Position numbers and translations under genes: made by a program. DNA of 64,000 bases from Laspinema sp. D2d (GTDB lineage: Bacteria > Cyanobacteriota > Cyanobacteriia > Cyanobacteriales > Laspinemataceae), in the NCBI RefSeq assembly GCF_025370755.1, contig NZ_JAMXFC010000008.1:1-64000 (forward strand), given 5' to 3'. Every line of letters begins with the position of its first letter. The first letter of the stretch is position 1. Positions 1-64,000 of the stretch are shown piece after piece. Under the pieces are notes generated by a model. It was not told where the DNA came from. It saw only the letters and a program-made list of their open reading frames with translations, and did not search any database.

Positions 1-483
1 TCGTTCTACCTGTCGATGTTCTGGATGTTGAATACCATTGGTTGGGTCACCTTCTACTGGCATTGGAAACATCTGGGCATTTGGCAAGGGAATGTGGCTC
101 AGTTTAATGAGTCTTCGACTTACCTGATGGGTTGGTTACGTGATTATCTGTGGCTGAATTCGGCTCAGTTGATTAACGGGTATAACCCTTATGGTATGAA
201 TAATCTGGCAGTTTGGGCCTGGATGTTCTTATTTGGACACCTGGTTTGGGCGACTGGATTCATGTTCCTGATTAGCTGGCGCGGTTATTGGCAAGAACTG
301 ATTGAGACTCTGGTTTGGGCGCATGAGCGCACTCCTCTGGCGAACTTGGTTCGTTGGAAGGATAAGCCGGTGGCAATGTCGATTATTCAAGGTCGCTTGA
401 TTGGTTTGGCTCACTTTACGGTGGGGTATATCCTAACTTATGCGGCGTTCTTGATTGCTTCGACGGCAAGTAAGTTCGGTTAA
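1..483 (+). CDS. psaB: Photosystem I P700 apoprotein A2 (PsaB), C-terminal part
   Basis: This is the last 160 residues of PsaB; the start lies outside the window. PsaB pairs with PsaA to form the thylakoid core that carries P700 and the early electron acceptors. The frame is open from base 1. The residues match the conserved PsaB end, including the [11 protein letters not shown] stretch, the [13 protein letters not shown] stretch and the terminal helix ending ASKFG. At least three hydrophobic helices are visible. A strong hairpin at 556-590 follows about 70 bases later. The identity is certain from the near-invariant sequence. Confidence 0.98.
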
Positions 484-555
484 TCTGGCACCAGAAAAGC
501 CAAAATTTGAAGAGACTCCCCCCACCCCGATGATGGTAGTAAAGGGGGAGTTTAA

Positions 556-590
556 ATAAAAATCCCCCGCTGATAGCGGGGGATTTTTAT
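556..590. terminator. Bidirectional intrinsic terminator between psaB and psaI
   Basis: A perfect 15-bp inverted repeat with a 5-base loop. Its arms begin ATAAAAATCCCCCGC and end in an A/T-rich outer stem, so the hairpin reads the same on both strands. It lies between the convergent psaB and psaI genes and can end transcription of both. Confidence 0.9.
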
Positions 591-713
591 TGCCCGAGGG
601 CGGATTGGTAAAGAGGGCCTAAAAAGAGGGGTGGGGAATCATCGCCGGTCGTTGTTGTCCTCACCGCTCTTTTTTCGACCCCTGGCGATTCATTCAGGGA
701 ATGATGCCTTGAA

Positions 714-830
714 TTAGCGATCGCTTTCAACGTAGATGAACAGCAGACCCATAACCACTGCTGGCATTAACCAACAAACGACGGGAATCAAAATCCAAGG
801 CAGGTAAGCAGCTGCGTATGCACCTGTCAT
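714..830 (-). CDS. psaI: Photosystem I reaction centre subunit VIII (PsaI)
   Basis: A 38-residue membrane protein of photosystem I that helps anchor PsaL in the trimer-forming region. The sequence begins [18 protein letters not shown] and has one transmembrane helix ending in GLLFIYVES, the normal size and pattern of PsaI. GGAG lies nine bases before the ATG. It sits about 190 bases downstream of psaL on the same strand, the common cyanobacterial psaL-psaI grouping. The 3' end faces psaB, with the shared terminator between. Confidence 0.95.
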
Positions 831-1020
831 ATCTAATTTCTCCTATTTCAAGTTTTAGGTTGACGAGAGGACAATTCACGACGGTGAGTCGGTTATTTTC
901 CTCTAAAGTGGACTTTTCAAACATCAAAATCTGCCGGTGCAGATGAGCTAATTTTAAGTGACCCGAGGTCACGATTCAAAACCAGCAAATTAAAGCCCTA
1001 GCCAGGGACTAAATGTCGAG

Positions 1021-1530
1021 TTAGTTGACTAAACCCCGGAAAATGGCATCAACGCCACCCAGGTTTTCCAAGAGGAAATAGGCGACAAATGCGCCACCCA
1101 TTGCACCTACGAAGAACCCAGCGGTTAGCTGACTCCAACCCTCAGCACTTTTCAGGCTAGTGGGGGCTTGGGGATTTTGGCTGGGGTAATCATCATCGCC
1201 GGTAACTTGGAACGAGGCAATCCCGTAGATAGACATACAGGCGGTGGCGATTAAAACTAAAGACAGAGTAGAGACTAATCCGCCTAAATTGGCCGCTTCG
1301 GTATAATCGCGCAGGGGACCCAATTTAACCCAAGGCCCAACCAGGAAATAGCCGTGGGCCATCCCAATTTCGATCCCACGGAGAATGGGAGAGAGTCCTT
1401 TCCGGTAGGCAGGCAGGTTACCAATGAATGCTTTGGTGAAGGCAGAATCACTAATCGGGGTGGACAGGTGACCCACAAAGGGGTCTCCACCGTAAGGCTT
1501 CACCATTTCAATATCTCTTGCATCGGCCAT
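1021..1530 (-). CDS. psaL: Photosystem I reaction centre subunit XI (PsaL)
   Basis: The 169-residue PsaL forms the contact between monomers in trimeric or tetrameric photosystem I. The family motifs are clear: PYGGDPFVGHLSTPISDS near the N-terminus, then FIGNLPAYRKGLSPILRG, then two or three hydrophobic helices and the C-terminal NLGGVDAIFRGLVN. GAGG lies nine bases before the ATG. It is probably transcribed together with psaI. Confidence 0.97.
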   Translation of the reverse strand: MADARDIEMVKPYGGDPFVGHLSTPISDSAFTKAFIGNLPAYRKGLSPILRGIEIGMAHGYFLVGPWVKLGPLRDYTEAANLGGLVSTLSLVLIATACMSIYGIASFQVTGDDDYPSQNPQAPTSLKSAEGWSQLTAGFFVGAMGGAFVAYFLLENLGGVDAIFRGLVN

Positions 1531-1770
1531 ATTTGTTTTTCCTCTTGGTGTGACAATCAGTAAAAGAACTTAAGGTCATATTCTAAGCAAGGAGGGGTCG
1601 CCTAGTCTCAGAATTAGTGCGTAGCTTTAAAAAACTTCATGAAAATCGCCTAAATCCCCTGGGGCTGGTAACCACTGATTTTAATTTACCTCGGTTCGGT
1701 GACCTTTGCGATCGCGATCCCAGCCTTTAATTTTCGGATGGGAGTAGGTTCGGGGTTTAACCTCGGTTTC

Positions 1771-1797
1771 TGTTAAATTTTGTTAAGAAATTTAACA
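1771..1797. promoter_or_regulatory. AT-rich inverted repeat upstream of psaL
   Basis: TGTTAAATTT and AAATTTAACA form a perfect 10-bp inverted repeat with a 7-base spacer, about 240 bases before the psaL start. It could bind a dimeric regulator. It does not match a known high-light element well, and the rest of the psaL-to-2196 gap shows no gene. Confidence 0.35.
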
Positions 1798-2196
1798 ATT
1801 TCAGGGAATAGGCAGGGTATTTCTACTCCTTTAGAGATTTTGGCACAGGTCAACGGCGATCGCCCCGGGTCAAAAGGCAGATTTCAGCCGAATCGGCAGG
1901 GAGAGTGACTCATCCACTGGCATGATTTGGAACGGTTCCCCGCAACGAGGGGAGTCGGCTTTTAAACTGTTCTAGTCCCGGTGTAGGGTAACAATTAGAA
2001 ACCGGGGTTTTTTACCCCATTTTGGCTGACTCTTTTCCACTCCTATAGGGAATTGGGCAATTCAGGGAGAGGCGTAGGAGGTGGGATTATAGAAATTAAA
2101 ATATTCATAAATTTTATAAATTAAACCCCAATTAAAAAGCGATCGCCTGACTCTTTCTAAGTTCCCGGAAGCGATCGCCTTAAGTTGGGTTAGGGG

Positions 2197-2436
2197 TTAT
2201 TCGGGAAAATCGGGAATAATCCATTTCGGAGGCTGCATCCGTTTTTTTCTAACGGCTTCCTCGGCGATTTCTATCATTTTATCTAAGGATGTTTCCTCGA
2301 TAAACTGGGACGTTTGTTCGGCATATTCGCGGTTAGGGCATTTGTCTCCCAATACACAGCCATTCACGCAGGCTACAGCACAGTTAATAGTCTCTGTCAC
2401 GACAAACCTCTTCTTTATGTTCCTCTGAGTTGACAT
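2197..2436 (-). CDS. Conserved small protein with a cysteine cluster, function unknown
   Basis: A 79-residue protein starting MSTQRNIKKRF. The in-frame TTG three codons earlier is less likely as a start. Residues 18-34 hold four cysteines (CAVACVNGCVLGDKC), a spacing that could bind a metal or an iron-sulfur cluster. The rest is a charged helical region ending WIIPDFPE. There is no signal peptide or membrane segment. I do not recognise a named family. The cysteine spacing and clean codon use argue for a real gene. Confidence 0.6.
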   Translation of the reverse strand: MSTQRNIKKRFVVTETINCAVACVNGCVLGDKCPNREYAEQTSQFIEETSLDKMIEIAEEAVRKKRMQPPKWIIPDFPE

Positions 2437-2987
2437 TAACCCCAAACAACTGGATCAGCTAGATGAAACCCAACTACAGTCGTCTGTTAAGAATCTAAGT
2501 TCTGAATATTTATTGTAGCATCACGGGTGAGGGGCATTAATATCCGTGGGACCGTGACAGTTAGAAAAGACTTGACTCCCAGGGATCACAGAAAAGGGCG
2601 ATCGCCACAATCCTCTCCCAGGAGACCCCCGGAATCAATCCTCTGGGGAATCTCAACTTTTACTCGGGAATTTCCCGAAAACAGAGGGGTTGCGATAGAC
2701 TATGAGCAAGACTAATCTATTGGGAGAGGTTGCCTCCGGATGTTCGGATTCCCCTAGGGTTGCTGGGGTTGAGTGGGTGCGATCGCCCGCTGCTGAAACC
2801 TGCCCAATCCGGTTTCTGTGATTGAGGAGATCGCTGCGATCGTACGGGCATTAAACCGCTATTTATTCTTTAAAATTATCAAGATTTTTAGTCAGTTTAA
2901 CCCTGAAAATGCCATCCCAACTCTTCCGGATTATTAAGTGTTTTAGCTGTGAATTATAACCTCTTTAATTGCTATATTTTTGACATT
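2437..2987. other. Intergenic region with no supported gene
   Basis: This 550-base stretch separates two divergent genes. It contains several GCGATCGC-type sites and a short open frame at 2527-2715 with no family likeness. No RNA gene or riboswitch was recognised. Confidence 0.5.
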
Positions 2988-3398
2988 ATGGCTTTCCCTC
3001 TCATGTTCCGTGCCTTAAATCAAACTGTTAAAATTGGCTCTTTATCGTTGATGATTGCTGGACTCTGGGGCTGTACCAATTTGCTTAAGTCGGGAGTCGG
3101 CGTCACCGATATTGAGCGGATCCAAAGCGACTGGCAGGACCAAGATACAGTGTATTTAAAAGGCACTGTTGAAAATCTTGCCCCGTTTCTGGAATCAGGG
3201 GCTTATCAACTTCAGGATGACACGGGCACAATTTGGGTGATGACTCATTCACCTCTGCCAAATGTGGGCGATCGCCTGGTGATGAAAGGGCAGGTTACTT
3301 ATCAAAGTATTCCCATTGCAGGACAAGAGTTAGGAGAAGTTTATATTAAAGAACTGGAACAGCTTGAACGAGAGAGTTCTGCCCAGAGTAATCTTTAA
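2988..3398 (+). CDS. Putative lipoprotein with an OB-fold-like domain
   Basis: About 136 residues. The N-terminus has a hydrophobic segment and the lipobox-like GLWGC, suggesting export and lipid attachment. The rest resembles a single small OB-fold: the motif VYLKGTVENLAPFL, then AYQLQDDTGTIWV, then GDRLVMKGQV, as in YgiW or nucleic-acid-binding OB proteins. The ligand is unknown. The start is uncertain: ATG at 2988, ATG at 3003 and GTG at 2949 are in frame and none has a clear ribosome binding site. A bidirectional terminator follows. Confidence 0.7.
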   Translation: MAFPLMFRALNQTVKIGSLSLMIAGLWGCTNLLKSGVGVTDIERIQSDWQDQDTVYLKGTVENLAPFLESGAYQLQDDTGTIWVMTHSPLPNVGDRLVMKGQVTYQSIPIAGQELGEVYIKELEQLERESSAQSNL

Positions 3399-3410
3399 CC
3401 TGTTGGGTGC

Positions 3411-3449
3411 AAAAGAAACCGGGTTTATTCAAGAAACCCGGTTTCTTTT
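3411..3449. terminator. Bidirectional terminator
   Basis: A 16-bp perfect inverted repeat (AAAAGAAACCGGGTTT and its complement) with a 7-base loop. It lies between the convergent OB-fold gene and glutathione reductase. Confidence 0.9.
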
Positions 3450-3457
3450 GGGTGAAA

Positions 3458-4804
3458 TTAACGTAAGGTTACGAATTCCTCGGCAGTAGAAGGATGAATA
3501 CCGATGGTGGCATCAAAGTCTTTTTTAGTGGCTCCCATATTGACAGCAATGGCTAACCCTTGAATGATTTCGGCGGCATCTTTACCGACCATGTGAACGC
3601 CTAAAATGCGATCAGTAGTTTTGTCCACAATTAATTTAATCATCACCTTTTCATCGGCATCGGTGAGACTATAAAACATGGGACGGAATTTAGCGCGATA
3701 GATGGTTAAATTATCGCCCACTTTATCTCGGGCTTCCTCTTCAGTCAATCCCACTGTGGAAGCTTCCGGCTGGGAAAAAACAGCAGTAGGGATGCCGGTA
3801 TGGTTAATATGACGGGGGATATGACCAAAGACGGTATCAGCGAAAGCACGACCTTCAGCGATCGCCACGGGGGTTAAATTGATGCGATCGGTGCAATCTC
3901 CTACCGCATAGATATGGGATTGATTGGTGCAACTATCGGGACTGACGGCGATCGCACCAAGAAGCACTTCTACTCCTGCATTTTCTAAGTTTAAGCCGCT
4001 TAAATTCGGTTTGCGCCCCGTCGCACAGAGTAAGGTATCTACCGTGATTGGCTCATGTTTTTCATCGGCAAAAATCAACTTTAAACCATCATCAGTTTTT
4101 TCAATCTTCTCCAGGGTTGTCTGAGTTTTGAAGTGAATCCCATGTTTAGTCATGCCTTCTTGAATGTTCTGGGCAATATCATGATCGAAGCCATGTAAAA
4201 TATAGTCGCGCCGAATAATTTCGGTGACTTCAGCCCCCAACCCATTCATAATTGAAGCAAACTCGACGCCAATATAACCGCCACCCCAAACAGCGAACCG
4301 TTTGGGAAATTCACTGAGGTGGAACATTTCATTAGAGGTGATGCTATGTTCGATGCCCTCAATATTCGGTTTCTCCGGTTTTCCTCCTACTGCAATCAAG
4401 ATTTTGTCCGCTGTGATTTTGCGATCGCCCACTTCAATGGTGTGGGGATCAACAAAAGTACCCATGCCATTGATTAACTCAACGCCCGCTTTTTCCAGAT
4501 TATTAATGTGGATTTGATTCAGGCGCATCACTTCTTTCTGAACCGCTTCCACCAGTTTATTCCAATCAAAATTGGGTTCAGCTTTTTCCCAACCGTAACC
4601 CACGGCATTTTGATACAGTTTAGAAAATTGGGACCCATACACCATTAATTTTTTGGGAACGCAACCCCGGATGACACAGGTACCCCCCACTAAATCCCCT
4701 TCGGCGATCGCCACTTTAGCCCCATAAGAAGCAGCCCGTTTCGATGCTGCTAATCCGCCAGAACCCGCACCTATCACAAATAGGTCATAATCAAAGTTCG
4801 TCAT
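3458..4804 (-). CDS. gor: Glutathione reductase (NADPH)
   Basis: This flavoenzyme uses NADPH to regenerate reduced glutathione in the cytoplasm. The 448-residue protein has the FAD motif GAGSGG near residue 12, the redox pair C43 and C48 in GGTCVIRGCVPKK, a second nucleotide-binding segment WGGGYIGVEFAS, and the C-terminal GIHPSTAEE with the catalytic His-Glu pair. The second cofactor loop has RRDYIL. I chose the ATG at 4804, which has CGGAG eight bases upstream, over the in-frame GTG at 4813. It is monocistronic, with a terminator behind it. Confidence 0.93.
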   Translation of the reverse strand: MTNFDYDLFVIGAGSGGLAASKRAASYGAKVAIAEGDLVGGTCVIRGCVPKKLMVYGSQFSKLYQNAVGYGWEKAEPNFDWNKLVEAVQKEVMRLNQIHINNLEKAGVELINGMGTFVDPHTIEVGDRKITADKILIAVGGKPEKPNIEGIEHSITSNEMFHLSEFPKRFAVWGGGYIGVEFASIMNGLGAEVTEIIRRDYILHGFDHDIAQNIQEGMTKHGIHFKTQTTLEKIEKTDDGLKLIFADEKHEPITVDTLLCATGRKPNLSGLNLENAGVEVLLGAIAVSPDSCTNQSHIYAVGDCTDRINLTPVAIAEGRAFADTVFGHIPRHINHTGIPTAVFSQPEASTVGLTEEEARDKVGDNLTIYRAKFRPMFYSLTDADEKVMIKLIVDKTTDRILGVHMVGKDAAEIIQGLAIAVNMGATKKDFDATIGIHPSTAEEFVTLR

Positions 4805-4857
4805 CTCAGTCACTCCGTTTGTCTTCTTTTAATAACAGGGTAATCCGTTTCGCAAGG

Positions 4858-5152
4858 CGATGGGGAGATGGGGGAGATGGGGAGGATGGGGGAGATGGGG
4901 GAGATAGGGGAGATGGGGCGGATGGGGAGGATGAGGGAGTAACGACTGAAGTCGTTGCTTTCGTGTGAGGGCTGAAGCCCTCACACCTGCAATCCAAGGG
5001 TCTAGCGCCTGCTTGGGAACTGGAAGACGAGTCTGATAGGAGGGCGCTACGTCGTTACTCCGAAAATTTCTTCATCCTCCCCATCCTCCCCATCTCCCCC
5101 ATCCTCCCCATCCTCCCCATCTCCCCCATCTCCCCACTCCTCCGTATAAATA
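4858..5152. repeat. MITE-like element: inverted G/C-rich arrays around nested palindromes
   Basis: A left arm of GGGGAGAT/GGGGAGGAT units (4858-4935) faces a right arm of the complementary CCCCATCTC/CCCCATCCT units (about 5071-5152). Between them GGAGTAACGAC (4936-4946) and GTCGTTACTCC (5051-5061) form an inner terminal inverted repeat. Inside that lie AACGACT-GA-AGTCGTT, the 11-bp-arm palindrome GTGTGAGGGCT-GA-AGCCCTCACAC (4963-4986), and a TAGCGCC/GGCGCTA pair. No open reading frame looks real. The whole can fold as one long hairpin. Confidence 0.75.
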
Positions 5153-5957
5153 CTAACAAAACCCTCCGTATCGTTACGGAGAAAGGATTGATGACAAATA
5201 CGGATGTTTTAAAACACGGGAACCGTTAAGCTATAGCATATTGGAAAAATCAGCTTTTCTAGGGGTGGAAGAAATCAGAAATTGCCCCTCAGTTGTAGAG
5301 CGAGTTGAGAAGATTGCTGATTGTATTGGATAGTGCTGATGAGTCTATATTAAGGGTTCGACTGAGTAGGGCTAATCGCGGAATTTTACGGGGCGGGCGT
5401 AGGAATTAAATGGAGAAGAGAAAACCTCTAATTTCCCCGTTTGATAGGTTCGTAATTTATCTAAATTTTATCACAAAATACCGAGTTGCTTCCCTATTCT
5501 GAACTGACGGTTTAGGAGGGGATTGTTTTAAACTTGCTTGGGTGAACTCGGCAAAACAGTATTTAAAAATCAGCCATCTGGCTGATGCGATCGCCCCAGG
5601 TCAGGGGGTCATAATGTAACTATACTCTCTGACCGGATTGACATGGATTAAGTAGTTTTAGATAGCCCGCTTCCCCGGATGCCCGATCGCCTATTGTTAA
5701 AAAATCCTGATAAATCAGGGGGCTGAGTGGCTTGAATGTTACGGTGGTAACACCCTTAACCTTAACGGGTTGATAAACTATAGAGACAATTAAGGTTTAA
5801 AACTGGCAGAGGAGGTTATAAAAGTCAAAACAATTAGTAAATTTCATTTTTTATTGGGGTTAAAGCGTTAGTTATTAATTTTTAATTTAAAAGCTGTCGT
5901 TAGAAATTAAAAAAATATAAATTTTAAGCCGAAACACCGAGAAATAAAGAGGGGATT
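5153..5957. other. Long leader or promoter region of the chemotaxis-type operon
   Basis: About 800 bases without a convincing gene. It is AT-rich toward the 3' end. A small palindromic TTACGGTGGTAA and a CCCTTAACC/TTAACGGG pair lie around 5738-5771 and may be RNA structure. No known riboswitch class was recognised. Confidence 0.4.
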
Positions 5958-7136
5958 ATGGTAGAAAACACACCCATTCAGCCGCAGAAACCAGAGAACG
6001 TTCACAGTGCAGCCGCTCAGCTTGTCGGGTCACCGACTAAGGCATTACAAAAAATTGTGAACAATAATCTATCCGGGCGATTGACGATTCGAGATACGTC
6101 CGATCCTTCGGTATTTTGGCGGGTCCATTTTGGCAATGGCAAGGTGCATTTTGCCAGTAGTCTAACGGGATACAAAGAGCGCCTCAGTTATTATCTGTCT
6201 CGATTGTGCCCGCAACTGAAAGAGCTTTCCCTAGAAGGGTTTCAGTCGGACTATCAGGCAATTTGCCATTATTGGAAAGCGGGAAAAATTTCCTTACAAC
6301 AGGCTAGAGAAGTCTTACTTAAACTCACCCAAGAAGCATTGGTACAGGTCCTCAATTTACCTCAAGCGGGACTGCAATTTGAAAAAACCGTGGGACTCGA
6401 TCCAATTCTGCTTTCCCTGCCGTTGAAGCAGACGATATTGCCGATGCGAGAAGCGATTGGGAAATGGGGGAAAATTAAGGCAGAAATTGCCTCGCCCTTT
6501 CAGAGGATTTTTATCAGGAATTTAGAGCAAATTCCTAAGCTGTTATGGCCGACGTTTAAAAATGTTGACGGGATTAAACGGCTGATTGAAGTTTTAAATC
6601 GAGGTGGGTGTCTGTATGAAGTGGCTCAAGGGTTGAAAATCGATGTTCTATCTTTGGCACTCTTACTGCAACCTTTGGTGCAAGCGGAAGCGGTTGGGGT
6701 GAAGCCCTATCAGTCAGAAAAAGTTGAAGATGGGCCGATTATTGCCTGTATTGATGATAGTAAAACCACTCAGCGGCACGTTCGGGCGATTTTGCAGGCG
6801 GCGGGATACCGCTGTTTGATGTTAACGGAACCGGCGAAAGCGTTAACAACTTTGGCGCGGCATAAACCGGCGTTGGTGTTGATGGATATTAATATGCCAG
6901 AAATTAATGGTTATGAACTCTGCCGGATGTTGCGCCAGTCGAGTTTGTTGCAGGAAATCCCGATTGTGATGTTGACGGGACGGGATGGGATCATCGATAA
7001 GATGCGATCGCGGATGGTGGGAGCGAATGATTATATCACCAAACCTTTTGATGCCCAACAACTCTTGAAGGCGATCGAAATGCAGTTACTCGGCACGGCG
7101 GATTCTGACGGGGAAACAATTCTGCAAACGGGCTGA
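5958..7136 (+). CDS. PatA/PixG-type response regulator (PATAN + receiver)
   Basis: 392 residues. The N-terminal part (about 15-240) resembles the PATAN/DUF4388 region of cyanobacterial PatA and PixG proteins, with LSGRLTIRD and FGNGKVHFASS. The C-terminal part (about 260-385) is a receiver: IACIDDSKT, phospho-acceptor D310 in LMDINMPEING, LTGRDG, and K362 in YITKPFD. In this family the protein is a CheY-like output of a chemotaxis-type kinase, guiding twitching or gliding motility or development. GAGGGG lies just before the ATG. It is the first gene of a three-gene operon with cheW and hybrid cheA. It has no DNA-binding domain. Confidence 0.88.
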   Translation: MVENTPIQPQKPENVHSAAAQLVGSPTKALQKIVNNNLSGRLTIRDTSDPSVFWRVHFGNGKVHFASSLTGYKERLSYYLSRLCPQLKELSLEGFQSDYQAICHYWKAGKISLQQAREVLLKLTQEALVQVLNLPQAGLQFEKTVGLDPILLSLPLKQTILPMREAIGKWGKIKAEIASPFQRIFIRNLEQIPKLLWPTFKNVDGIKRLIEVLNRGGCLYEVAQGLKIDVLSLALLLQPLVQAEAVGVKPYQSEKVEDGPIIACIDDSKTTQRHVRAILQAAGYRCLMLTEPAKALTTLARHKPALVLMDINMPEINGYELCRMLRQSSLLQEIPIVMLTGRDGIIDKMRSRMVGANDYITKPFDAQQLLKAIEMQLLGTADSDGETILQTG

Positions 7137-7228
7137 TTTTACCTCATTTCCCTGGGGAATGAACTATCGTAATCTATAGCAAGCGGATTGGAATTAGGGA
7201 TTCAAAGTGCGATAGGATAACCGGGAAA

Positions 7229-7777
7229 ATGCTGAGAACGTATGCAGGGTTGCAATTAAGTCCCAAGGTACAAGTTGTGGTGCCGATCGAGCAAGTCGTA
7301 GAGGAAATTGCCCGATCGCGACGGCAAATTTGTCCGATCCCTGGGGTTCCCGAGGCTATTTTAGGGGTGGTGAATATCGCCGGTAAGTTGCTATGGGTGA
7401 TTGATTTGGCTGATTTTCTGACGGAGGTTTTGGGACTGACGCGCCGATCGCCCTCGCGAGGGGATGAGTTAACCTTGGTCGTCATTCGCAAGGACCCCCG
7501 AACAGAACAGGACCCGGAGGAGGAAGAATCCACCCTCACTCCCTTTGCTTGTGTCGTCTGCGATCGCCTTGTCACTCTCACGCTCAACTCAACCCACGTT
7601 ACCCCCATTCCCGACCCCTGGAGACCCCTACTCCGTCCCCTGTTTTCCGGTTTAATCTGGATCTCACCTCCTACGGATGCGGCATCCCCTCGGTTTCCCG
7701 TGGGATTGCTGCAAGTGAGCGCCCTATTTGAGGCCCTCAGTCGGCACAGTACCTCCACTGCCGGAGAATTTCGATGA
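7229..7777 (+). CDS. CheW-like coupling protein (PixI type)
   Basis: 182 residues forming one CheW domain. It has VQVVVPIEQVVEEI, the IPGVPEAILGVVNIAGKLLWVIDL segment typical of CheW, and a later VTLTLNSTHVTPI strand. CheW proteins couple a receptor to CheA at the membrane. The stop overlaps the next ATG (ATGA at 7774), showing translational coupling with the hybrid CheA. The middle (about 75-100) is a charged, variable linker. The likely partner receptor gene is not in this window. Confidence 0.88.
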   Translation: MLRTYAGLQLSPKVQVVVPIEQVVEEIARSRRQICPIPGVPEAILGVVNIAGKLLWVIDLADFLTEVLGLTRRSPSRGDELTLVVIRKDPRTEQDPEEEESTLTPFACVVCDRLVTLTLNSTHVTPIPDPWRPLLRPLFSGLIWISPPTDAASPRFPVGLLQVSALFEALSRHSTSTAGEFR

Positions 7778-10461
7778 TAGCATCCAATCGGGAATCCTCT
7801 GTGCCAGAAAATCTCCGCCTCGACTCCCCGGCGATCGCCACCATTGATCCCGATGCGCGCCACTGCTTCCTCCATGAAGAAGCGCCAGAATGCTTACTCG
7901 CTTTAGAACAAGGGATTCAATGTTTAAGCAGCAACGCCGCCACTCAGGAGAACCTCGGCGCTGCCTTTCCTGACCTAATTCGCGCCGCCCATACCCTCAA
8001 AGGGGGTGCCGGAATGGTGGGATTACCACAACTTTCCCACCTGGCACACTATATCGAAGAGTTATTAATCGCCCTCAATGAGGGACGAGTCCCTCACTTA
8101 CCTTCCGCCTACGAACTTTTATCTTTAAGTCTCGATCCCATCGGGGATTTACTGATTCAAGCTTGGAATAACAACGACTCCCTAACCTCCGATCGCCGAC
8201 TTCAGAACCTGATCCTCACCCTGGATCGCTTTGTCCAAGATTTACCCCCTCCACTTCAGGAGAGTTTGGAAGAAGAAGGTGCGGGGGAGGAATTCCCTCA
8301 CGCCTCTGATTCCTCGGTGAACTCCTTTGTTAAAATTGCCTTGGAGGTTGATTTAGAAGAGTGTCTGGAACGCCTAACGCGATCGCTGGCTGAATTTACG
8401 GACCATCCCACCTCCGCAGAACCCTCCCTCCGCGAGAGTCTCACCGTTTTTTTAGAAGAATGTACCCTCCTGGGGGAAACCTTGGGATTAGAGAGGTTAA
8501 CCAATATCAGTCGGGAAATTTTTGCCTCCCTCTCCCAGGAACAAGCGCCAGCGGAACAGTTAGCACAACTCGCGATCGCCCGAATTCGCACTCTCCAAAC
8601 CGAAACTCTCACCCCATCTCCCCCATCCTCCCCATCTCCCCAGTCGGAGTCAACCCGTTCCTCTATCCCAGAACGATTTTTAAAATACCTGATTGTCAAT
8701 CCCAATCCTGATCTGGCACCCGCAAATCTCACCCTACGAGTCCCCGTCACTCGCTTAGATCGGATGAGTGATACCCTGGGTAATTTAGTCCTAGAATCCG
8801 ATCGCCTCACCTTAGAACAAGAAAAACTCCAAACCGCGATCGCTACCCTCTCCCAATCCTCCCCATCTCCCCAATCCTCCCCATCTCCCCAATCCCTCCA
8901 ATCCTCCCCATCTCCAAACCTAGCAGCGATCACCGCTGAAATCCAACAAACCCTCGATCGCCTCAAAACCTCTTTAAACCAACTGAACCGGGACCTCACC
9001 GACTCCCGACTCATCCCCTTTGGGGCGATCGCCGAACGATTTATCACCCCCTTGGAAACCTTGCAACGACAGTATGGGAAGCAAGTTGAATTAGTCATCC
9101 AGGGAAAAGATAGACGAGTCGATCAACCGATTTTAGAACAATTACAAACCCCCTTAACCCACCTGTTCCGCAATGCCTTCGATCACGGGATTGAGTTACC
9201 CACGGAACGCAAAGCACTCGGCAAGTCACCCACCGCTAAAATCACCTTCTCTGCCACCGTTGAAGGGACTCAACTGGTAATTACGGTGGAAGATGATGGA
9301 CGAGGAATCGATCCCCAGAAGGTTTATAAGCGTGCCTTAGCAATGGGATTGATTGATCCCGAAAAAGGGTTTTCTAAAACCTTTTCTCCGGAGAATTCCA
9401 ACCCGAGTGAGATTTTACAATTTCTGTTCACGCCGGGATTTTCCACTGCCTCAAAAGTGACTGATTTATCGGGGCGTGGGGTAGGATTAGATATCGTGCA
9501 ACATCAAGTCGCGCGACTACGGGGAACGTTGCAAGTTGAGACAGTATTGGGACAGGGTACTAAGTTTACCATTGCAGTTCCCTTAACCTTGAGCCGGTTG
9601 TCCGTTTATTTGTGCCAATGTCAGGAGTACACCGTAGCAATTCCCGCAGATAAGGCGATCGCCGTGGTGAAGTTATCCGAGGCAGAGATCGCCGGGGGTG
9701 AAATTGGCGATCGCCATGAAGAAATTCCAGGACAAACGGAACCCTTGCCCATCTTTAGATTATGGGATGTGCTGCCCTACGGATCCCAAGTCCGGCAAAC
9801 AGTTTCTGAAGTGAATTCGCCCTCAGTTTGTCTGATTTTGCGGGTAAAGGGTCAACAGGTGGCGATCGCCGTAGATGCGGTACTGGAAGAACGTCCTGTC
9901 ATGCTCAAACCCCTGGATCTCACTGTCCCCGTTCCTCCCTACGTTGCCGGTTGTACAGTCCTAGGCAGCGGTGAAGTTGTGCCGGTCCTCGCCCCGCATC
10001 ACTTTCATCCTTTACTGTTTCCCCGTTCTTCCCTTAAACCCATCGCCAATGTCTCACAGGATACAGTATTAAGTTCTGATACTGCTCCTCATCTATTAAT
10101 AGTGGACGATTCCCTCACCATGCGCCGGATGTTGCAGGACCTATTCGAGAGTGCTGGATTTATACCCACCCTCTGTACCGATGGACGGGAGGCATTAACT
10201 CAACTAGCGCGATCGCCCCAGGGACAATTCCACCTGATCCTATCCGATGTAGAAATGCCCCATTTAGACGGATTAGGATTACTCCAAACCGTGCGATCGG
10301 ACCCCCAATGGCATCAAATCCCGATGGTGATGCTATCCTCCCGCGCCAATCCCGAGGATATTCACAAAGGCATCGAATTAGGCGCAACTGCCTATTTAAG
10401 TAAACCATTCGATCCAGGGATGTTGCTTGCTGCTATTCGCGAGATCCTTGATAGGGGATGA
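7774..10461 (+). CDS. Hybrid CheA-type histidine kinase with C-terminal receiver (PixL type)
   Basis: 895 residues. An HPt domain carries H73 in RAAHTLKGGAG. The dimerisation and catalytic region (about 315-610) has LFRNAFDHGIE, VEDDGRGID and GRGVGLDIV. A CheW-like domain follows, and a receiver has D825 in LSDVEMPHLDG and K877. In such systems the kinase phosphorylates its own receiver and the PatA-like partner. GGAG lies eight bases before the overlapping ATG. Two Ser/Pro-rich linkers (about 277-295 and 357-382) are encoded by the same CCCCATCTC/CCCCATCCT repeats found between genes in this window, so repeat DNA appears to have entered the reading frame without breaking it. Confidence 0.9.
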   Translation: MIASNRESSVPENLRLDSPAIATIDPDARHCFLHEEAPECLLALEQGIQCLSSNAATQENLGAAFPDLIRAAHTLKGGAGMVGLPQLSHLAHYIEELLIALNEGRVPHLPSAYELLSLSLDPIGDLLIQAWNNNDSLTSDRRLQNLILTLDRFVQDLPPPLQESLEEEGAGEEFPHASDSSVNSFVKIALEVDLEECLERLTRSLAEFTDHPTSAEPSLRESLTVFLEECTLLGETLGLERLTNISREIFASLSQEQAPAEQLAQLAIARIRTLQTETLTPSPPSSPSPQSESTRSSIPERFLKYLIVNPNPDLAPANLTLRVPVTRLDRMSDTLGNLVLESDRLTLEQEKLQTAIATLSQSSPSPQSSPSPQSLQSSPSPNLAAITAEIQQTLDRLKTSLNQLNRDLTDSRLIPFGAIAERFITPLETLQRQYGKQVELVIQGKDRRVDQPILEQLQTPLTHLFRNAFDHGIELPTERKALGKSPTAKITFSATVEGTQLVITVEDDGRGIDPQKVYKRALAMGLIDPEKGFSKTFSPENSNPSEILQFLFTPGFSTASKVTDLSGRGVGLDIVQHQVARLRGTLQVETVLGQGTKFTIAVPLTLSRLSVYLCQCQEYTVAIPADKAIAVVKLSEAEIAGGEIGDRHEEIPGQTEPLPIFRLWDVLPYGSQVRQTVSEVNSPSVCLILRVKGQQVAIAVDAVLEERPVMLKPLDLTVPVPPYVAGCTVLGSGEVVPVLAPHHFHPLLFPRSSLKPIANVSQDTVLSSDTAPHLLIVDDSLTMRRMLQDLFESAGFIPTLCTDGREALTQLARSPQGQFHLILSDVEMPHLDGLGLLQTVRSDPQWHQIPMVMLSSRANPEDIHKGIELGATAYLSKPFDPGMLLAAIREILDRG
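8611..8642. repeat. C-rich 9-bp-type repeat array inside hybrid cheA (first)
   Basis: Consecutive CCCCATCTC/CCCCATCCT-type units encode part of a Ser/Pro linker between the HPt domain and the kinase core. The units are the same as in the intergenic arrays. Confidence 0.8.
8846..8915. repeat. C-rich 9-bp-type repeat array inside hybrid cheA (second)
   Basis: About seven units such as CAATCCTCC and CCATCTCCC encode repeated SPSPQSS linkers within the dimerisation region. Units of nine bases keep the frame, which may explain why the insertion is tolerated. Confidence 0.8.
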
Positions 10462-10532
10462 GGGAGATGCGGGAGATGGGGAGGATGGGGGAGATGGGGA
10501 GGATGGGGGAGATGGGGGAGATGGGGGAAATG
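10462..10532. repeat. G-rich repeat array after hybrid cheA
   Basis: GGGAGATG/GGGGAGGATG units begin directly at the cheA stop codon. Runs of four or five G separated by three to five bases could form a G-quadruplex on the + strand. Confidence 0.75.
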
Positions 10533-11257
10533 GGGGAAAAATAGGCTTTTTAAGTCTGACTAAGCCTATAGATAGAGATAGTAAATTTAAGTTTTATGTC
10601 TCCTGATACAGGTCAAAATAAAGAAAGAATGCTAGATATATCTCAGGTCATAGAACTTTAATTAAAATCAATTAACGTACTCCTAAAGATATATGACTCA
10701 GGTTCCTGGGGTGTTTTACTCTGGTGGAAGAAATGAAGGGATTTTAAAACTCTTATCAGGCGACTGGGGAATGAATTAAGGGGGGATGACAATCTTTAAG
10801 AGAACTTTACATAAAACTTCTGGAATTTACTCTAACCGATGATAAACTTGGGATAAATCAGCTATCCTTCCGACTGATTGAACTCAAGTAGGAGTGATCG
10901 CTAAATAATCCCGGTCAAATTTATAACCGTTTTTAGGGAAACTCGACTGAGACTCATAAAACGGTTTTTAGAATCAGGAACGTTAGGCGATCGCTACTGA
11001 ATAGAGGATCACAAAGTCCTGAAATCCCATAAATTCCATTAATTTACTAAGGGTGAACCACAGTCATTATAAAGATTCAGAAGATTTGGCATTGAAATTT
11101 AGCACCAACTAGATCGTTTCAGCTTAAGCAAATCCCAGAAGCTTTTAACAATCCTGGGATGTCATTTCCGGAGATTAATAAACTCCTTTTAAACACTGCG
11201 ATTCCATCAATCGCCAGATGTCGTGTGAATTTATGTCGTATCTATCAAGGTAAACTC
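10533..11257. other. Intergenic region, no gene seen
   Basis: About 720 bases with moderate AT content. Apart from short hairpins I see nothing convincing. An in-frame extension of the next gene from 11159 is possible but has no family support. Confidence 0.4.
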
Positions 11258-12919
11258 ATGAGAAATCCTGTTATCGCCATTGGATTGGATGCCGGAGACC
11301 CGAATCTGCTCGAAAAATGGATGGCGCAAGGGCATTTAAAAAACTTAAAAAAATTGCGCGATCGCGGAGCTTACGGACGACTCAAAACCTTTGATTATTA
11401 TCGAGCCGAAACCCCTTGGACTACCTTTTTAACCGGAGCTTCTCCAGAAAAAACTGGCTATTGGGCACCCGTAAAACTGCGGGAAGGGAGCTATCATGTA
11501 GACCCCATAGAAGCCTATGATTTTGCCGAATATGAACCCTTTTATGCCCTAGGGGATGATTATAAAGTCGCTGTCTTTGATATGCCCCAAGCTCCCCTAA
11601 GCGATCGCGTTAATGGAGTTCAAGGATTAGCCTGGGGTGCACATTCCCCCCAAACCCCCACCCATTCCAAACCCGAAGCATTTTTATCCGACATCATCGC
11701 CAAACATGGGGAACATCCCGCATTACATAAAGACTTTGCCAGTATCTTAGATATTCCCGCCCTCCAGGAACTTCAGAAGAAATTAGAAACCGGAATTGAG
11801 CGGCGGGGTCAGATTTGTAAAGATTTACTCCAACAGGATAACTGGGATTTCTTCTTAACCATTTTTGGAGAAACCCACTCTGCCGGACATTTTTTTTGGC
11901 ACTTAAGTCAACCGGATCATCCCCTCTATCCCCTGGTTGGGAATCGCTATCCCGGAGACCCGTTGTTAGAGATTTTTGAAGCTATTGATACCGCCATTGG
12001 GGAGATTTTAACCGCAGCGCCTGAGAATGCCAATGTGGTCGTCTTTGCCGCACATGGCATGGACTTCAACAATATGGATCTGCCGAGTATGGTATTTTTG
12101 CCCGAGTTTCTCTATCGGTGGAATTTCCCCGGAAAAGTGGGATTAGCCGAGGGTAAAATGGGTCAAAATCCTGGGGGACCGCTTGTGGGAGAACGGGCGA
12201 AACGGGGCTTTATGGGCACCCTGTGGAGTCTCAAAGGCGATCGCAATCCCTTACGAGGATTTTTGCGGCGAACCCTCCCGACTAAAATCTTTAACCGGAT
12301 TGAACCCTTGTTTGGTTCCGAACTGGAACAGGACTTGATTTCTCCCTTTGAAATGCAAAAAAAAGGCGATCGCTTATTCTTCCAAACCCCCTGCTGGTAT
12401 CAACCCGCATGGCCCCGGATGAAAGCCTTTGCCCTCCCGAGTTTCTCCGAAGGATACATCCGGATTAACTTAAAAGGACGGGAACCCAATGGAATCGTTG
12501 ACCCCTCGGAATACGATGCCGTTTGTGATGAAATTACCGCACAATTGTATCAACTCAAAGATTCCCGAACCGGGGAAACAATGGTACAAGATGTAGTGCG
12601 CACTCGCACAAAGGCTACCGATTCCGACCCGAAACTACCCGATGCCGATTTAGTGATTATCTGGCAGGATCAATGCGCCAGTGATACTGTAGAAAGTCCT
12701 CAAATTGGCCGGATTGGACCTATTCCCTTTAATCGCACGGGATCTCATCGGTCCGATGGATTTTTAGCTCTAGCAGGGCCCGATATTCAACCCGGTTCGA
12801 CCTTGCCTTTCGGCCATTCCTTAGATTTAGCTCCCACTTTATTAGCCTTATTAGATGCCCCGATTCCCAACTCTTGCGAAGGGAAATCTCTCATCAATCA
12901 ACCGGCAGTGGTTCGCTAA
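11258..12919 (+). CDS. Alkaline phosphatase superfamily protein (type I phosphodiesterase-like)
   Basis: 553 residues from the ATG at 11258, which has AAGG upstream; a longer in-frame start at 11159 adds residues with no family character. The start IAIGLDAGDPNLLEKWM carries the first metal aspartate of the superfamily. RAETPWTTFLTGASPEKTG holds the expected catalytic Thr region. Further metal ligands are likely in GETHSAGHFFWHL, VFAAHGMD and SHRSDGFLALAGP. Such proteins cleave phosphate esters or nucleotide-sugar bonds. The substrate is unknown. There is no signal peptide. A glycosyltransferase lies 460 bases downstream, hinting at a polysaccharide role. Confidence 0.8.
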   Translation: MRNPVIAIGLDAGDPNLLEKWMAQGHLKNLKKLRDRGAYGRLKTFDYYRAETPWTTFLTGASPEKTGYWAPVKLREGSYHVDPIEAYDFAEYEPFYALGDDYKVAVFDMPQAPLSDRVNGVQGLAWGAHSPQTPTHSKPEAFLSDIIAKHGEHPALHKDFASILDIPALQELQKKLETGIERRGQICKDLLQQDNWDFFLTIFGETHSAGHFFWHLSQPDHPLYPLVGNRYPGDPLLEIFEAIDTAIGEILTAAPENANVVVFAAHGMDFNNMDLPSMVFLPEFLYRWNFPGKVGLAEGKMGQNPGGPLVGERAKRGFMGTLWSLKGDRNPLRGFLRRTLPTKIFNRIEPLFGSELEQDLISPFEMQKKGDRLFFQTPCWYQPAWPRMKAFALPSFSEGYIRINLKGREPNGIVDPSEYDAVCDEITAQLYQLKDSRTGETMVQDVVRTRTKATDSDPKLPDADLVIIWQDQCASDTVESPQIGRIGPIPFNRTGSHRSDGFLALAGPDIQPGSTLPFGHSLDLAPTLLALLDAPIPNSCEGKSLINQPAVVR

Positions 12920-13154
12920 ATAACTGGAGTTTAACCCTCCGAAACCAGGGCTTTATTTCCTCTTTTAGACTCCCCTAGCACAGGCCAAACTTGACGGAAT
13001 CAAGCCTCAGTTTAACAAGGCTGGGGGAGTCAACCCGGGGAGAAATAACCCTCATCTAACATCCAGAGCCGAGTTACCCCCTTTACCCTTGTTCAGTCCG
13101 CAATATTGAATAGTTTTTTGGCTTAGACTTGTCGTCATCAAAGGAGTTTTAAGT

Positions 13155-13346
13155 TTGAGAATTAATGAAATAAATCCTATGAGCTTAGGTCATTCCAGGT
13201 TAGAAAATAAATTACTGAAAATCCCGCTGACTGCTTACGCTAGTCCTCTGGTAAAAAATGTAAAGAACATGATAAATCTGTATAGGTTAAGGATAGATAA
13301 TCAAACTATCAATCCTGCCTATTTGGTTTCCCGACAGATCACTTGA
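13155..13346 (+). CDS. Possible small protein with TTG start
   Basis: A 63-codon frame starts with TTG and has a perfect AAGGAG eight bases upstream (13141-13146), better than most starts in this window. The product is basic and not clearly membrane-bound, and I do not recognise it. It lies 33 bases before the glycosyltransferase and could be a leader peptide or a short conserved partner. It may also be chance, since the rest of the gap from 12920 to 13379 shows only small hairpins. Confidence 0.3.
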   Translation: MRINEINPMSLGHSRLENKLLKIPLTAYASPLVKNVKNMINLYRLRIDNQTINPAYLVSRQIT

Positions 13347-13379
13347 AAAACAATCACTATTAATTAGGGGTGAATCACC

Positions 13380-14429
13380 ATGCCATTAGTTTCTGTTGTC
13401 GTTCCCGCTTACAATGTTTCAAAAACGATTCGCGATACCCTCGATTCGATTTTAAAACAAACTTTTTCTGATTTTGAATTAATTATTATTAATGATGGCT
13501 CTACCGATCATACGTTACAGGTTATCGAAGGAGTCCGAGACCCCAGACTTCAAGTCTTTTCTTATGAAAATGGCGGACTCCCCGAAGCGCGAAATCGGGG
13601 AATTGCTCGCGCCACCGGAGAGTTTATTACCTTTATCGATGCAGACGACTTGTGGACGCCAGATAAATTAGCGCTCCAAGTTGCTGCATTACAACAGAAT
13701 CCGAAAGCTGGACTTGCTTATAGTTGGACCTGCTTTATGGATAGCGAAGGAAAATCTTTCAGTCAAGATTTTCCCTGCTATATTGAAGGAAATGTTTATC
13801 CTCAATTGTTAGTCGGTAATTTCATTAGTTCAGGGTCCAATGTGATGCTGCGTGCATCAGCCATTGAATCCGTGGGACTGTTCGATCCTACCCTGAAATC
13901 CATTGAAGATTGGGAATATTGGTTGCGAGTTGCCGCAAAATGGCCGTTTGTAGTTGTCCCCCAGTATCAAATCCTATATCGACAATCAGCGACATCAATG
14001 GCCTCTAAAATTGATGTCATGGAAAAATATAGCGTCATGGTCATCGATCGCGCCTTTGCCAACGCACCCGCCGAACTACAAGGACTGAAAAAACACAGTT
14101 TAGCCAACACCTATCAATATTTAGCCCGCATCTGCGTCACCCACACCCCAGATGCTGACAAACTGAAAACCGGCTGGGAAAATTTGCAAAAAGCCATTCA
14201 CTTACACCCCGCTATTTTATTAGATAAAAAGGTCCAGCGGCTATTAGGAAAGTGGATGTTACTGCGTTTAGGTTCTCCTGAAGTCTCCCAATATTGCCTA
14301 GAAAAATTTGGACAAATGAACCCCAAAAACGACCCGCGTCGAAATAATCTCAATAACGAGAAAGCCGAGAAAAATGTCCTGGAGATTGATAATAAAATTC
14401 AAAACTTTCTGAATCAAGGAGTTTTGTAA
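13380..14429 (+). CDS. Family 2 glycosyltransferase
   Basis: 349 residues with a GT-A fold. The N-terminus has VSVVVPAYNVSKTIRDTLDS and IIINDGSTD. The nucleotide-sugar and metal site is FIDADDLW near residue 84, and EDWEYWLR near 179 carries the likely catalytic acid. The C-terminal 120 residues are a helical extension. It probably adds a sugar to an extracellular polysaccharide or glycan in the cytoplasm, acceptor unknown. AGGGGTG lies eight bases before the ATG. No sugar-synthesis cluster is nearby apart from the phosphodiesterase-like gene upstream. Confidence 0.88.
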   Translation: MPLVSVVVPAYNVSKTIRDTLDSILKQTFSDFELIIINDGSTDHTLQVIEGVRDPRLQVFSYENGGLPEARNRGIARATGEFITFIDADDLWTPDKLALQVAALQQNPKAGLAYSWTCFMDSEGKSFSQDFPCYIEGNVYPQLLVGNFISSGSNVMLRASAIESVGLFDPTLKSIEDWEYWLRVAAKWPFVVVPQYQILYRQSATSMASKIDVMEKYSVMVIDRAFANAPAELQGLKKHSLANTYQYLARICVTHTPDADKLKTGWENLQKAIHLHPAILLDKKVQRLLGKWMLLRLGSPEVSQYCLEKFGQMNPKNDPRRNNLNNEKAEKNVLEIDNKIQNFLNQGVL

Positions 14430-14493
14430 TCTCTAGCAACACCCCCCAAAGGTTCAAATCCCCACTTTTCTCCTACACAGATGTTTAAAATCC

Positions 14494-14540
14494 ACCCTAA
14501 ATGTAAAGACGATTCGTGCGATCGCCTCTACATTTAGGGT
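14494..14540. repeat. Palindromic repeat / possible terminator
   Basis: CCCTAAATGTA and TACATTTAGGG enclose a partly paired GTAAAGACG...CGCCTCTAC core. This GTAGAGAC-type palindrome recurs at 16481-16512. It can terminate the glycosyltransferase transcript. Confidence 0.65.
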
Positions 14541-15091
14541 TTAATATTAAAAATGGCCCAACTCCCGTCACCCTTGACCCCATCACCCCACCCCCTCCTA
14601 AAACCTGGAGTTTCTTCCAACCCCCTACAGCAATTCTGGGACAATCTAGGCTAGGGGGCAAGTCTGACTTACACCAGACTGAAAGGACTGAAATGCTGCC
14701 AAAACATGAGGTTCAGAAATTTAAGGAAATATTCAGAATGTTAGCTGGCTTGTTCAGGTTATTGTAATAACAATAAGTCTAAGCACTTTGCAGACCTCAT
14801 CACTCATTTGGGCATTGCGGAAGCCCCTTAAACTCTCTGGAGAAGTTTGCCACTTACCTCGGTATGTCTTTCCAGACCGTCAATGTTGAAACGATAATGG
14901 ATAAACGGACTATGACGGTCTGTGCTTCGACGGCAACCAGGCATTTTTCATCCGGATGAATGCTTGGGATAGCCTCCCGAAAGCGATCAAGGGAATATCA
15001 TTAGATTGCTGTCCAGGCGATCAATGCTCAGGGTAATTAGTTGTTGGTTATTAAAAGTTTGTCTTAGTTTTTAAATTTGGGGTACAACATC
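14541..15091. other. Intergenic region with possible decayed coding sequence
   Basis: Fragments in different frames look protein-like: KHFADLITHLGIAEAP near 14780-14830, LEKFATYLGMSFQTV near 14840-14885, and DYDGLCFDGNQAFFIRMN near 14910-14965. They are broken by stops and frame changes. This may be a dead gene, but I cannot name its parent. Confidence 0.3.
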
Positions 15092-16342
15092 ATGGATCAA
15101 GATAATAAAATTCAAGAGCCCATTTTTGATGTAAAAAGTATAGAGGAAGTTGATTCATTTCCATTAGCATCTCGCATCATGAATCGACAGAATCAATATC
15201 GTATAACGATGGATAGATTTATTAGATATTGCCTTATGTACGATCCATTGATTGATTCAAAAACTGGAACAACCCAAACCATTTTTATGAATCCAGGCGC
15301 GCTACCGGGTTATGAGTTTGATAGTAAAAAAGAACGGCACAAACAAATATTTTTATTAACTCATCTTATGACAATACCTAGTTTGACTATTTTAAAAAAT
15401 CAGTATATTGATGCTCAAAATTGCTCCCGGAATAATTATAATGATTATTTAGAAAAAGCTGGTAAACAAATTAGTTATTATTCTTGTCTTGCCCCCTACA
15501 GAGTTTTAAATCCACAAGAAATAACTGAAAAATATTTTAATGATTACTATGTTAGTAAAAATGAAACGAAACCCCTAGGAAAAAAAATAGGTCTTCAACA
15601 ACAAGAAAATACAGATGATAATAGTAATAAAGAATCAAATATCCACAAGAAACCGAAATTGGATTGGATTGGGAAAAAGAGGTTGGATAAATTGGAAACC
15701 AGTGAAGTATTGGGTTACAAGCAATATATTTGTTGCGAGCATGAAGGACAAAAGGGCTGGATCGTCCTTTCCAGAAGTTCAAGTTTAAAACTAGATGATT
15801 TCTATACAAACTCACTAGGTATTGGTGAAAATATTGTAGAAGCAGACTTAAATTTTCAAAGTAAAAGAGCAAATTTATTTTGGCAAAATATGGAATTTAA
15901 TTCCAACCTACTGGATTTAAATACTCCAGTTAACCTAGAACAGATGAAAAAAATGTGTCAGAAGTACGATCAAGATATAATAATTGATAGCCTAAAGCAT
16001 AAATGCCTTAAATCGGTTGAACCCAATTTTGGATTTGAGTTATCTTGTGAATCCGAGAAATATAAATTTAATGTTGTTGTCAATTTTTCCTCAATTCAGT
16101 GGACTGTAAAAAGATACATAGAAGCGGATTACGATATTCCGATAAAAGCCACAGGCAAAACCTTAAAAGAAGCGTTTGAAAACTTAGTAGAAAAGTATGA
16201 ACGGCTTTCCACCGATCCAAAATTTATTGAAGAACAAGTAAAGCGTATTTACCAAGAAGAAGAAAAGTTAAATATGCAAGAAAGTTATGAGGTGTACAGA
16301 TGGCTAATTTCTGAATTTGGAAGTGATATTTTCCCTGATTAA
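15092..16342 (+). CDS. AT-rich protein of unknown function
   Basis: 416 residues from the ATG at 15092, with GGGG nine bases upstream; an in-frame TTG at 15077 is less likely. It is Lys/Asn/Glu-rich and soluble, with no signal peptide or membrane helix. The C-terminal third (about residues 300-400) includes ATGKTLKEAFENLVEKYERL, which reads like a helical domain. The codons are much richer in A and T than in neighbouring genes, a sign of transfer from elsewhere. It stands alone after a probable gene relic. I recognise no family. Confidence 0.65.
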   Translation: MDQDNKIQEPIFDVKSIEEVDSFPLASRIMNRQNQYRITMDRFIRYCLMYDPLIDSKTGTTQTIFMNPGALPGYEFDSKKERHKQIFLLTHLMTIPSLTILKNQYIDAQNCSRNNYNDYLEKAGKQISYYSCLAPYRVLNPQEITEKYFNDYYVSKNETKPLGKKIGLQQQENTDDNSNKESNIHKKPKLDWIGKKRLDKLETSEVLGYKQYICCEHEGQKGWIVLSRSSSLKLDDFYTNSLGIGENIVEADLNFQSKRANLFWQNMEFNSNLLDLNTPVNLEQMKKMCQKYDQDIIIDSLKHKCLKSVEPNFGFELSCESEKYKFNVVVNFSSIQWTVKRYIEADYDIPIKATGKTLKEAFENLVEKYERLSTDPKFIEEQVKRIYQEEEKLNMQESYEVYRWLISEFGSDIFPD

Positions 16343-16480
16343 AATTCAATAAATTAGCGGGTGTTAAAATCACTTACAAAGTTGACAAACTGATTCAAAA
16401 TTCACCTCAGCGGCAGCGAGTTCATGAATGTAGAAAGGTTGGACACTTAGGAACCTGCTCAAACCGATCGCCTTATCCCC

Positions 16481-16512
16481 CTGTAGAGGCACTCATAGAA
16501 GCACCTCTACAG
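16481..16512. repeat. GTAGAG-type palindrome / terminator
   Basis: CTGTAGAGG and CCTCTACAG form a 9-bp stem between the convergent unknown gene and maf. It is the same family as the palindrome at 14494. Confidence 0.6.
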
Positions 16513-16553
16513 AATTGAAACCCCCAGAGGTTGTTGCAACTCAGGGCACTGGA

Positions 16554-17216
16554 TTACAAAGACCGATGAATTGAATCGGGCCAGAAGTCCGTGACATCAT
16601 AGCCGAGTTCTTCCAGAAGACTCCGCAATAAGGGTAAACTTAAGCCAATCACATTGGTATGACAGCCCTCCAATTTTTCGACGAAGAGTCCGCCTCGGCC
16701 ATCGATCGCAAAGCAACCGGCACAGCGCAGGGGTTCTTCTGTTGCCACATAGTTTTCGATTTGCCGATCGCTGATGTTAGCAAAGTACACCCGCGTCATT
16801 TGGCAGCGCACTACATGGCGATCGCTGTTTAAATCGAACAAGGCATGACCTGTATAAAGTTCCCCCACACCCCCGCGCATTTTTTGCCAGCGTTGGATTG
16901 CTGCTGCTGGAGTTTCTGGTTTGCCGTAGATTTCCCCATCTACTTGTAAGACGGAATCGCACCCCAAGACGACTACCCGGGAGGGGTTATCGGGTTTTTC
17001 TGGGGGGATAGTGCGATCGCCCGGATTCCTAAACTTAGCGACTACAGTTTCGGCCTTACATTGCGCCAGGGTATTCACGAGAGTTACCGGATCCGGTGAT
17101 GTCACTGTTGATTCATCAAAGTCACTCCGACAGACAATCGGTTCGATTCCCGCACTTTGCAACAAGTGCAAACGCGCCGGAGAAATTGAAGCTAATACAA
17201 ATGCAGGAATGCCCAT
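16554..17216 (-). CDS. maf: Maf family nucleotide pyrophosphatase
   Basis: 220 residues. Maf proteins hydrolyse non-canonical or cellular nucleoside triphosphates and influence septum formation. The N-terminal [19 protein letters not shown] fits the Maf signature. [22 protein letters not shown] with its catalytic Asp, and the late [12 protein letters not shown] followed by [10 protein letters not shown] are all present. There is no strong ribosome binding site before the ATG. CyanoP follows upstream on the same strand, about 100 bases away. Confidence 0.9.
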
Positions 17217-17319
17217 AACTTTATTTTTGCTTATTAGTAGAAGACTGAACCCCCTCCCCTTTTAAAGAAAAGAGTTGAGGTAAAAAGGAGGGGATTTCAG
17301 CTTTATGATATTTACCGAT

Positions 17320-17862
17320 TTAGTAAACTGAGAAACTATCAACCACGGTTTGAAACTGCTCTTTCATTTTTTGGGCGCGCGCTTCAGAAGTGGAAACATT
17401 TAGCGTAAAAAGTTTCCCGCGACTAATCGCAACACTGGCAAAATTATGTCGCTCTTGGGTGGGAAGTTTTACCGCATATTCTAACAGATAGTAAGTCTTT
17501 GAACCCTTTTCTCGCTGTTCGGCATTAATTAATTCCGCTTCGCGCCCGGATCCCGGCGGGGCGATCGCATTTTTGGAGAGTTTATACCCCACCTCACTCG
17601 GTGTACCCAGTTCGCTTAAGGTTTTCCCATCTTGAACTGGAGAAATCACTACGCTCACATTTTCCCGGGTTTCTATCAAATCGTGATACACCACATCCGG
17701 ACCCTTATTCACCTTCACGGGCACCCATCCATTCGGATACAGGAATTCGTATCCATCGGTACTATCGATATGGCTTTTGAGTCCACTGGCGGCTGAAACC
17801 GCACAACTACTGAGGACCAGACTAACTATGACCACCATAATTGTGGCAATTCGTTTGAGCAT
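17320..17862 (-). CDS. PsbP family lipoprotein (CyanoP)
   Basis: 180 residues from the ATG at 17862, which has AAGGAG nine bases upstream; two longer in-frame starts are less likely. A signal peptide ends in the lipobox LVLSSC, so the protein is probably anchored on the lumenal side of the thylakoid. The mature part has the PsbP features GYEFLYPNGWVPVKV, VSVVISPV, LSELGTPSEVG and LEYAVKLP. CyanoP assists assembly of photosystem II. It is followed by maf on the same strand. Confidence 0.92.
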   Translation of the reverse strand: MLKRIATIMVVIVSLVLSSCAVSAASGLKSHIDSTDGYEFLYPNGWVPVKVNKGPDVVYHDLIETRENVSVVISPVQDGKTLSELGTPSEVGYKLSKNAIAPPGSGREAELINAEQREKGSKTYYLLEYAVKLPTQERHNFASVAISRGKLFTLNVSTSEARAQKMKEQFQTVVDSFSVY

Positions 17863-18188
17863 GACTGCAATCTCCTTCATTGATGACCGGGATTGCACCA
17901 GCACCAATGGCTGAAGCGCCCCCTTACGCTTGCGCGTGCTCTTATTTTCCCATTGCCGGGGCCGATTTTATCTGAGAGCGAGTTTATTTTTTCCTGAAGG
18001 GCACAGGACAGGACGCCGATTTACTTAGTTTTAGGCGTAGTCCCTTCAGCGAGTTTGGGAGTGATAATTATGGGTTGAAAATTAGTAAAGATGCAGCCTA
18101 TAGAAAGTTATTTCCATCAAAAGGGTCGCAAATTTTTCTAACAGGACTTCCACCTATTTTGAAAACCTACCCTAAATGCAGAACTATT

Positions 18189-18236
18189 GTAAAAAAACGG
18201 ATTGATCCCCCCAACCCCCCTTAAGAAGGGGGGCTT
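18189..18236. repeat. Dispersed palindromic repeat, copy A
   Basis: An AAAAAAACGGATTGATCC segment leads into a CCCCCC-TTAAGAA-GGGGGG hairpin. A near-identical copy lies inverted at about 18828-18875 and a related copy at 21319-21376. Confidence 0.75.
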
Positions 18237-18295
18237 AAGAGATTTAGGCTTAAGTCCGACGATTTTGCAACAGAAACCCGCTGATGCAGCAGCGT

Positions 18296-18637
18296 TTAAG
18301 GAATTCCCGGAGATGAGTCAACCCATTTAATTTTAAGGTCGGGAAATGAGTCAACGACCTTAACTTTAAAATCCGGGAACGACTCAACCACCTGCCACTT
18401 GCCACAAGCATCAGGAAATGAATTAACCATTTTTACCCGGAGGTCGGGAAATGAAGCAACCATCTGAATTTTCAAGTCCGGAAAACTCTCGACAATTTGC
18501 ACTTTGCCAAACAAGGAAATGTCATTATAGGTACAGTTCCCATCCACTTTGTTTTGAGTCCGTGCTGGGGTCACCCAGAGGATGAGTCCGACCGTAAAAA
18601 GGCTGGTGAATATCCACAAAAACCAACGTTTCATCAT
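18296..18637 (-). CDS. Secreted SFPD-repeat protein, function unknown
   Basis: 113 residues. The first 25 form a signal peptide ending near TPARTQ. The rest is almost wholly short repeats of the type V-x-SFPD-h-K-V-x-h: SFPD starts at residues 51, 62, 73, 86 and 97, with a variant SSPG at 108. The period is 11, with 13 at the third where a Cys-Gly-Lys insertion lies. Alternating hydrophobic and charged residues suggest a beta-helix or stacked strand structure outside the cell. Two cysteines (35 and 78) might bond. The gene lies between inverted copies of a palindromic repeat. Confidence 0.75.
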   Translation of the reverse strand: MMKRWFLWIFTSLFTVGLILWVTPARTQNKVDGNCTYNDISLFGKVQIVESFPDLKIQMVASFPDLRVKMVNSFPDACGKWQVVESFPDFKVKVVDSFPDLKIKWVDSSPGIP

Positions 18638-18718
18638 TTGGGGATAAAATTAATCAGGGGAAGAGTTGAGGATTGAATAGACTTTTTACAAAATACCAGT
18701 TTGATTTGCCTTTTTCCC

Positions 18719-18775
18719 CGTGCGATCCCCCTCCCGTCCCCCTTAAGAAGGGGGAGGCCAGAGGAATAAATGTTT
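18719..18775. repeat. Dispersed palindromic repeat with AAACATTTATTCC tail
   Basis: A CCCCCTT-AAG-AAGGGGG hairpin with GAGGAATAAATGTTT beside it. The same unit occurs in the opposite orientation at 30774-30828. Confidence 0.65.
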
Positions 18776-18800
18776 TATTACTGGGGGAGGGCAGAGGAAT

Positions 18801-18883
18801 AGACATCTTGCAAAATTAATTCTCTGAAGCCCCCCTTAGTAAGGGGGGTTGGGGGGATCAATCCGTTTTTTTGCAAGATGTCT
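18801..18883. repeat. Nested palindrome, repeat copy B
   Basis: An outer perfect 15-bp inverted repeat (AGACATCTTGCAAAA, 18801-18815 and 18869-18883) encloses the inverted copy of the 18189 repeat with its CCCCCC/GGGGGG hairpin. It lies just before purK. Confidence 0.75.
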
Positions 18884-18935
18884 AGTTTTTCTGAAAGACT
18901 AGAAATAAACAGAAACAGAACAACTGCACTTGACA

Positions 18936-20114
18936 ATGAGCCAGATCGATCGCACTGAAAAAATAAACCGGGTTGGAGTAATAGGCGGGGGTCAACTGGC
19001 CTGGATGATGGCGGATGCGGCGGATGCACTCGGGATTGAACTGGTGGTGCAGACGCCCAAAAAGAGTGATCCGGCAGCGGCCCGCGCTGCTGAGGTGATT
19101 TTAGCACCGATTGATGATGCTAAGGCTACGGCGCAACTCGCTCAACGCTGCGATGTGATTACGTTTGAAAATGAGTTTGTGGATTTAATGGCGTTGGGGG
19201 AGTTGGAACGACAAGGGGTCTGCTTCCGCCCGAAATTGTCGGTTTTAGCGCCCATTTTGGATAAATATGAGCAGCGGTGTTATTTGCGATCGCTAGGGTT
19301 GCCGGTGCCCAAATTTATGGCCTTTGATGGGACGGAACTGCCCCCGACCCCGGACCTGCCATCGGAAAAGGTAGTGATGAAGGCGCGACGGCATGGCTAT
19401 GATGGTCAGGGAACGGCGATTTGTGGCGATCGCCAAACTCTCCTCGCCACCTGGGAACGTTGGGGATGCCCTCCGGTCCTGCTGGAAGAATTTATCCCCT
19501 TTGAGCGAGAATTGGCAGTTATGGCAGCGCGAAATCAGGCCGGTGAGGTGGTGATTTATCCGGTGGTGGAAACCCAGCAGGAAGCGCAAGTTTGCCGCCG
19601 TGCGATCGCCCCTGGGGATGTGACCCCGGAGGTGAATGCTCAAGTGGAGGCGATCGCCCACCGTCTCTTATCCGCCTTAGAGGTTGTTGGTATCTTCGGC
19701 ATCGAACTGTTTTTAACCCCCCAGGGTCAGGTCCTGGTCAATGAAATTGCCCCCCGGACCCACAACAGCGGACACTTAACTATCAATGCCTGCAATACCT
19801 CGCAGTTTGAAATGCATCTGAGGGCAGTTTGCGATTTACCCTTGCCCGACCCCTCCCTCAACTGTGCGGGGGCCGTCATGGTGAATTTGCTGGGATATGA
19901 GGAGTCTGAAGACGACTATAGCGCCAAACAGCAACAACTCCGGGCAGTTCCCGGGGCACATCTATATTGGTATGGTAAGACTCAATCCCGTCCTGGACGA
20001 AAAATGGGTCATGTAACGGCGATCGTCGAGGGGATATCCGGAAATGCCTTACAGCACCACTGTCAGGAACTCGCCCACCAGATTGAATCCATCTGGTACC
20101 CAGGGTCCCGTTAA
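18936..20114 (+). CDS. purK: 5-(carboxyamino)imidazole ribonucleotide synthase (PurK)
   Basis: 392 residues from the ATG at 18936; a TTG two codons earlier is an alternative. The enzyme uses ATP and bicarbonate to carboxylate AIR in purine synthesis. It has the N-terminal VGVIGGGQLAWMMADAA, the ITFENEFVD segment, an ATP-grasp core with VVMKARRHGYDGQGT and LLEEFIPFERELAVM, and the metal and catalytic NEIAPRTHNSGHLT. The 6S RNA gene lies immediately downstream, a linkage known in other cyanobacteria. Confidence 0.94.
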   Translation: MSQIDRTEKINRVGVIGGGQLAWMMADAADALGIELVVQTPKKSDPAAARAAEVILAPIDDAKATAQLAQRCDVITFENEFVDLMALGELERQGVCFRPKLSVLAPILDKYEQRCYLRSLGLPVPKFMAFDGTELPPTPDLPSEKVVMKARRHGYDGQGTAICGDRQTLLATWERWGCPPVLLEEFIPFERELAVMAARNQAGEVVIYPVVETQQEAQVCRRAIAPGDVTPEVNAQVEAIAHRLLSALEVVGIFGIELFLTPQGQVLVNEIAPRTHNSGHLTINACNTSQFEMHLRAVCDLPLPDPSLNCAGAVMVNLLGYEESEDDYSAKQQQLRAVPGAHLYWYGKTQSRPGRKMGHVTAIVEGISGNALQHHCQELAHQIESIWYPGSR

Positions 20115-20128
20115 ATTCAGGACGGAGG

Positions 20129-20215
20129 CATCTCCCCCATCCTCCCTATCTCCCCCATCCACCCCATCTCCCCCATCCTCCCTATCTCCCCCATCCACCC
20201 CATCTCCCCCAAATT
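20129..20215. repeat. C-rich repeat array between purK and the 6S RNA gene
   Basis: Units of CTCCCCCATCC and ACCCCATCTCC repeat in a higher-order block, with CTCCCTATCTCCCCCATCCA seen twice. It belongs to the same family as the arrays near 4.9, 8.6-8.9, 10.5 and 44.5 kb. It ends just before the promoter of the RNA gene. Confidence 0.75.
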
Positions 20216-20230
20216 ATTCCCCAGCCCCCC

Positions 20231-20258
20231 TTGTCATTTCTCTGAAATAGATTACAAT
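20231..20258 (+). promoter_or_regulatory. Sigma-70 type promoter of the 6S RNA gene
   Basis: TTGTCA (20231-20236) and TACAAT (20253-20258) are separated by 16 bases, close to consensus. Transcription would start near 20265. Confidence 0.7.
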
Positions 20259-20265
20259 GAAAAAG

Positions 20266-20459
20266 CTGAACTGCAACGTTGGTGACTGCCAATAGTGTTT
20301 TATGATCTATGCCTTAATTTATAAGGGAATCGTAGAGCTCTAGTCGCCGTAAACCGGACATTGTATCCGGAAACGTAAAGCTATGAGCCGCGATGCCCAC
20401 CTGGTTTTTCCAGGTCAGAAGCTGAGGTAAGACGGCGTTGCGGTCAGCCCCAATTTTTT
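20266..20459 (+). ncRNA. ssaA: 6S RNA (6Sa, SsaA)
   Basis: 6S RNA mimics an open promoter and binds RNA polymerase holoenzyme. The call rests on position and fold. The stretch follows purK, as in Synechococcus 6301, has its own near-consensus promoter, and is about 190 bases long. The ends pair as a closing stem: TTGG plus TGACTGC (20279-20289) with GCGGTCA plus CCAA (20440-20453), with a small bulge. Smaller hairpins such as CCGGACATTGTATCCGG and ACCTGGTTTTTCCAGGT fill the interior. It ends in a run of six T. Exact ends are estimates. Confidence 0.75.
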
Positions 20460-20924
20460 AAATCCTATCCTGTCAGGAGAATCCCGCTTCATCAGCATCA
20501 AGGATGCGGGGTGCGAGGGTAGAAGAATAAACGGTTACGGTTGGTCGCGGTTGTAAAGAGGATGACCTGTGACCGGGTAAAGTTGACCAAATCGGAAAAA
20601 GCACTTAACATCACGAATAACTAATTTTTTAGACCGGATCAGGTCTAGCCTTTGGGTGAACACTGGGAGTCGGTCTGAAAATTAGCACCGGAGATTGTTG
20701 TCTGCGGTGAATCGACCGGACTGATGCCAAGAAAGCAAATTAAACTCTATAGGTCGAGGCGATATGAGAAGCGCCCCTATCCCTGTAGAGAAAGAAGAGG
20801 TTAGTCCGGTTAAGTAAGGGAGCAAAAAAGCCCCTAAAAATGTCCATCTCTTCATCATCCTGAATTAAGGGTCTTAATTGAGTATGATCAGGAGAATCAA
20901 ACCGTTGAACGCCCCTAATTGCCT
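20460..20924. other. Region between the 6S RNA and the next gene
   Basis: About 460 bases without a convincing frame. Several paired segments are visible, for example around 20630-20680 (AGACCGGATCAGGTCT), and could be part of a leader or another small RNA. No known class was recognised. Confidence 0.35.
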
Positions 20925-21272
20925 ATGGCTCGCTACACTGGCTTATTTATCGTTGCAGTTCCCCTGGAAAATTTCCGGCCCTTGCTTGGAGAAATTTTAG
21001 AGGCTGCAAATTTGAATATTATTTACGAAACCGTGGATTATATTATGGCGCGGGAACAACCGGGAGAAGTTCCATTTACCAAGTTAGTAACCGTGGAAGT
21101 GTTAATAAATAGAACGGTTGGGGTAGACGATGAAGTTCGCATGAATGTGGTGATGAAAAATGAAGAATTGCCCCTGCATTTAGATAACCGTTGTCGGCAA
21201 ATGTTTAATCTACTATCGGAGGCGATCGCAGAAAATCGCTATTGGGAGCTTTTAGAAACTGCCGCTAGTTAA
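20925..21272 (+). CDS. Conserved cyanobacterial protein, function unknown
   Basis: 116 residues from the ATG at 20925; an in-frame TTG two codons earlier is possible. It is soluble with alternating strands and helices: TGLFIVAVPLENFRPLLGEIL, then KLVTVEVLINRTVG, then VRMNVVMKNEELPLHLDNRC, and an acidic C-terminal helix. No catalytic motif, signal or membrane segment is seen. The GGGGGG hairpin at 21350-21375 ends it. I do not recognise a named family. Confidence 0.7.
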   Translation: MARYTGLFIVAVPLENFRPLLGEILEAANLNIIYETVDYIMAREQPGEVPFTKLVTVEVLINRTVGVDDEVRMNVVMKNEELPLHLDNRCRQMFNLLSEAIAENRYWELLETAAS

Positions 21273-21318
21273 TCGGGGTATCGGTTCCCAATTAGGGGCA
21301 ATGGGAACCGATTTAGAC

Positions 21319-21376
21319 TAGACCTTTTGCAGAATTCTAACAGAGATCCCCCCAACCCCCCTGAAGAAGGGGGGCT
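21319..21376. repeat. Dispersed palindromic repeat, copy C, probable terminator
   Basis: A TTTTGCAGAATTC lead is followed by a GATCCCCCC...GGGGGGCTTTTT hairpin. It resembles copies A and B. It lies between convergent genes and ends in a T-run, so it can serve as a terminator. Confidence 0.7.
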
Positions 21377-21378
21377 TT

Positions 21379-23748
21379 TTATAATGAAGTGCGACGCAAC
21401 AATAGGGAATTAGTGACGACACTCACGGAACTGAAGGCCATGAATGCACCAGCAGTCGCGGGATTTAATAAGATGCCCCATAGAGGCAGTAGCAGACCCG
21501 CAGCGACGGGAATGCCGAGGATATTGTAAGCGAACGCCCAAAATAAGTTTTGCCGAATTTTGCGAAAGGTGGCGCGACTCAGTTGGATAGAACTGACTAC
21601 ATCAAGGAGAGAATCGCGCATGAGGACGATGCCTGCGGTTTCTACGGCAACATCGGTGGCGGCATTTAAACTAATCCCAATATTCGCTTGCGCTAAGGCA
21701 GGGGCATCGTTGATGCCATCTCCGACCATTGCGACGCATTGTGCCTGGGATTGCAGGTGCGCGATCGCCTCTGCTTTACCGGCAGGGGAGACTCCGGCGA
21801 GAATATCGGTGGGGTTGAGTCCCAGGGATTGACCGATCGCCTGGGCCGCTTCTGGGCGATCGCCCGTCACCATCATCACCCGTAATCCCATATTCCGACA
21901 AGCATCCAGGGTGGATTGAGCATCCTCTCGCAGGCGATCGCGCACGGCGATACACCCCATTAATTCTCCCCCTTTCCCCACTAACACAACGGTTTTCCCC
22001 GCTTCGGCGAGTGTTTGGATCCGGGAACTCCAGTCTGGGGAAATCTCTATCCCCTGTTGCCTAAACCAGTCCTCAGTTCCTAACAGGATGGCATCATTCT
22101 CCACCGTTGCCGAAACTCCGCATCCCGGTTCCGTCTGGAAGCAGTCGCCACTCAGGAGAGGGAGATTTCGGGTTTTGGACTCACTTAAAATCGCCTTGGC
22201 GAGGGGATGATTGGTCCCGCTTTCCACTGTAGCGGCGAGTTGCAGCAGTTCGGTGGCATCAACCGAGTCCTTGCAAAGACAATCCGTGACTTCCGGTTCT
22301 CCGGTGGTGAGAGTACCCGTTTTATCAAAAATCACCGTATCAATTTGGGCCACTCCTTCGAGAATGTCTCCCCCGCGAATCAGTAATCCGCGTTCTGCAC
22401 CCATGCTAGTGCCGACGAGGAGGGCGGTGGGGGTGGCGAGTCCCAGGGAACAGGGACAAGCGATGACTAAGACGGCGATCGCCAGTTTTAAACTGAGTAA
22501 CAAGGGGGACGTCGGTTCCATCAGGGAATGGAGGTGCCCTGCCATCGGTAAGAGGGGGGTCAACTGCATCGCCGGTTGTAACACTTGGGGAAACAGGTGC
22601 GTGCCGATTAAGTACCAGAATACAAAGGTAACCGTAGCGATCGCAATGACACCGTAGGTAAAGTATCCCGCCACAGTATCCGCGAGGTTTTGAATTGGTG
22701 CTTTGCGGGTTTGGGCCTCTTCCACGAGGGCGACAATTTGCGCGAGGGTGGTTTCTCCACCAATGCGGGTGGCGCGGATGACAATAACGCCGGACTGATT
22801 CAGGGTTCCCCCAACCACGGGATCCCCGGTTTGTTTGAGGACCGGGAGGGATTCGCCGGTCAACATGGACTCATCAAGGGTGGTACTGCCGGAGATGATT
22901 TCTCCATCCACGGGGATTTTTTCGCCTGGGAGGACTTGGACCAATTCCCCGACTTTGACGCGATCGGCGCTGATTTCCAGGGTGAAGGGGGGGGAGTCGG
23001 AATCAGTTGCCGCAGAGAGGGGGGTTGTAATTAAGCGGGCGGTAGCGGGTTTGAGGGAGATTAGGGCCTGGAGAGAGGCGGCGGCGCGTTGCCTTGCCAG
23101 TTGTTCTAGGGTGCGTCCGAGGAGGATAAATCCGAGTAACATCACGGGTTCATCAAAAAAGCATTCCCATTTGAGTTGGGGAAACAGGAAGGCGATGCAA
23201 CTAGCGAGATAGGCACTGAGTGCGCCTAATCCGACTAGGGTATTCATGTTGGGACTGTTGCGCCATAAGGCGCGGACCCCTTCGATGAGGATGGGACGGC
23301 CTGGAATGGCGATCGCCGCTGTTGCTAAGGCCCAATGAAATCCGATTTGGTTGAGGAGTCCGAGTTGGCCGAGGTGTCCGAGTCCGGAGAGGAGGATTAA
23401 CAGGGTGGCGATCGCCAGATTCCAGATGGCGGCGCGAATGGATTCCCGGTGGCGACGAGTTTGGGCATTCTCCCCCTGTCCATCCGGGGTGCTACAACGC
23501 AGTTCCGTGGGGAATCCTGATGCGGTCAATTTTTCGGCCAGTTGTGCCGGGTCAATTTTGTCCGGTTCATACTCCACTGCGGCCACTTCCGTGACCAAAT
23601 TGACCTGGGCGGAAATCACCCCAGGTTGTTGTGTGAGTTGACGTTCTACCGCTTGGACACAACCGGCACATTTCATGCCGCCCACATCCAGGGCAGTAGT
23701 GGCAACAGGTGAGGGCGGATTCGTTCTCTGGGTTTCGGATGAAAGCAT
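21379..23748 (-). CDS. ctaA: Copper-transporting P1B-type ATPase, CtaA type
   Basis: 789 residues from the ATG at 23748; a TTG three codons earlier is in frame. The N-terminal metal-binding domain has GMKCAGC (C27 and C30). The membrane metal site is [10 protein letters not shown], the phosphorylated Asp is in [11 protein letters not shown], the actuator loop has LTGES, and the hinge is [11 protein letters not shown]. About eight hydrophobic helices are visible. The N-terminal [16 protein letters not shown] matches remembered CtaA sequences better than PacS. CtaA imports copper at the plasma membrane for delivery to plastocyanin and oxidase. Confidence 0.9.
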
Positions 23749-23809
23749 GAATATCAAATCATCAAAGTATTATCGCCAAAGTGTAACGCTTTTCCCACGG
23801 GAGTGGGCC

Positions 23810-25135
23810 TTATCCTTCATCCTCGGGTTCCGCGATCGGGCGCTTGACTGAGGAAAAAATTCGGTATTTTTTATTCTCACTATCCGAGAATCCCGTGGCG
23901 GAGTCTCCCTCCCATCTCACTACATTATACTCTACGTTGTCAGCATAAATGGCGAAGGTGATTCTCACAACTTCTAAAAAGTTGATCAGCCACTTGCATT
24001 CTGTTTGTGACTGTTCCTCATAGTAGCGGATTAAATTAGCTAAACAGGCTTCTAAGTGAGGGGAACAGGATTTACAAATTAACACCAACTTCAAAAGGAC
24101 GATCGCTAAGGTCATGGGATTGCCATTTGCCAATAATAAAATAAATAACAAAGAGGGTTCTTTACCCGTTTCTGTGGTTAAAAATTCAATGGTTTTTTTG
24201 CAAGTAGTTTCGAGTAATAGAGGAGTTAATATTTCTGAATCATGATTTTTCCCCAACTCCAATAATTTATGGGAAAGCTTGCTATTAATCGTATCTACAA
24301 AAGTTTGATGTTCCACGGAAAAAATTAGATACTTTTTTAAGGCAATTTTAAAAGATTTATAAGGAATTCCTTGAGTTTGATTGACAAAAATATTAGCCAA
24401 ATTTACATAATTGTAAGGTCCTCGTTTAGCGACCACGGTTTTAATCAGTCGGAGGACATCATTGCCCAACCCCGTTGGGTTTTTGTTCGTGACTTCCGCA
24501 GGCATAATTTGAGATTGGGACCGCGCAGTGTACATAGCGAGGTCAAACTTAAACCGTTCTTTGAGTTGGCGCGAGAGGGCTTTGGCGGCTTCTTTTTGTT
24601 CTTGGGATTTACCAAAGACCGATTGATGAGCTAATAAATAACTCGAATAGCGATGACTCCAATGACCATCATCGGTGCGCGAAGCAAACAGTTCCAGGGC
24701 TTTGTAATCTTGGCTATTGGAGAAATTAGTTAACCAATTTCGGAGCCGCTGTAAACTCATAGAAGCGGTATAAGAGCCAATCGTTTTGTCCTCAAATATT
24801 TGGATGAGGTCCTGAATGGCAGCATTGTGGCGAGTGGATTGCCAATTATTGACGAGAATGTAACAACAGCGGTTGAGGATTTTATGAAATTTGTCTTCAT
24901 CTTCCGCATAAAGAATCCGAAACAGAACATTCCAAGCATCGGTATTTTTATCGGTATTTACAAATTCAATGAATAAGGTTTTAAACTCAAGGGTGACGAT
25001 TTCCGGAGAATTCGTGGTCACCAGGGTGAGGAAAAAGCTATAAATAATTTCTTCATTTTTATAAAGGGGTGTGGACTGCCCGTCCAGATTGGGGGAATCT
25101 GGGTGCTGCCCATTGGGTAAAGCGCCACTGGTCAT
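23810..25135 (-). CDS. Conserved protein of unknown function
   Basis: 441 residues with no signal peptide or clear membrane helix. It is almost entirely helical, with many Leu-rich amphipathic segments, reminiscent of HEAT-like or helical scaffold proteins, though no regular repeat is obvious. A proline-rich N-terminus of about 25 residues and a charged C-terminus flank it. RLIKTVVAKRGPYNYVNLAN and WSHRYSSYLLAHQSVF are distinctive. Neighbours (copper ATPase, thioredoxin-like lipoprotein) give no clue. I cannot assign a role. Confidence 0.65.
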   Translation of the reverse strand: MTSGALPNGQHPDSPNLDGQSTPLYKNEEIIYSFFLTLVTTNSPEIVTLEFKTLFIEFVNTDKNTDAWNVLFRILYAEDEDKFHKILNRCCYILVNNWQSTRHNAAIQDLIQIFEDKTIGSYTASMSLQRLRNWLTNFSNSQDYKALELFASRTDDGHWSHRYSSYLLAHQSVFGKSQEQKEAAKALSRQLKERFKFDLAMYTARSQSQIMPAEVTNKNPTGLGNDVLRLIKTVVAKRGPYNYVNLANIFVNQTQGIPYKSFKIALKKYLIFSVEHQTFVDTINSKLSHKLLELGKNHDSEILTPLLLETTCKKTIEFLTTETGKEPSLLFILLLANGNPMTLAIVLLKLVLICKSCSPHLEACLANLIRYYEEQSQTECKWLINFLEVVRITFAIYADNVEYNVVRWEGDSATGFSDSENKKYRIFSSVKRPIAEPEDEG

Positions 25136-26017
25136 AAGTTCTTTGATCTCAGATCTAAATAGGGGTAAAAAGAGTGGAATCTTCGACTGAAATTAAGTTT
25201 AAGGAGGAAAGATTGGGGGAAATAATTCAAGTTTAGATTAAACCGATCGCCCGCCTTTGACCCGTTTAAGTTTGCCGAAATAACCCGACCCCGACACCCT
25301 GGGTATTCCCTTGGGGTTCCCGATACTCGACAGGCAGTGGAGGGGTTTAAGGGTGGCGATCGCCAACACTCTACTCTTAAAAGACTTGAGAGGATGGGAT
25401 CATCTGACAAGTCGCCATTGCCCAAGGGGGAAATTCTCAACTTTAGGGGGTGGATTAACCTGAATAACTATCAATTTCATCGATTTTCCATAGGATAAGA
25501 TTGGAGATCGCACCGGAAATTTTTTGGTAACCGGAGAATTATCTTTAATTATAATTGACCGATCTCGATTCAGTAGGATGCAGCCTTTAACCCTGTCTCC
25601 ACCTAGCATTCAGGTTATGGGATTATACCGGAAAAACTGCCCAAAACTGTCTCAACGGTTCAGATCCGAAGGCGATCGGATGGTTTCCCCCAGGGGAGGG
25701 GATGTAATGGCCCTAGAGGAATGCTACAGTCATCGCCATGCCTGATGATCGGTCGGGACTTGGGGTGAAGAGGTGCAGATTGCCGGTTGCCCTTGCCACC
25801 CGGAGGCGATCGCCCGGGGAGGCGCTTTTCCCGAACTGCCCGATTTGAAGGGGATACCTCGGCGATCGCCAAGGAATCTGTCCTGGAATGTCCCTGTTTT
25901 TTCAATGGGTTCCAGGTCGCGTAGATGACGGATGAATTGAATAAGCGACCTGGATCGTTGGGGTTGTCCTAATCGGGAAACAAGCGGCCCGGACTCGTGA
26001 TAAAAGGCGAGAATAAT
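25136..26017. other. Long intergenic region without a supported gene
   Basis: About 880 bases. Several short frames exist on both strands but none resembles a protein family. CCAGGTCGC (25912-25920) and GCGACCTGG (25945-25953) form a hairpin near the end of the DsbA-like gene. HIP1 sites are frequent. Confidence 0.4.
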
Positions 26018-26779
26018 TTATCGACCCGCACTTTTAATTCTCGCTAAAATTGTTTCCATTTCTGATAATTCTATGGCCCCGGAGAACGGTTCTTCATTCA
26101 TGAAAAAGAACGGCGTTCCATTAATGCCTAATTTACGGGCCAACATGAGGTCTTCCTCAATGGCGGCTTGGGCGGTTTCACTCTGGCGATCGCTATTAAA
26201 TTTCTCTAAATCTAAATTTAAGGTTTGGGCGATCGTCCCATATAACGCTTCTCCCAACTGCTCTTGCTGTTGGAATAATGCATCATGATATTCCCAGAAT
26301 TTCCCCTGTTGTTGAGCGGCCCAAGCCGCTTGTGCTGCGGGAAGTGCTTGGGCATGAATTTGCGTCAAAGGCAGATGCTTGTAAGTCAAGGTGACCTCAG
26401 ACTGATGTTTCGCCATAAACTGATTCACCGTTGCGTGAGCTTGGGCACAAAACGGACATTGAAAGTCAGAAAATTCCACAATCACGATATTTTTTTGAGG
26501 AGACCCTTTAAGGGGAGAGTTCCCGATAATTGCGCCCGGGTCGGTAGTCATTTGCTGTAAGAAAGCTTGCCTTGCTTGCTGAACCTCATTTTGTTGGTTC
26601 TCTTGATAGGCTTGCACCGATTCAATAATAACTTGGGGATTATTCCGAATAATCTCCAAGACTTGTGCTTCGAGGTCGGAATTGGCACTCGTGCTATTGA
26701 GACTGGTACAACCGAACAATCCAAAACCGAATATCAAACAGCAGGCTAAAGTCAAGGAAAAAAAGCGAAACCGGGACAT
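26018..26779 (-). CDS. DsbA/BdbD-like thioredoxin-fold lipoprotein
   Basis: 253 residues. A signal peptide ends in the lipobox GFGLFGC, so the protein is probably anchored outside the cytoplasmic membrane. The redox motif is CPFC in VEFSDFQCPFCAQAH, and the cis-Pro loop is GINGTPFFFM. The helical insert between them is DsbA-like. It probably oxidises or isomerises disulfides in exported proteins. The stretch EIIRNNPQVIIESVQAY is shared with this group of proteins. It is monocistronic. Confidence 0.88.
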   Translation of the reverse strand: MSRFRFFSLTLACCLIFGFGLFGCTSLNSTSANSDLEAQVLEIIRNNPQVIIESVQAYQENQQNEVQQARQAFLQQMTTDPGAIIGNSPLKGSPQKNIVIVEFSDFQCPFCAQAHATVNQFMAKHQSEVTLTYKHLPLTQIHAQALPAAQAAWAAQQQGKFWEYHDALFQQQEQLGEALYGTIAQTLNLDLEKFNSDRQSETAQAAIEEDLMLARKLGINGTPFFFMNEEPFSGAIELSEMETILARIKSAGR

Positions 26780-27216
26780 GAATAACCTCTCGGATAAAAA
26801 TTAGCAGCAGATCACTACTATAGGCGCTTTCCCAGGATTTTGACGAGTTTTCCCGGGGTGCAGAAGGCCCGTTTCATTGGTGATATCGATCGCTGCTAGA
26901 TTAGAGGAGTAACGTTACCATCATCTCCAGCACTCCCCGGCCCTTGGGCAACACTGGACGGCGGTAGATTTCGGTAGCCTACAGTACAGTTTGGGCATTA
27001 AGGAGTCATCGGTTATTTGATCCAAATAGATTTGGCCCGTCTGCTTTCCGTTGCCTTTGAAGCAAGCGGGAAGCAGCGATCCCAATTTGAGGTCCCCGGT
27101 TATCCCGAGACGGCGATCGCCCCCTGGTTGCATTGCACTGATGGCGAACCGTTGCTGTGGAAATCTGACCCCTCACTAAACTCTAACCACCCCTCACGAA
27201 TGTTACTCAATCCCCT
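26780..27216. other. Divergent promoter region of the lipoprotein and the urea-sensor kinase
   Basis: About 440 bases between divergent genes. An overlapping frame from 27017 has no family likeness. No signal sequence can be joined in frame to the downstream kinase, because a stop (TAA at 27184) precedes it. Confidence 0.4.
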
Positions 27217-29688
27217 ATGTATGAGCGGAATTTTTCAGTGGATGATCGCGTCCAATCCCCTAATCAACCCATTAAAGTCGGGGTGTTACATTCCCTAACG
27301 GGTACGATGTCGATCGGTGAAGTATCCGTCAAAGATGCCACCCTGTTAGCGATTGAAGAAATTAATGCCGCCGGTGGGGTATTGGGCCGCCCCTTAGAAG
27401 CCGTGATTGCCGATGGGGAAAGCAATTTAAAAACTTTTGCGGACAAAGCCAAACAATTACTCACTCAAGAGCAAGTGGAAGTGGTTTTTGGCTGCTGGAC
27501 CTCTGCCTCACGCAAGGCGGTACTCCCGATTTTGGAGGAATTAAATGGATTGTTGTTTTATCCGGTCCAATATGAAGGATTAGAACAGTCTCCCAATATT
27601 TTCTATACGGGTGCAGCACCCAATCAACAAATTGTTCCGGCGGTCCAATATTTATTGGATCGGGGCTTTCGCCACATTTATTTACTCGGGTCAGATTATA
27701 TTTTCCCCCGGACAGCGAATCAAATTATTAAAGCGCAATTAGTAGCCCAAGATGCGGTTTTAGCGGGGGAAGAATACATTCCCCTGGGTTCGCGAGAGGT
27801 GAGTACCGCGATCGCCCATATTCTTTCCGTACAACCGGATGCCGTCTTCAATACCCTCAATGGCGATACGAATGTAGCCTTTTTCCGAGAGTTAAATCAA
27901 GCGGGGTTGACCCCGCAGGACTTGCCGGTGATGTCTGTGAGTGTTGCCGAGGCGGAGGTCCGGGAAATAGGGGCCGAGGCGATCGCCGGACATTGGGTGG
28001 CGTGGAATTACTTTCAAAGCATCGATACCCTGGAAAACCAGAAATTCGTGAGGGCCTATAAAGCCAAGTATGGCAGCGATCGCGTTACTTCGGACCCGAT
28101 CGCCTCGGGGTATCTGGGGGTCTACTTGTGGAAAAAAGCCGTGGAAAAAGCCCAGTCTACTCAAGTGGCGAAGGTGAAGGCAGCGGCGAAAAATATAGAA
28201 TTGGTCACCCCTAAAGGGTTAGTCAAACTGGATGCCAAAACTCAGCATCTGTGGAATACGGTCCGCATAGGGCAAATCAAGCCCGATGGGGCGATCGTGG
28301 AAATTTGGAACTCCCGGGAGGCTATTGCACCAGACCCCTTTCTCGCCCGCTATCCTTGGGCCGCCGGACTCTCTCAACGAGGCTTCCGCTGGGGAATCAA
28401 TGCCAAACTGATGAGCTTATTTAGCAGTTTAGTGGCGATCGCCTGGGTGGCATTGGGCTTAGAGTGGCTGACAGCAGCAGAAATTCAGCGAAATATCGCC
28501 GCCCTAATTCAGCGGGTTGAGCAAATGTCTACACCCCACGCGGAAATGTTGCAATGGGGGGATGCGGTGATGGCCGCAGCGCAACGCAGTCAATATTTAT
28601 TGCTAATGCTACTCCTGTTGAGCATTCTATCAATGGGGGTGGCTTTTTTTGTCGTTTCCCGAATTACCCGGGCATTAAATGGGGTGACTCAAACCGCCCA
28701 ACGATTAGCATCCGGGGATTTAACAGCGCGATCGCCCCTGGTTTCAGGAGATGAAATTGGCGTGCTCTCTTCGACTCTGAATACAATGGCACAACAGGTC
28801 AACTGTTTACTCAAAGGGTTAGAAGTTCGTTCTCGCCAGGTGGAAGAACACAGTTTAGAATTAGAGGCAGCGGTTTACGCTGCCCAAGCTGCCAGTCGGG
28901 CTAAAAGTACGTTTTTAGCCAATATGAGCCACGAATTGCGAACGCCACTGAATGCGATCGTGGGGTATAGCGAACTCCTGCAAGAAGAAGTAGAGGAGAT
29001 TCTCGCCGATGAACAGTTGATCAGTGACCTCCAAAAAATTAACATTGCGGGCAAAAATCTCTTGGCGATCGTCAGTGATATTTTAGATATTTCTAAAATT
29101 GAAGCAGGCAAAATGGACTTGTGTTTGGATGCCTTCGATGTCCCCCAGTTGATTCATGAGGTAGTAACCACCCTTGAGCCCTTGCTGCTGGCGAATGGTA
29201 ATGCAATCTGCTTAGATTATCCTCACCCAATGGGAATGATGACAGCGGATCTCACCAAGGTCCGACAAATCCTCTTAAACCTGCTGAGTAATGCGGCTAA
29301 ATTTACAAAAAAGGGCAAAATTATGGTAGAGGTGAGGATTACAAATCCCGCAGAAAATACCGGGGAACAGGTCACCCTAAATTCTACGCCTCTCCCCCCA
29401 AGTGAAACGCCCTGGATTCTATTTCGGGTCCGGGATACAGGAATTGGCATGAGTTCCGAACAAATCGCCCAACTGTTTCAACCCTTTGTGCAGGGGGATG
29501 ATTCGACTACGCGCAAGTATGGCGGGACGGGATTGGGTTTAGCGTTGGTTAAAAAATTTTGCGAGATGATGGGAGGGGCGATCGCGGTGGAAAGTGAACT
29601 GGGACGAGGGTCGGTGTTTGAGATTGCCCTCCCCTTGGTGGTCAAGAATACACCCGCCCAGAAGATGACCCTTAATCAGGCTGCTTAA
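27217..29688 (+). CDS. UrtA-like urea-binding domain fused to a histidine kinase
   Basis: 823 residues. Residues 18-365 read as a urea-binding protein of the UrtA/AmiC family: [63 protein letters not shown] and WNYFQSIDT. Two membrane helices follow (about 398-418 and 460-480), then HAMP, a HisKA domain with H572 in [10 protein letters not shown], and a HATPase domain with [19 protein letters not shown] and [11 protein letters not shown]. No signal peptide precedes the ligand domain and a stop blocks extension, so the sensor is probably cytoplasmic. It has no receiver and no partner regulator nearby. The WD40 gene follows 73 bases later. Confidence 0.87.
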
Positions 29689-29761
29689 AGCGGGACGGTC
29701 AGCAGGTGAGCCGATTGCCAGTAAAATATTCAGCAAAACCACTTGAATTCAAACAATTATA

Positions 29762-30679
29762 ATGCCTGAACCTATGATAGGGCGATCGGTTGAGACCTTC
29801 TCAGGCCACTTAGACCGGGTGAGTTCCGTGGCCGTCTCGCCGGATGGAAAAACCCTTGCCAGCAGCAGTTTGGACCACACGATCGCCCTATGGGATTTAA
29901 CCTCGGGTCAAAAACTCCATACCCTCTGCGGACATTCTGGAGCGGTTCTGGGGGTGATTTTTTCCCGGGATGGTCAATGTTTGGTCAGTTGCGGGACGGA
30001 TAAAAAGATTCAGGTTTGGGATTTGGGCCGCTTGAAGCCCATTCGCCAGTTGGGGCGATGGTTTGGCGGTCATCAGGAACCTGTTTTAGCCCTGGCAATG
30101 GCCCCCGATGGCAACATTCTGGTGAGTACCAGTGGCGATCGCACCTTGAAACGCTGGAATCTAGGGACAGGTAAACTGGAATGGACCCTCACTTTGGAGG
30201 GGGAGGAACTGGGGGAGATTCAATCCCTAGCGATTAGTCCCGATAGCAAAATTTTAGCGGGAGGCAGTAGCGATAGTCAGATTGCCCTGTGGAATTTACA
30301 GACAGGAGAAACATTGCGGACCCTCACCGGCCATTCTGCCGGGGTGACAGGGGTCGCATTTAGTCCCGATGGGCAGGTTTTGGCCTCTAGTAGTTGGGAT
30401 AAAACCGTGGCCCTGTGGAATTCCCAGACTGGAGAGCAAATCGCCTCCCTGGTGGGACATTCCGATGTGGTGAATGCCGTCACGTTTCATCCCGATGGAG
30501 AGAGACTCGCTTCTGGGAGTTGGGATAAAACTGTGGCCCTGTGGAATAGGAAAACGGGAGAACAAATTGCGTCCCTAGTGGGACATTCCGATGCTGTGCG
30601 ATCGCTGACCTTTAGTCCCGATGGGAGTGTGTTGGTTTCCGGGAGTTGGGACCAAACGATCGCCCTGTGGCAGGTATAG
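29762..30679 (+). CDS. Seven-repeat WD40 protein
   Basis: 305 residues that are almost entirely WD40 repeats: seven units, each with a GH-start and an LW or RW end, as in GHSDVVNAVTFHPDG and SWDKTVALWN. Seven make one complete beta-propeller, so the protein is a single scaffold without enzymatic or membrane domains. Repeats five, six and seven are very alike even in DNA, suggesting recent duplication. It lies 73 bases behind the urea-sensor kinase on the same strand, so co-transcription is possible. Partners are unknown. Confidence 0.85.
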   Translation: MPEPMIGRSVETFSGHLDRVSSVAVSPDGKTLASSSLDHTIALWDLTSGQKLHTLCGHSGAVLGVIFSRDGQCLVSCGTDKKIQVWDLGRLKPIRQLGRWFGGHQEPVLALAMAPDGNILVSTSGDRTLKRWNLGTGKLEWTLTLEGEELGEIQSLAISPDSKILAGGSSDSQIALWNLQTGETLRTLTGHSAGVTGVAFSPDGQVLASSSWDKTVALWNSQTGEQIASLVGHSDVVNAVTFHPDGERLASGSWDKTVALWNRKTGEQIASLVGHSDAVRSLTFSPDGSVLVSGSWDQTIALWQV

Positions 30680-30697
30680 CCTGTCTCGGGTTGGTAT

Positions 30698-30828
30698 GGA
30701 AAGATTTATTCCTCATTCAAAATCCCCCCTAAATCCCCCTTAAAAAGGGGGACTTTCCAGGTCCCCCCCTGATGGAAACATTTATTCCTCCGGCTCCCCC
30801 CTTCAGAAGGGGGGCAGGGGGGGATCTC
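30698..30828. repeat. Two dispersed palindromic repeats in tandem
   Basis: GGAAAGATTTATTCCTC (30698-30714) and GGAAACATTTATTCCTC (30774-30790) each precede a CCCCC/GGGGG hairpin. The second unit matches the inverse of the repeat at 18719-18775. The rest of the 30680-31002 gap holds no gene. Confidence 0.65.
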
Positions 30829-31002
30829 AGGGAGCTAGGGGGGGCTCCAATCGAAGGGTGCGATCTAATGCGCCTATCACCGGGGGCGATCGCTGCGAAT
30901 GCCCCATTCTTCCCTCGTCCCTTGTGCGCGATCGCCGGGGACTTTTGGCGGGAAAACAGCGGCCCTAGGTAGCTGAGTGAGGCCGTAATTCCCCTCTCTA
31001 GG

Positions 31003-31437
31003 TTAATCGAGGAAACCCATCAATCCCTCACTCTCATCCACGTCATTCGAGCAAATGGGCCGGTTTCCCATCAAATGATCGCAGTTCATGAGGATGGTGC
31101 TTTCTGTAATCGGACGATTTCCAGATACCTGCATGGAGTGGGCGACATGAATCAGACTCGCCCCAATCGGACGAATTCCCGAGGAGTTTAAGGTATCGGC
31201 GACGATAAAATTACTAGCCTCAACGGGACGGTTGCCGGACAGGTTGATACTGTCAGAAATCTCAAAGTTGCTCAGTCCGATGGGGCGGTTTCCGGGTAAA
31301 CCCCCTTGCCGATAGAGCTGAATGCCTTCCGGGGCGGCTTTTTCAGGTAATTTATCTTGTATTTTCTTCATACTATCTTGGGGTTCGTTTTCTGGGTTGG
31401 GTTTCTCAGTTTCATCAGCGATCGCGCTATCCGCCAT
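31003..31437 (-). CDS. GNRPI-repeat protein, function unknown
   Basis: 144 residues from the ATG at 31437, which has GGAGGAG nine bases upstream; the longer frame from a GTG at 31518 lacks a binding site. The first 45 residues are acidic and probably disordered. The rest is five repeats with GNRPI or a close variant starting at residues 49, 68, 87, 106 and 124, a period of 19, each followed by a Ser-x-hydrophobic segment. It has no signal peptide or catalytic motif. Regular spacing suggests a stacked fold or a peptide-binding scaffold. It lies at the end of a minus-strand group with CsbD genes. Confidence 0.75.
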   Translation of the reverse strand: MADSAIADETEKPNPENEPQDSMKKIQDKLPEKAAPEGIQLYRQGGLPGNRPIGLSNFEISDSINLSGNRPVEASNFIVADTLNSSGIRPIGASLIHVAHSMQVSGNRPITESTILMNCDHLMGNRPICSNDVDESEGLMGFLD

Positions 31438-31793
31438 CTCGGGATTCTCCTCCAAAAACACTGGGTTAGTTTTCCTTTCCTCCTGAAAATCCGTCTCGTT
31501 TCCGCCCTGTTTTAGCACGGTTGAATCGGTACGTTTCTACCTCATCGATGGCGATAGGGCCTTATTTCATGAGTCGGAGACTAGCTTTCGCTGTCAGATC
31601 TTTTTTAGGGTTCTAACTTAAGCCTTAATTATACGGGTTGAAGGATCTGCAGACGAGTTCATCGCACTCTACATTACTGTAAATTTTTGTAAAACTCTCA
31701 AAAAAAATCTTATTGGGATCATAAGCGGGGATAGCCGTTCCTCGGGCATCCTAGGGTTCTTGCAGATTCGCTACGGGGGGGATCTGAAGAAAA
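31438..31793. other. Intergenic, no gene seen
   Basis: About 350 bases between two minus-strand genes. It holds the ribosome binding site of the GNRPI gene and an AT-rich upstream segment (31615-31720) that may contain its promoter. Confidence 0.4.
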
Positions 31794-31831
31794 GGGCCAA
31801 GGGGCGATGCGTTGCGATCGCCCCTTGGCCC
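31794..31831 (-). terminator. Intrinsic terminator
   Basis: GGGCCAAGGGGCGAT and its complement form a 15-bp stem with an 8-base loop. A T-rich stretch follows on the minus strand. It ends the transcript of the gene at 31862-32377. Confidence 0.85.
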
Positions 31832-31861
31832 CCAATTTATTAAATCCGCCTGATCCTCGCC

Positions 31862-32377
31862 TTACTTGCGATTACTCAGCCATTTTGCCGCAGCAATTCC
31901 TAAAATAGCCGCGACTAAGGGATTACTCAAAAACTTCATCATCCAGGGTTTATCCGCTAACACATCCCGGAAAATATCAGGATGAGCGTGATAGGCAAAT
32001 GCGGCTAATTTGGACACATCATCTGCCGACATTTTCTTGGGATGATGACTAGAAAGAGCGAGTTGTTTTTCTAAATCCCGATCGCTCAGTCCGCGTTTTT
32101 TCAGTTCTTTAAAGAACTCCTGGGCCACATCATCCCGTTCATCGGGCTTAATTTGGGCGATCGCTTTTCTCAGTTCCGGTTCCATCTGGGCCGGAGGAAT
32201 GCGATCGTGTTGCAGAGACTCGCCAAATAAGCGCTTACGCTCTTCCCGCGTCGAGCGCTGGGCAAAATCATCAAAATTTTGATAATCGTCGGTCTGGGGA
32301 GCATTCGGCATCATGTCGCGATCGCCTCTTGCCAAATCGCCCATAATTTCCCGTTTATATTCGTCACTGGTCGCCAT
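31862..32377 (-). CDS. Conserved cyanobacterial protein with C-terminal membrane segment
   Basis: 171 residues, highly charged, with a repeated acidic/basic helical pattern and a C-terminal hydrophobic segment (FLSNPLVAAILGIAAAKWL). That suggests a tail-anchored membrane protein facing the cytoplasm. I recognise no enzyme motif. Similar proteins occur next to stress genes in cyanobacteria, and two CsbD genes lie upstream here, so a stress role is possible but unproven. It is followed by a strong terminator. Confidence 0.7.
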   Translation of the reverse strand: MATSDEYKREIMGDLARGDRDMMPNAPQTDDYQNFDDFAQRSTREERKRLFGESLQHDRIPPAQMEPELRKAIAQIKPDERDDVAQEFFKELKKRGLSDRDLEKQLALSSHHPKKMSADDVSKLAAFAYHAHPDIFRDVLADKPWMMKFLSNPLVAAILGIAAAKWLSNRK

Positions 32378-32444
32378 CTTATTCTCCTAATTTATTCTTT
32401 ACTGTCGATCGGTCGTCAACAGGGGGGCAATTTGGCCTCACACC

Positions 32445-32891
32445 CTATCCCGCCTTATACTGAATCTGCTGGGACTGCACATCATAATCAGCCGTCAGAA
32501 TCAGTTGTTTATCCGGTGCATACACCATCACTTTTAAATTCCGATTGGGGAAGTTGTGATGAAAGCCTTGAGCCAGCGATCGGGCTAACTCTCGCACTTC
32601 ATTCGGTCGCACTTCCGGCGTAATCACCACCCCTAATTTATCATTGTCTCGCACATAGGCATCTTGAATCAGTCCTTTGGCATTTCTTACCACCCAGTTG
32701 CCAAAATTCTCCCCGGTTTGAGTATTACCCCGTTCAAGTTGGCTGTAATTGTGCGGACTCGTCACGGAAGGGGAGAGGCGGTTGGGTTGCTGCGCCGTCG
32801 GAGCTCCTGCACTACAAGCGCTGACCACGCTGAGGACTAATACCAAGACCAAAGCGGTCAACCCTTTCTGAACTCGCTTAAACAGACTCAC
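32445..32891 (-). CDS. Putative lipoprotein (YhcN/YlaJ-like)
   Basis: 148 residues from the GTG at 32891, which has GGGAGGA eight bases upstream; the longer frame from 32972 has no binding site. A signal peptide ends in the lipobox LSVVSAC, so it is probably anchored outside the cytoplasmic membrane. The rest has DAYVRDNDKLGVVITPEVRPNEV and a following beta-alpha pattern like YhcN/YlaJ sporulation-lipoprotein domains. The ligand is unknown. It sits within the minus-strand stress-like cluster. Confidence 0.7.
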   Translation of the reverse strand: MSLFKRVQKGLTALVLVLVLSVVSACSAGAPTAQQPNRLSPSVTSPHNYSQLERGNTQTGENFGNWVVRNAKGLIQDAYVRDNDKLGVVITPEVRPNEVRELARSLAQGFHHNFPNRNLKVMVYAPDKQLILTADYDVQSQQIQYKAG

Positions 32892-33096
32892 CTGAATTTT
32901 CCTCCCAAATTTATAGTAATTTACCACCCCGTTCTCAGGGGATGCCGGTTTATTGAGAGGTGAATTGATCACTGTTTTATCAAATTTTGGACCGACCCCT
33001 TCAACAAACCTTTAAACAAAATATTGAATTTTTCTCCAATTTCCCCTCTGAAAATGGGGCATTGGAAGGTTTCCCTTCACCTGAAAGCAAAAGGGT

Positions 33097-33131
33097 TAAG
33101 ACTGGAGGGAAAGGCGGGGAGTCTCCCCGCC
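33097..33131 (-). terminator. Hairpin after the first CsbD gene
   Basis: GAGGGAAAGGCGGGGA pairs with TCCCCGCC and TTCCCTC with one bulge, just beyond the stop of the CsbD gene at 33157. No T-run follows directly. Confidence 0.6.
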
Positions 33132-33156
33132 CTTCCCTCTCTTCAAAGATTAAGCT

Positions 33157-33339
33157 CTAGTCCAGAGCTTCTTTTAAGTTATCTTTGATATCTTCTTTGG
33201 CGTGTTGGGTTTCAGCTTCAGCTTGCTTCATTTTGCCCTGAGCCTTATCTTTGGGATCGCCGGTCACGTTTCCTAACGCTTCTTGTGCTTTCCCTTCTAC
33301 ATTCTTCATCGTTGCATTAACTCTATCTTCAGCGCTCAT
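33157..33339 (-). CDS. CsbD family stress protein
   Basis: 60 residues with the CsbD pattern MKNVEGKAQEALGNVTGDP and a charged helical tail. CsbD-like proteins are small, abundant stress-induced proteins of unclear function. There is no signal or membrane segment. A second CsbD gene lies 230 bases upstream on the same strand, each with its own hairpin behind it. Confidence 0.88.
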   Translation of the reverse strand: MSAEDRVNATMKNVEGKAQEALGNVTGDPKDKAQGKMKQAEAETQHAKEDIKDNLKEALD

Positions 33340-33525
33340 ATTATTCTCCGTCTTTTTGACTGGTTTTTATCTGAATTAAGATTAGCAACGATCACCCGGC
33401 TAAAGCATCTATCAATGGATATATTCTCGTCCTACCCCTTAAGATTTCAAATCGGGGATCGCTGAAATCTAAGCAGCTTCCTATCCCATTTTGTCTAATT
33501 CGGGGGTTTTTAGCTTCCATAAAAA

Positions 33526-33553
33526 AGGGCCAGGGTATCAATACCCTGGCCCT
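33526..33553 (-). terminator. Intrinsic terminator of the second CsbD gene
   Basis: AGGGCCAGGGTAT and its complement form a 13-bp stem with six T following on the minus strand. Confidence 0.9.
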
Positions 33554-33568
33554 GATCCCTTGACTCGC

Positions 33569-33766
33569 CTACAACTCTTCTATTTGAGTTCTCTTGATAT
33601 CCAGTTCTTCTTTTAAGTTTTCGACCCCATGTTCAATATTGGCTTCGATTTGCTTGGCTTGACCCACTGCTTTTTGCTTGGGGTCTCCCGTCAGGTCCCC
33701 GAAAGCTTCTTGGGCTTTCCCTTCGATATTCTTAGCCGTGGCTTTCATGCGATTTTCCATACTCAT
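33569..33766 (-). CDS. CsbD family stress protein
   Basis: 65 residues, with ATAKNIEGKAQEAFGDLTGDP matching its neighbour and the CsbD family. The C-terminal third differs (KEELDIKRTQIEEL). Probably a tandem duplicate of the gene at 33157 that later diverged. It has its own strong terminator, so the two may be separately controlled. Confidence 0.88.
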   Translation of the reverse strand: MSMENRMKATAKNIEGKAQEAFGDLTGDPKQKAVGQAKQIEANIEHGVENLKEELDIKRTQIEEL

Positions 33767-34122
33767 GTGAATTTTTCCTCTTTATTTTTAGTTTTTATAG
33801 GCTAGTTTATTTGAGTTTTACACTTAAATATTTAGCCTTAAACTTATAGTAGCAACCTATTTCCTAAAATGCCCTCTATCCTCCGACATATATTTAAAAA
33901 ACCCGCTAAAAAGTAAGAGGTAACAGCAGCAGTCCAACTCATCCCATCGGTCCAGAAAGCGGTCTTTTTCCTAAATGGGACCTAGAAGTTCGGCAGGAGG
34001 ACATCTCGAACTAAGTACAAATTCTGCATCCATTCAAAAGCATCAACAGGGATTAGTATTTTGAGTAGATATTTCCCTCAACAACCTTCTACAATAGGAA
34101 AGAACTCATCCTCAATCCGACT
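33767..34122. other. Divergent promoter region of CsbD and uvrB
   Basis: About 355 bases between divergent genes, AT-rich near the CsbD side. No gene or clear operator such as a SOS box was recognised. Confidence 0.4.
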
Positions 34123-36132
34123 ATGCAGCCCTTTCGCCTTGAAGCGCCCTATCAACCGACAGGGGACCAACCCCAAGCGATCGCCAAACTGGTCCAAGGT
34201 ATCCAAGGGGAAAAACCCTATCAAACCCTCTTAGGTGCCACTGGAACTGGAAAAACCTTTACCATTGCCTCCACGATCGCCCAAGTCGGCAAACCCACCC
34301 TCGTTCTCGCCCATAATAAAACCCTCGCCGCCCAACTGTGTAACGAATTGCGGCAGTTTTTTCCCCATAATGCTGTTGAATACTTTATCAGCTATTACGA
34401 CTACTATCAACCCGAAGCCTATATCGCCGTCACCGATACCTATATCGAAAAAACCTCTGCCATTAACGATGAAATCGATATGCTACGGCATTCGGCCACG
34501 CGATCGCTCTTTGAACGGCGCGATGTGATTGTTGTCGCCTCGATTAGCTGCATTTACGGGTTAGGAATGCCTTCAGAATACCTTAACGCCGCGATTCCCT
34601 TACAAGTCGGACAAGAACTCGAACCCCGGCAACTCTTGCGCGACCTCGCCGGTATCCACTATCATCGCAATGACGTAGAAATCGGTCGCGGACGCTTCCG
34701 CGTCAAAGGAGATGTCCTAGAAATCGGACCCGCTTATGAGGACCGGATCGTTCGCGTCGAGTTTTTCGGGGATGAAATCGAGGCGATTCGCTACGTTGAT
34801 CCCGTCAGTGGCGGAATTCTCGCCAGTCTGGATACCTTAAGTATCTATCCAGCGCGTCACTTTGTTACCCCTGATGACCGCCTAGAAGCAGCGTGTCAGG
34901 CGATCGAACTCGAATTAGAAGACCGCCTTCAGGAACTAGAAAAAGCCGGAAAATTAGTTGAAGCACAACGCATAGAACAACGGACTCGCTACGACCTAGA
35001 ACTGCTGCGAGAAGTCGGATATTGCAACGGCGTAGAAAACTATTCCCGCCACATGGCGGGACGGCAAGCGGGAGAACCGCCCGAATGTTTACTGGATTAT
35101 TTCCCCAAAGATTGGTTATTGGTAGTGGATGAATCTCACGTTACCGTCCCGCAAATTCGGGGAATGTACAATGGCGATCGCGCCCGCAAACTGGTCTTAA
35201 TCGAACATGGATTCCGCCTCCCCTCTGCTGCGGACAACCGACCCTTAAAAGCAGAGGAATTTTGGGACAAGATGAATCAATGTATCTTCGTCTCCGCCAC
35301 CCCCGGCGACTGGGAAATTGAACAATCTGCCGGGGAAGTGATTGAACAGATTATTCGCCCCACGGGAGTGGTAGACCCCGAAATCTTTGTCCGTCCCACG
35401 GAGGGTCAAGTGGATGACTTGTTAGGTGAGATTAAAGACCGAGTGAAACGCAATGAACGAGTCTTAATCACCACCTTAACCAAACGCATGGCGGAAGACC
35501 TCACGGAGTATTTCCAGGACCGGGGAATTCGAGTGCGTTATCTACACTCGGATATTAATTCTATCCAACGCATTGAGATTCTCCAGGACTTGCGGGAGGG
35601 GGAATTTGATGTATTGATTGGGGTCAACTTGTTACGGGAGGGGTTGGATTTACCGGAAGTGTCTCTCGTGGCGATTTTAGATGGGGATAAAGAAGGATTT
35701 TTGCGATCGCATCGGTCCCTTGTCCAAACCATCGGACGCGCCGCCCGCCACATTCGGGGACAAGCGATTATTTATGCAGATAACATGACCGACAGCATGA
35801 CCTTGGCGATCGAAGAAACCGATCGCCGTCGTGGAATTCAGACCGCCTACAATCAGATGCATGGCATTACCCCCACAACCATTATCAAGAAATCCAGTAA
35901 TGCCATTTTGGCCTTCCTAGACGTTTCGCGCCGCTTAAATGCTGCCGCAGCCGAAGGCGTGGATTCCCTCACCGTCGCCCTTCAGGAATTGCCCTTAGAA
36001 GACATTCCAGAAGCGATTTCTAAACTGGAACTCCAGATGAAAGAAGCAGCCAAAAAACTGGAATTTGAGGAGGCCGCCAAATTGCGCGATCGCATCAAAA
36101 AATTGCGGGATAAACTCGTGGGTCATTCCTAA
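34123..36132 (+). CDS. uvrB: Excinuclease ABC subunit B (UvrB)
   Basis: 669 residues. UvrB receives damaged DNA from UvrA and positions UvrC in nucleotide excision repair. It has Walker [11 protein letters not shown], the helicase motif [12 protein letters not shown], the beta-hairpin region [20 protein letters not shown], the late helicase motif QTIGRAARH, and a C-terminal UVR coiled coil with [18 protein letters not shown]. The length is typical. It appears to be transcribed alone. Confidence 0.97.
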
Positions 36133-36372
36133 TCCAATTCAGGTAAAGCGGGTGGAACACTCCATCCACCCTCTCATCCCGCCACCCTAAACTATGGTAA
36201 ACTTATCTTCCAGTCCCTAAATCGGCATCATCAGACCGAACTCCCGTCAGCCCTCAAAAAAAGTTGAGATTCCCGACAACTCAGGAATAACAGCTTTTTT
36301 GATAAGGTTCAGGCAGACTGAGTTAAGTGACCTCCATTTATGACTGATTATTGTTGTTTATCCCTCGAACCG

Positions 36373-36597
36373 ATGGCAATTACGAAAACTGAAGCCAAAC
36401 AGTTATTAGAACGGCTAATTTTTGACGAAGAACCCCCCAGAGAGTGGGTGCAAGATGTCTGGGAAATGAGTCCTACCCTGGGAGAAACCGCTGCTAAATT
36501 ATGGGACGTTTATGAAGCCATTATTGAATGCTGTCCCGAAGAAAAACTGGAAAATTTACTGCACAGTATCTATCAAGATTCTCTCAAAGACTTGTAA
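36373..36597 (+). CDS. Small conserved protein of unknown function
   Basis: 74 residues from the ATG at 36373; an in-frame ATG at 36340 adds 11 residues. It is acidic and helical, with EEPPREWVQDVWEMSP and CCPEEKLENLL. It has no signal or membrane segment. I do not recognise the family. Neither start has a strong ribosome binding site. Confidence 0.55.
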   Translation: MAITKTEAKQLLERLIFDEEPPREWVQDVWEMSPTLGETAAKLWDVYEAIIECCPEEKLENLLHSIYQDSLKDL

Positions 36598-36691
36598 AAT
36601 TTTAGAAGTGGAATAACCGGAACCCTTGCCAAAAGCAAATTGTTCCGGCTATTCTAATAAACAATGCAAATTAACTGGAGAATAGGCAGTC

Positions 36692-37063
36692 GTGACAGAA
36701 GCAACCAATGTACTGGGAGGAAAACTGGAAAATTGCTGCACCTCCCCCATGACCGGATATTATCGAGATGGAAAATGTAACACGGGCGGGGGAGACTACG
36801 GTGCTCATGTCGTCTGTGCACAAGTCACAGAAGAGTTTCTCACATTCAGCAAACAGCGGGGAAATGATTTGAGTTCCCCGGTTCCCTTGTTTAATTTTCC
36901 CGGCTTAAAACCGGGCGATCGCTGGTGCTTGTGCGCCTCTCGCTGGAAAGAAGCCCTGGATGCTGGAGTTGCACCCCCCGTCGTCCTCTCCGCTACTCAC
37001 GCATCCGCTTTAGAGTACGTCTCAGAAGAGGAACTCAAACAATATGCCATAGACGAATCATAA
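36692..37063 (+). CDS. DUF2237 family protein
   Basis: 123 residues from a GTG with GGAG about twelve bases upstream. Family features are clear: NVLGGKLENCC, MTGYYRDGKCNTGGGDYGAH, VCAQVTEEFL, KPGDRWCLCASRW, and PPVVLSATHASALEYV. The conserved Cys, Asp and His residues suggest a metal or catalytic site, but no activity is known for the family. A hairpin at 37111-37151 ends it. Confidence 0.85.
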   Translation: MTEATNVLGGKLENCCTSPMTGYYRDGKCNTGGGDYGAHVVCAQVTEEFLTFSKQRGNDLSSPVPLFNFPGLKPGDRWCLCASRWKEALDAGVAPPVVLSATHASALEYVSEEELKQYAIDES

Positions 37064-37110
37064 CCCACTAAAATTGTAAACATTGCATCTAGGGGCCCGA
37101 AATCTTTTCA

Positions 37111-37151
37111 AAAAACCCGGTTTCTCACCCTGAATTAGAACCCGGGTTTTT
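37111..37151. terminator. Bidirectional terminator
   Basis: AAAAACCCGGTTTCT and AGAACCCGGGTTTTT pair over 15 bp with one mismatch and an 11-base loop. It lies between convergent genes. Confidence 0.85.
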
Positions 37152-37221
37152 CTCCTCACCTTTTGCCAATTTTTCCCGAGAGATGTTCCCCAAAACTTAC
37201 CCCTAACCGCGATATCAGCCA

Positions 37222-37689
37222 TTATTCCAGCGGTTCTAACGTTACCGGGTCCTCTGGAATCGGCACAATAAACCGACTATTAGCACGAACAAAACAATTC
37301 CCCTCCTCAATAGAGACAGGAATCCAAGGTTTCCCCCGCTTATCTAGCAGCACAATCTGATTAGCTAGATTTCCCGTCACCGCCTCCAATCGGTCGCCCC
37401 CTTCAAAAACCCTCACAACCGACCACTGAGAAATTTCATTGCGATTATTCGTGCGTAAGGTTTCCGGTACCTCCATACTATCCATAACAATGCCCAGAAA
37501 TTGCCGAGGCATTCGACAATTTAACCCATTCGGATCGCGATCGCTCACCTGCCAATTAAACTGACGATTTCCACGCCTTCCGGGGAACAAATAATCCCCA
37601 TCCGCATTCGTAGCAGGAACCGCCCAACTCGGACCAGAAACCAGGACCAGACTAGCCACAACAGCCGATAAACACTTTAATAGTTTCAT
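37222..37689 (-). CDS. Secreted protein with SH3-like region, function unknown
   Basis: 155 residues. A signal peptide ends near GPSWAVPA. The mature part has two cysteines (in GLNCRMP and GNCFVRA) and strands such as WSVVRVFEGGDRLEAVTGN and VLLDKRGKPWIPVS that read like a small SH3-type barrel. Probably periplasmic. No enzyme motif is seen. Confidence 0.65.
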   Translation of the reverse strand: MKLLKCLSAVVASLVLVSGPSWAVPATNADGDYLFPGRRGNRQFNWQVSDRDPNGLNCRMPRQFLGIVMDSMEVPETLRTNNRNEISQWSVVRVFEGGDRLEAVTGNLANQIVLLDKRGKPWIPVSIEEGNCFVRANSRFIVPIPEDPVTLEPLE

Positions 37690-37866
37690 TCGAGTCTAAC
37701 CTCAAAATCTTACCTCTGTTCTAGCATCTTTAGTCCGGCGATCGCAAGAGTTCCCGAGGAATTAATCCTCCCTACAATTGTATTCAATAAGTTGCTCAAA
37801 TTCCAACAGCGAATTAATCAAAATAGCCCATTTTAACAACTGCTGTTTTCCTTACAGTTTCCCGAT

Positions 37867-38058
37867 GTGATTGTGCCGGTGGAAGTGAGAACAACGGCAG
37901 CAACCCAGGAGACGGACGCGATCGCCTCGGTGAAACCCCACCCCAGTTTTCCTCCTACCGCCTGGGTTCCACCCGTTCGTTCCTTGGGATATAGTCTCGC
38001 TGCCGGGGTGTTGTTTATAGCGATCGCCTGGTTATGGATTAAGCGCAAGGACCAATGA
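37867..38058 (+). CDS. Possible small single-pass membrane protein
   Basis: A 63-codon frame from a GTG, with a proline-rich N-terminal half and one strong hydrophobic helix near the C-terminus (SLAAGVLFIAIAWLWI) followed by KRKDQ. The frame is open upstream to 37837. The topology looks like a real tail-anchored protein, but no family is recognised and no good ribosome binding site is seen. It ends two bases before the convergent methyltransferase stop. Confidence 0.35.
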   Translation: MIVPVEVRTTAATQETDAIASVKPHPSFPPTAWVPPVRSLGYSLAAGVLFIAIAWLWIKRKDQ

Positions 38059-38060
38059 TG

Positions 38061-39260
38061 TTACCTCATTGGCGGTATTCTCAACCCTTTTAACCCCTTC
38101 CCCTTTTGCTCTTCACTTAATCCTTTTCCCTGGATTAACACGCCAAATCCTCCTAATCCTCTGGGGTCGATCGCCTCATGTAAGACTTGCCTGCGGTTAA
38201 TCATCGTTCCCAAATCCATGCCGGGGGTGGTGGAGAGTGCCGCAATGCGATCGCCTAACCCCAATGCCATTAAAAACATTGCCTGTTGGGTAAACCCCAG
38301 TTTCTCTAATCCGCAGGATTCCCCGACTCGTTCCAAGGCGGTAAAATCAACGTGAGCAGTTATATCCTGTTCTCCGACTAAAATATAGGGATTATCATGA
38401 TAGCGGTGTTGATAATAACATTGTAATGTTCCTTGAGGTCGCGTTGGCGTATAATAACGGTGAGCCGGATATCCATAATCAATGGTTAGCACATATCCTT
38501 GCTTAAGTTTTTCGCTCACCTGTCTCACCCAATCCAATGAAGCAAGATTGACTTCCGTGCGATATCCGTCGGGATAGGGTTTGCCGGTGATGTCGATGTC
38601 AATCTGTTGAAAATATTCGGTAATTTTGGGCGTGGAGAGTTCACCCGTGATTTCTTCAAAGGGAGATGCTTCGGGAGACTCGGGGATGTTGTCCGAAGTG
38701 GTGATATAAATTTCTTGGAGTTTTCCCTCTATTACCTGAATTTCATGTACGGGGAAGGCATCGATTAATTCATTAGAAAAGAAACAGCCGGTGATTGAAT
38801 TTGCTGCAATTTCCTCCCAAGTCACCCAGCGCAAATTGGCACCACTGCTGGAGAGTTTTGAGAATTGCTGCTGTTGTAACTGGCGCATTGCTGGAGATTG
38901 TTCGATGATCAGATATTCGGTGGCGGCGAAACAATCTCGATGGTGGCGATAGAGATATTTGATGACATCCGCAGCGATTAATCCTTGACCCGCACCCATT
39001 TCGACGAGATGCAATGGGGTAGGATGTCCGAGAATTTCCCAGATTTCGATGAACTGCACTGCCAGCATTTCCCCAAAATCTGCACCTAAGTGGGGGGAGG
39101 TCATAAAGTCTCCTTGTGCGCCAATTTTTCCCACATGGGCGGCATAATATCCATGTTGAGGGTGGTACAGGGCTAATTCCATATAGTCGGCAAAGGTGAT
39201 TTGCCGTTGGGGATTTTGTTTGATTTTTTCTAGGATGATTTGGGTTAATATATTGGACAT
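38061..39260 (-). CDS. SAM-dependent methyltransferase, MidA/NDUFAF7 family
   Basis: 399 residues. The family mark ITFADYMELALYHPQHGYY opens the domain, followed by GDFMTSPHLGADFGEMLA and the SAM motif LVEMGAGQGLIAADV. Later NELIDAFPVHE and LTIDYGYPAHRYY are typical. The mitochondrial homologue NDUFAF7 symmetrically dimethylates an arginine in the 49-kDa complex I subunit, the counterpart of NdhH. The gene encoding NdhH lies just upstream on the same strand, which strongly supports the same substrate here. Confidence 0.88.
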   Translation of the reverse strand: MSNILTQIILEKIKQNPQRQITFADYMELALYHPQHGYYAAHVGKIGAQGDFMTSPHLGADFGEMLAVQFIEIWEILGHPTPLHLVEMGAGQGLIAADVIKYLYRHHRDCFAATEYLIIEQSPAMRQLQQQQFSKLSSSGANLRWVTWEEIAANSITGCFFSNELIDAFPVHEIQVIEGKLQEIYITTSDNIPESPEASPFEEITGELSTPKITEYFQQIDIDITGKPYPDGYRTEVNLASLDWVRQVSEKLKQGYVLTIDYGYPAHRYYTPTRPQGTLQCYYQHRYHDNPYILVGEQDITAHVDFTALERVGESCGLEKLGFTQQAMFLMALGLGDRIAALSTTPGMDLGTMINRRQVLHEAIDPRGLGGFGVLIQGKGLSEEQKGKGLKGLRIPPMR

Positions 39261-39312
39261 TTTGAGTTAGGATTTAAGAGTAGGGTGGGTATTGGTTTCC
39301 CTACCGCAATCA

Positions 39313-39426
39313 GGCGGCAGAGCCGCAAATAATGCGTGTCACGGCAGAGCCATGACACGAAAGGTCTATTTCTATTAGTCGGTTTCAACCGACTTTAGCT
39401 GTTAGGCGGGGGTTCAAACCCCCGCC
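39313..39426. repeat. Cluster of four palindromes between ndhH and midA-like gene
   Basis: In order: GCGGC-AGA-GCCGC, GTGTCACGGC-AGA-GCCATGACAC, AGTCGGTT-TC-AACCGACT, and GGCGGGGGTT-CA-AACCCCCGCC. The cores resemble those of the element at 4936-5061. Such clusters are typical of cyanobacterial extragenic repeats. Confidence 0.75.
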
Positions 39427-39455
39427 AGTTGTTGCACCTACAGGCGGGCATTTAA

Positions 39456-40649
39456 TTATCGGTCAACGGAACCCATAATCACATCGATACTGCCGAGAAT
39501 TGCCACAATATCCGCGACTTTGTTACCGCGTAAAATCGAAGACAAGACTTGCAAATTATTGAAGTCAGCCGCGCGGATTTTCCAGCGCCAAGGGAAGACA
39601 TTATCATTACCAATCAGATAAATTCCCAGTTCTCCTTTGCCACTTTCCACTCGGAAATAATGTTCTCCAGCAGGAATTTTAAAGGTAGGGGCAATCTTTT
39701 TGGCGATGAATTGATAGTCAAATCCGTTCCAGTCGGATTTGGGTCCTTCCATCATCCGCTTGGCTTCTAGGTTCTCGTAAGGTCCACCGGGAAGACCCTT
39801 TAAGGCTTGGCGAAGGATTTTCACCGATTCGCGCATTTCGGCCATGCGGACGGTATATCGCGCTAAACAGTCCCCTTCGGTTGCCCAGCAAACTTCCCAA
39901 TCAAAGTCGTCATAACATTCGTAATGGTCAACTTTTCTTAAGTCCCACTTAACGCCGGATGCTCTCAAAACGGGACCGGAAAGACCCCAGTTGATAGCTT
40001 CTTCCCGGGAGATGACGCCGAGGTTTTGAATCCGACGACGGAAAATGGGGTTGTTGGTGATTAGGCGTTCGTATTCGTCAATAACGGGATCGAAGTAGTC
40101 GCAAAAGTCTTCGCATTTATCCACCCAACCGTAGGGGATGTCAGCGGCGACGCCACCGATGCGGAAGTAGTTATTATTGACCATGCGTTGCCCGGTGGCG
40201 GCTTCCCAGAGGTCATAAATCATTTCCCGATCGCGGAAAATGTAGAAGAATGGACTCAGTGCCCCGACATCGGCGAGGAAGGGTCCCAACCAGAGTAGGT
40301 GGTTGGCGAGTCGGTTCAGTTCCAGCATGATTACCCGCAGGTAGCTGGCACGTCGGGGAACTGCGATGTCGGCGAGTTTCTCCGGCGCATTGACGGTTAC
40401 CGCTTCGTTGAACATTCCCTCAGCGTAGTCCCAGCGACTAACGTAGGGAACGTACATGATGTTGGTGCGGTTTTCGGCAATTTTCTCCATGCCTCTGTGC
40501 AGGTAGCCCAAGACTGGCTCGCAATCGACGACATCCTCGCCGTCAAGGGTGACGATTAGGCGCAGCACCCCGTGCATGGAGGGATGGTGCGGTCCCATGC
40601 TGAGAATCATGGGATCGGTTCTGGTTTCTATCCGGGTTGGTGGTGCCAT
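39456..40649 (-). CDS. ndhH: NAD(P)H-quinone oxidoreductase (NDH-1) subunit H
   Basis: 397 residues. NdhH is a peripheral-arm subunit of thylakoid NDH-1, near the quinone site. Markers include [61 protein letters not shown] and the C-terminal IMGSVDR. R52 in LHRGMEK aligns with the arginine dimethylated in the mitochondrial 49-kDa subunit. A MidA/NDUFAF7-type methyltransferase gene follows on the same strand. rsmH starts divergently upstream. Confidence 0.97.
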
Positions 40650-40803
40650 AAATTCAGGGTGCTCCTGTTGAGACAGATTTGGGCTGCCCTACCCGCCTGA
40701 CAAGGATTTTCTCCAATCTAAAATCGGGACGGGGTAAGGCTGTTCTGTTACCAATTGTTTCTTTTTGTTTCATTGCTTTCATCATTATAGGGAGATTGGG
40801 TCC

Positions 40804-41712
40804 GTGGTAAATCAGGGAGTGAGTGTAAATCCCGAGGCAATGGAGGGGTTTGTCCATTTGTCGGTGTTGAGTCGGGAAGTGGTGGAGGGGTTGGCGATTC
40901 GTCCTGGAGGGCGTTATTTGGATGCGACGGTGGGTGGGGGGGGTCATTCCCGGTTGATTTTGGAGGCGGCCCCGGGGGTGCAGTTGGTGGCGATCGACCG
41001 CGATCGCCTCGCCCTAGATGCCGCAGGGAGTCGGTTGGCGGAGTATGGGGATGCGGTGACATTTTGGCAAGGGAATTTTGCCGACTATCAGCCCCAGGAG
41101 ATGCGGTTTGATGGGATTGTGGCGGATTTGGGGGTGAGTTCGGCGCAGTTAGACCGCCCGGAACGGGGGTTTAGTTTTCGGTATGAGGCTCCGTTGGATA
41201 TGAGAATGGATGAACGGCAGGATTTGAGTGCCGAGGAAATTGTCAATCATTGGGATGAGGTGGAATTGGCGGATATTTTTTATCGGTATGGGGAGGAGCG
41301 GTTTTCTCGTCGGATTGCGCGGCGAATTGTGGAACGGCGTCCGTTGGAGACGACGACTCAGCTTGCCTCAGCGGTGGCTTCTTCGGTGCCTGGGAAGTAC
41401 CGCAATGGGAAAATTCATCCCGCAACCCGGGTGTTTCAAGCCTTGCGAATTGCGGTGAATGGGGAACTGGCTGCTTTGGAAACGTTTTTAGAAAAGGCTC
41501 CTGAATGGTTGCATCCGGGGGGACGTCTGGGTATTATTAGCTTTCATAGCCTAGAAGATCGACTGGTCAAGCATCGGATGCGGGATTCACCGCTTTTGAG
41601 GGTGCTGACGAAAAAGCCGATCACGCCAGGGGAAGCAGAAATTGCCCACAACTCGCGATCGCGCTCGGCCAAGTTAAGAGTATTCGAGCGCATTGAGCCG
41701 GATCTAACCTAG
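40804..41712 (+). CDS. rsmH: 16S rRNA (cytosine(1402)-N4)-methyltransferase (RsmH)
   Basis: About 302 residues from the GTG at 40804, with an AGGGAG some ten bases upstream; the longer frame and the ATG at 40840 are alternatives. Family motifs: [18 protein letters not shown] (SAM loop), [24 protein letters not shown], the long [19 protein letters not shown] region, and [13 protein letters not shown]. It modifies 16S rRNA in the ribosomal P site. It is divergent from ndhH and does not sit in a cell-wall (mra) cluster here. Confidence 0.93.
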
Positions 41713-42062
41713 GAGGGGACACTCCACTGGGTTAATCCTGATGTCAAGGGTTTGGAGGGGCTAGAAACACTGACCCACTGCCTCACCTCAACAGAGTCAC
41801 GGTCTTTAACAAATTGACCGAACTCAATTGCACTCGGCTCACAAGCCAGCTCTCTATGTTAAGCTCATTTGAGCGGAGAAAAGCCCGTTAGTGCCTGCCG
41901 ATCGCCGGGTACTTTTGTAGAGAAAGGAATGCCCACCCAAAGCGTGATTTGCCAGTGGTGTTCTCAACCCGTTAGGCACCCGATTGAGATCGGCCCGTCG
42001 AAAACAGCCGTACAAGGGCGCAAGTCACACTGAATCCATATAGCCTGTAAGTGGGGTATCGC
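41713..42062. other. Intergenic, no gene seen
   Basis: 350 bases upstream of the RsbU-like gene. It contains HIP1 sites and small hairpins but nothing that I can name. Confidence 0.4.
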
Positions 42063-43730
42063 ATGAGTCGGGGAAAAGGGAGCAAGCTGAAACTGATGGT
42101 GGTCGATGATGAAATCGACAACCTAGACTTGCTATACCGGACGTTTCGGCGGGACTTTGACGTTTATCGAGCAGATAGTGCGTTTAAAGCTCTGGAGGAG
42201 CTGGACGAAAGCGGCGAAATGGCCGTGATTATTTCAGACCAGCGAATGCCAGAAATGAACGGCACAGAATTTCTCAGTAAAACGGTAGAACGGTTTCCCG
42301 ATACGATTCGGATTCTACTGACCGGCTACACCGATGTAGAGGACCTGGTAGAGGCGATTAACTCCGGCCAAGTATTCAAGTACATCACCAAACCGTGGAA
42401 CCCTGAAGAATTAAAGGCGGTGGTTCAGCAAGCGTCTGAAACTTATAAGGTAGTTAAGCAAAGTACAAATATTCTCCGTCGCGCTCTGCGCCGGGAAGCA
42501 TTATTTAATGCGGTAATGAGCGCAATTCGGGAGTCATTGGACTACCGCAGTATGTTGCAGACCATTGTGGAAACCGTTGGCGAAAATTTTGAGGCGACTC
42601 GTTGCATTCTGCGACCTGTAGAGGGCGATCGCCTCACGCCAGACTCGTTTTCCTATCTGAACCCTAACACAGGCTCCATTGATGTACCCGAGGAGGAGGA
42701 CGCCCTCATTGCCACAGTCTTGGAAAGCCGTCAGACTCAATTAGTTCAAGGAGACAACAATGGCAAGGATTCCACTCGCTTGGTTGTCCCCCTGAGCTAC
42801 CAAAAGGATCTGCTCGCGGTGATGTCGGTCTACCAAGATGGCAGCGCTAACAGTTGGTCTCCTGAAGATATCCAATTGATTGAAGGGGTGACCGAACAAG
42901 CCGCCCTGGCGCTGTCTCAAGCCAAGCTCTATCAGCGCACTGAGGAGCAAGCCCAGCAAATGATGGCTGAATTAGAGGTGGCTCGTCAAATTCAAACCAA
43001 TTTGCTTCGGCAAAGTTGGCCGGAATTTGAAACCGCTCGGGTTCAAGCCTCTTGCTATCCCGCTCGCGCCGTCGGTGGTGATTTCTTTGAGGTCTACGTT
43101 CATGCTCAAGGTGATATCTGGGTCGCTGTGGGTGATGTGTCCGGGAAGGGGGTACCCGCTGCCCTGTTTATGGCGAGTGCTATTTCGGTGATGCGGCGCG
43201 AACTGGCCCAGGAAACTTCGCCCGAACCCGAAACAGTCATGATGAACCTGAACAGCGCTCTGGCCGATGACCTAATGGGCAATAACTGTTTTATTACAAT
43301 GGTTGTGGCTCGTTATCGCCCCTCTACCCGAGAGTTGGCCTATGCAAATGCTGGACATATCTATCCCCTCGTCTGGTCTCATCAAATGTTAACTTCTTCT
43401 GATGCAGCCACCATTGAACCCAATTTCCTCAAAGCTCGGGGCATTCCTTTGGGAATTTTACCCGTTTGGAGAGGCAAGGTGGGGAGCATGGAGTTAAATC
43501 CAGGGGAAGTTTTTCTGCTAACGAGCGATGGTCTCACAGAGGCCACCATCACCAATCCAGACTCCTCGATTGGACATCATAAGGGGTCGATGTTGGAACA
43601 AGAAGGTCTCTGGCAGTTGATCGGTCAGGAAAATCACCCCCTCGACCTCAATCACTTATTAGCTCGCGTCCGCGAAATTGCTCAAGAGCAGGAAGATGAC
43701 CAAACTATACTTTCTCTGGAGGTTCTGTAA
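42063..43730 (+). CDS. Receiver-GAF-PP2C phosphatase (RsbU-like response regulator)
   Basis: 555 residues from the ATG at 42063 (GGGG six bases upstream). The receiver has D59 in IISDQRMPEMNG and K110 in YITKPWN. A GAF-like region (about 155-300) follows, then a short coiled coil ending in EVARQIQTNLL and a SpoIIE/PP2C domain with ARAVGGDFFEV, VGDVSGKGVPAAL, NAGHIYPL and LTSDGLTE. Such proteins dephosphorylate an anti-anti-sigma protein and so release a partner-switch. The RsbW-like kinase gene begins three bases after this stop. Confidence 0.9.
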   Translation: MSRGKGSKLKLMVVDDEIDNLDLLYRTFRRDFDVYRADSAFKALEELDESGEMAVIISDQRMPEMNGTEFLSKTVERFPDTIRILLTGYTDVEDLVEAINSGQVFKYITKPWNPEELKAVVQQASETYKVVKQSTNILRRALRREALFNAVMSAIRESLDYRSMLQTIVETVGENFEATRCILRPVEGDRLTPDSFSYLNPNTGSIDVPEEEDALIATVLESRQTQLVQGDNNGKDSTRLVVPLSYQKDLLAVMSVYQDGSANSWSPEDIQLIEGVTEQAALALSQAKLYQRTEEQAQQMMAELEVARQIQTNLLRQSWPEFETARVQASCYPARAVGGDFFEVYVHAQGDIWVAVGDVSGKGVPAALFMASAISVMRRELAQETSPEPETVMMNLNSALADDLMGNNCFITMVVARYRPSTRELAYANAGHIYPLVWSHQMLTSSDAATIEPNFLKARGIPLGILPVWRGKVGSMELNPGEVFLLTSDGLTEATITNPDSSIGHHKGSMLEQEGLWQLIGQENHPLDLNHLLARVREIAQEQEDDQTILSLEVL

Positions 43731-43733
43731 GCA

Positions 43734-44159
43734 ATGAGAACTGAGTTGCACGTCCCAAGCGACTTGCGGTTTTTGACGATTGTTGAAAACTGGCTGTTGG
43801 GCTGTCTGGAAATGGAGCTTGGAGATCATATTGAGTGGCCCCGTCAGTCGAATCGCTTACGTTTAGTTCTGGCGGAAGCCTATTCTAATGTGGTGCGTCA
43901 CGCTCACCGGGATCAACCCAATCTCCCGGTCCTGGTTCGTCTGGAACTCAAGGAACGGGATATCGCCCTGGAAGTTTGGGATCACGGCAAAGGGTACGAT
44001 TTGTCTACCTATATGGCCCCAGTCCCGGAACAAATGCCCGATGGCGGTTATGGATGGTTAATTATGAATCGTCTGATGGATCGCGTTGAGTACAGTCTCC
44101 AAATTGATGGTCGTAACTGTCTCAAGTTGGAAGCGAGTATGTCAGAACAAAAAGTGTAA
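43734..44159 (+). CDS. RsbW-like anti-sigma regulatory kinase
   Basis: 141 residues of the HATPase_c_2 family. The ATP site has VLAEAYSNVVRHAHRD, EVWDHGKGYD and GGYGWLIMNRLMD. Proteins of this kind bind and phosphorylate an anti-anti-sigma protein (RsbV or SpoIIAA) and may hold a sigma factor or another target. It starts three bases after the RsbU-like gene, so the pair is one operon. The third partner, an STAS protein, is not in the window. Confidence 0.88.
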   Translation: MRTELHVPSDLRFLTIVENWLLGCLEMELGDHIEWPRQSNRLRLVLAEAYSNVVRHAHRDQPNLPVLVRLELKERDIALEVWDHGKGYDLSTYMAPVPEQMPDGGYGWLIMNRLMDRVEYSLQIDGRNCLKLEASMSEQKV

Positions 44160-44477
44160 GCGATTACCTGTGGAACGGCGATCGCTCTATTTTTTTCCAG
44201 GGTTCAGATCGTCCGTTCGGGCGGCGAGGATTCTCCTATGAAAGCTACTCTCTAGGCGATCGCCCCTTGACGTTCTCCTCTCGCCCTCCCTCTAAAAAAG
44301 GGGTGCATTCTATGTCTAAGAACTCCACAAAATAAAATATCCAAAACCTACCCCCTCAAGGGTGGGGAGAAACGCGGACAAAGCCTCCCTAAGCCCGCTA
44401 CAAGAGTTAAGTAAATTCTCAACCATCGGATTGGGATAATTTATGTTTTAGCATACCCTAAGCATTTTAAAAACTCT
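44160..44477. other. Intergenic, no gene seen
   Basis: About 320 bases between the RsbW-like gene and the repeat array. No RNA gene or terminator is clear. Confidence 0.4.
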
Positions 44478-44590
44478 CTCTCCCCCATCCTCCCCATCTT
44501 CCCCATCCTCCCCATCCTCCCCATCCTCCCCATCCTCCCCATCTCCCCCATCCTCCCCATCCTCCCCATCTTCCCCATCTCCCCCATCCC
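44478..44590. repeat. C-rich repeat array
   Basis: Twelve or so CCCCATCCT, CCCCATCTC and CCCCATCTT units run head to tail. It is the longest array of this family in the window and ends just beyond the stop of the OCP-like gene. Confidence 0.8.
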
Positions 44591-44597
44591 CAATCCC

Positions 44598-45044
44598 CTA
44601 CCGTCTCAGGTTGACTAATTCTTTCAAGGATGCCAACAATTTAACCCGGACGCTGAGAATTTCTGCCTCTGGATTCAAGACAAAAAACCAGGCAACGTTC
44701 ACTTTAAAAAAAGCTGTCTCGACCTGTCCCCGGATTTCAAAATGCTGGTTTCCCTCTTCAACCGATTCCTGAAAGTCCGATCGCGGATAGAGTTTCATTC
44801 CTTTAGCTTCCGCTTCTAAATAGGCGGCGATCGCCTCCGGTCCCACTACAGGTTCCTCAAACGGTGGTTGCAGTTCCCCCTCCGGTGCAAATAACTCGCT
44901 GACTGATTCAAACTCCCCTTCATTCAAGCCCTTAAAATACTGCTGAATAGTTTTAAGAAACTCCTCTTGTCTTCCTCCTTCGGACATAGAATTATCCAAA
45001 TTTGAGTTATAATTAATCTCAGTTAGGGTCTCTATAGTTGTCAT
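44598..45044 (-). CDS. Orange carotenoid protein C-terminal domain homologue (CTDH)
   Basis: 148 residues. The fold is that of nuclear transport factor 2. The sequence matches the C-terminal domain of OCP: LNEGEFESVSELFAPEGELQPPFE, IAAYLEAEAKGMKLYP and VKLLASLKELVNL. Y36 and W119 correspond to OCP Tyr201 and Trp288, which hold the carotenoid keto group. CTDH proteins bind carotenoids as dimers and pass them to N-terminal homologues. There is no HCP or OCP gene nearby. No strong ribosome binding site is seen, and the ATG at 44987 is an alternative start. Confidence 0.85.
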   Translation of the reverse strand: MTTIETLTEINYNSNLDNSMSEGGRQEEFLKTIQQYFKGLNEGEFESVSELFAPEGELQPPFEEPVVGPEAIAAYLEAEAKGMKLYPRSDFQESVEEGNQHFEIRGQVETAFFKVNVAWFFVLNPEAEILSVRVKLLASLKELVNLRR

Positions 45045-45532
45045 AATTTTGTCGTAAAATTTTTGAATTCAATTGATAACCATTATAATTCTAGGTCACC
45101 AAATAAAATCTGGCTGCGGAAGAAAACCAAAACTTCCACAAGCCAGATTAAGTTTGCCTAGGGAGAGGCAAGAACGTTGGGAAAACTTATATCAATCTCA
45201 AGGCGAGGGTTGTATCTCCTCCCAGAGATCCAGATAAAAACTTACAGAGTTTAAAATTTAGAGATTCTTCGCCGTGGAGGTTCTGCCACCAACACGGAGG
45301 ATTAAGCCAGTAAGCGGATTATTTTCGCTTCTGCTTTTCCTTCTTGACTCCCATTATGTAACATTTCTTTACAACTAGCAACCCCTGGATAATCAGAATT
45401 ATCAATCACTGTCTTAACCTAGAGTAATGAGAGTCCCCAACCACGGCGACTGCCTTAATTTCAGCCGATCGCCTCGCCACCGATCGCCCCACCCAGAGAG
45501 GCGATCGCATTCACCTACCCAGAAATCTAGCC
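45045..45532. other. Divergent intergenic region, no gene seen
   Basis: About 490 bases between the CTDH gene and queG. It holds HIP1 sites and an AT-rich segment near the CTDH start. No RNA gene was recognised. Confidence 0.4.
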
Positions 45533-46471
45533 ATGAACCCCACCCCCACCCAAATTAAAGCCAAAGCCGAAGAATTAGGATTTCATCAAGTCGGCATCGC
45601 GGCGATCGACCCCCCAGACCCCGCCCCCATCGCCGCCTTACAACAGTGGTTAGCCCAAGGCTATCAGGCTGAAATGGAGTGGATGAACAATCCCAGACGC
45701 CAGGATATCCGCCAAGTCATGCCCGATGTCCAATCCGCAATCTGTGTCGCCCTCAACTACTACACGGAACACCAACACCCCCAAGACCCCAGTTATGCCA
45801 AAATCTCTCGCTATGGGTGGGGGCGGGACTATCATAAAATCATGCATAAAAAGCTTAAAGCTCTCACTTTATGGCTGCAAGGGCACAACCCGGAGATTCA
45901 AGCCCGCTATTATGCGGATACCGGCCCAGTCCAGGACAAAGTGTTAGCACAACGGGCGGGAATCGGTTGGATTGCTAAAAATGGCAATGTGATTTCTCGA
46001 CAGTATGGTTCCTGGATTTTTCTCGGGGAAGTTCTCACTAATTTACCTTTAACCCCGGATTCTCCCCATACTTCCCATTGTGGAACTTGTACCCGTTGTA
46101 TCCAGGCTTGTCCTCCGGGGGCGATCGAGCAACCTTTTGTAGTCGATGCCAATCGTTGTATTGCTTATCATACCATCGAAAATCGTTCAGAAACCTTGCC
46201 TGACTCCATCCAACCTCACTTAAACCGCTGGGTTGCCGGTTGCGATATTTGTCAGGAGGTTTGTCCCTGGAATCAACGCTTTGCTCAACCTACAGATGTT
46301 AGTGAGTTTCAACCCTATCCAGAGAATGTTTCACCGACGCTGGCAGAGTTAGCGGATATTTCTGATGAAGAGTGGGACCGCAGGTTTCGCGGGTCGGCAT
46401 TGCGTCGGATTAAACCGGCGATGTGGAGGCGGAATGCGAGGGCGAATTTAGATAGGATTAAGAGGGATTAA
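45533..46471 (+). CDS. queG: Epoxyqueuosine reductase (QueG)
   Basis: 312 residues. QueG uses cobalamin and two 4Fe-4S clusters for the last step of queuosine synthesis in tRNA. Cluster motifs are [12 protein letters not shown] and [11 protein letters not shown]. Other landmarks are [23 protein letters not shown] and RYGWGRDYH. The length is normal. It is convergent with the ABC ATPase gene. Confidence 0.94.
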
Positions 46472-46503
46472 CAGGGATTTCAGGGATTTTCGCGGAAGGG
46501 GAG

Positions 46504-47271
46504 TTAATTTCTTAGGGTTTGAATAAGTTGGCGTTTGATTTCTATGAATTCTGGGGTGAGTTTGGTATCTAAAGTGCGAGAGGGTGGTAGAGATATGGCT
46601 TGTTCCTCTTTGATTTGTCCCGGATTAGCACTCATGATATAAATGCGTTGGGATAGGAAGATTCCTTCTTCTAGGTCGTGGGTTATCATTAAGATGGTGG
46701 TCTGGGTTTTTGACCACAGTTCTATCATGAATTGTTGCATCTGTTCTTTGGTTTGGGAATCTAAGGCTCCAAAGGGTTCATCCATGAGTAAGACTTCGGG
46801 TTCGTTGGCTAAGGCGCGGGCGATCGCAACTCGTTGTTTCATCCCTCCAGAGAGTTGTTTGGGATAGGCATTACTAAATTTTGTTAATCCGACTACTTCT
46901 AAATAATAGTGAATTTTCTCCTGTCGTTCTGCTTTAGTCATACCTTTGAGGGATAGACCAAATCCAATATTATCGCTAACGGTTAGCCAGGGAAATAAAG
47001 AGTAGTTCTGAAAAATCATCCCGCGATCGCACCCGGGTCCTAAGACGGGTTCTCCATCAATCAACACTGTTCCAGATGTTGGGGTTGCTAGTCCTGCTAT
47101 AATGTTTAATAGGGTCGATTTTCCACAGCCCGATGCCCCGACGATACAGACAAACTCATTGGCTTGAAGGTGGAGGTTGATATTCTCTAATACCACCAGG
47201 CGATCAAAGCTTTTATAAAGTCTTTTGACTTCGAGTTTCGGAGAATTAGGTTCGGGAGCGGCTTGGTTCAT
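46504..47271 (-). CDS. ABC transporter ATPase, nitrate/sulfonate/taurine type
   Basis: 255 residues. Walker A is GASGCGKST, the Q-loop is in FQNYSLFPWL, the signature is LSGGMKQRVAIARA, and Walker B is VLLMDEPFGALD. This grouping matches TauB/SsuB/NrtD-type transporters. Its likely permease is encoded divergently at 47584 and a binding protein further on at 49388. A long palindrome lies in the shared promoter gap. The substrate is not given by the sequence. Confidence 0.9.
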   Translation of the reverse strand: MNQAAPEPNSPKLEVKRLYKSFDRLVVLENINLHLQANEFVCIVGASGCGKSTLLNIIAGLATPTSGTVLIDGEPVLGPGCDRGMIFQNYSLFPWLTVSDNIGFGLSLKGMTKAERQEKIHYYLEVVGLTKFSNAYPKQLSGGMKQRVAIARALANEPEVLLMDEPFGALDSQTKEQMQQFMIELWSKTQTTILMITHDLEEGIFLSQRIYIMSANPGQIKEEQAISLPPSRTLDTKLTPEFIEIKRQLIQTLRN

Positions 47272-47363
47272 TTGATTAACTGCGATCGGGTTATTTTAAA
47301 TAAAATTTGGGGGCGCGGCGCAATTTTTTTTTAAGTTTGGCTTGCCAATCTTGCGGTTTATGC

Positions 47364-47434
47364 TATTATATTAGATAATCAGAGTAGTGAATAAAATTTT
47401 ATAATAAGCACCACTCTGATTATCTAATATAATA
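47364..47434. promoter_or_regulatory. Long palindrome between divergent ABC transporter genes
   Basis: A perfect 22-bp inverted repeat (left arm 47364-47385 beginning TATTATATTAG, right arm 47413-47434) with a 27-base centre; three further pairs follow after one mismatch. On each side lie a GCGGCGCA segment and an A/T-rich stretch ending in AAGTTTGG or AAGTTGG. It may be a transposon-like insertion or a control element of the divergent promoters. Confidence 0.65.
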
Positions 47435-47583
47435 TCATGAAAATCAAGCGGCGGCGCATATTTTAAAAAAAAGTTGGCGCGCTGCAATTGTAACGTTATT
47501 TTAATCCCTGGGCGATCGCCTTCGTCTGGATGCCAACTGCGATAGAGTAGACGGGATTCGTTGCGACGAGAGACTAAAAGATT

Positions 47584-48408
47584 ATGCCGCGATCGCCTAA
47601 ACCCCATCTTAAACCTTCCATATTTTGGAGTATTCGGCAAGGATTTCCCTACCGACTCCGGATTTTGTTAGCCATCAGCGCCCTTGCCATTCCCCTGCTA
47701 GTTTGGTCTATTTTAAGCTATGGCGGGTGGATTTCACCCATGCTGTTGCCCACTCCCACCGCTGTTTTTAGTGCAGGCATTCAAATGTTTGCCCAAGAGA
47801 ACCTATGGGGGGATGTAGTTGCCAGTTTCCTGCGTGTCACTGCCGGATTCTTTGCTGCTGCTGCCGTTGGCATTCCCATCGGCATTGCGATGGGAACCTT
47901 TTACAGCATGGATAGTTTATTTAGCCCGCTTGTGGGAACAGTCCGATATATGCCCGTGGCAGCATTTATTCCCTTAATCATCGTCTGGTTTGGACTGGGA
48001 GAAAGTGCCAAAATTGTGATTATTTTTTTAGGCATTGTCTTTTATAATGCGATCATGATTGCGGATGCAGTGAAGTTTATTCCTAATGAACTGTTGAATG
48101 CAGCTTATACCCTAGGTGCGAACCGATGGGATATTTTAACCAGAGTGATTTTACCCGCATCAGTACCCAGCATTTTAGATACCTTGCGAGTGAATATAGC
48201 TGGGGCTTGGAATTTCTTAGTGATTTCTGAATTAATTGCAGCCGATCGGGGGTTAGGATTTAGAATAGCCCGGGCGCAACGGTTTGTGCAAACCGATCGC
48301 GTCTTAGTAACCATTGTAGTAATTGGGGCGATCGGCTTACTCCTAGATTTAGCCTTTAAAACCCTATCCAAACGAGTCACCCCTTGGGCAGAACATTCTC
48401 AACATTAA
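47584..48408 (+). CDS. ABC transporter permease, nitrate/sulfonate/taurine type
   Basis: 274 residues with about six membrane helices. The coupling EAA loop is ELLNAAYTLGANRWDILTRVILPASVPSIL. The N-terminal WSILSYGGWISPMLLPTP and RYMPVAAFIPLIIVWFG fit the SsuC/TauC family. It is divergent from the ATPase gene and the two probably form one importer with the binding protein at 49388. A long hairpin follows the stop. Confidence 0.9.
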   Translation: MPRSPKPHLKPSIFWSIRQGFPYRLRILLAISALAIPLLVWSILSYGGWISPMLLPTPTAVFSAGIQMFAQENLWGDVVASFLRVTAGFFAAAAVGIPIGIAMGTFYSMDSLFSPLVGTVRYMPVAAFIPLIIVWFGLGESAKIVIIFLGIVFYNAIMIADAVKFIPNELLNAAYTLGANRWDILTRVILPASVPSILDTLRVNIAGAWNFLVISELIAADRGLGFRIARAQRFVQTDRVLVTIVVIGAIGLLLDLAFKTLSKRVTPWAEHSQH

Positions 48409-48411
48409 CCG

Positions 48412-48464
48412 CGAAGTTTAGAGGATGAAGCCAATCAAAATTGGTTTTCATCTCCTAAACTTCG
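48412..48464. terminator. Long hairpin after the permease gene
   Basis: CGAAGTTTAG and CTAAACTTCG form the outer stem. Inside, GATGAAGCCAAT and ATTGGTTTTCATC pair with one bulge around CAAA. A related GATGAAGCGAATCAAAATTG palindrome lies at 49346-49380. Confidence 0.75.
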
Positions 48465-48678
48465 GGAAGAAGGAAAAGAGCGAGTTGCATCATTATGAGG
48501 GACATTCTAATAGTCCCTCTACGCGATGAGTCCGGAAAACTCTATATCTCTATATTCATCTTAACAAAACAGGCTGGAGTTTCGTTCGATTTCGCCCCAA
48601 TCGCGATCGCCTCCTCAAACATCGGATACAATAGGAGAGTGCAAAACGAACCTGGCAACCACCCGATTGCCCCTAACG

Positions 48679-49323
48679 ATGACTCAAACCTTAGTTACCC
48701 CACCAGAAGTCGGTTCCCATTTGGTATTATATGGCGTCAGTTGGGAGATGTATGAACAACTGCTGGCTATTTTTGAGGAAAATCCGACGCCGCGCATGAC
48801 TTACTACAAGGGAACGTTAGAACTGATGACGCCGTTACCGGAACATGAACGCTATAGCTGGACCTTGGGACGTCTGATTACGGCTCTATCGGAGGAACTG
48901 GAGATGGAAATTTGTGGGTTGAAATCTACAACCTGGCGATCGCAACCCAAAGCAGTCGGGAAAGAAGCTGATGAATGTTTTTATATTCAAAATGAACGGG
49001 TAATTCGCGGTAAATTAAAGATTAATTTAGCCGTAGACCCCCCGCCAGATTTAGCCATTGAAATTGATACAACCCATTCCTCTGTGAATCAAATGGATAT
49101 TTATGCAGAACTAAAAGTTCCAGAGGTATGGCGTTGGCAGCAGGGGAAACTCAGCCTTTATTGTTTAACTGAGACAGGGTATGTAGAATCAGAAAACAGT
49201 TTAGTCTTTGGTTCGTTTCCGGTGAAAGAATTGGCGCGGTTTATGCAGTTAGACTCGGAGAAAGGAGAAAATGCTAGATTGCGGGAATTTCGGCAGTGGG
49301 TGCGATCGCAATTGCCAAGATAG
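48679..49323 (+). CDS. Uma2 family putative endonuclease
   Basis: 214 residues from the ATG at 48679; an in-frame TTG at 48667 is less likely. Uma2 (DUF820) proteins have a restriction-endonuclease-like fold and are very numerous in cyanobacteria; their role is unclear. Seen here are MTYYKGTLELMTPLPEHE, the acidic PPDLAIEIDTTHSS, and VPEVWRWQQGKLSLY. It sits between the permease and binding-protein genes of the ABC transporter and is flanked by two related palindromes. Confidence 0.88.
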   Translation: MTQTLVTPPEVGSHLVLYGVSWEMYEQLLAIFEENPTPRMTYYKGTLELMTPLPEHERYSWTLGRLITALSEELEMEICGLKSTTWRSQPKAVGKEADECFYIQNERVIRGKLKINLAVDPPPDLAIEIDTTHSSVNQMDIYAELKVPEVWRWQQGKLSLYCLTETGYVESENSLVFGSFPVKELARFMQLDSEKGENARLREFRQWVRSQLPR

Positions 49324-49345
49324 AGAATTGCTGACTCAAAGGTGA

Positions 49346-49380
49346 GGGGATGAAGCGAATCAAAATTGACCCTCATCCCC
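49346..49380. repeat. Palindrome related to the one at 48412
   Basis: GGGGATGA and TCATCCCC enclose AGCGAATCAAAATTGACCC. It shares the GATGAAGC-AATCAAAATTG core with the hairpin before the Uma2 gene. It lies between two convergent genes. Confidence 0.6.
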
Positions 49381-49387
49381 CATCAAC

Positions 49388-50401
49388 TTAATTGGATCGT
49401 TTGTCTCGTAGGGCAAGCACAAATCTCGGGTCAATGAAGGGCGTTAAATCAGGAAGTTGTTGGATTTGATTTCGAGATTTTAAGAATTGGGCGAGGGAAT
49501 TCATAGTGTTTAATAAATAGAATTCACTCTCAGGATTTGCCAGCATCTCGATATTTGCGTTCAAATCTGGGAGACGCACCCCTTGCAATCCGGCTTTTAA
49601 TTCATCAAGTGGAATGCCTAATTGAGTGGAGGCGATCGCCACCCCTTCCTCGGGATTGGCTTCCAGAAATGCCAATCCTTCCAAAACTCCGGCAACAAAG
49701 GCTTCTACCATTTCTGGATTGCGATCGGCATAGTCCGCATCGAACACATAAAGGTCATTAATTGCCGTCGGCATTTGGGAAGAATCATAAATAATTCGTC
49801 CATCAGGTTGGGCAGTATTGGCTTGTTGTAAATAGGGGGCATAAGTGACGGCGATGGGAATATTTCCCGATTGATAAGCTGCCGCTGCTGAATCCGGTGG
49901 CGCATTAATTAAAGTAAAATCTCCCGCCCCCAAACCCACTGTATCCAACACTTGCAACAAGAAAAAATGACTAACACTGCCTTCTTCTACCGCAATTTGT
50001 TGACCGCGAAAATCAGCTAAACTGGTAATACTCCTGCGGGCTAAAATTCCATCGGCACCCACAGAAGTATCTTGGACTAAAACAATTTTAAATGCCTTAC
50101 CTGCTGCGGCTAAAGTTACCGCCTCCGACCCCACTGGAGAAACCGCATCTAAGCGGCGAGAAATAAAAGCCGTATTGGCATCGGTATTAGCACTAAAGAC
50201 TTTAATATCTAAGTTTAATCCCCGGTTCTGAAAAAAGCCTTTAGCTTGGGCAATATAAAGGGGAGTAGAACCCACCCAAGTAAATAAGCCTAGGGCAGGG
50301 GATTGGGTATTAGTTGCAGGAGTACAAGCGTGTAAAGCCAGACCCCCAGCGGCACCAACTAGCATCCACAGAGTTTGACGACGAGTCCAACGTTGAGTCA
50401 T
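49388..50401 (-). CDS. ABC transporter substrate-binding lipoprotein (NMT1/SsuA type)
   Basis: 337 residues. The N-terminus has a twin-arginine-like TRRQTLWML and a lipobox LALHAC, so it is exported and lipid-anchored. The mature part matches NMT1/SsuA: FTWVGSTPLYIAQAKGFFQNRGLNLDIKVF, then GQQIAVEEGSVSHFFL and DLYVFDADYADRNPEMV. It probably delivers an organic anion or similar small molecule to the permease at 47584. It is convergent with the Uma2 gene and separate from both other transporter genes. Confidence 0.9.
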   Translation of the reverse strand: MTQRWTRRQTLWMLVGAAGGLALHACTPATNTQSPALGLFTWVGSTPLYIAQAKGFFQNRGLNLDIKVFSANTDANTAFISRRLDAVSPVGSEAVTLAAAGKAFKIVLVQDTSVGADGILARRSITSLADFRGQQIAVEEGSVSHFFLLQVLDTVGLGAGDFTLINAPPDSAAAAYQSGNIPIAVTYAPYLQQANTAQPDGRIIYDSSQMPTAINDLYVFDADYADRNPEMVEAFVAGVLEGLAFLEANPEEGVAIASTQLGIPLDELKAGLQGVRLPDLNANIEMLANPESEFYLLNTMNSLAQFLKSRNQIQQLPDLTPFIDPRFVLALRDKRSN

Positions 50402-50606
50402 GGGTTTAGGAAATAGGATAGACGCGATTGTATTGTATCTGAATTAAATCCATAGGGAGGATAATCAAAGAAAAAGTTGTCCAATCGCGTATAAAGTACC
50501 CAGGAGGGACGTTGCCTCTTGGGTTTTCGGGTAATTCCAATCCCTAAACGACTTCTACAGAAATCAGAGACGGATGAATTGGCGATCGCCTCAAAATTTA
50601 CGGGGT

Positions 50607-50984
50607 TTAAGAGATTTTCCCGATATGAGCAGCAACGATATGCCAACTTCCGCTTGAAGAGACAGCCCAAACTCGCGTGAACCGAAAGTCTCCATGTGCA
50701 GGGCTGCCATTGTAACTCCCAGTGATTTTCATTCGGACAGAAACGATCGCAACTTCTCCATGTATTTGAATATGCTGCTCCGATGGTTCCAACTCATGAA
50801 TCTTAATTAACCCTGATTCATGAGCACCTATATCATCTTGTTTTGCCAATAATTCTCCTAGATGACTCGTAATCAGAATATCCGGGGCTAGTAGTTCATT
50901 CAAAACGGGTACATCAGAAGCAAGCATTGCCTGTCTTAGACATTCTTCGGCATCAATAATTTGAGTTTCCACTGTTTTATTCAT
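50607..50984 (-). CDS. SnoaL/DUF4440-like protein
   Basis: 125 residues from the ATG at 50984; a TTG at 50999 is in frame. It reads as a nuclear transport factor 2 fold: MLASDVPVLNELLAPDILITSH, then VRMKITGSYNG and RFTRVWAVSSSGSWHIVAAHIG. Members bind or isomerise small ligands; none can be inferred here. It is 205 bases upstream of the binding-protein gene on the same strand. Confidence 0.8.
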   Translation of the reverse strand: MNKTVETQIIDAEECLRQAMLASDVPVLNELLAPDILITSHLGELLAKQDDIGAHESGLIKIHELEPSEQHIQIHGEVAIVSVRMKITGSYNGSPAHGDFRFTRVWAVSSSGSWHIVAAHIGKIS

Positions 50985-51068
50985 ATAATTTTTTCCCAAT
51001 TATAAAAATTTTTCACGCCTTATAAGTGAAACTTTCGCAATAAAACCCAATTTTATTTATTTTAAGGA

Positions 51069-51968
51069 TTATTCGTTAAATTGCGAAAAGTCTTGTTCTA
51101 ATTGTCGATATTTCGGCACATCAATGATGGTTTCAAAGTTTTGAAAATTCACTAAATTATCAAACCCAGTCGTTGTTTGATGTTGTCTTAAATACTGGAA
51201 ACAGTCCTCGATCGCCTTCGTTGCTGCAAACAACCCCGACAACGCATACACCGCAATTTTATACCCCAATGCCTCTAACTCCTGCGCTGATAACACCGGC
51301 GTTTTTCCCCCTTCTATGGCATTGGCAAACAACGGTACATCGGGAAAGGCGGTGGCAATTTCCTGTAACTCCTCTGCGGACTGCGGAGCCTCTATAAATA
51401 CAATATCTGCCCCGGCTTCATAATAGGCGCGACCCCGACGAATGGCTTCGGGTAAGCCTAACGGTGCTCTGGCATCGGTGCGTCCGACAATGACTAATCC
51501 ACTCTCACCTCGGGCTTGGACTGCGGCGCGAATTTTTTGTATATGTTCTTCGGCAGGAATCACCCGTTTTCCTTGGAAGTGACCGCACTTTTTCGGCCAT
51601 TCTTGGTCTTCTAAAATCACGCCCGCAATTCCCTGCTGTAGGGCATCGGTGACAGTGCGGATGACATTCAGGGGGTTACCATAGCCGGTATCAATATCGG
51701 CAACTACGGGAATTTTGACTGATTGTGCGATGCGGCCTACACTATATAGCATTTCCGTGGCGGTGAGGAAGCCATAATCGGGCCGTCCCAGGGTGGAGGC
51801 AGAGATGCCGAATCCACTGGTGAAAACCATTTCAAAACCGGCACGTTCGGCGAGTTGGGCGCTGATACAATCATAAATCCCCGGAACGACGAGCATTCCG
51901 GGGCGCTGGAGGAGTTGTCGCAGAGTGTGAGTTGAGTTCATGATTCGAGTGGCGATCGCAAGCAACAT
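51069..51968 (-). CDS. Isocitrate lyase / PEP mutase family enzyme
   Basis: 299 residues; an ATG at 51941 (MNSTHTLRQLLQ) may be the true start. The (beta-alpha)8 family signature is clear: VPGIYDCISAQLAERAGFEM, PVVADIDTGYGN, EDQEWPKKCGH with the catalytic Cys loop, and GRTDARAPLG. It is closest to the oxaloacetate decarboxylase and PrpB-like groups; isocitrate lyase itself is longer. It begins 10 bases after the hrcA stop, so both are likely transcribed together. Confidence 0.85.
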   Translation of the reverse strand: MLLAIATRIMNSTHTLRQLLQRPGMLVVPGIYDCISAQLAERAGFEMVFTSGFGISASTLGRPDYGFLTATEMLYSVGRIAQSVKIPVVADIDTGYGNPLNVIRTVTDALQQGIAGVILEDQEWPKKCGHFQGKRVIPAEEHIQKIRAAVQARGESGLVIVGRTDARAPLGLPEAIRRGRAYYEAGADIVFIEAPQSAEELQEIATAFPDVPLFANAIEGGKTPVLSAQELEALGYKIAVYALSGLFAATKAIEDCFQYLRQHQTTTGFDNLVNFQNFETIIDVPKYRQLEQDFSQFNE

Positions 51969-51978
51969 GAACCCTATT

Positions 51979-53049
51979 TTAAACGCTGAGTGCCTCCGAT
52001 AAATAATCTGCTGCCGCCTCTACGATCGCGATCGCATTTTCATAAACCATCCGCGTGGGTCCGAGAACCCCCACACTCCCCACAGGGACGGTTCCGCGAT
52101 GATAAGTCGCCGAAACCAAGGTACAGGTTCTAATCGGTTCTAAGGGATTTTCCGCCCCGATTCGCACTTGCACCCGCCGTCCGGACCCTTCCGGTGCAGG
52201 GGGTTCAAAAATCAAGGGTAAAAGTTGGTCCTGTTCTTCTTCCAGTAATTGAATCAGGGTCTGGACTTGGGTCAGTTCACAAAATTCCGGTTGTCTCAAT
52301 ACTTCTGAAACGCCACTAATCAAAATTTGAGTTTTGCCCGGGGTTTGAGCACGGAGGGCTAAATCTTGTAACCAGTGACTCAAGACTTGGGCATACCGCT
52401 CAAATTCTCGGCCTAATTCCGTCCAATCCAGGGCGGATAATTCGGCGAGGGTTTGTCCGCGTAGATGGTTATTGAGGAAGTTGGAGAGGATTTGCAACTC
52501 GCGATCGACCACTTCTGCATCAGCGAGGGAGTCCTCTGAGGACTCGGGAAGTTCTATGACCGCAGATTGGGTTTGATAGTTATCAATCACCACCACAATC
52601 ATAATTTTGCGCGGTTCAATCTGGATTAACTGCAAATGCCTCAGACAAGCGGTGTGAGTCTGAGGCATTGTAATTAAGGCGATATATCCGCTGAGGGCCG
52701 CCAAGATTTGAGAAGCCCCGCGCAATACGGCTTCAAAGGCCCAATTTTCTAACTTCAGGCGATCGCTCAGGGCTTGTTCCACTTGGCGCGAGATGCCATC
52801 GTCGGGTTTAATTAGCTTATCTACATAAATACGATAACCGGAATCCGAAGGGATACGACCGGCGGAGGTATGGGGTTGATAAAGTAATCCGGCTTTTTCT
52901 AACCACCCCATTGCATTGCGAATGGTGGCGGGACTGACGCTTAAATTATATTCATCCACCAAGGTTTTAGAGCCTACAGGTTCGGCAGTGGCGATATAGT
53001 GCCGGACAGTCGCCCATAAAACATATTGTTGTCTTTCGTTAAGGTTCAT
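51979..53049 (-). CDS. hrcA: Heat-inducible transcription repressor (HrcA)
   Basis: 356 residues from the ATG at 53049; a TTG at 53076 gives a longer frame. HrcA binds CIRCE operators to repress groE and dnaK operons. The N-terminal winged helix has [28 protein letters not shown] and [18 protein letters not shown]. The rest carries the GAF-like dimerisation part with SYRI-type variant [11 protein letters not shown]. No chaperone gene or CIRCE box was seen nearby. The PEP-mutase-family gene follows in the same transcription unit. Confidence 0.93.
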
Positions 53050-53455
53050 TTGCACAAATATGGGAGCCAAAGCCAAATGTAATCGGTTTTAAAAACTGAG
53101 CGGTTATCAAGTGAAAAGGGAGTTATGGAAATCAGCCCTAGGGTGAACTACGCCCATTGTGGGGATCCGTCAGTGGAATCCGGACTAGGTAGAATATAGC
53201 GACGTTTACCCTGAAATTCTGCTGCTGTCGTTACAGGTTGGGAGAAGGTTCACGCTCTTTTGAGACGGATTTCCATTGGGTTTAGATTCTATTTTAGTTG
53301 AAAAAGGTACGGGATGGGGGTTTGGGACCCTGGAACAGGCGGGTCCCGCAGGGGGAGGGTAGCCCTTGGTATAGGGGGGTAGTCGCCTTATCCCGAAACG
53401 TTCAAGTGCGATCGCCCCAGGGACTGGGCCGAGACTGCACCAGAGGGCCTCGGGA
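53050..53455. other. Intergenic between hrcA and nadK
   Basis: About 400 bases. No gene was seen. A G/C-rich segment around 53310-53390 may hold part of a terminator for nadK. Confidence 0.4.
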
Positions 53456-54373
53456 TTAAGGCAGTTCTACGGAAGTGGGTTTCGCAATGTGAGGCAGACC
53501 CCACCCCAGTTTTTCTCGGAGAACATGGAAGAATTCCGGGGGATTAATCCGGATAAATTTAGCCGAGTAGGGCGATCGCTGAATTCGCACCTGGTCCTCA
53601 GGCAACACATAGCACCCGGCATTCCCATCCACCACCATTACCAAACGATTGGTATTCGCTGGAAAAATCGTCACAGGTTCAGTATTGGCAAACACCAAAG
53701 CCCGAGACGCTAGAGAATGGGGACAAATCGGCACCAGTTGCAAGACCGGGACATCCGGGGTAATCACCGGACCCCCAGCCGAGAGACCATAAGCCGTTGA
53801 ACCCGTGGGGGTGGAAATAATCACCCCATCGGCGGCAATATCTACCGGCGCATGACGTCCCACTTGAATTTCAAAGTGACACATACAGGTGAGGGGTTCC
53901 CGGTGTAGGACCATTTCATTCAGGCAAAGTGCCTCCCAGACAACGGTATTGTCTCGGATAGCCTGCACCGTGACCATAGTCCGTTCTTCGATTTGATAGT
54001 TCCCCGCTACCACCTGTTCGATCGCCTCGGGAAGTTGGTTGAGGTAGGTTTCCGTCAGAAACCCCATGTGGCCCGTATTGACCGTTAACAAGGGAATGCC
54101 GCTGCTTGCCACCTGCCGAAATGCGGACAGCACAGTGCCATCGCCTCCCAACACCACCGCGAAAGACATTTCAGCGTTAAATCCAGGAGGGGTGAGCTGT
54201 TCGACGGTGGTATGACAGACCGGCTTATCGAGGTCAGAATAGCCCAGAATGCCGCCCATGCCGGTGGCGAGAGCAACTTCCCAACCCAATCCAATCAGCT
54301 TGTCTCTCCATTCTTCGGCAGCGCGACAAGCTACGGGTTTAACATCGTTGTAAATAATGCCAGCTTTGGGCAC
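53456..54373 (-). CDS. nadK: NAD kinase
   Basis: 305 residues from a GTG with AGGA about ten bases upstream. It phosphorylates NAD to NADP. The GGDGT motif, NTGHMGFL, the LNEMVLHRE segment, and the [21 protein letters not shown] loop identify it. Cyanobacteria carry two NAD kinases and this one could be either. ycf39 lies 220 bases upstream on the same strand. Confidence 0.94.
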
Positions 54374-54596
54374 CGCGAAAAAGTCCTGCTAGTGGTTTAT
54401 TAATTGCCAGAGTTAGGGATGGAATAACATTCCCGATGAGTCACCGTGAATGCACTGGGCGGATGAATGGCACTTGTGATGCCAAATAGCCCTGTGAAAC
54501 TAGAGTCTGAACAAAGCTATGCCATTTGTCAAGAGCCTTTAGGCGATCGCCCTCTACAGGCGAGTTCCTTTCATGGGGCTCACCCCACAGCAGGGG

Positions 54597-55568
54597 TTAA
54601 AATGGGACTCTGCGTTTGGACTGCTTCTTGGTTTTGCTCTGTTCGTAATCTAATTCTTTCAACTTCTTTAAAATTCGGCTGAAATACTCTTTCAAGTACG
54701 ATTCTAGGGTAGTTGTGTCCTTGGGGTCCAATCCAAAGACAGGATACACTTCATCCATATTGGCCGTTAAGGGTTTCTCTGAGGCGAGCACTTCAGCAAA
54801 TGCCAAGCGATCGGCTACATTCCAACCCCATTGGAAAAATCGCACCACCCGGCGAAAGGCTCGCAGGACACCCAAAGGCATTCGGGTTACCTTGGCTTTT
54901 TCCCCTGAGAGTCGTTCGCACTGGTCGATAATTTCCTGGGGAGTCCAAGGACGAGTCCCCACCACGGGAAAAACAGACTTGGAGGTTTCAGGGACCGACA
55001 AGGCCCTTACTGCAAATTTAGCAATGTCCTGGGTATCCATATAGGCGATCGGAGCAGTTTGGTTAGTCACCCACACCGCTTGATTGTCCAAAATGGGGAT
55101 GGCATATTGAGAAATCAACCCTTGCATGAAGCCCGCTAATTGCAGGATGGTGTAATCTAATCCCGATTCAGCCAGAAAGACTTCTGTGCAGCGTTTAATT
55201 TCCATTAAGGGGACTTCTGGATACTGGTCCGCATCCAGAATCGAAAAGAAGATATACCGTTCGACCCCCGCTTTTTTGGCAGCTTGAATGAGTGCAACTT
55301 TACCTTCCCAGTCCACTTGTTTGATGCTCAAAGAATCCGTTGGCCGATTCGTTGCTGCATCAATAATCGCCGTCACCCCTTCTAGGGCAACGGGCAAGGT
55401 TTCTGGATCACATAAGTCTGCACGGACCAACTCAGCGCCCCATTCTTTTAAAAAGGCCGCTCTTTTGAAACTGCGTACTAAACAACGTACCTGGTATCCC
55501 TCGTCTAAGGCGCGACGGGCAACCTGTCTGCCTAGGGTACCAGTGGCACCGACAACCAATAAGCTCAT
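54597..55568 (-). CDS. ycf39: Ycf39, photosystem II assembly factor (atypical SDR)
   Basis: 323 residues. Ycf39 binds high-light-inducible proteins and helps deliver chlorophyll during photosystem II assembly. The NAD(P) loop is VVGATGTLGRQVARRALDEG. Family markers include FLKEWGAELVRADL, ERYIFFSILDADQYP, IPILDNQAVWVTN and IAYMDTQDIAKFA. The basic C-terminal tail (KKLKELDYEQSKTKKQ) is longer than the core. nadK follows on the same strand. Confidence 0.95.
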   Translation of the reverse strand: MSLLVVGATGTLGRQVARRALDEGYQVRCLVRSFKRAAFLKEWGAELVRADLCDPETLPVALEGVTAIIDAATNRPTDSLSIKQVDWEGKVALIQAAKKAGVERYIFFSILDADQYPEVPLMEIKRCTEVFLAESGLDYTILQLAGFMQGLISQYAIPILDNQAVWVTNQTAPIAYMDTQDIAKFAVRALSVPETSKSVFPVVGTRPWTPQEIIDQCERLSGEKAKVTRMPLGVLRAFRRVVRFFQWGWNVADRLAFAEVLASEKPLTANMDEVYPVFGLDPKDTTTLESYLKEYFSRILKKLKELDYEQSKTKKQSKRRVPF

Positions 55569-56025
55569 CCAGGATAGTTTGACGAAATTTTAACTTTTAT
55601 GAAATTTTATCAGAGATTCCTGAGATTTCTTTGGGAAATTCGTTACAAATCTGAACAATTTTGACCCATTGCGCTAAAAAACGTAAAGAATCGAGGGCAC
55701 TCAGGTCCCTACTTACCTCAAACCAGAGCCATCTCCAGTCTCCTTCTATATCTAACGAGACCAGGACCTAGGACGCGGATACCGTAATTAGAGACCCTAG
55801 GACTAGAAACCGGCTTTCTAACCGTTACTGGATCCCCGGACTAGGATCCCAAACTCAAACCGCCTCAACCCCCCAGTGTCTTGACAAAACTACCCAGATT
55901 GGTTACAGCTTGAACGATAAAAAGGCGTAATATTTCTGTTAAGCCCAGCTTGACCCGCCAAAGGCAGTCGATTCACATCTTGAACAATCCCATCAATGTC
56001 CCATTCCCTCTAACCAACTGCACTT
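55569..56025. promoter_or_regulatory. Divergent promoter region of ycf39 and the symporter gene
   Basis: About 455 bases. TTGACA at 55881-55886 and a weaker TACAGC 17 bases later could be a sigma-70 promoter of the symporter gene. I do not recognise a glycine riboswitch here, although such a switch often controls these symporters. Confidence 0.4.
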
Positions 56026-57528
56026 ATGAAGAAACGCTGGATTTCACTAATCATCCTATTTCTACTGGCCCTGCCGATCGCCGCAGTCGCCCAAGAAGCT
56101 GAAGAGGCTGCACCCACCGGGTTCCTCCCCACCCTCGATGCCGTCTTCACGCAACTGGTGAACTGGATGTCTGCGGTCCTCTTTTTCGATTTTGGCCTGG
56201 GCATTCCCTTCATTGTCTTATGGTTGATTAGCGGTGCGGTTTATTTCACCATTCGCATGGGCTTTATCAACTTCCGCGCCTTGAAGCACGCCTTTTTTGT
56301 CATCCAAGGTCACTATGACGACCCTGCCGAAATCGGAGAAGTCAGCCATTTCCAAGCCCTAGCGGCGGCCCTGTCCGCCACGGTGGGACTGGGAAATATT
56401 GCCGGGGTGGCGATCGCCATTTCCCTGGGGGGACCCGGGGCCATGTTCTGGATGACCATCGCCGCCTTATTCGGCATGACGAGCAAGTTTGTGGAATGTA
56501 CCCTGGCTCAAAAATACCGCGTTGTCTTGCCTGATGGGCGGATTGCCGGTGGCCCCATGTACTATCTCTCTCGGGGTTTAGCCGAAAAAGGTAAGGCTCA
56601 ACTGGGCAATATCATGGCAAGTTTGTTTGCCATCCTCTGTATTGGGGCGGCCTTCGGTGGGGGCAATATGTTCCAAGCGAACCAATCCTTTGCGGCTATT
56701 TCTGGCTTATTCCCGATGATACCCAACTGGCTCTACGGAATCGCTCTCGCCTTCTTGGTTTCCCTCGTGATTATTGGTGGGATTCGCCGGATTGGGAACG
56801 TTGCCGGTGCACTTGTCCCGGCTATGTGTACCATTTACGTTGCTGCGTCTTTGTGGATTATTCTGAGCAATCTGCCTCAGATTCCGACTGCCTTTGCCCA
56901 AATTTTTACCGAAGCGTTTGTCCCTCAAGCGGCTTATGGGGGATTAATTGGCGTCTTAGTCCAAGGGTTCAAGCGAGCGGCATTCTCCAATGAAGCGGGG
57001 GTCGGTTCAGCGGCGATCGCCCATGCTGCCGCCCGAACTGAAGAACCCGTCCGCGAAGGCATTGTCGCCCTCCTCGAACCCTTTATCGATACGGTGATTA
57101 TCTGTAACATGACCGCCTTAGTCGTCATTATCACCGGAGAATATGCCAACCCCAACACCGCACCTGGGGTAGAAACTACCGCTGCCGCCTTTGCTTCCGT
57201 GATCAGTTGGTTCCCCGTCGTTCTCACTTTGGCGGTCTTTCTGTTTGCCTTCTCCACCATGATTTCCTGGAGTTACTACGGTGAACGTGCCTGGACCTAC
57301 TTGTTTGGCGAAAGCACCATGATTGTCTACCGTATCATTTATGTCGTTTGCGTCTTCCTTGGGAGTGTCATCAACCTAGGTGCCATCCTCGATTTCGCCG
57401 ATATGATGTTCTTTGCAATGTCCTTTCCCAATATGTTAGGCGGGTTCCTGCTGGCGGACAAAGTTCGGGCGGATCTCGATAGTTATATGCTCCGTCTCAA
57501 CCGTGGCGAAATGCCAGTTTATAAGTAG
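56026..57528 (+). CDS. Sodium:alanine/glycine symporter (AGCS family)
   Basis: 500 residues. The transporter takes up alanine or glycine with sodium. Markers are LSATVGLGNIAGVAIA, GGPGAMFWM, GGPMYYLSRGL, FGGGNMFQANQ and FKRAAFSNEAGVGSAAIAH. About ten membrane helices are visible. An N-terminal signal-like segment ends in PIAAVAQ and is followed by an acidic EAEEAAP linker, longer than many bacterial members. A hairpin-rich region follows the stop. Confidence 0.92.
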   Translation: MKKRWISLIILFLLALPIAAVAQEAEEAAPTGFLPTLDAVFTQLVNWMSAVLFFDFGLGIPFIVLWLISGAVYFTIRMGFINFRALKHAFFVIQGHYDDPAEIGEVSHFQALAAALSATVGLGNIAGVAIAISLGGPGAMFWMTIAALFGMTSKFVECTLAQKYRVVLPDGRIAGGPMYYLSRGLAEKGKAQLGNIMASLFAILCIGAAFGGGNMFQANQSFAAISGLFPMIPNWLYGIALAFLVSLVIIGGIRRIGNVAGALVPAMCTIYVAASLWIILSNLPQIPTAFAQIFTEAFVPQAAYGGLIGVLVQGFKRAAFSNEAGVGSAAIAHAAARTEEPVREGIVALLEPFIDTVIICNMTALVVIITGEYANPNTAPGVETTAAAFASVISWFPVVLTLAVFLFAFSTMISWSYYGERAWTYLFGESTMIVYRIIYVVCVFLGSVINLGAILDFADMMFFAMSFPNMLGGFLLADKVRADLDSYMLRLNRGEMPVYK

Positions 57529-57649
57529 TCTTGTATCTGACTCCCTGAAAGGGCTGGGGTGAGGTTTAGTCTTGATTGTTTGACTCATCCTCTCCCCAAC
57601 CCCACTTCGTTACTATCCACCGCCTCTGTAATTCCATCCCTGTATAACC
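57529..57649. other. Region after the symporter gene
   Basis: A partly palindromic GGGCTGGGGTGAG...CTCATCCTCTCCCC stretch lies at 57549-57602, a likely terminator. Confidence 0.45.
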
Positions 57650-57990
57650 CTACTCCTAACCCCTGTAAAACTTCTCCGCGTTCCGGGGTAAAGGCTCCCT
57701 GGGTGTTATTGTTTTCCCAATAAACCATAAACAATGCTCACCAGTTTACCTCTATCCCTTAAGGGGACGCACAGAATTGACTTGGGTTGAGCTTGTTAGA
57801 TATAAGAATCCCTGGTAAAATTGTTGCGGCGTGGGGCATCATTTAACATCAGAGTTTCTTGAATACGGGCTACATAATTGACTATAAATTCCCAAAGGGT
57901 CTGACAGTTTTTCAAGGGAATCGCTGGCAACACCATGACCCGATTCTCAACGCATACGATTAATTGATGGTGGGGCGATCGCCTCATTCA
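57650..57990 (-). pseudogene. Decayed GAF-domain relic related to the kinase-cyclase gene
   Basis: Read on the minus strand, the segment gives VNYVARIQETLMLND, then FTRDSYI, then SILCVPLRDRGKLVSIVY and ENNNTQGAFTPERGE. Each piece lines up with the GAF domain of the neighbouring gene (VNYVARTQETIVLNN, FTNDSYI, SILCVPLIDGGKLVSIVYLENNRTTGAF). A stop codon follows SYI, and a 7-base tandem duplication (GTTTATG GTTTATT) shifts the frame after SIVY. It covers about 100 residues and begins 35 bases beyond the kinase-cyclase stop. Confidence 0.8.
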
Positions 57991-58024
57991 AACCGAGGAA
58001 AGAGAGTCAGGGTAACGCCGGAAG

Positions 58025-61000
58025 TTAGCGTAATCCAGTAAAGCGCTTTTGACAGAGATCAAAATAGATATGCGCCACCTGATCACCGGGATTTTGATTT
58101 AAGCAATAGGCCAATAAACGGGCTGATCCCAGAAAGTCTTCGTCATCAAATAGAGATAAAGCTTCAGTAAATTGGTCTAAGGTCGCTAACTTTGCCGCTT
58201 TGATTTCTGGAGGGTCGGCATCAAAGACTTCATAGACTGTTACTTCTTCGGATTTTCCTTTGACCTTGACCCGATCAATCCGGCGAATGGCATAGCGATC
58301 GCGATGGATTAACCGCGAATAAGTTTGCTCCGTAATTAACAGCGCTACCCCATAATTTTTGGTCAATTTTTCTACTCGGGAAGCTAAATTCACTGCATCG
58401 CTAATCACCGTCCCATCCATGCGATTTTGCCCCCCCACGGTTCCTAACATTAAGGACCCGGTATTAATCCCAATCCCATTTTTAATGGGTGCAAAGCCCC
58501 AACTCACCCGATGTTGATTGTAATCAACCAGACGATGCAGCATAGAAATTCCCGCTTTAACGGCATTATCGGCTTCTCCACTGAAGAGCGCCATAATTGC
58601 ATCGCCAATATATTTATCAATAAATCCTGAATGTTCAGCGATCGCGGGTTCCATTCGGGATAAATAAGAGTTAATAAATTTAAAATTTTCTTCCGGGGTC
58701 ATACTTTCACTCAGGGTCGTAAAGTCGCGAATATCGGAAAACAAAACTGACATTTCAACCTGTACTTGGTCCCCCAATTCCACATCCACAATACTGGTTT
58801 TATTTAACACCTGGAGAAACTGACTAGGAACAAATCGTTGGTAGGCTTGATTGAGTTGAGCTAAATGCTTTTCATTCTCTCTAACTTCGGAATAGAGTTT
58901 AGCATTTTGAATAGAAATTGCAGCTTGTCCCGAGAGGAGTTTTAAAATTTCTACCCGTTCTGGGATAAATGCCCCAGTAGTCCGATTATTCTCTAAATAG
59001 ACAATACTAACCAGCTTACCACCATCAATGAGAGGAACACAGAGGATAGATTGGGTTTGATTTTTTTGAATATAGGAATCATTGGTAAAATCGCCATCTT
59101 GGGTTGCATTATTTAAAACAATGGTTTCTTGAGTTCTCGCCACATAATTGACGATCGCCACTGAAACCCGATCCGATTCAATCACGGGAATCGATTGCAA
59201 CACCGTGATGCGATCGCCATCAATCGTTCCCTCTGCTTCTATCCTCAATTGTCCCTGATTAGATAAAATCAAACAACCCCGTTGTGCCCCGGCATTCTCA
59301 ATGGCAATTTTCATTAAACTAGAGAGCAATTTCTCTAAAACAATTTCCCCATAAATCGCCTGGGATGCTTTCATCATGGTTGATACATCCAGATGGGCGA
59401 GTAACTCTGCTGCACTGGCAGATATCGTTTTTTTTGTGTCTGGAATTTTCCGATTTTCTGGGGTGAGTAAGTTATCATATAATTTCTCTAATTGCTTTAC
59501 CTTAGCGACTGCACCCCAAAGTTGATAGCAGTAGTAAGCTTCCTGTAAATAGGCTTTAGCAATTAATCCTTTGGATTGAGCAAAATAAAATTTAGCTGCC
59601 CGTTCATAAATTAGGGCAGTCTCAGGGAGACAATCCCGTTGTTGAACCAAATCAAGGGCGGAATCGTAGCAGGCGGCAGCCCGTTGATTTTGACCCAAGA
59701 CTCGATACCGTTCTGCCTCAACTAGCTGAAATTTATGAGCATTATTCATGCCCGCAATCCGCGCCCATTTTTTAAGTTTTTTCTGGTTTATATTAACTTT
59801 TTCAATCCGTAGTTTTACAGATAAAGGCTCAGATTTAGCCGCCATATCTAAGCGAATTAGAGAATCATAAAAATAAAAATAAATCACTACAGGAGATGCG
59901 GTAACCCCATCCAGATAAGGTTCACAAAGATTAGCTGACTTAATTGCTTGGTCTAAATTGCCAAACAGATAATTTAAGATTAATTTATTAAAATATAAAT
60001 AACAAATAGCAGTCCGGTCATTCCGGCTTTCAAGTTCCGGCAGCATGATGATTTCATCAAAAGCGGTCCCTTGTAACGTGCAAGGATCCGCAGACTTTCC
60101 CAGTAAGTTAAGCACTCCCTGATGAAAGACTTCTTGTAAATTCAAAACCCGCACCTGTCCCATTTCCTGAATTCGGGTAGCATAGGTCGCCATTTGTGAT
60201 TCTAAGGGGACTAATTCATGTCCGCTTAAAAAGGCATTATAGCAATAGTGACAAGCGGCATAAGCGGCATATTCTAAGTCTCCGTTTTCCAAACCCATTT
60301 GATAGGCACTCAGAAGGGGTTTTAAGACGGAATTGAGAGGGTCAATCCAATGCTGAATTAAAGCCCCGACTACAAATTCGGTTCGGGCTTTCACATCTCG
60401 AGCATTCAGTTGAGAAAGAACCTTAAGGCAGAGTTGACCAAATTGATATCCAGTTTGCAATTGTCCCACGACTCCACAGAGAATTACCCCATAACTACTA
60501 TAGGCATAAGCGGATTCTGAACTATTGCCCCATTTAATGGATAAAGTGACATTTTTAAACACAATTAAGGGAAACATTAAGGGGGCTGCAAAATAGGCTG
60601 AAGAGGTAATTTTACCGAGGATACTCACGGCGGCTTTCGGATAGGCAGCAGTCATCAAGGGAAGATTGACGAAGCTGGCAATGGGTTTAAATCCGATCGC
60701 TAATTTGCTTTGCAACAGGCCCCATAAAACATGGCCGGTGTGGGGATTCTTGGGGAGTTTAACGCCCAAGAGTTTTAAGACTTTTAATCCAATGGCGATC
60801 GCCTCCTTAAATTGACTCTGGGCATTATAAGCTAAGATTTTGACTTCATACACTGCCACTGTATCTAAAACCGTTTTAGCATGACTCAAAACCGCTTCTA
60901 TCATTTGGTCCATCAAGGCAAAATCTGTATTCAAATAAGCCACTTCTGCCGCTTTTACATACAGAGATAATGTTAAAGTATAATGCTTTTTCCAACTGTT

Positions 61001-63493
61001 CTGTTCTAATAAATTTATCCCGACTTTTAAATAATTTAAAGCGGGTTGATAAGCAGCGGACAGTTTAGCTTTTTCTCCTGCCATCAGATTTAATTCAGCC
61101 CATTCATATTTTTGCTGGGATTCAGTCACTAACCCTAGGGCAAAATTAAATTGATTTACCATATCAAAAATTTTTTCTTCCAGGCGACTGGGGGGAGTAT
61201 TCTCCAGAAGAATTTGCCCAATATCTCGATGAACCCCAACCCGTTCGGCATCTGGAATCAGAAAATAAGCCGCCTGTTGAATGCGATCGTGAACGAATTG
61301 ATAAACCAGGGCGGGATATTCCTTGCGAGGTAAATAACAATAAGAATAATCCTCTTCACTCAGAATTAACTCGATTTCCCCAGAATTTAGGCGAGATTTT
61401 AATAAATTTTCGGCAACTGCGGCGTTTAAATCTTCTACTGTTTTTCTCAAAGATTGCTGACTGATTAATTCTAAGAGATTTAAGTCAAATTCATTACCGA
61501 TACAAGCAGCCAATTTTACTAATACTTGAGTCGCTTCGGGTAGCTTTTGAATTTTACCCGTCATCAGTTCTACCACATTATCCGTAAAATCTCTGGCTTT
61601 AATTTGCCCTAAATCCCAGAACCAGCCAACCCTACTACTTCCTAAGTTTTCCGGAGAATCAGGGAGGAGAGAAGTGGTATCCGGATCCTCAGATCCTTGA
61701 GTTCTAAACTTTAGTAGTCCTTCTGTATAAAGAGACTTTAAAAATTCGTTCATAAAAAAGGGATTGCCCCCGGTTTTAAACTGGACTAACTCCGCCAATT
61801 CCATCACTCGTTCTGGCGTTGATTTCAGGGTATCGGCAATTAATTGGGCAATGGTTGGTAACTCTAAGGGAGATAAAAAAATTCGCTCAATAAGGATTCC
61901 ATTTTTCGTAATTTCATCCACCATTAACTCCAATGGATGACCCGCCGATACTTCATTATCTCGATAGGCCCCAATTAAAAATAATCCTGGGACCGCCCCT
62001 GCGATCAGTCGTTGAATTAAGTTTAAAGAGGCCCCATCTGCCCATTGTAAATCATCAATAAATAAAGCTAAAGGATGTTCCGGTTGTGTAAAGACTTTAA
62101 TAAAATTTTGAAAGACTAAATTAAAGCGATTTTGGGACTCATTGGGACCGAGAGTGGGAACCGGAAGTTGTTTGCCAATAATTAATTCAATTTCCGGAAT
62201 GACTTCTACAATGACTTGACCATTAACCCCTAACGCAGTTAAGAGTTTCTTCTGCCATTGTTTAAGTTCAGATTCACTTTCCGTTAATAGCTGTTTGATT
62301 AACTGCTGTAGCGATCGCACCAAAGCACTATAGGGAATATTCCGCTGGTATTGGTCAAATTTACCCGAAATAAAATAGCCCCGATGAGCCGTGATTGGTT
62401 TGTAGAGTTCTTGTACTAAAGCTGATTTGCCAATCCCGGAATATCCAGCAATCAGCATTAATTGACTTTGCCTCCTTGCCCGTTCAAATGCAGAAATTAA
62501 GCGTTCAATTTCTACCTCTCTGCCATAGAGTTTTTGCGGCAGTTGAAACTTATCCGAAATATCTTGTTGTGCAATAGGGAAGGGAGAAATTTGACCAGTT
62601 TTCTGGAGTTGCTGTAAACAAAGTTCTAAATCTGCTTTTAATCCGTAAGCACTTTGATAGCGTTCCTCCCCGGTTTTTGCCATCAGTTTTAAGATGATGT
62701 CAGATAGAACTGGCGGAATCAGACAATCCGGTAAAGTCTTGGGGATTCCGTCTATATCAGTTTCCAAACGCTTTCCTTCTGCATTTAACTTTTCAACCTG
62801 AAGATGAGGGGGAATTGGCTGTTTGGCAATATGACAATGGATTAATTCTAAAGGGTCGGTACTTTCAAAGGGTAATCGGTGGGTCAGTAGTTCATAAAAA
62901 GTCACCCCCAAGGCATAAAAGTCACTGCGATAATCCACACAGCGATTCATTCTGCCTGTTTGTTCCGGAGATAAATAGGCCAAAGTTCCTTCCAAACCAC
63001 TAGGATTTTGTAGGGGGGTATTTTGCCGGTTTAATTGGGTAGAAATTCCAAAATCAATGATTTTAATCTGCCCCGTAGTCGGGTTAAAAACAATATTACC
63101 CGGGTTAATATCTTTATGAATAATATTGGCAGCGTGAATCTGGGCCAGGGCCTCGGTTGTTTCAATGGCAATTTGCAGAAATTCAGCTAAAGTAAATTGG
63201 CGATGCTGCATCCAATAGCTTAAAGATTCCCCCCCAAAATCCTCGATAAACATGACGAGGCGATTCTGATATTTTTGCAAGTCATAGACTTGCACCACTC
63301 CCGGTACATTGAGAGATTTAGTAATTTCATATTCCGTGCGATAGCGAATGAGTTCTTGAGGAGTGGGATAATTTTCTTTCAGAAATTTGAGGATAATAGA
63401 TTGATTATCTTCCTCACGAATCCCTCGATACAAGAGAGAATTAGAACTTTCATAGATTTGCACTTTAACCGCAACACCAGGAAGAGTCAGCAT
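58025..63493 (-). CDS. Ser/Thr kinase - AAA ATPase - GAF - adenylate cyclase
   Basis: 1822 residues. An N-terminal Ser/Thr kinase domain (about 10-280) has a catalytic loop HKDINPGN and DFGIS. An AAA-type ATPase (about 320-560) has Walker A GYSGIGKSA and Walker B LALFIDDLQWADG. A long helical region with repeat-like segments follows. A GAF domain lies at about 1400-1535, and a class III cyclase at about 1570-1760. The cyclase has FSDIRDFTTLSESM, the metal and specificity motif FIDKYIGDAIMALF, and SDAVNLASRVE. The Lys and Asp at the specificity sites fit ATP. It links a kinase and cAMP production in one polypeptide. There is no histidine kinase domain as in related proteins. A GAF relic lies just downstream. 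Confidence 0.9.
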   Translation of the reverse strand: MLTLPGVAVKVQIYESSNSLLYRGIREEDNQSIILKFLKENYPTPQELIRYRTEYEITKSLNVPGVVQVYDLQKYQNRLVMFIEDFGGESLSYWMQHRQFTLAEFLQIAIETTEALAQIHAANIIHKDINPGNIVFNPTTGQIKIIDFGISTQLNRQNTPLQNPSGLEGTLAYLSPEQTGRMNRCVDYRSDFYALGVTFYELLTHRLPFESTDPLELIHCHIAKQPIPPHLQVEKLNAEGKRLETDIDGIPKTLPDCLIPPVLSDIILKLMAKTGEERYQSAYGLKADLELCLQQLQKTGQISPFPIAQQDISDKFQLPQKLYGREVEIERLISAFERARRQSQLMLIAGYSGIGKSALVQELYKPITAHRGYFISGKFDQYQRNIPYSALVRSLQQLIKQLLTESESELKQWQKKLLTALGVNGQVIVEVIPEIELIIGKQLPVPTLGPNESQNRFNLVFQNFIKVFTQPEHPLALFIDDLQWADGASLNLIQRLIAGAVPGLFLIGAYRDNEVSAGHPLELMVDEITKNGILIERIFLSPLELPTIAQLIADTLKSTPERVMELAELVQFKTGGNPFFMNEFLKSLYTEGLLKFRTQGSEDPDTTSLLPDSPENLGSSRVGWFWDLGQIKARDFTDNVVELMTGKIQKLPEATQVLVKLAACIGNEFDLNLLELISQQSLRKTVEDLNAAVAENLLKSRLNSGEIELILSEEDYSYCYLPRKEYPALVYQFVHDRIQQAAYFLIPDAERVGVHRDIGQILLENTPPSRLEEKIFDMVNQFNFALGLVTESQQKYEWAELNLMAGEKAKLSAAYQPALNYLKVGINLLEQNSWKKHYTLTLSLYVKAAEVAYLNTDFALMDQMIEAVLSHAKTVLDTVAVYEVKILAYNAQSQFKEAIAIGLKVLKLLGVKLPKNPHTGHVLWGLLQSKLAIGFKPIASFVNLPLMTAAYPKAAVSILGKITSSAYFAAPLMFPLIVFKNVTLSIKWGNSSESAYAYSSYGVILCGVVGQLQTGYQFGQLCLKVLSQLNARDVKARTEFVVGALIQHWIDPLNSVLKPLLSAYQMGLENGDLEYAAYAACHYCYNAFLSGHELVPLESQMATYATRIQEMGQVRVLNLQEVFHQGVLNLLGKSADPCTLQGTAFDEIIMLPELESRNDRTAICYLYFNKLILNYLFGNLDQAIKSANLCEPYLDGVTASPVVIYFYFYDSLIRLDMAAKSEPLSVKLRIEKVNINQKKLKKWARIAGMNNAHKFQLVEAERYRVLGQNQRAAACYDSALDLVQQRDCLPETALIYERAAKFYFAQSKGLIAKAYLQEAYYCYQLWGAVAKVKQLEKLYDNLLTPENRKIPDTKKTISASAAELLAHLDVSTMMKASQAIYGEIVLEKLLSSLMKIAIENAGAQRGCLILSNQGQLRIEAEGTIDGDRITVLQSIPVIESDRVSVAIVNYVARTQETIVLNNATQDGDFTNDSYIQKNQTQSILCVPLIDGGKLVSIVYLENNRTTGAFIPERVEILKLLSGQAAISIQNAKLYSEVRENEKHLAQLNQAYQRFVPSQFLQVLNKTSIVDVELGDQVQVEMSVLFSDIRDFTTLSESMTPEENFKFINSYLSRMEPAIAEHSGFIDKYIGDAIMALFSGEADNAVKAGISMLHRLVDYNQHRVSWGFAPIKNGIGINTGSLMLGTVGGQNRMDGTVISDAVNLASRVEKLTKNYGVALLITEQTYSRLIHRDRYAIRRIDRVKVKGKSEEVTVYEVFDADPPEIKAAKLATLDQFTEALSLFDDEDFLGSARLLAYCLNQNPGDQVAHIYFDLCQKRFTGLR

Positions 63494-64000
63494 AGTTACA
63501 TTATCGCTAGAAAGCTATGAAATTTGAGGGAATTCCGGGGCGATCGCCACTCAAACCCGCTCAACATTCGCACCCCCAATGGGGCTAAAATCGGCAAACG
63601 TACAATTCTGAACCGACTATCCCCGATCCGTACAGTAGGTCCTACCCAAAAATGTCGTTAAATATCAGTCTTTAGATAGATGCAGCTTAATCTATTAGTT
63701 TATCTAAATCAACCGCCCAAATGAGGGTAGGGTCACCCCTTACCCTTTCTGTAAGGGAGAAGGGATTGAGATACTGACGCCACTCAGAAGGGAAACATCA
63801 ACCCGGGGGAACCCTAAAATAAAGGACCCTCATGAACCCCAAAGGAATAGATAGTTTGAGTTTAATTTTGTCGCCCATCTGAACGAAAGCAAGTGCTTTC
63901 TAGGATAGCTTATCTGTTCTCAGAATTTTGAGGCGATCGCCCCTAAAATTGGGGGTACTCATCCCCATTTCCCCGCCACGGATTCTCTCAGGGTTGGGCT
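63494..64000. other. Upstream region of the kinase-cyclase gene to the window edge
   Basis: About 500 bases without a gene. A CCCTTAC/GTAAGGG hairpin lies near 63738-63757. Promoter elements for the kinase-cyclase were not clear. Confidence 0.4.

Follow-up and report, generated by a model that had tools for sequence, protein, structure and literature searches.

Why should a domain that resembles the urea-binding protein UrtA be joined to a membrane-bound histidine kinase with no signal peptide in front of it, and on which side of the membrane would it read its ligand? This question is raised by one gene in the window, which is the whole stretch of DNA that was analysed (64,000 nucleotides from Laspinema sp. 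D2d). Sequence comparison makes it probable that the protein is an inward-facing, urea-sensing histidine kinase, in which a membrane hairpin serves as the anchor and the UrtA-type domain and the kinase both lie in the cytoplasm. Urea as the ligand, the cytoplasmic side, the direction of the response, the partner and the target genes are the parts of this reading that we infer. The features of the gene are collected in Table 1.

Table 1. Features of the kinase gene, in coordinates of the window
Feature	Positions	Strand	Basis
In-frame TAA stop upstream of the kinase reading frame; bars a longer N terminus	27184..27186	+	sequence
Entire gene (823 aa): UrtA-type domain, pair of membrane helices, HAMP and histidine kinase	27217..29688	+	ORF, Pfam
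UrtA-type ligand domain, residues 19-378	27271..28350	+	Pfam, TIGR03407, phmmer, Foldseek, pocket alignment
Putative membrane helix 1, about residues 398-416, basic on its N-terminal side	28408..28464	+	hydrophobicity, charge count, model
Interhelix loop, 45 residues, predicted outside, modelled in helical hairpin	28465..28599	+	charge count, model
Putative membrane helix 2, about residues 462-480	28600..28656	+	hydrophobicity, charge count, model
HAMP, residues 478-528	28648..28800	+	Pfam
HisKA dimerisation and phospho-acceptor domain, residues 562-631, H572	28900..29109	+	Pfam, motif alignment
HATPase_c, residues 678-807, DTGIGM and GLGLAL boxes	29248..29637	+	Pfam, motif alignment

The reading frame begins with ATG and, as the original prediction had stated, the stop codon blocks its extension. 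The ATG follows the TAA by 33 bases, the ten codons between them include no ATG, GTG or TTG, and at most ten extra N-terminal residues ([10 protein letters not shown]) would be possible. The two membrane helices, HAMP, HisKA and HATPase that had been described were all recovered, as hydrophobic segments and Pfam matches, and the description agreed with the sequence wherever a check could be made. SHELRTP begins at residue 571, which makes H572 the phospho-acceptor, and the kinase motifs (the HisKA His and the HATPase N, G1 and G2 boxes) are intact. An AlphaFold2 model built with 64 sequences has a mean pLDDT of 78.3, with values of about 90 across most of the ligand domain and below 50 at residues 500-551; in this model two long helices (389-436 and 442-498) contain the membrane segments. 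The ligand domain, HAMP, HisKA and HATPase were found by Pfam in all 31 aligned sequences of this membrane layout, the window included, and the four-part layout is thus far beyond chance.

The N-terminal part had been said to read like UrtA, and profile, structure and pocket comparisons bear this out. Pfam matches Peripla_BP_5 there with 499.6 bits, and the NCBIfam UrtA model TIGR03407 gives 530 bits, above its cut-off of 492.75. The top match of both phmmer and Foldseek is PDB 8tg1, titled as the periplasmic urea-binding protein of Caldicellulosiruptor saccharolyticus (Foldseek: 63% identity over 364 columns, rmsd 1.5, TM-score 0.95 by target); the structure matches that follow are the cyanobacterial UrtA-urea complexes 7s6e, 7s6f and 8hic, and then AmiC. 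In Prochlorococcus UrtA nine residues lie near urea, and mutating eight of them one at a time weakened or eliminated binding, Phe192 mattering little (PMC10392092, in the part of that paper used here). On alignment to this Prochlorococcus marinus protein all nine are kept in the window protein (W94, S96, Y115, Q118, E120, Y161, F163, N215 and S242), and the string that they form, WSYQEYFNS, is identical in 28 of the 31 distinct sequences of the membrane layout, window included. Both sequence and predicted model identify the ligand domain as a urea-binding protein. A calcium site was considered as a clue to location and was set aside, as calcium occurs once in the main text of PMC10392092, in the crystallisation buffer.

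The original prediction is to be supplemented on distribution: the gene is no single case and is spread over several filamentous cyanobacterial families. The search covered 291 genomes drawn from the order and used the helix-loop-helix-HAMP stretch with a full-length match. At least 31 genomes matched with E 3.4e-31 or better, 31 being a lower bound with at most 12 candidates scored per genome, and all eight sampled genomes of the genus were among them. Among the best 80 of 113 matches, the named relatives have record titles of Laspinema, Oscillatoria, Phormidium, Microcoleus, Tychonema and Zarconia. Two apparent long fusions (L020 and L069) were discarded, being separate reading frames joined by tblastn. 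The linker is well conserved at residues 372-382. A receiver domain stands on the same chain in 19 of the 31 sequences and is absent from the window protein and from its genus. It is present in the sister row L142, whose pairing with the genus was supported in three trees (93; 94/95; 81/92), and the receiver was thus probably lost in the genus of the window. Searches of an open-access library showed no description of such a kinase, which is no proof of its absence; each ingredient is known, and what these searches did not show is the ingredients joined in one protein and present across filamentous cyanobacteria.

The side of the membrane was approached through the leads of the proteins and through the charges that flank the helices. 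It had been claimed that no signal peptide precedes the ligand domain, and the in-frame stop and a non-hydrophobic lead agree with this. The scan was our own and is cruder than SignalP (an 11-residue Kyte-Doolittle mean of at least 1.5, together with a twin-arginine search); by it neither a hydrophobic lead nor a twin-arginine motif was seen in any of the 31 distinct sequences of the membrane layout, window included. The same scan detected a hydrophobic lead in 67 and a twin-arginine motif in 70 of 114 free-standing family members, a set that includes AmiC-type rows, which are expected to be without a signal. In L127 the upstream stop and the ligand domain are only three residues apart; L004 and L008 have additional upstream start codons, but their leads are not hydrophobic. 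A signal sequence missed through a sequencing error or a frameshift had been named as a danger to the claim. The gene is present in each of the eight sampled genomes of the genus, no signal was seen in the genus copies that were fetched, and on these copies, the upstream stop and the non-hydrophobic leads such a miss was rejected. Homologues with an N-terminal signal peptide had been named as a second danger, and by the scan there was none among the 31 sequences of this layout.

The charges point the same way. Basic residues had been noted on the N-terminal side of the first helix, and the 15 residues before it indeed hold three basic and no acidic residues in the window protein, while the 15 after helix 2 hold two basic and no acidic ones. 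Across the 31 sequences the stretch before helix 1 has one to five basic and at most one acidic residue, and basic residues outnumber acidic ones in every case; behind helix 2 the net charge is positive in 27 sequences and zero in four. The interhelix loop (38-50 residues) has a net charge of -3 to +1 except in L127 (+6, with 10 basic and 4 acidic residues) and L016 (+3, with 7 and 4). These two sequences form one clade, which combines degenerate urea pockets with unusually basic loops, so that ligand or topology may differ there. Leads and charges together predict that the ligand domain and the kinase would both be cytoplasmic, and the claim that both face inwards stands as a prediction from sequence.

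Soluble fusions, presumably cytoplasmic, give the best indirect evidence that a ligand domain of the UrtA-type family can face inwards. Cyanobacterial UrtA-type domains were found without any membrane helix on GAF-kinases (L084, in this genome, L122 and L123), on GGDEF proteins (L124 and L126 by Pfam, L125 as a close relative) and on a PAS-adenylate cyclase (L116). This class made up eight rows, or seven genes, in the lead scan. The stop-to-stop lead of L126 has a hydrophobic stretch, and the leads of its relatives L124 and L125 are only five residues long; the L084 gene, present as two rows, carries a twin-arginine pattern (RRGL) in a non-hydrophobic lead (0.15). A protein that has no signal and no helix has to be taken as cytoplasmic. 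The genus has a soluble paralogue of this kind, a UrtA-type/GAF/histidine kinase without membrane helices (L084 at 5139-8153 on contig C23 of this genome, and L154-L160), in which the pocket Gln is replaced by Glu in all eight genomes. This replacement suggests that the ligand of the soluble kinase may be different, perhaps cationic. Another soluble UrtA-type/GAF/kinase-like gene, with domains named by eye, lies in two frames on a megaplasmid of Kovacikia minuta (L152, 3016-5698), which reflects either a frameshift or a sequencing error.

Several other explanations of the membrane kinase have to be weighed against these data. The kinase could face inwards just as proposed and have another small amide or a guanidine-like compound as its true ligand. 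The Peripla_BP_5 fold does bind other amides, as the PDB titles of AmiC with acetamide and with butyramide show, and the Glu of the soluble paralogue indicates that the pockets of signal-less members do shift; but the window pocket agrees with UrtA at each of the nine positions, and members with a likely different ligand differ from it, namely L053 and L048, free-standing Pseudomonas relatives of AmiC type with the pocket YSYYEYYVT, and L041 with FSYFEYWVA. We therefore regard another ligand as unlikely. It is more doubtful still that the domain has ceased to be a sensor and serves as a scaffold, a dimerisation unit or a protein-docking module. Pocket residues have indeed been lost in the membrane class, one in L139, three in L127 (WSYSEYLAS) and five in L016 (SSYAEGFAR), and the losses in the last two would suit such a role, but the other 28 sequences keep every pocket residue even though whole-length identity to the window protein drops to 53-63% outside the genus.

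An ordinary periplasmic sensor, with the ligand domain exported by way of a missed start, a frameshift or translocation of the N-terminal tail by helix 1, would suit the periplasmic location of the closest relatives with solved structures. The upstream stop, the lack of a hydrophobic lead throughout the class and the basic residues before helix 1 argue against it, and an outside N terminus followed by two helices would place the kinase outside as well; this explanation is highly improbable. The inward-facing urea-sensing kinase is thus the reading that we retain.

Trees of the ligand domain place the membrane class in one clade and the soluble class in another, with full or nearly full support. 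In a tree with 8tg1 the membrane class groups with that protein (98/95); when more rows from Firmicutes and Actinomycetota were added no nearest neighbour gained firm support. With these outside rows added (49 rows) the AU test rejected a clade of the membrane class with cyanobacterial UrtA (p 0.0045), which disfavours descent from the genome's own UrtA, and it also disfavoured a single clade of the membrane and soluble classes (p 0.0147), whereas with 81 rows and without those additions one inward turn for both classes was not rejected (p 0.396); the p values are optimistic, because the groups were defined once a first tree had been seen. The 49-row tree was meant to omit nine members that have differing pockets or long branches, but similar rows (L040, L066, L050 and L078) entered it through the redundancy filter. 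It is tentatively proposed, as a possibility that falls a little short of even, that in filamentous cyanobacteria the periplasmic urea-binding protein was turned inwards on two or more occasions, one leading to the membrane kinase, from a lineage other than their own UrtA, and another to the soluble kinases, diguanylate cyclases and adenylate cyclases. Together these proteins would form a cytoplasmic network that reports internal urea and, in members with Glu in place of the pocket Gln, perhaps a cationic compound related to urea, for example guanidine.

That no partner regulator lies nearby was confirmed for a distance of about 12 kb, within which no receiver domain was found by the Pfam scan and the PF00072 places; Pfam detected neither a receiver nor an ANTAR domain in 16 proteins encoded from 18930 to 41712. 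With 150 of 174 candidates in the genome scored, the PF00072 places listed for the window that come closest to the gene are 42096-42425, 10096-10440 and 6741-7079; the genome as a whole has at least 150 receiver domains. Within about 6 kb there are genes for a heavy-metal P-type ATPase, a DsbA-like protein, a WD40 protein, uvrB and proteins without a Pfam match. No urt gene stands beside the kinase gene, and because the genes within this distance include no urtBCDE the window protein is not a UrtA transporter subunit. Rfam had no match in 26700-30000, and no RNA element was found beside the gene. The DsbA-like gene flanks the kinase in 14 and uvrB in 12 of 19 loci compared, several of which end too early to tell; both flanks are common to Laspinema and Microcoleus-type loci, and this sharing points to inheritance of the kinase gene in place. 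At 31003-31518 (-) lies the gene of a protein of 171 residues that has spaced repeats around GNRPI/GIRPI and is not matched by Pfam; relatives of this protein adjoin the kinase in 13 of the 19 loci.

The genome encodes a urease, and a separate urtA (433 aa) lies on contig C49 at a locus that also has a ureG-like reading frame, its product named by eye. A separate UrtA was found in all 31 kinase-bearing genomes (base rate in the order 234 of 291) and urease in 30 of them (257 of 291), the exception being a genome that is 61% complete; these counts are uncorrected for relatedness. As the base rates are high, the co-occurrence fits a tie between the kinase and urea use only weakly. In Synechocystis a guanidinase of the arginase family, controlled by a guanidine-I riboswitch, makes urea (PMC12186494, in the part used here). 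Guanidine as a source of internal urea was set aside for the present genome, where no arginase-family gene was found (three of three candidates scored) and no guanidine-I riboswitch among the 150 of 377 candidates scored. Internal urea would thus come mainly from uptake, most likely import by the separate Urt system, before urease splits it.

On the retained reading, internal urea would close the two lobes of the ligand domain, a movement expected from UrtA (PMC10392092, in the part used). To reach the helices of HAMP and HisKA, the closure could travel along the linker and the hairpin, or the ligand domain could touch HAMP directly. In Aer the PAS domain touches HAMP. A shift of these helices would change autophosphorylation of H572, and the phosphate would be taken by the receiver on the same chain in the 19 sequences that have one; in the genus of the window a receiver encoded elsewhere must take it. 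Urea is bound by Prochlorococcus UrtA with a Kd of 141 nM (PMC10392092, same part), and with a similar affinity the kinase would be saturated at low internal urea and so would report its presence rather than its amount.

Nitrogen control in cyanobacteria is usually explained by 2-oxoglutarate acting through NtcA and PII. NtcA and 2-oxoglutarate also appear in the abstract of PMC3898017. If the proposed reading is true, the kinase would add a substrate-specific nitrogen input placed after uptake and before urease, since it would read urea directly in the cytoplasm, and a periplasmic binding protein would have been reused across the membrane inside a kinase. A clear pocket and a small ligand put the idea within direct reach of a test, and the domain could be used as a ready-made sensor of internal urea.

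The window protein can be set beside several known systems. With UrtA (TIGR03407; 8tg1, 8hic, 7s6e, 7s6f) it has fold and pocket in common, but no signal peptide was found in it, no urt gene lies beside it and it is fused to a kinase. The original prediction had compared it with cytoplasmic AmiC. This stands for the fold, which in AmiC-AmiR of Pseudomonas aeruginosa (1pea, 1qnl, 1qo0) is the same (TM-score 0.90-0.92 by target, 31-32% identity), but not for the pocket, which is of UrtA type: aligned with W94, Q118, F163, N215 and S242 of the window protein, AmiC shows Y, P, Y, V and T, and these differences, with the full UrtA match, rule out an AmiC-like pocket. AmiC uses the fold in the cytoplasm for small amides, is free-standing and acts on an antiterminator; the window kinase has no adjacent AmiR-type antiterminator among the 16 neighbouring proteins (18930-41712). 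In LuxPQ and TorTS a protein of the binding-protein fold governs a histidine kinase, as in the window protein, but there it lies outside the cell and is a separate chain. Aer and KdpD are similar in order, with an N-terminal cytoplasmic sensor, a membrane segment and a cytoplasmic HAMP or kinase; their sensors are PAS/FAD and KdpD/USP rather than a urea-binding protein, and Aer is a chemoreceptor. The soluble fusions (L084, L116 and L122-L126) likewise join a UrtA-type domain, which no recognised signal precedes, to a signalling output, and they differ from the window kinase in having no membrane helices, in their GAF-kinase, GGDEF or PAS-adenylate cyclase outputs and in forming a separate clade.
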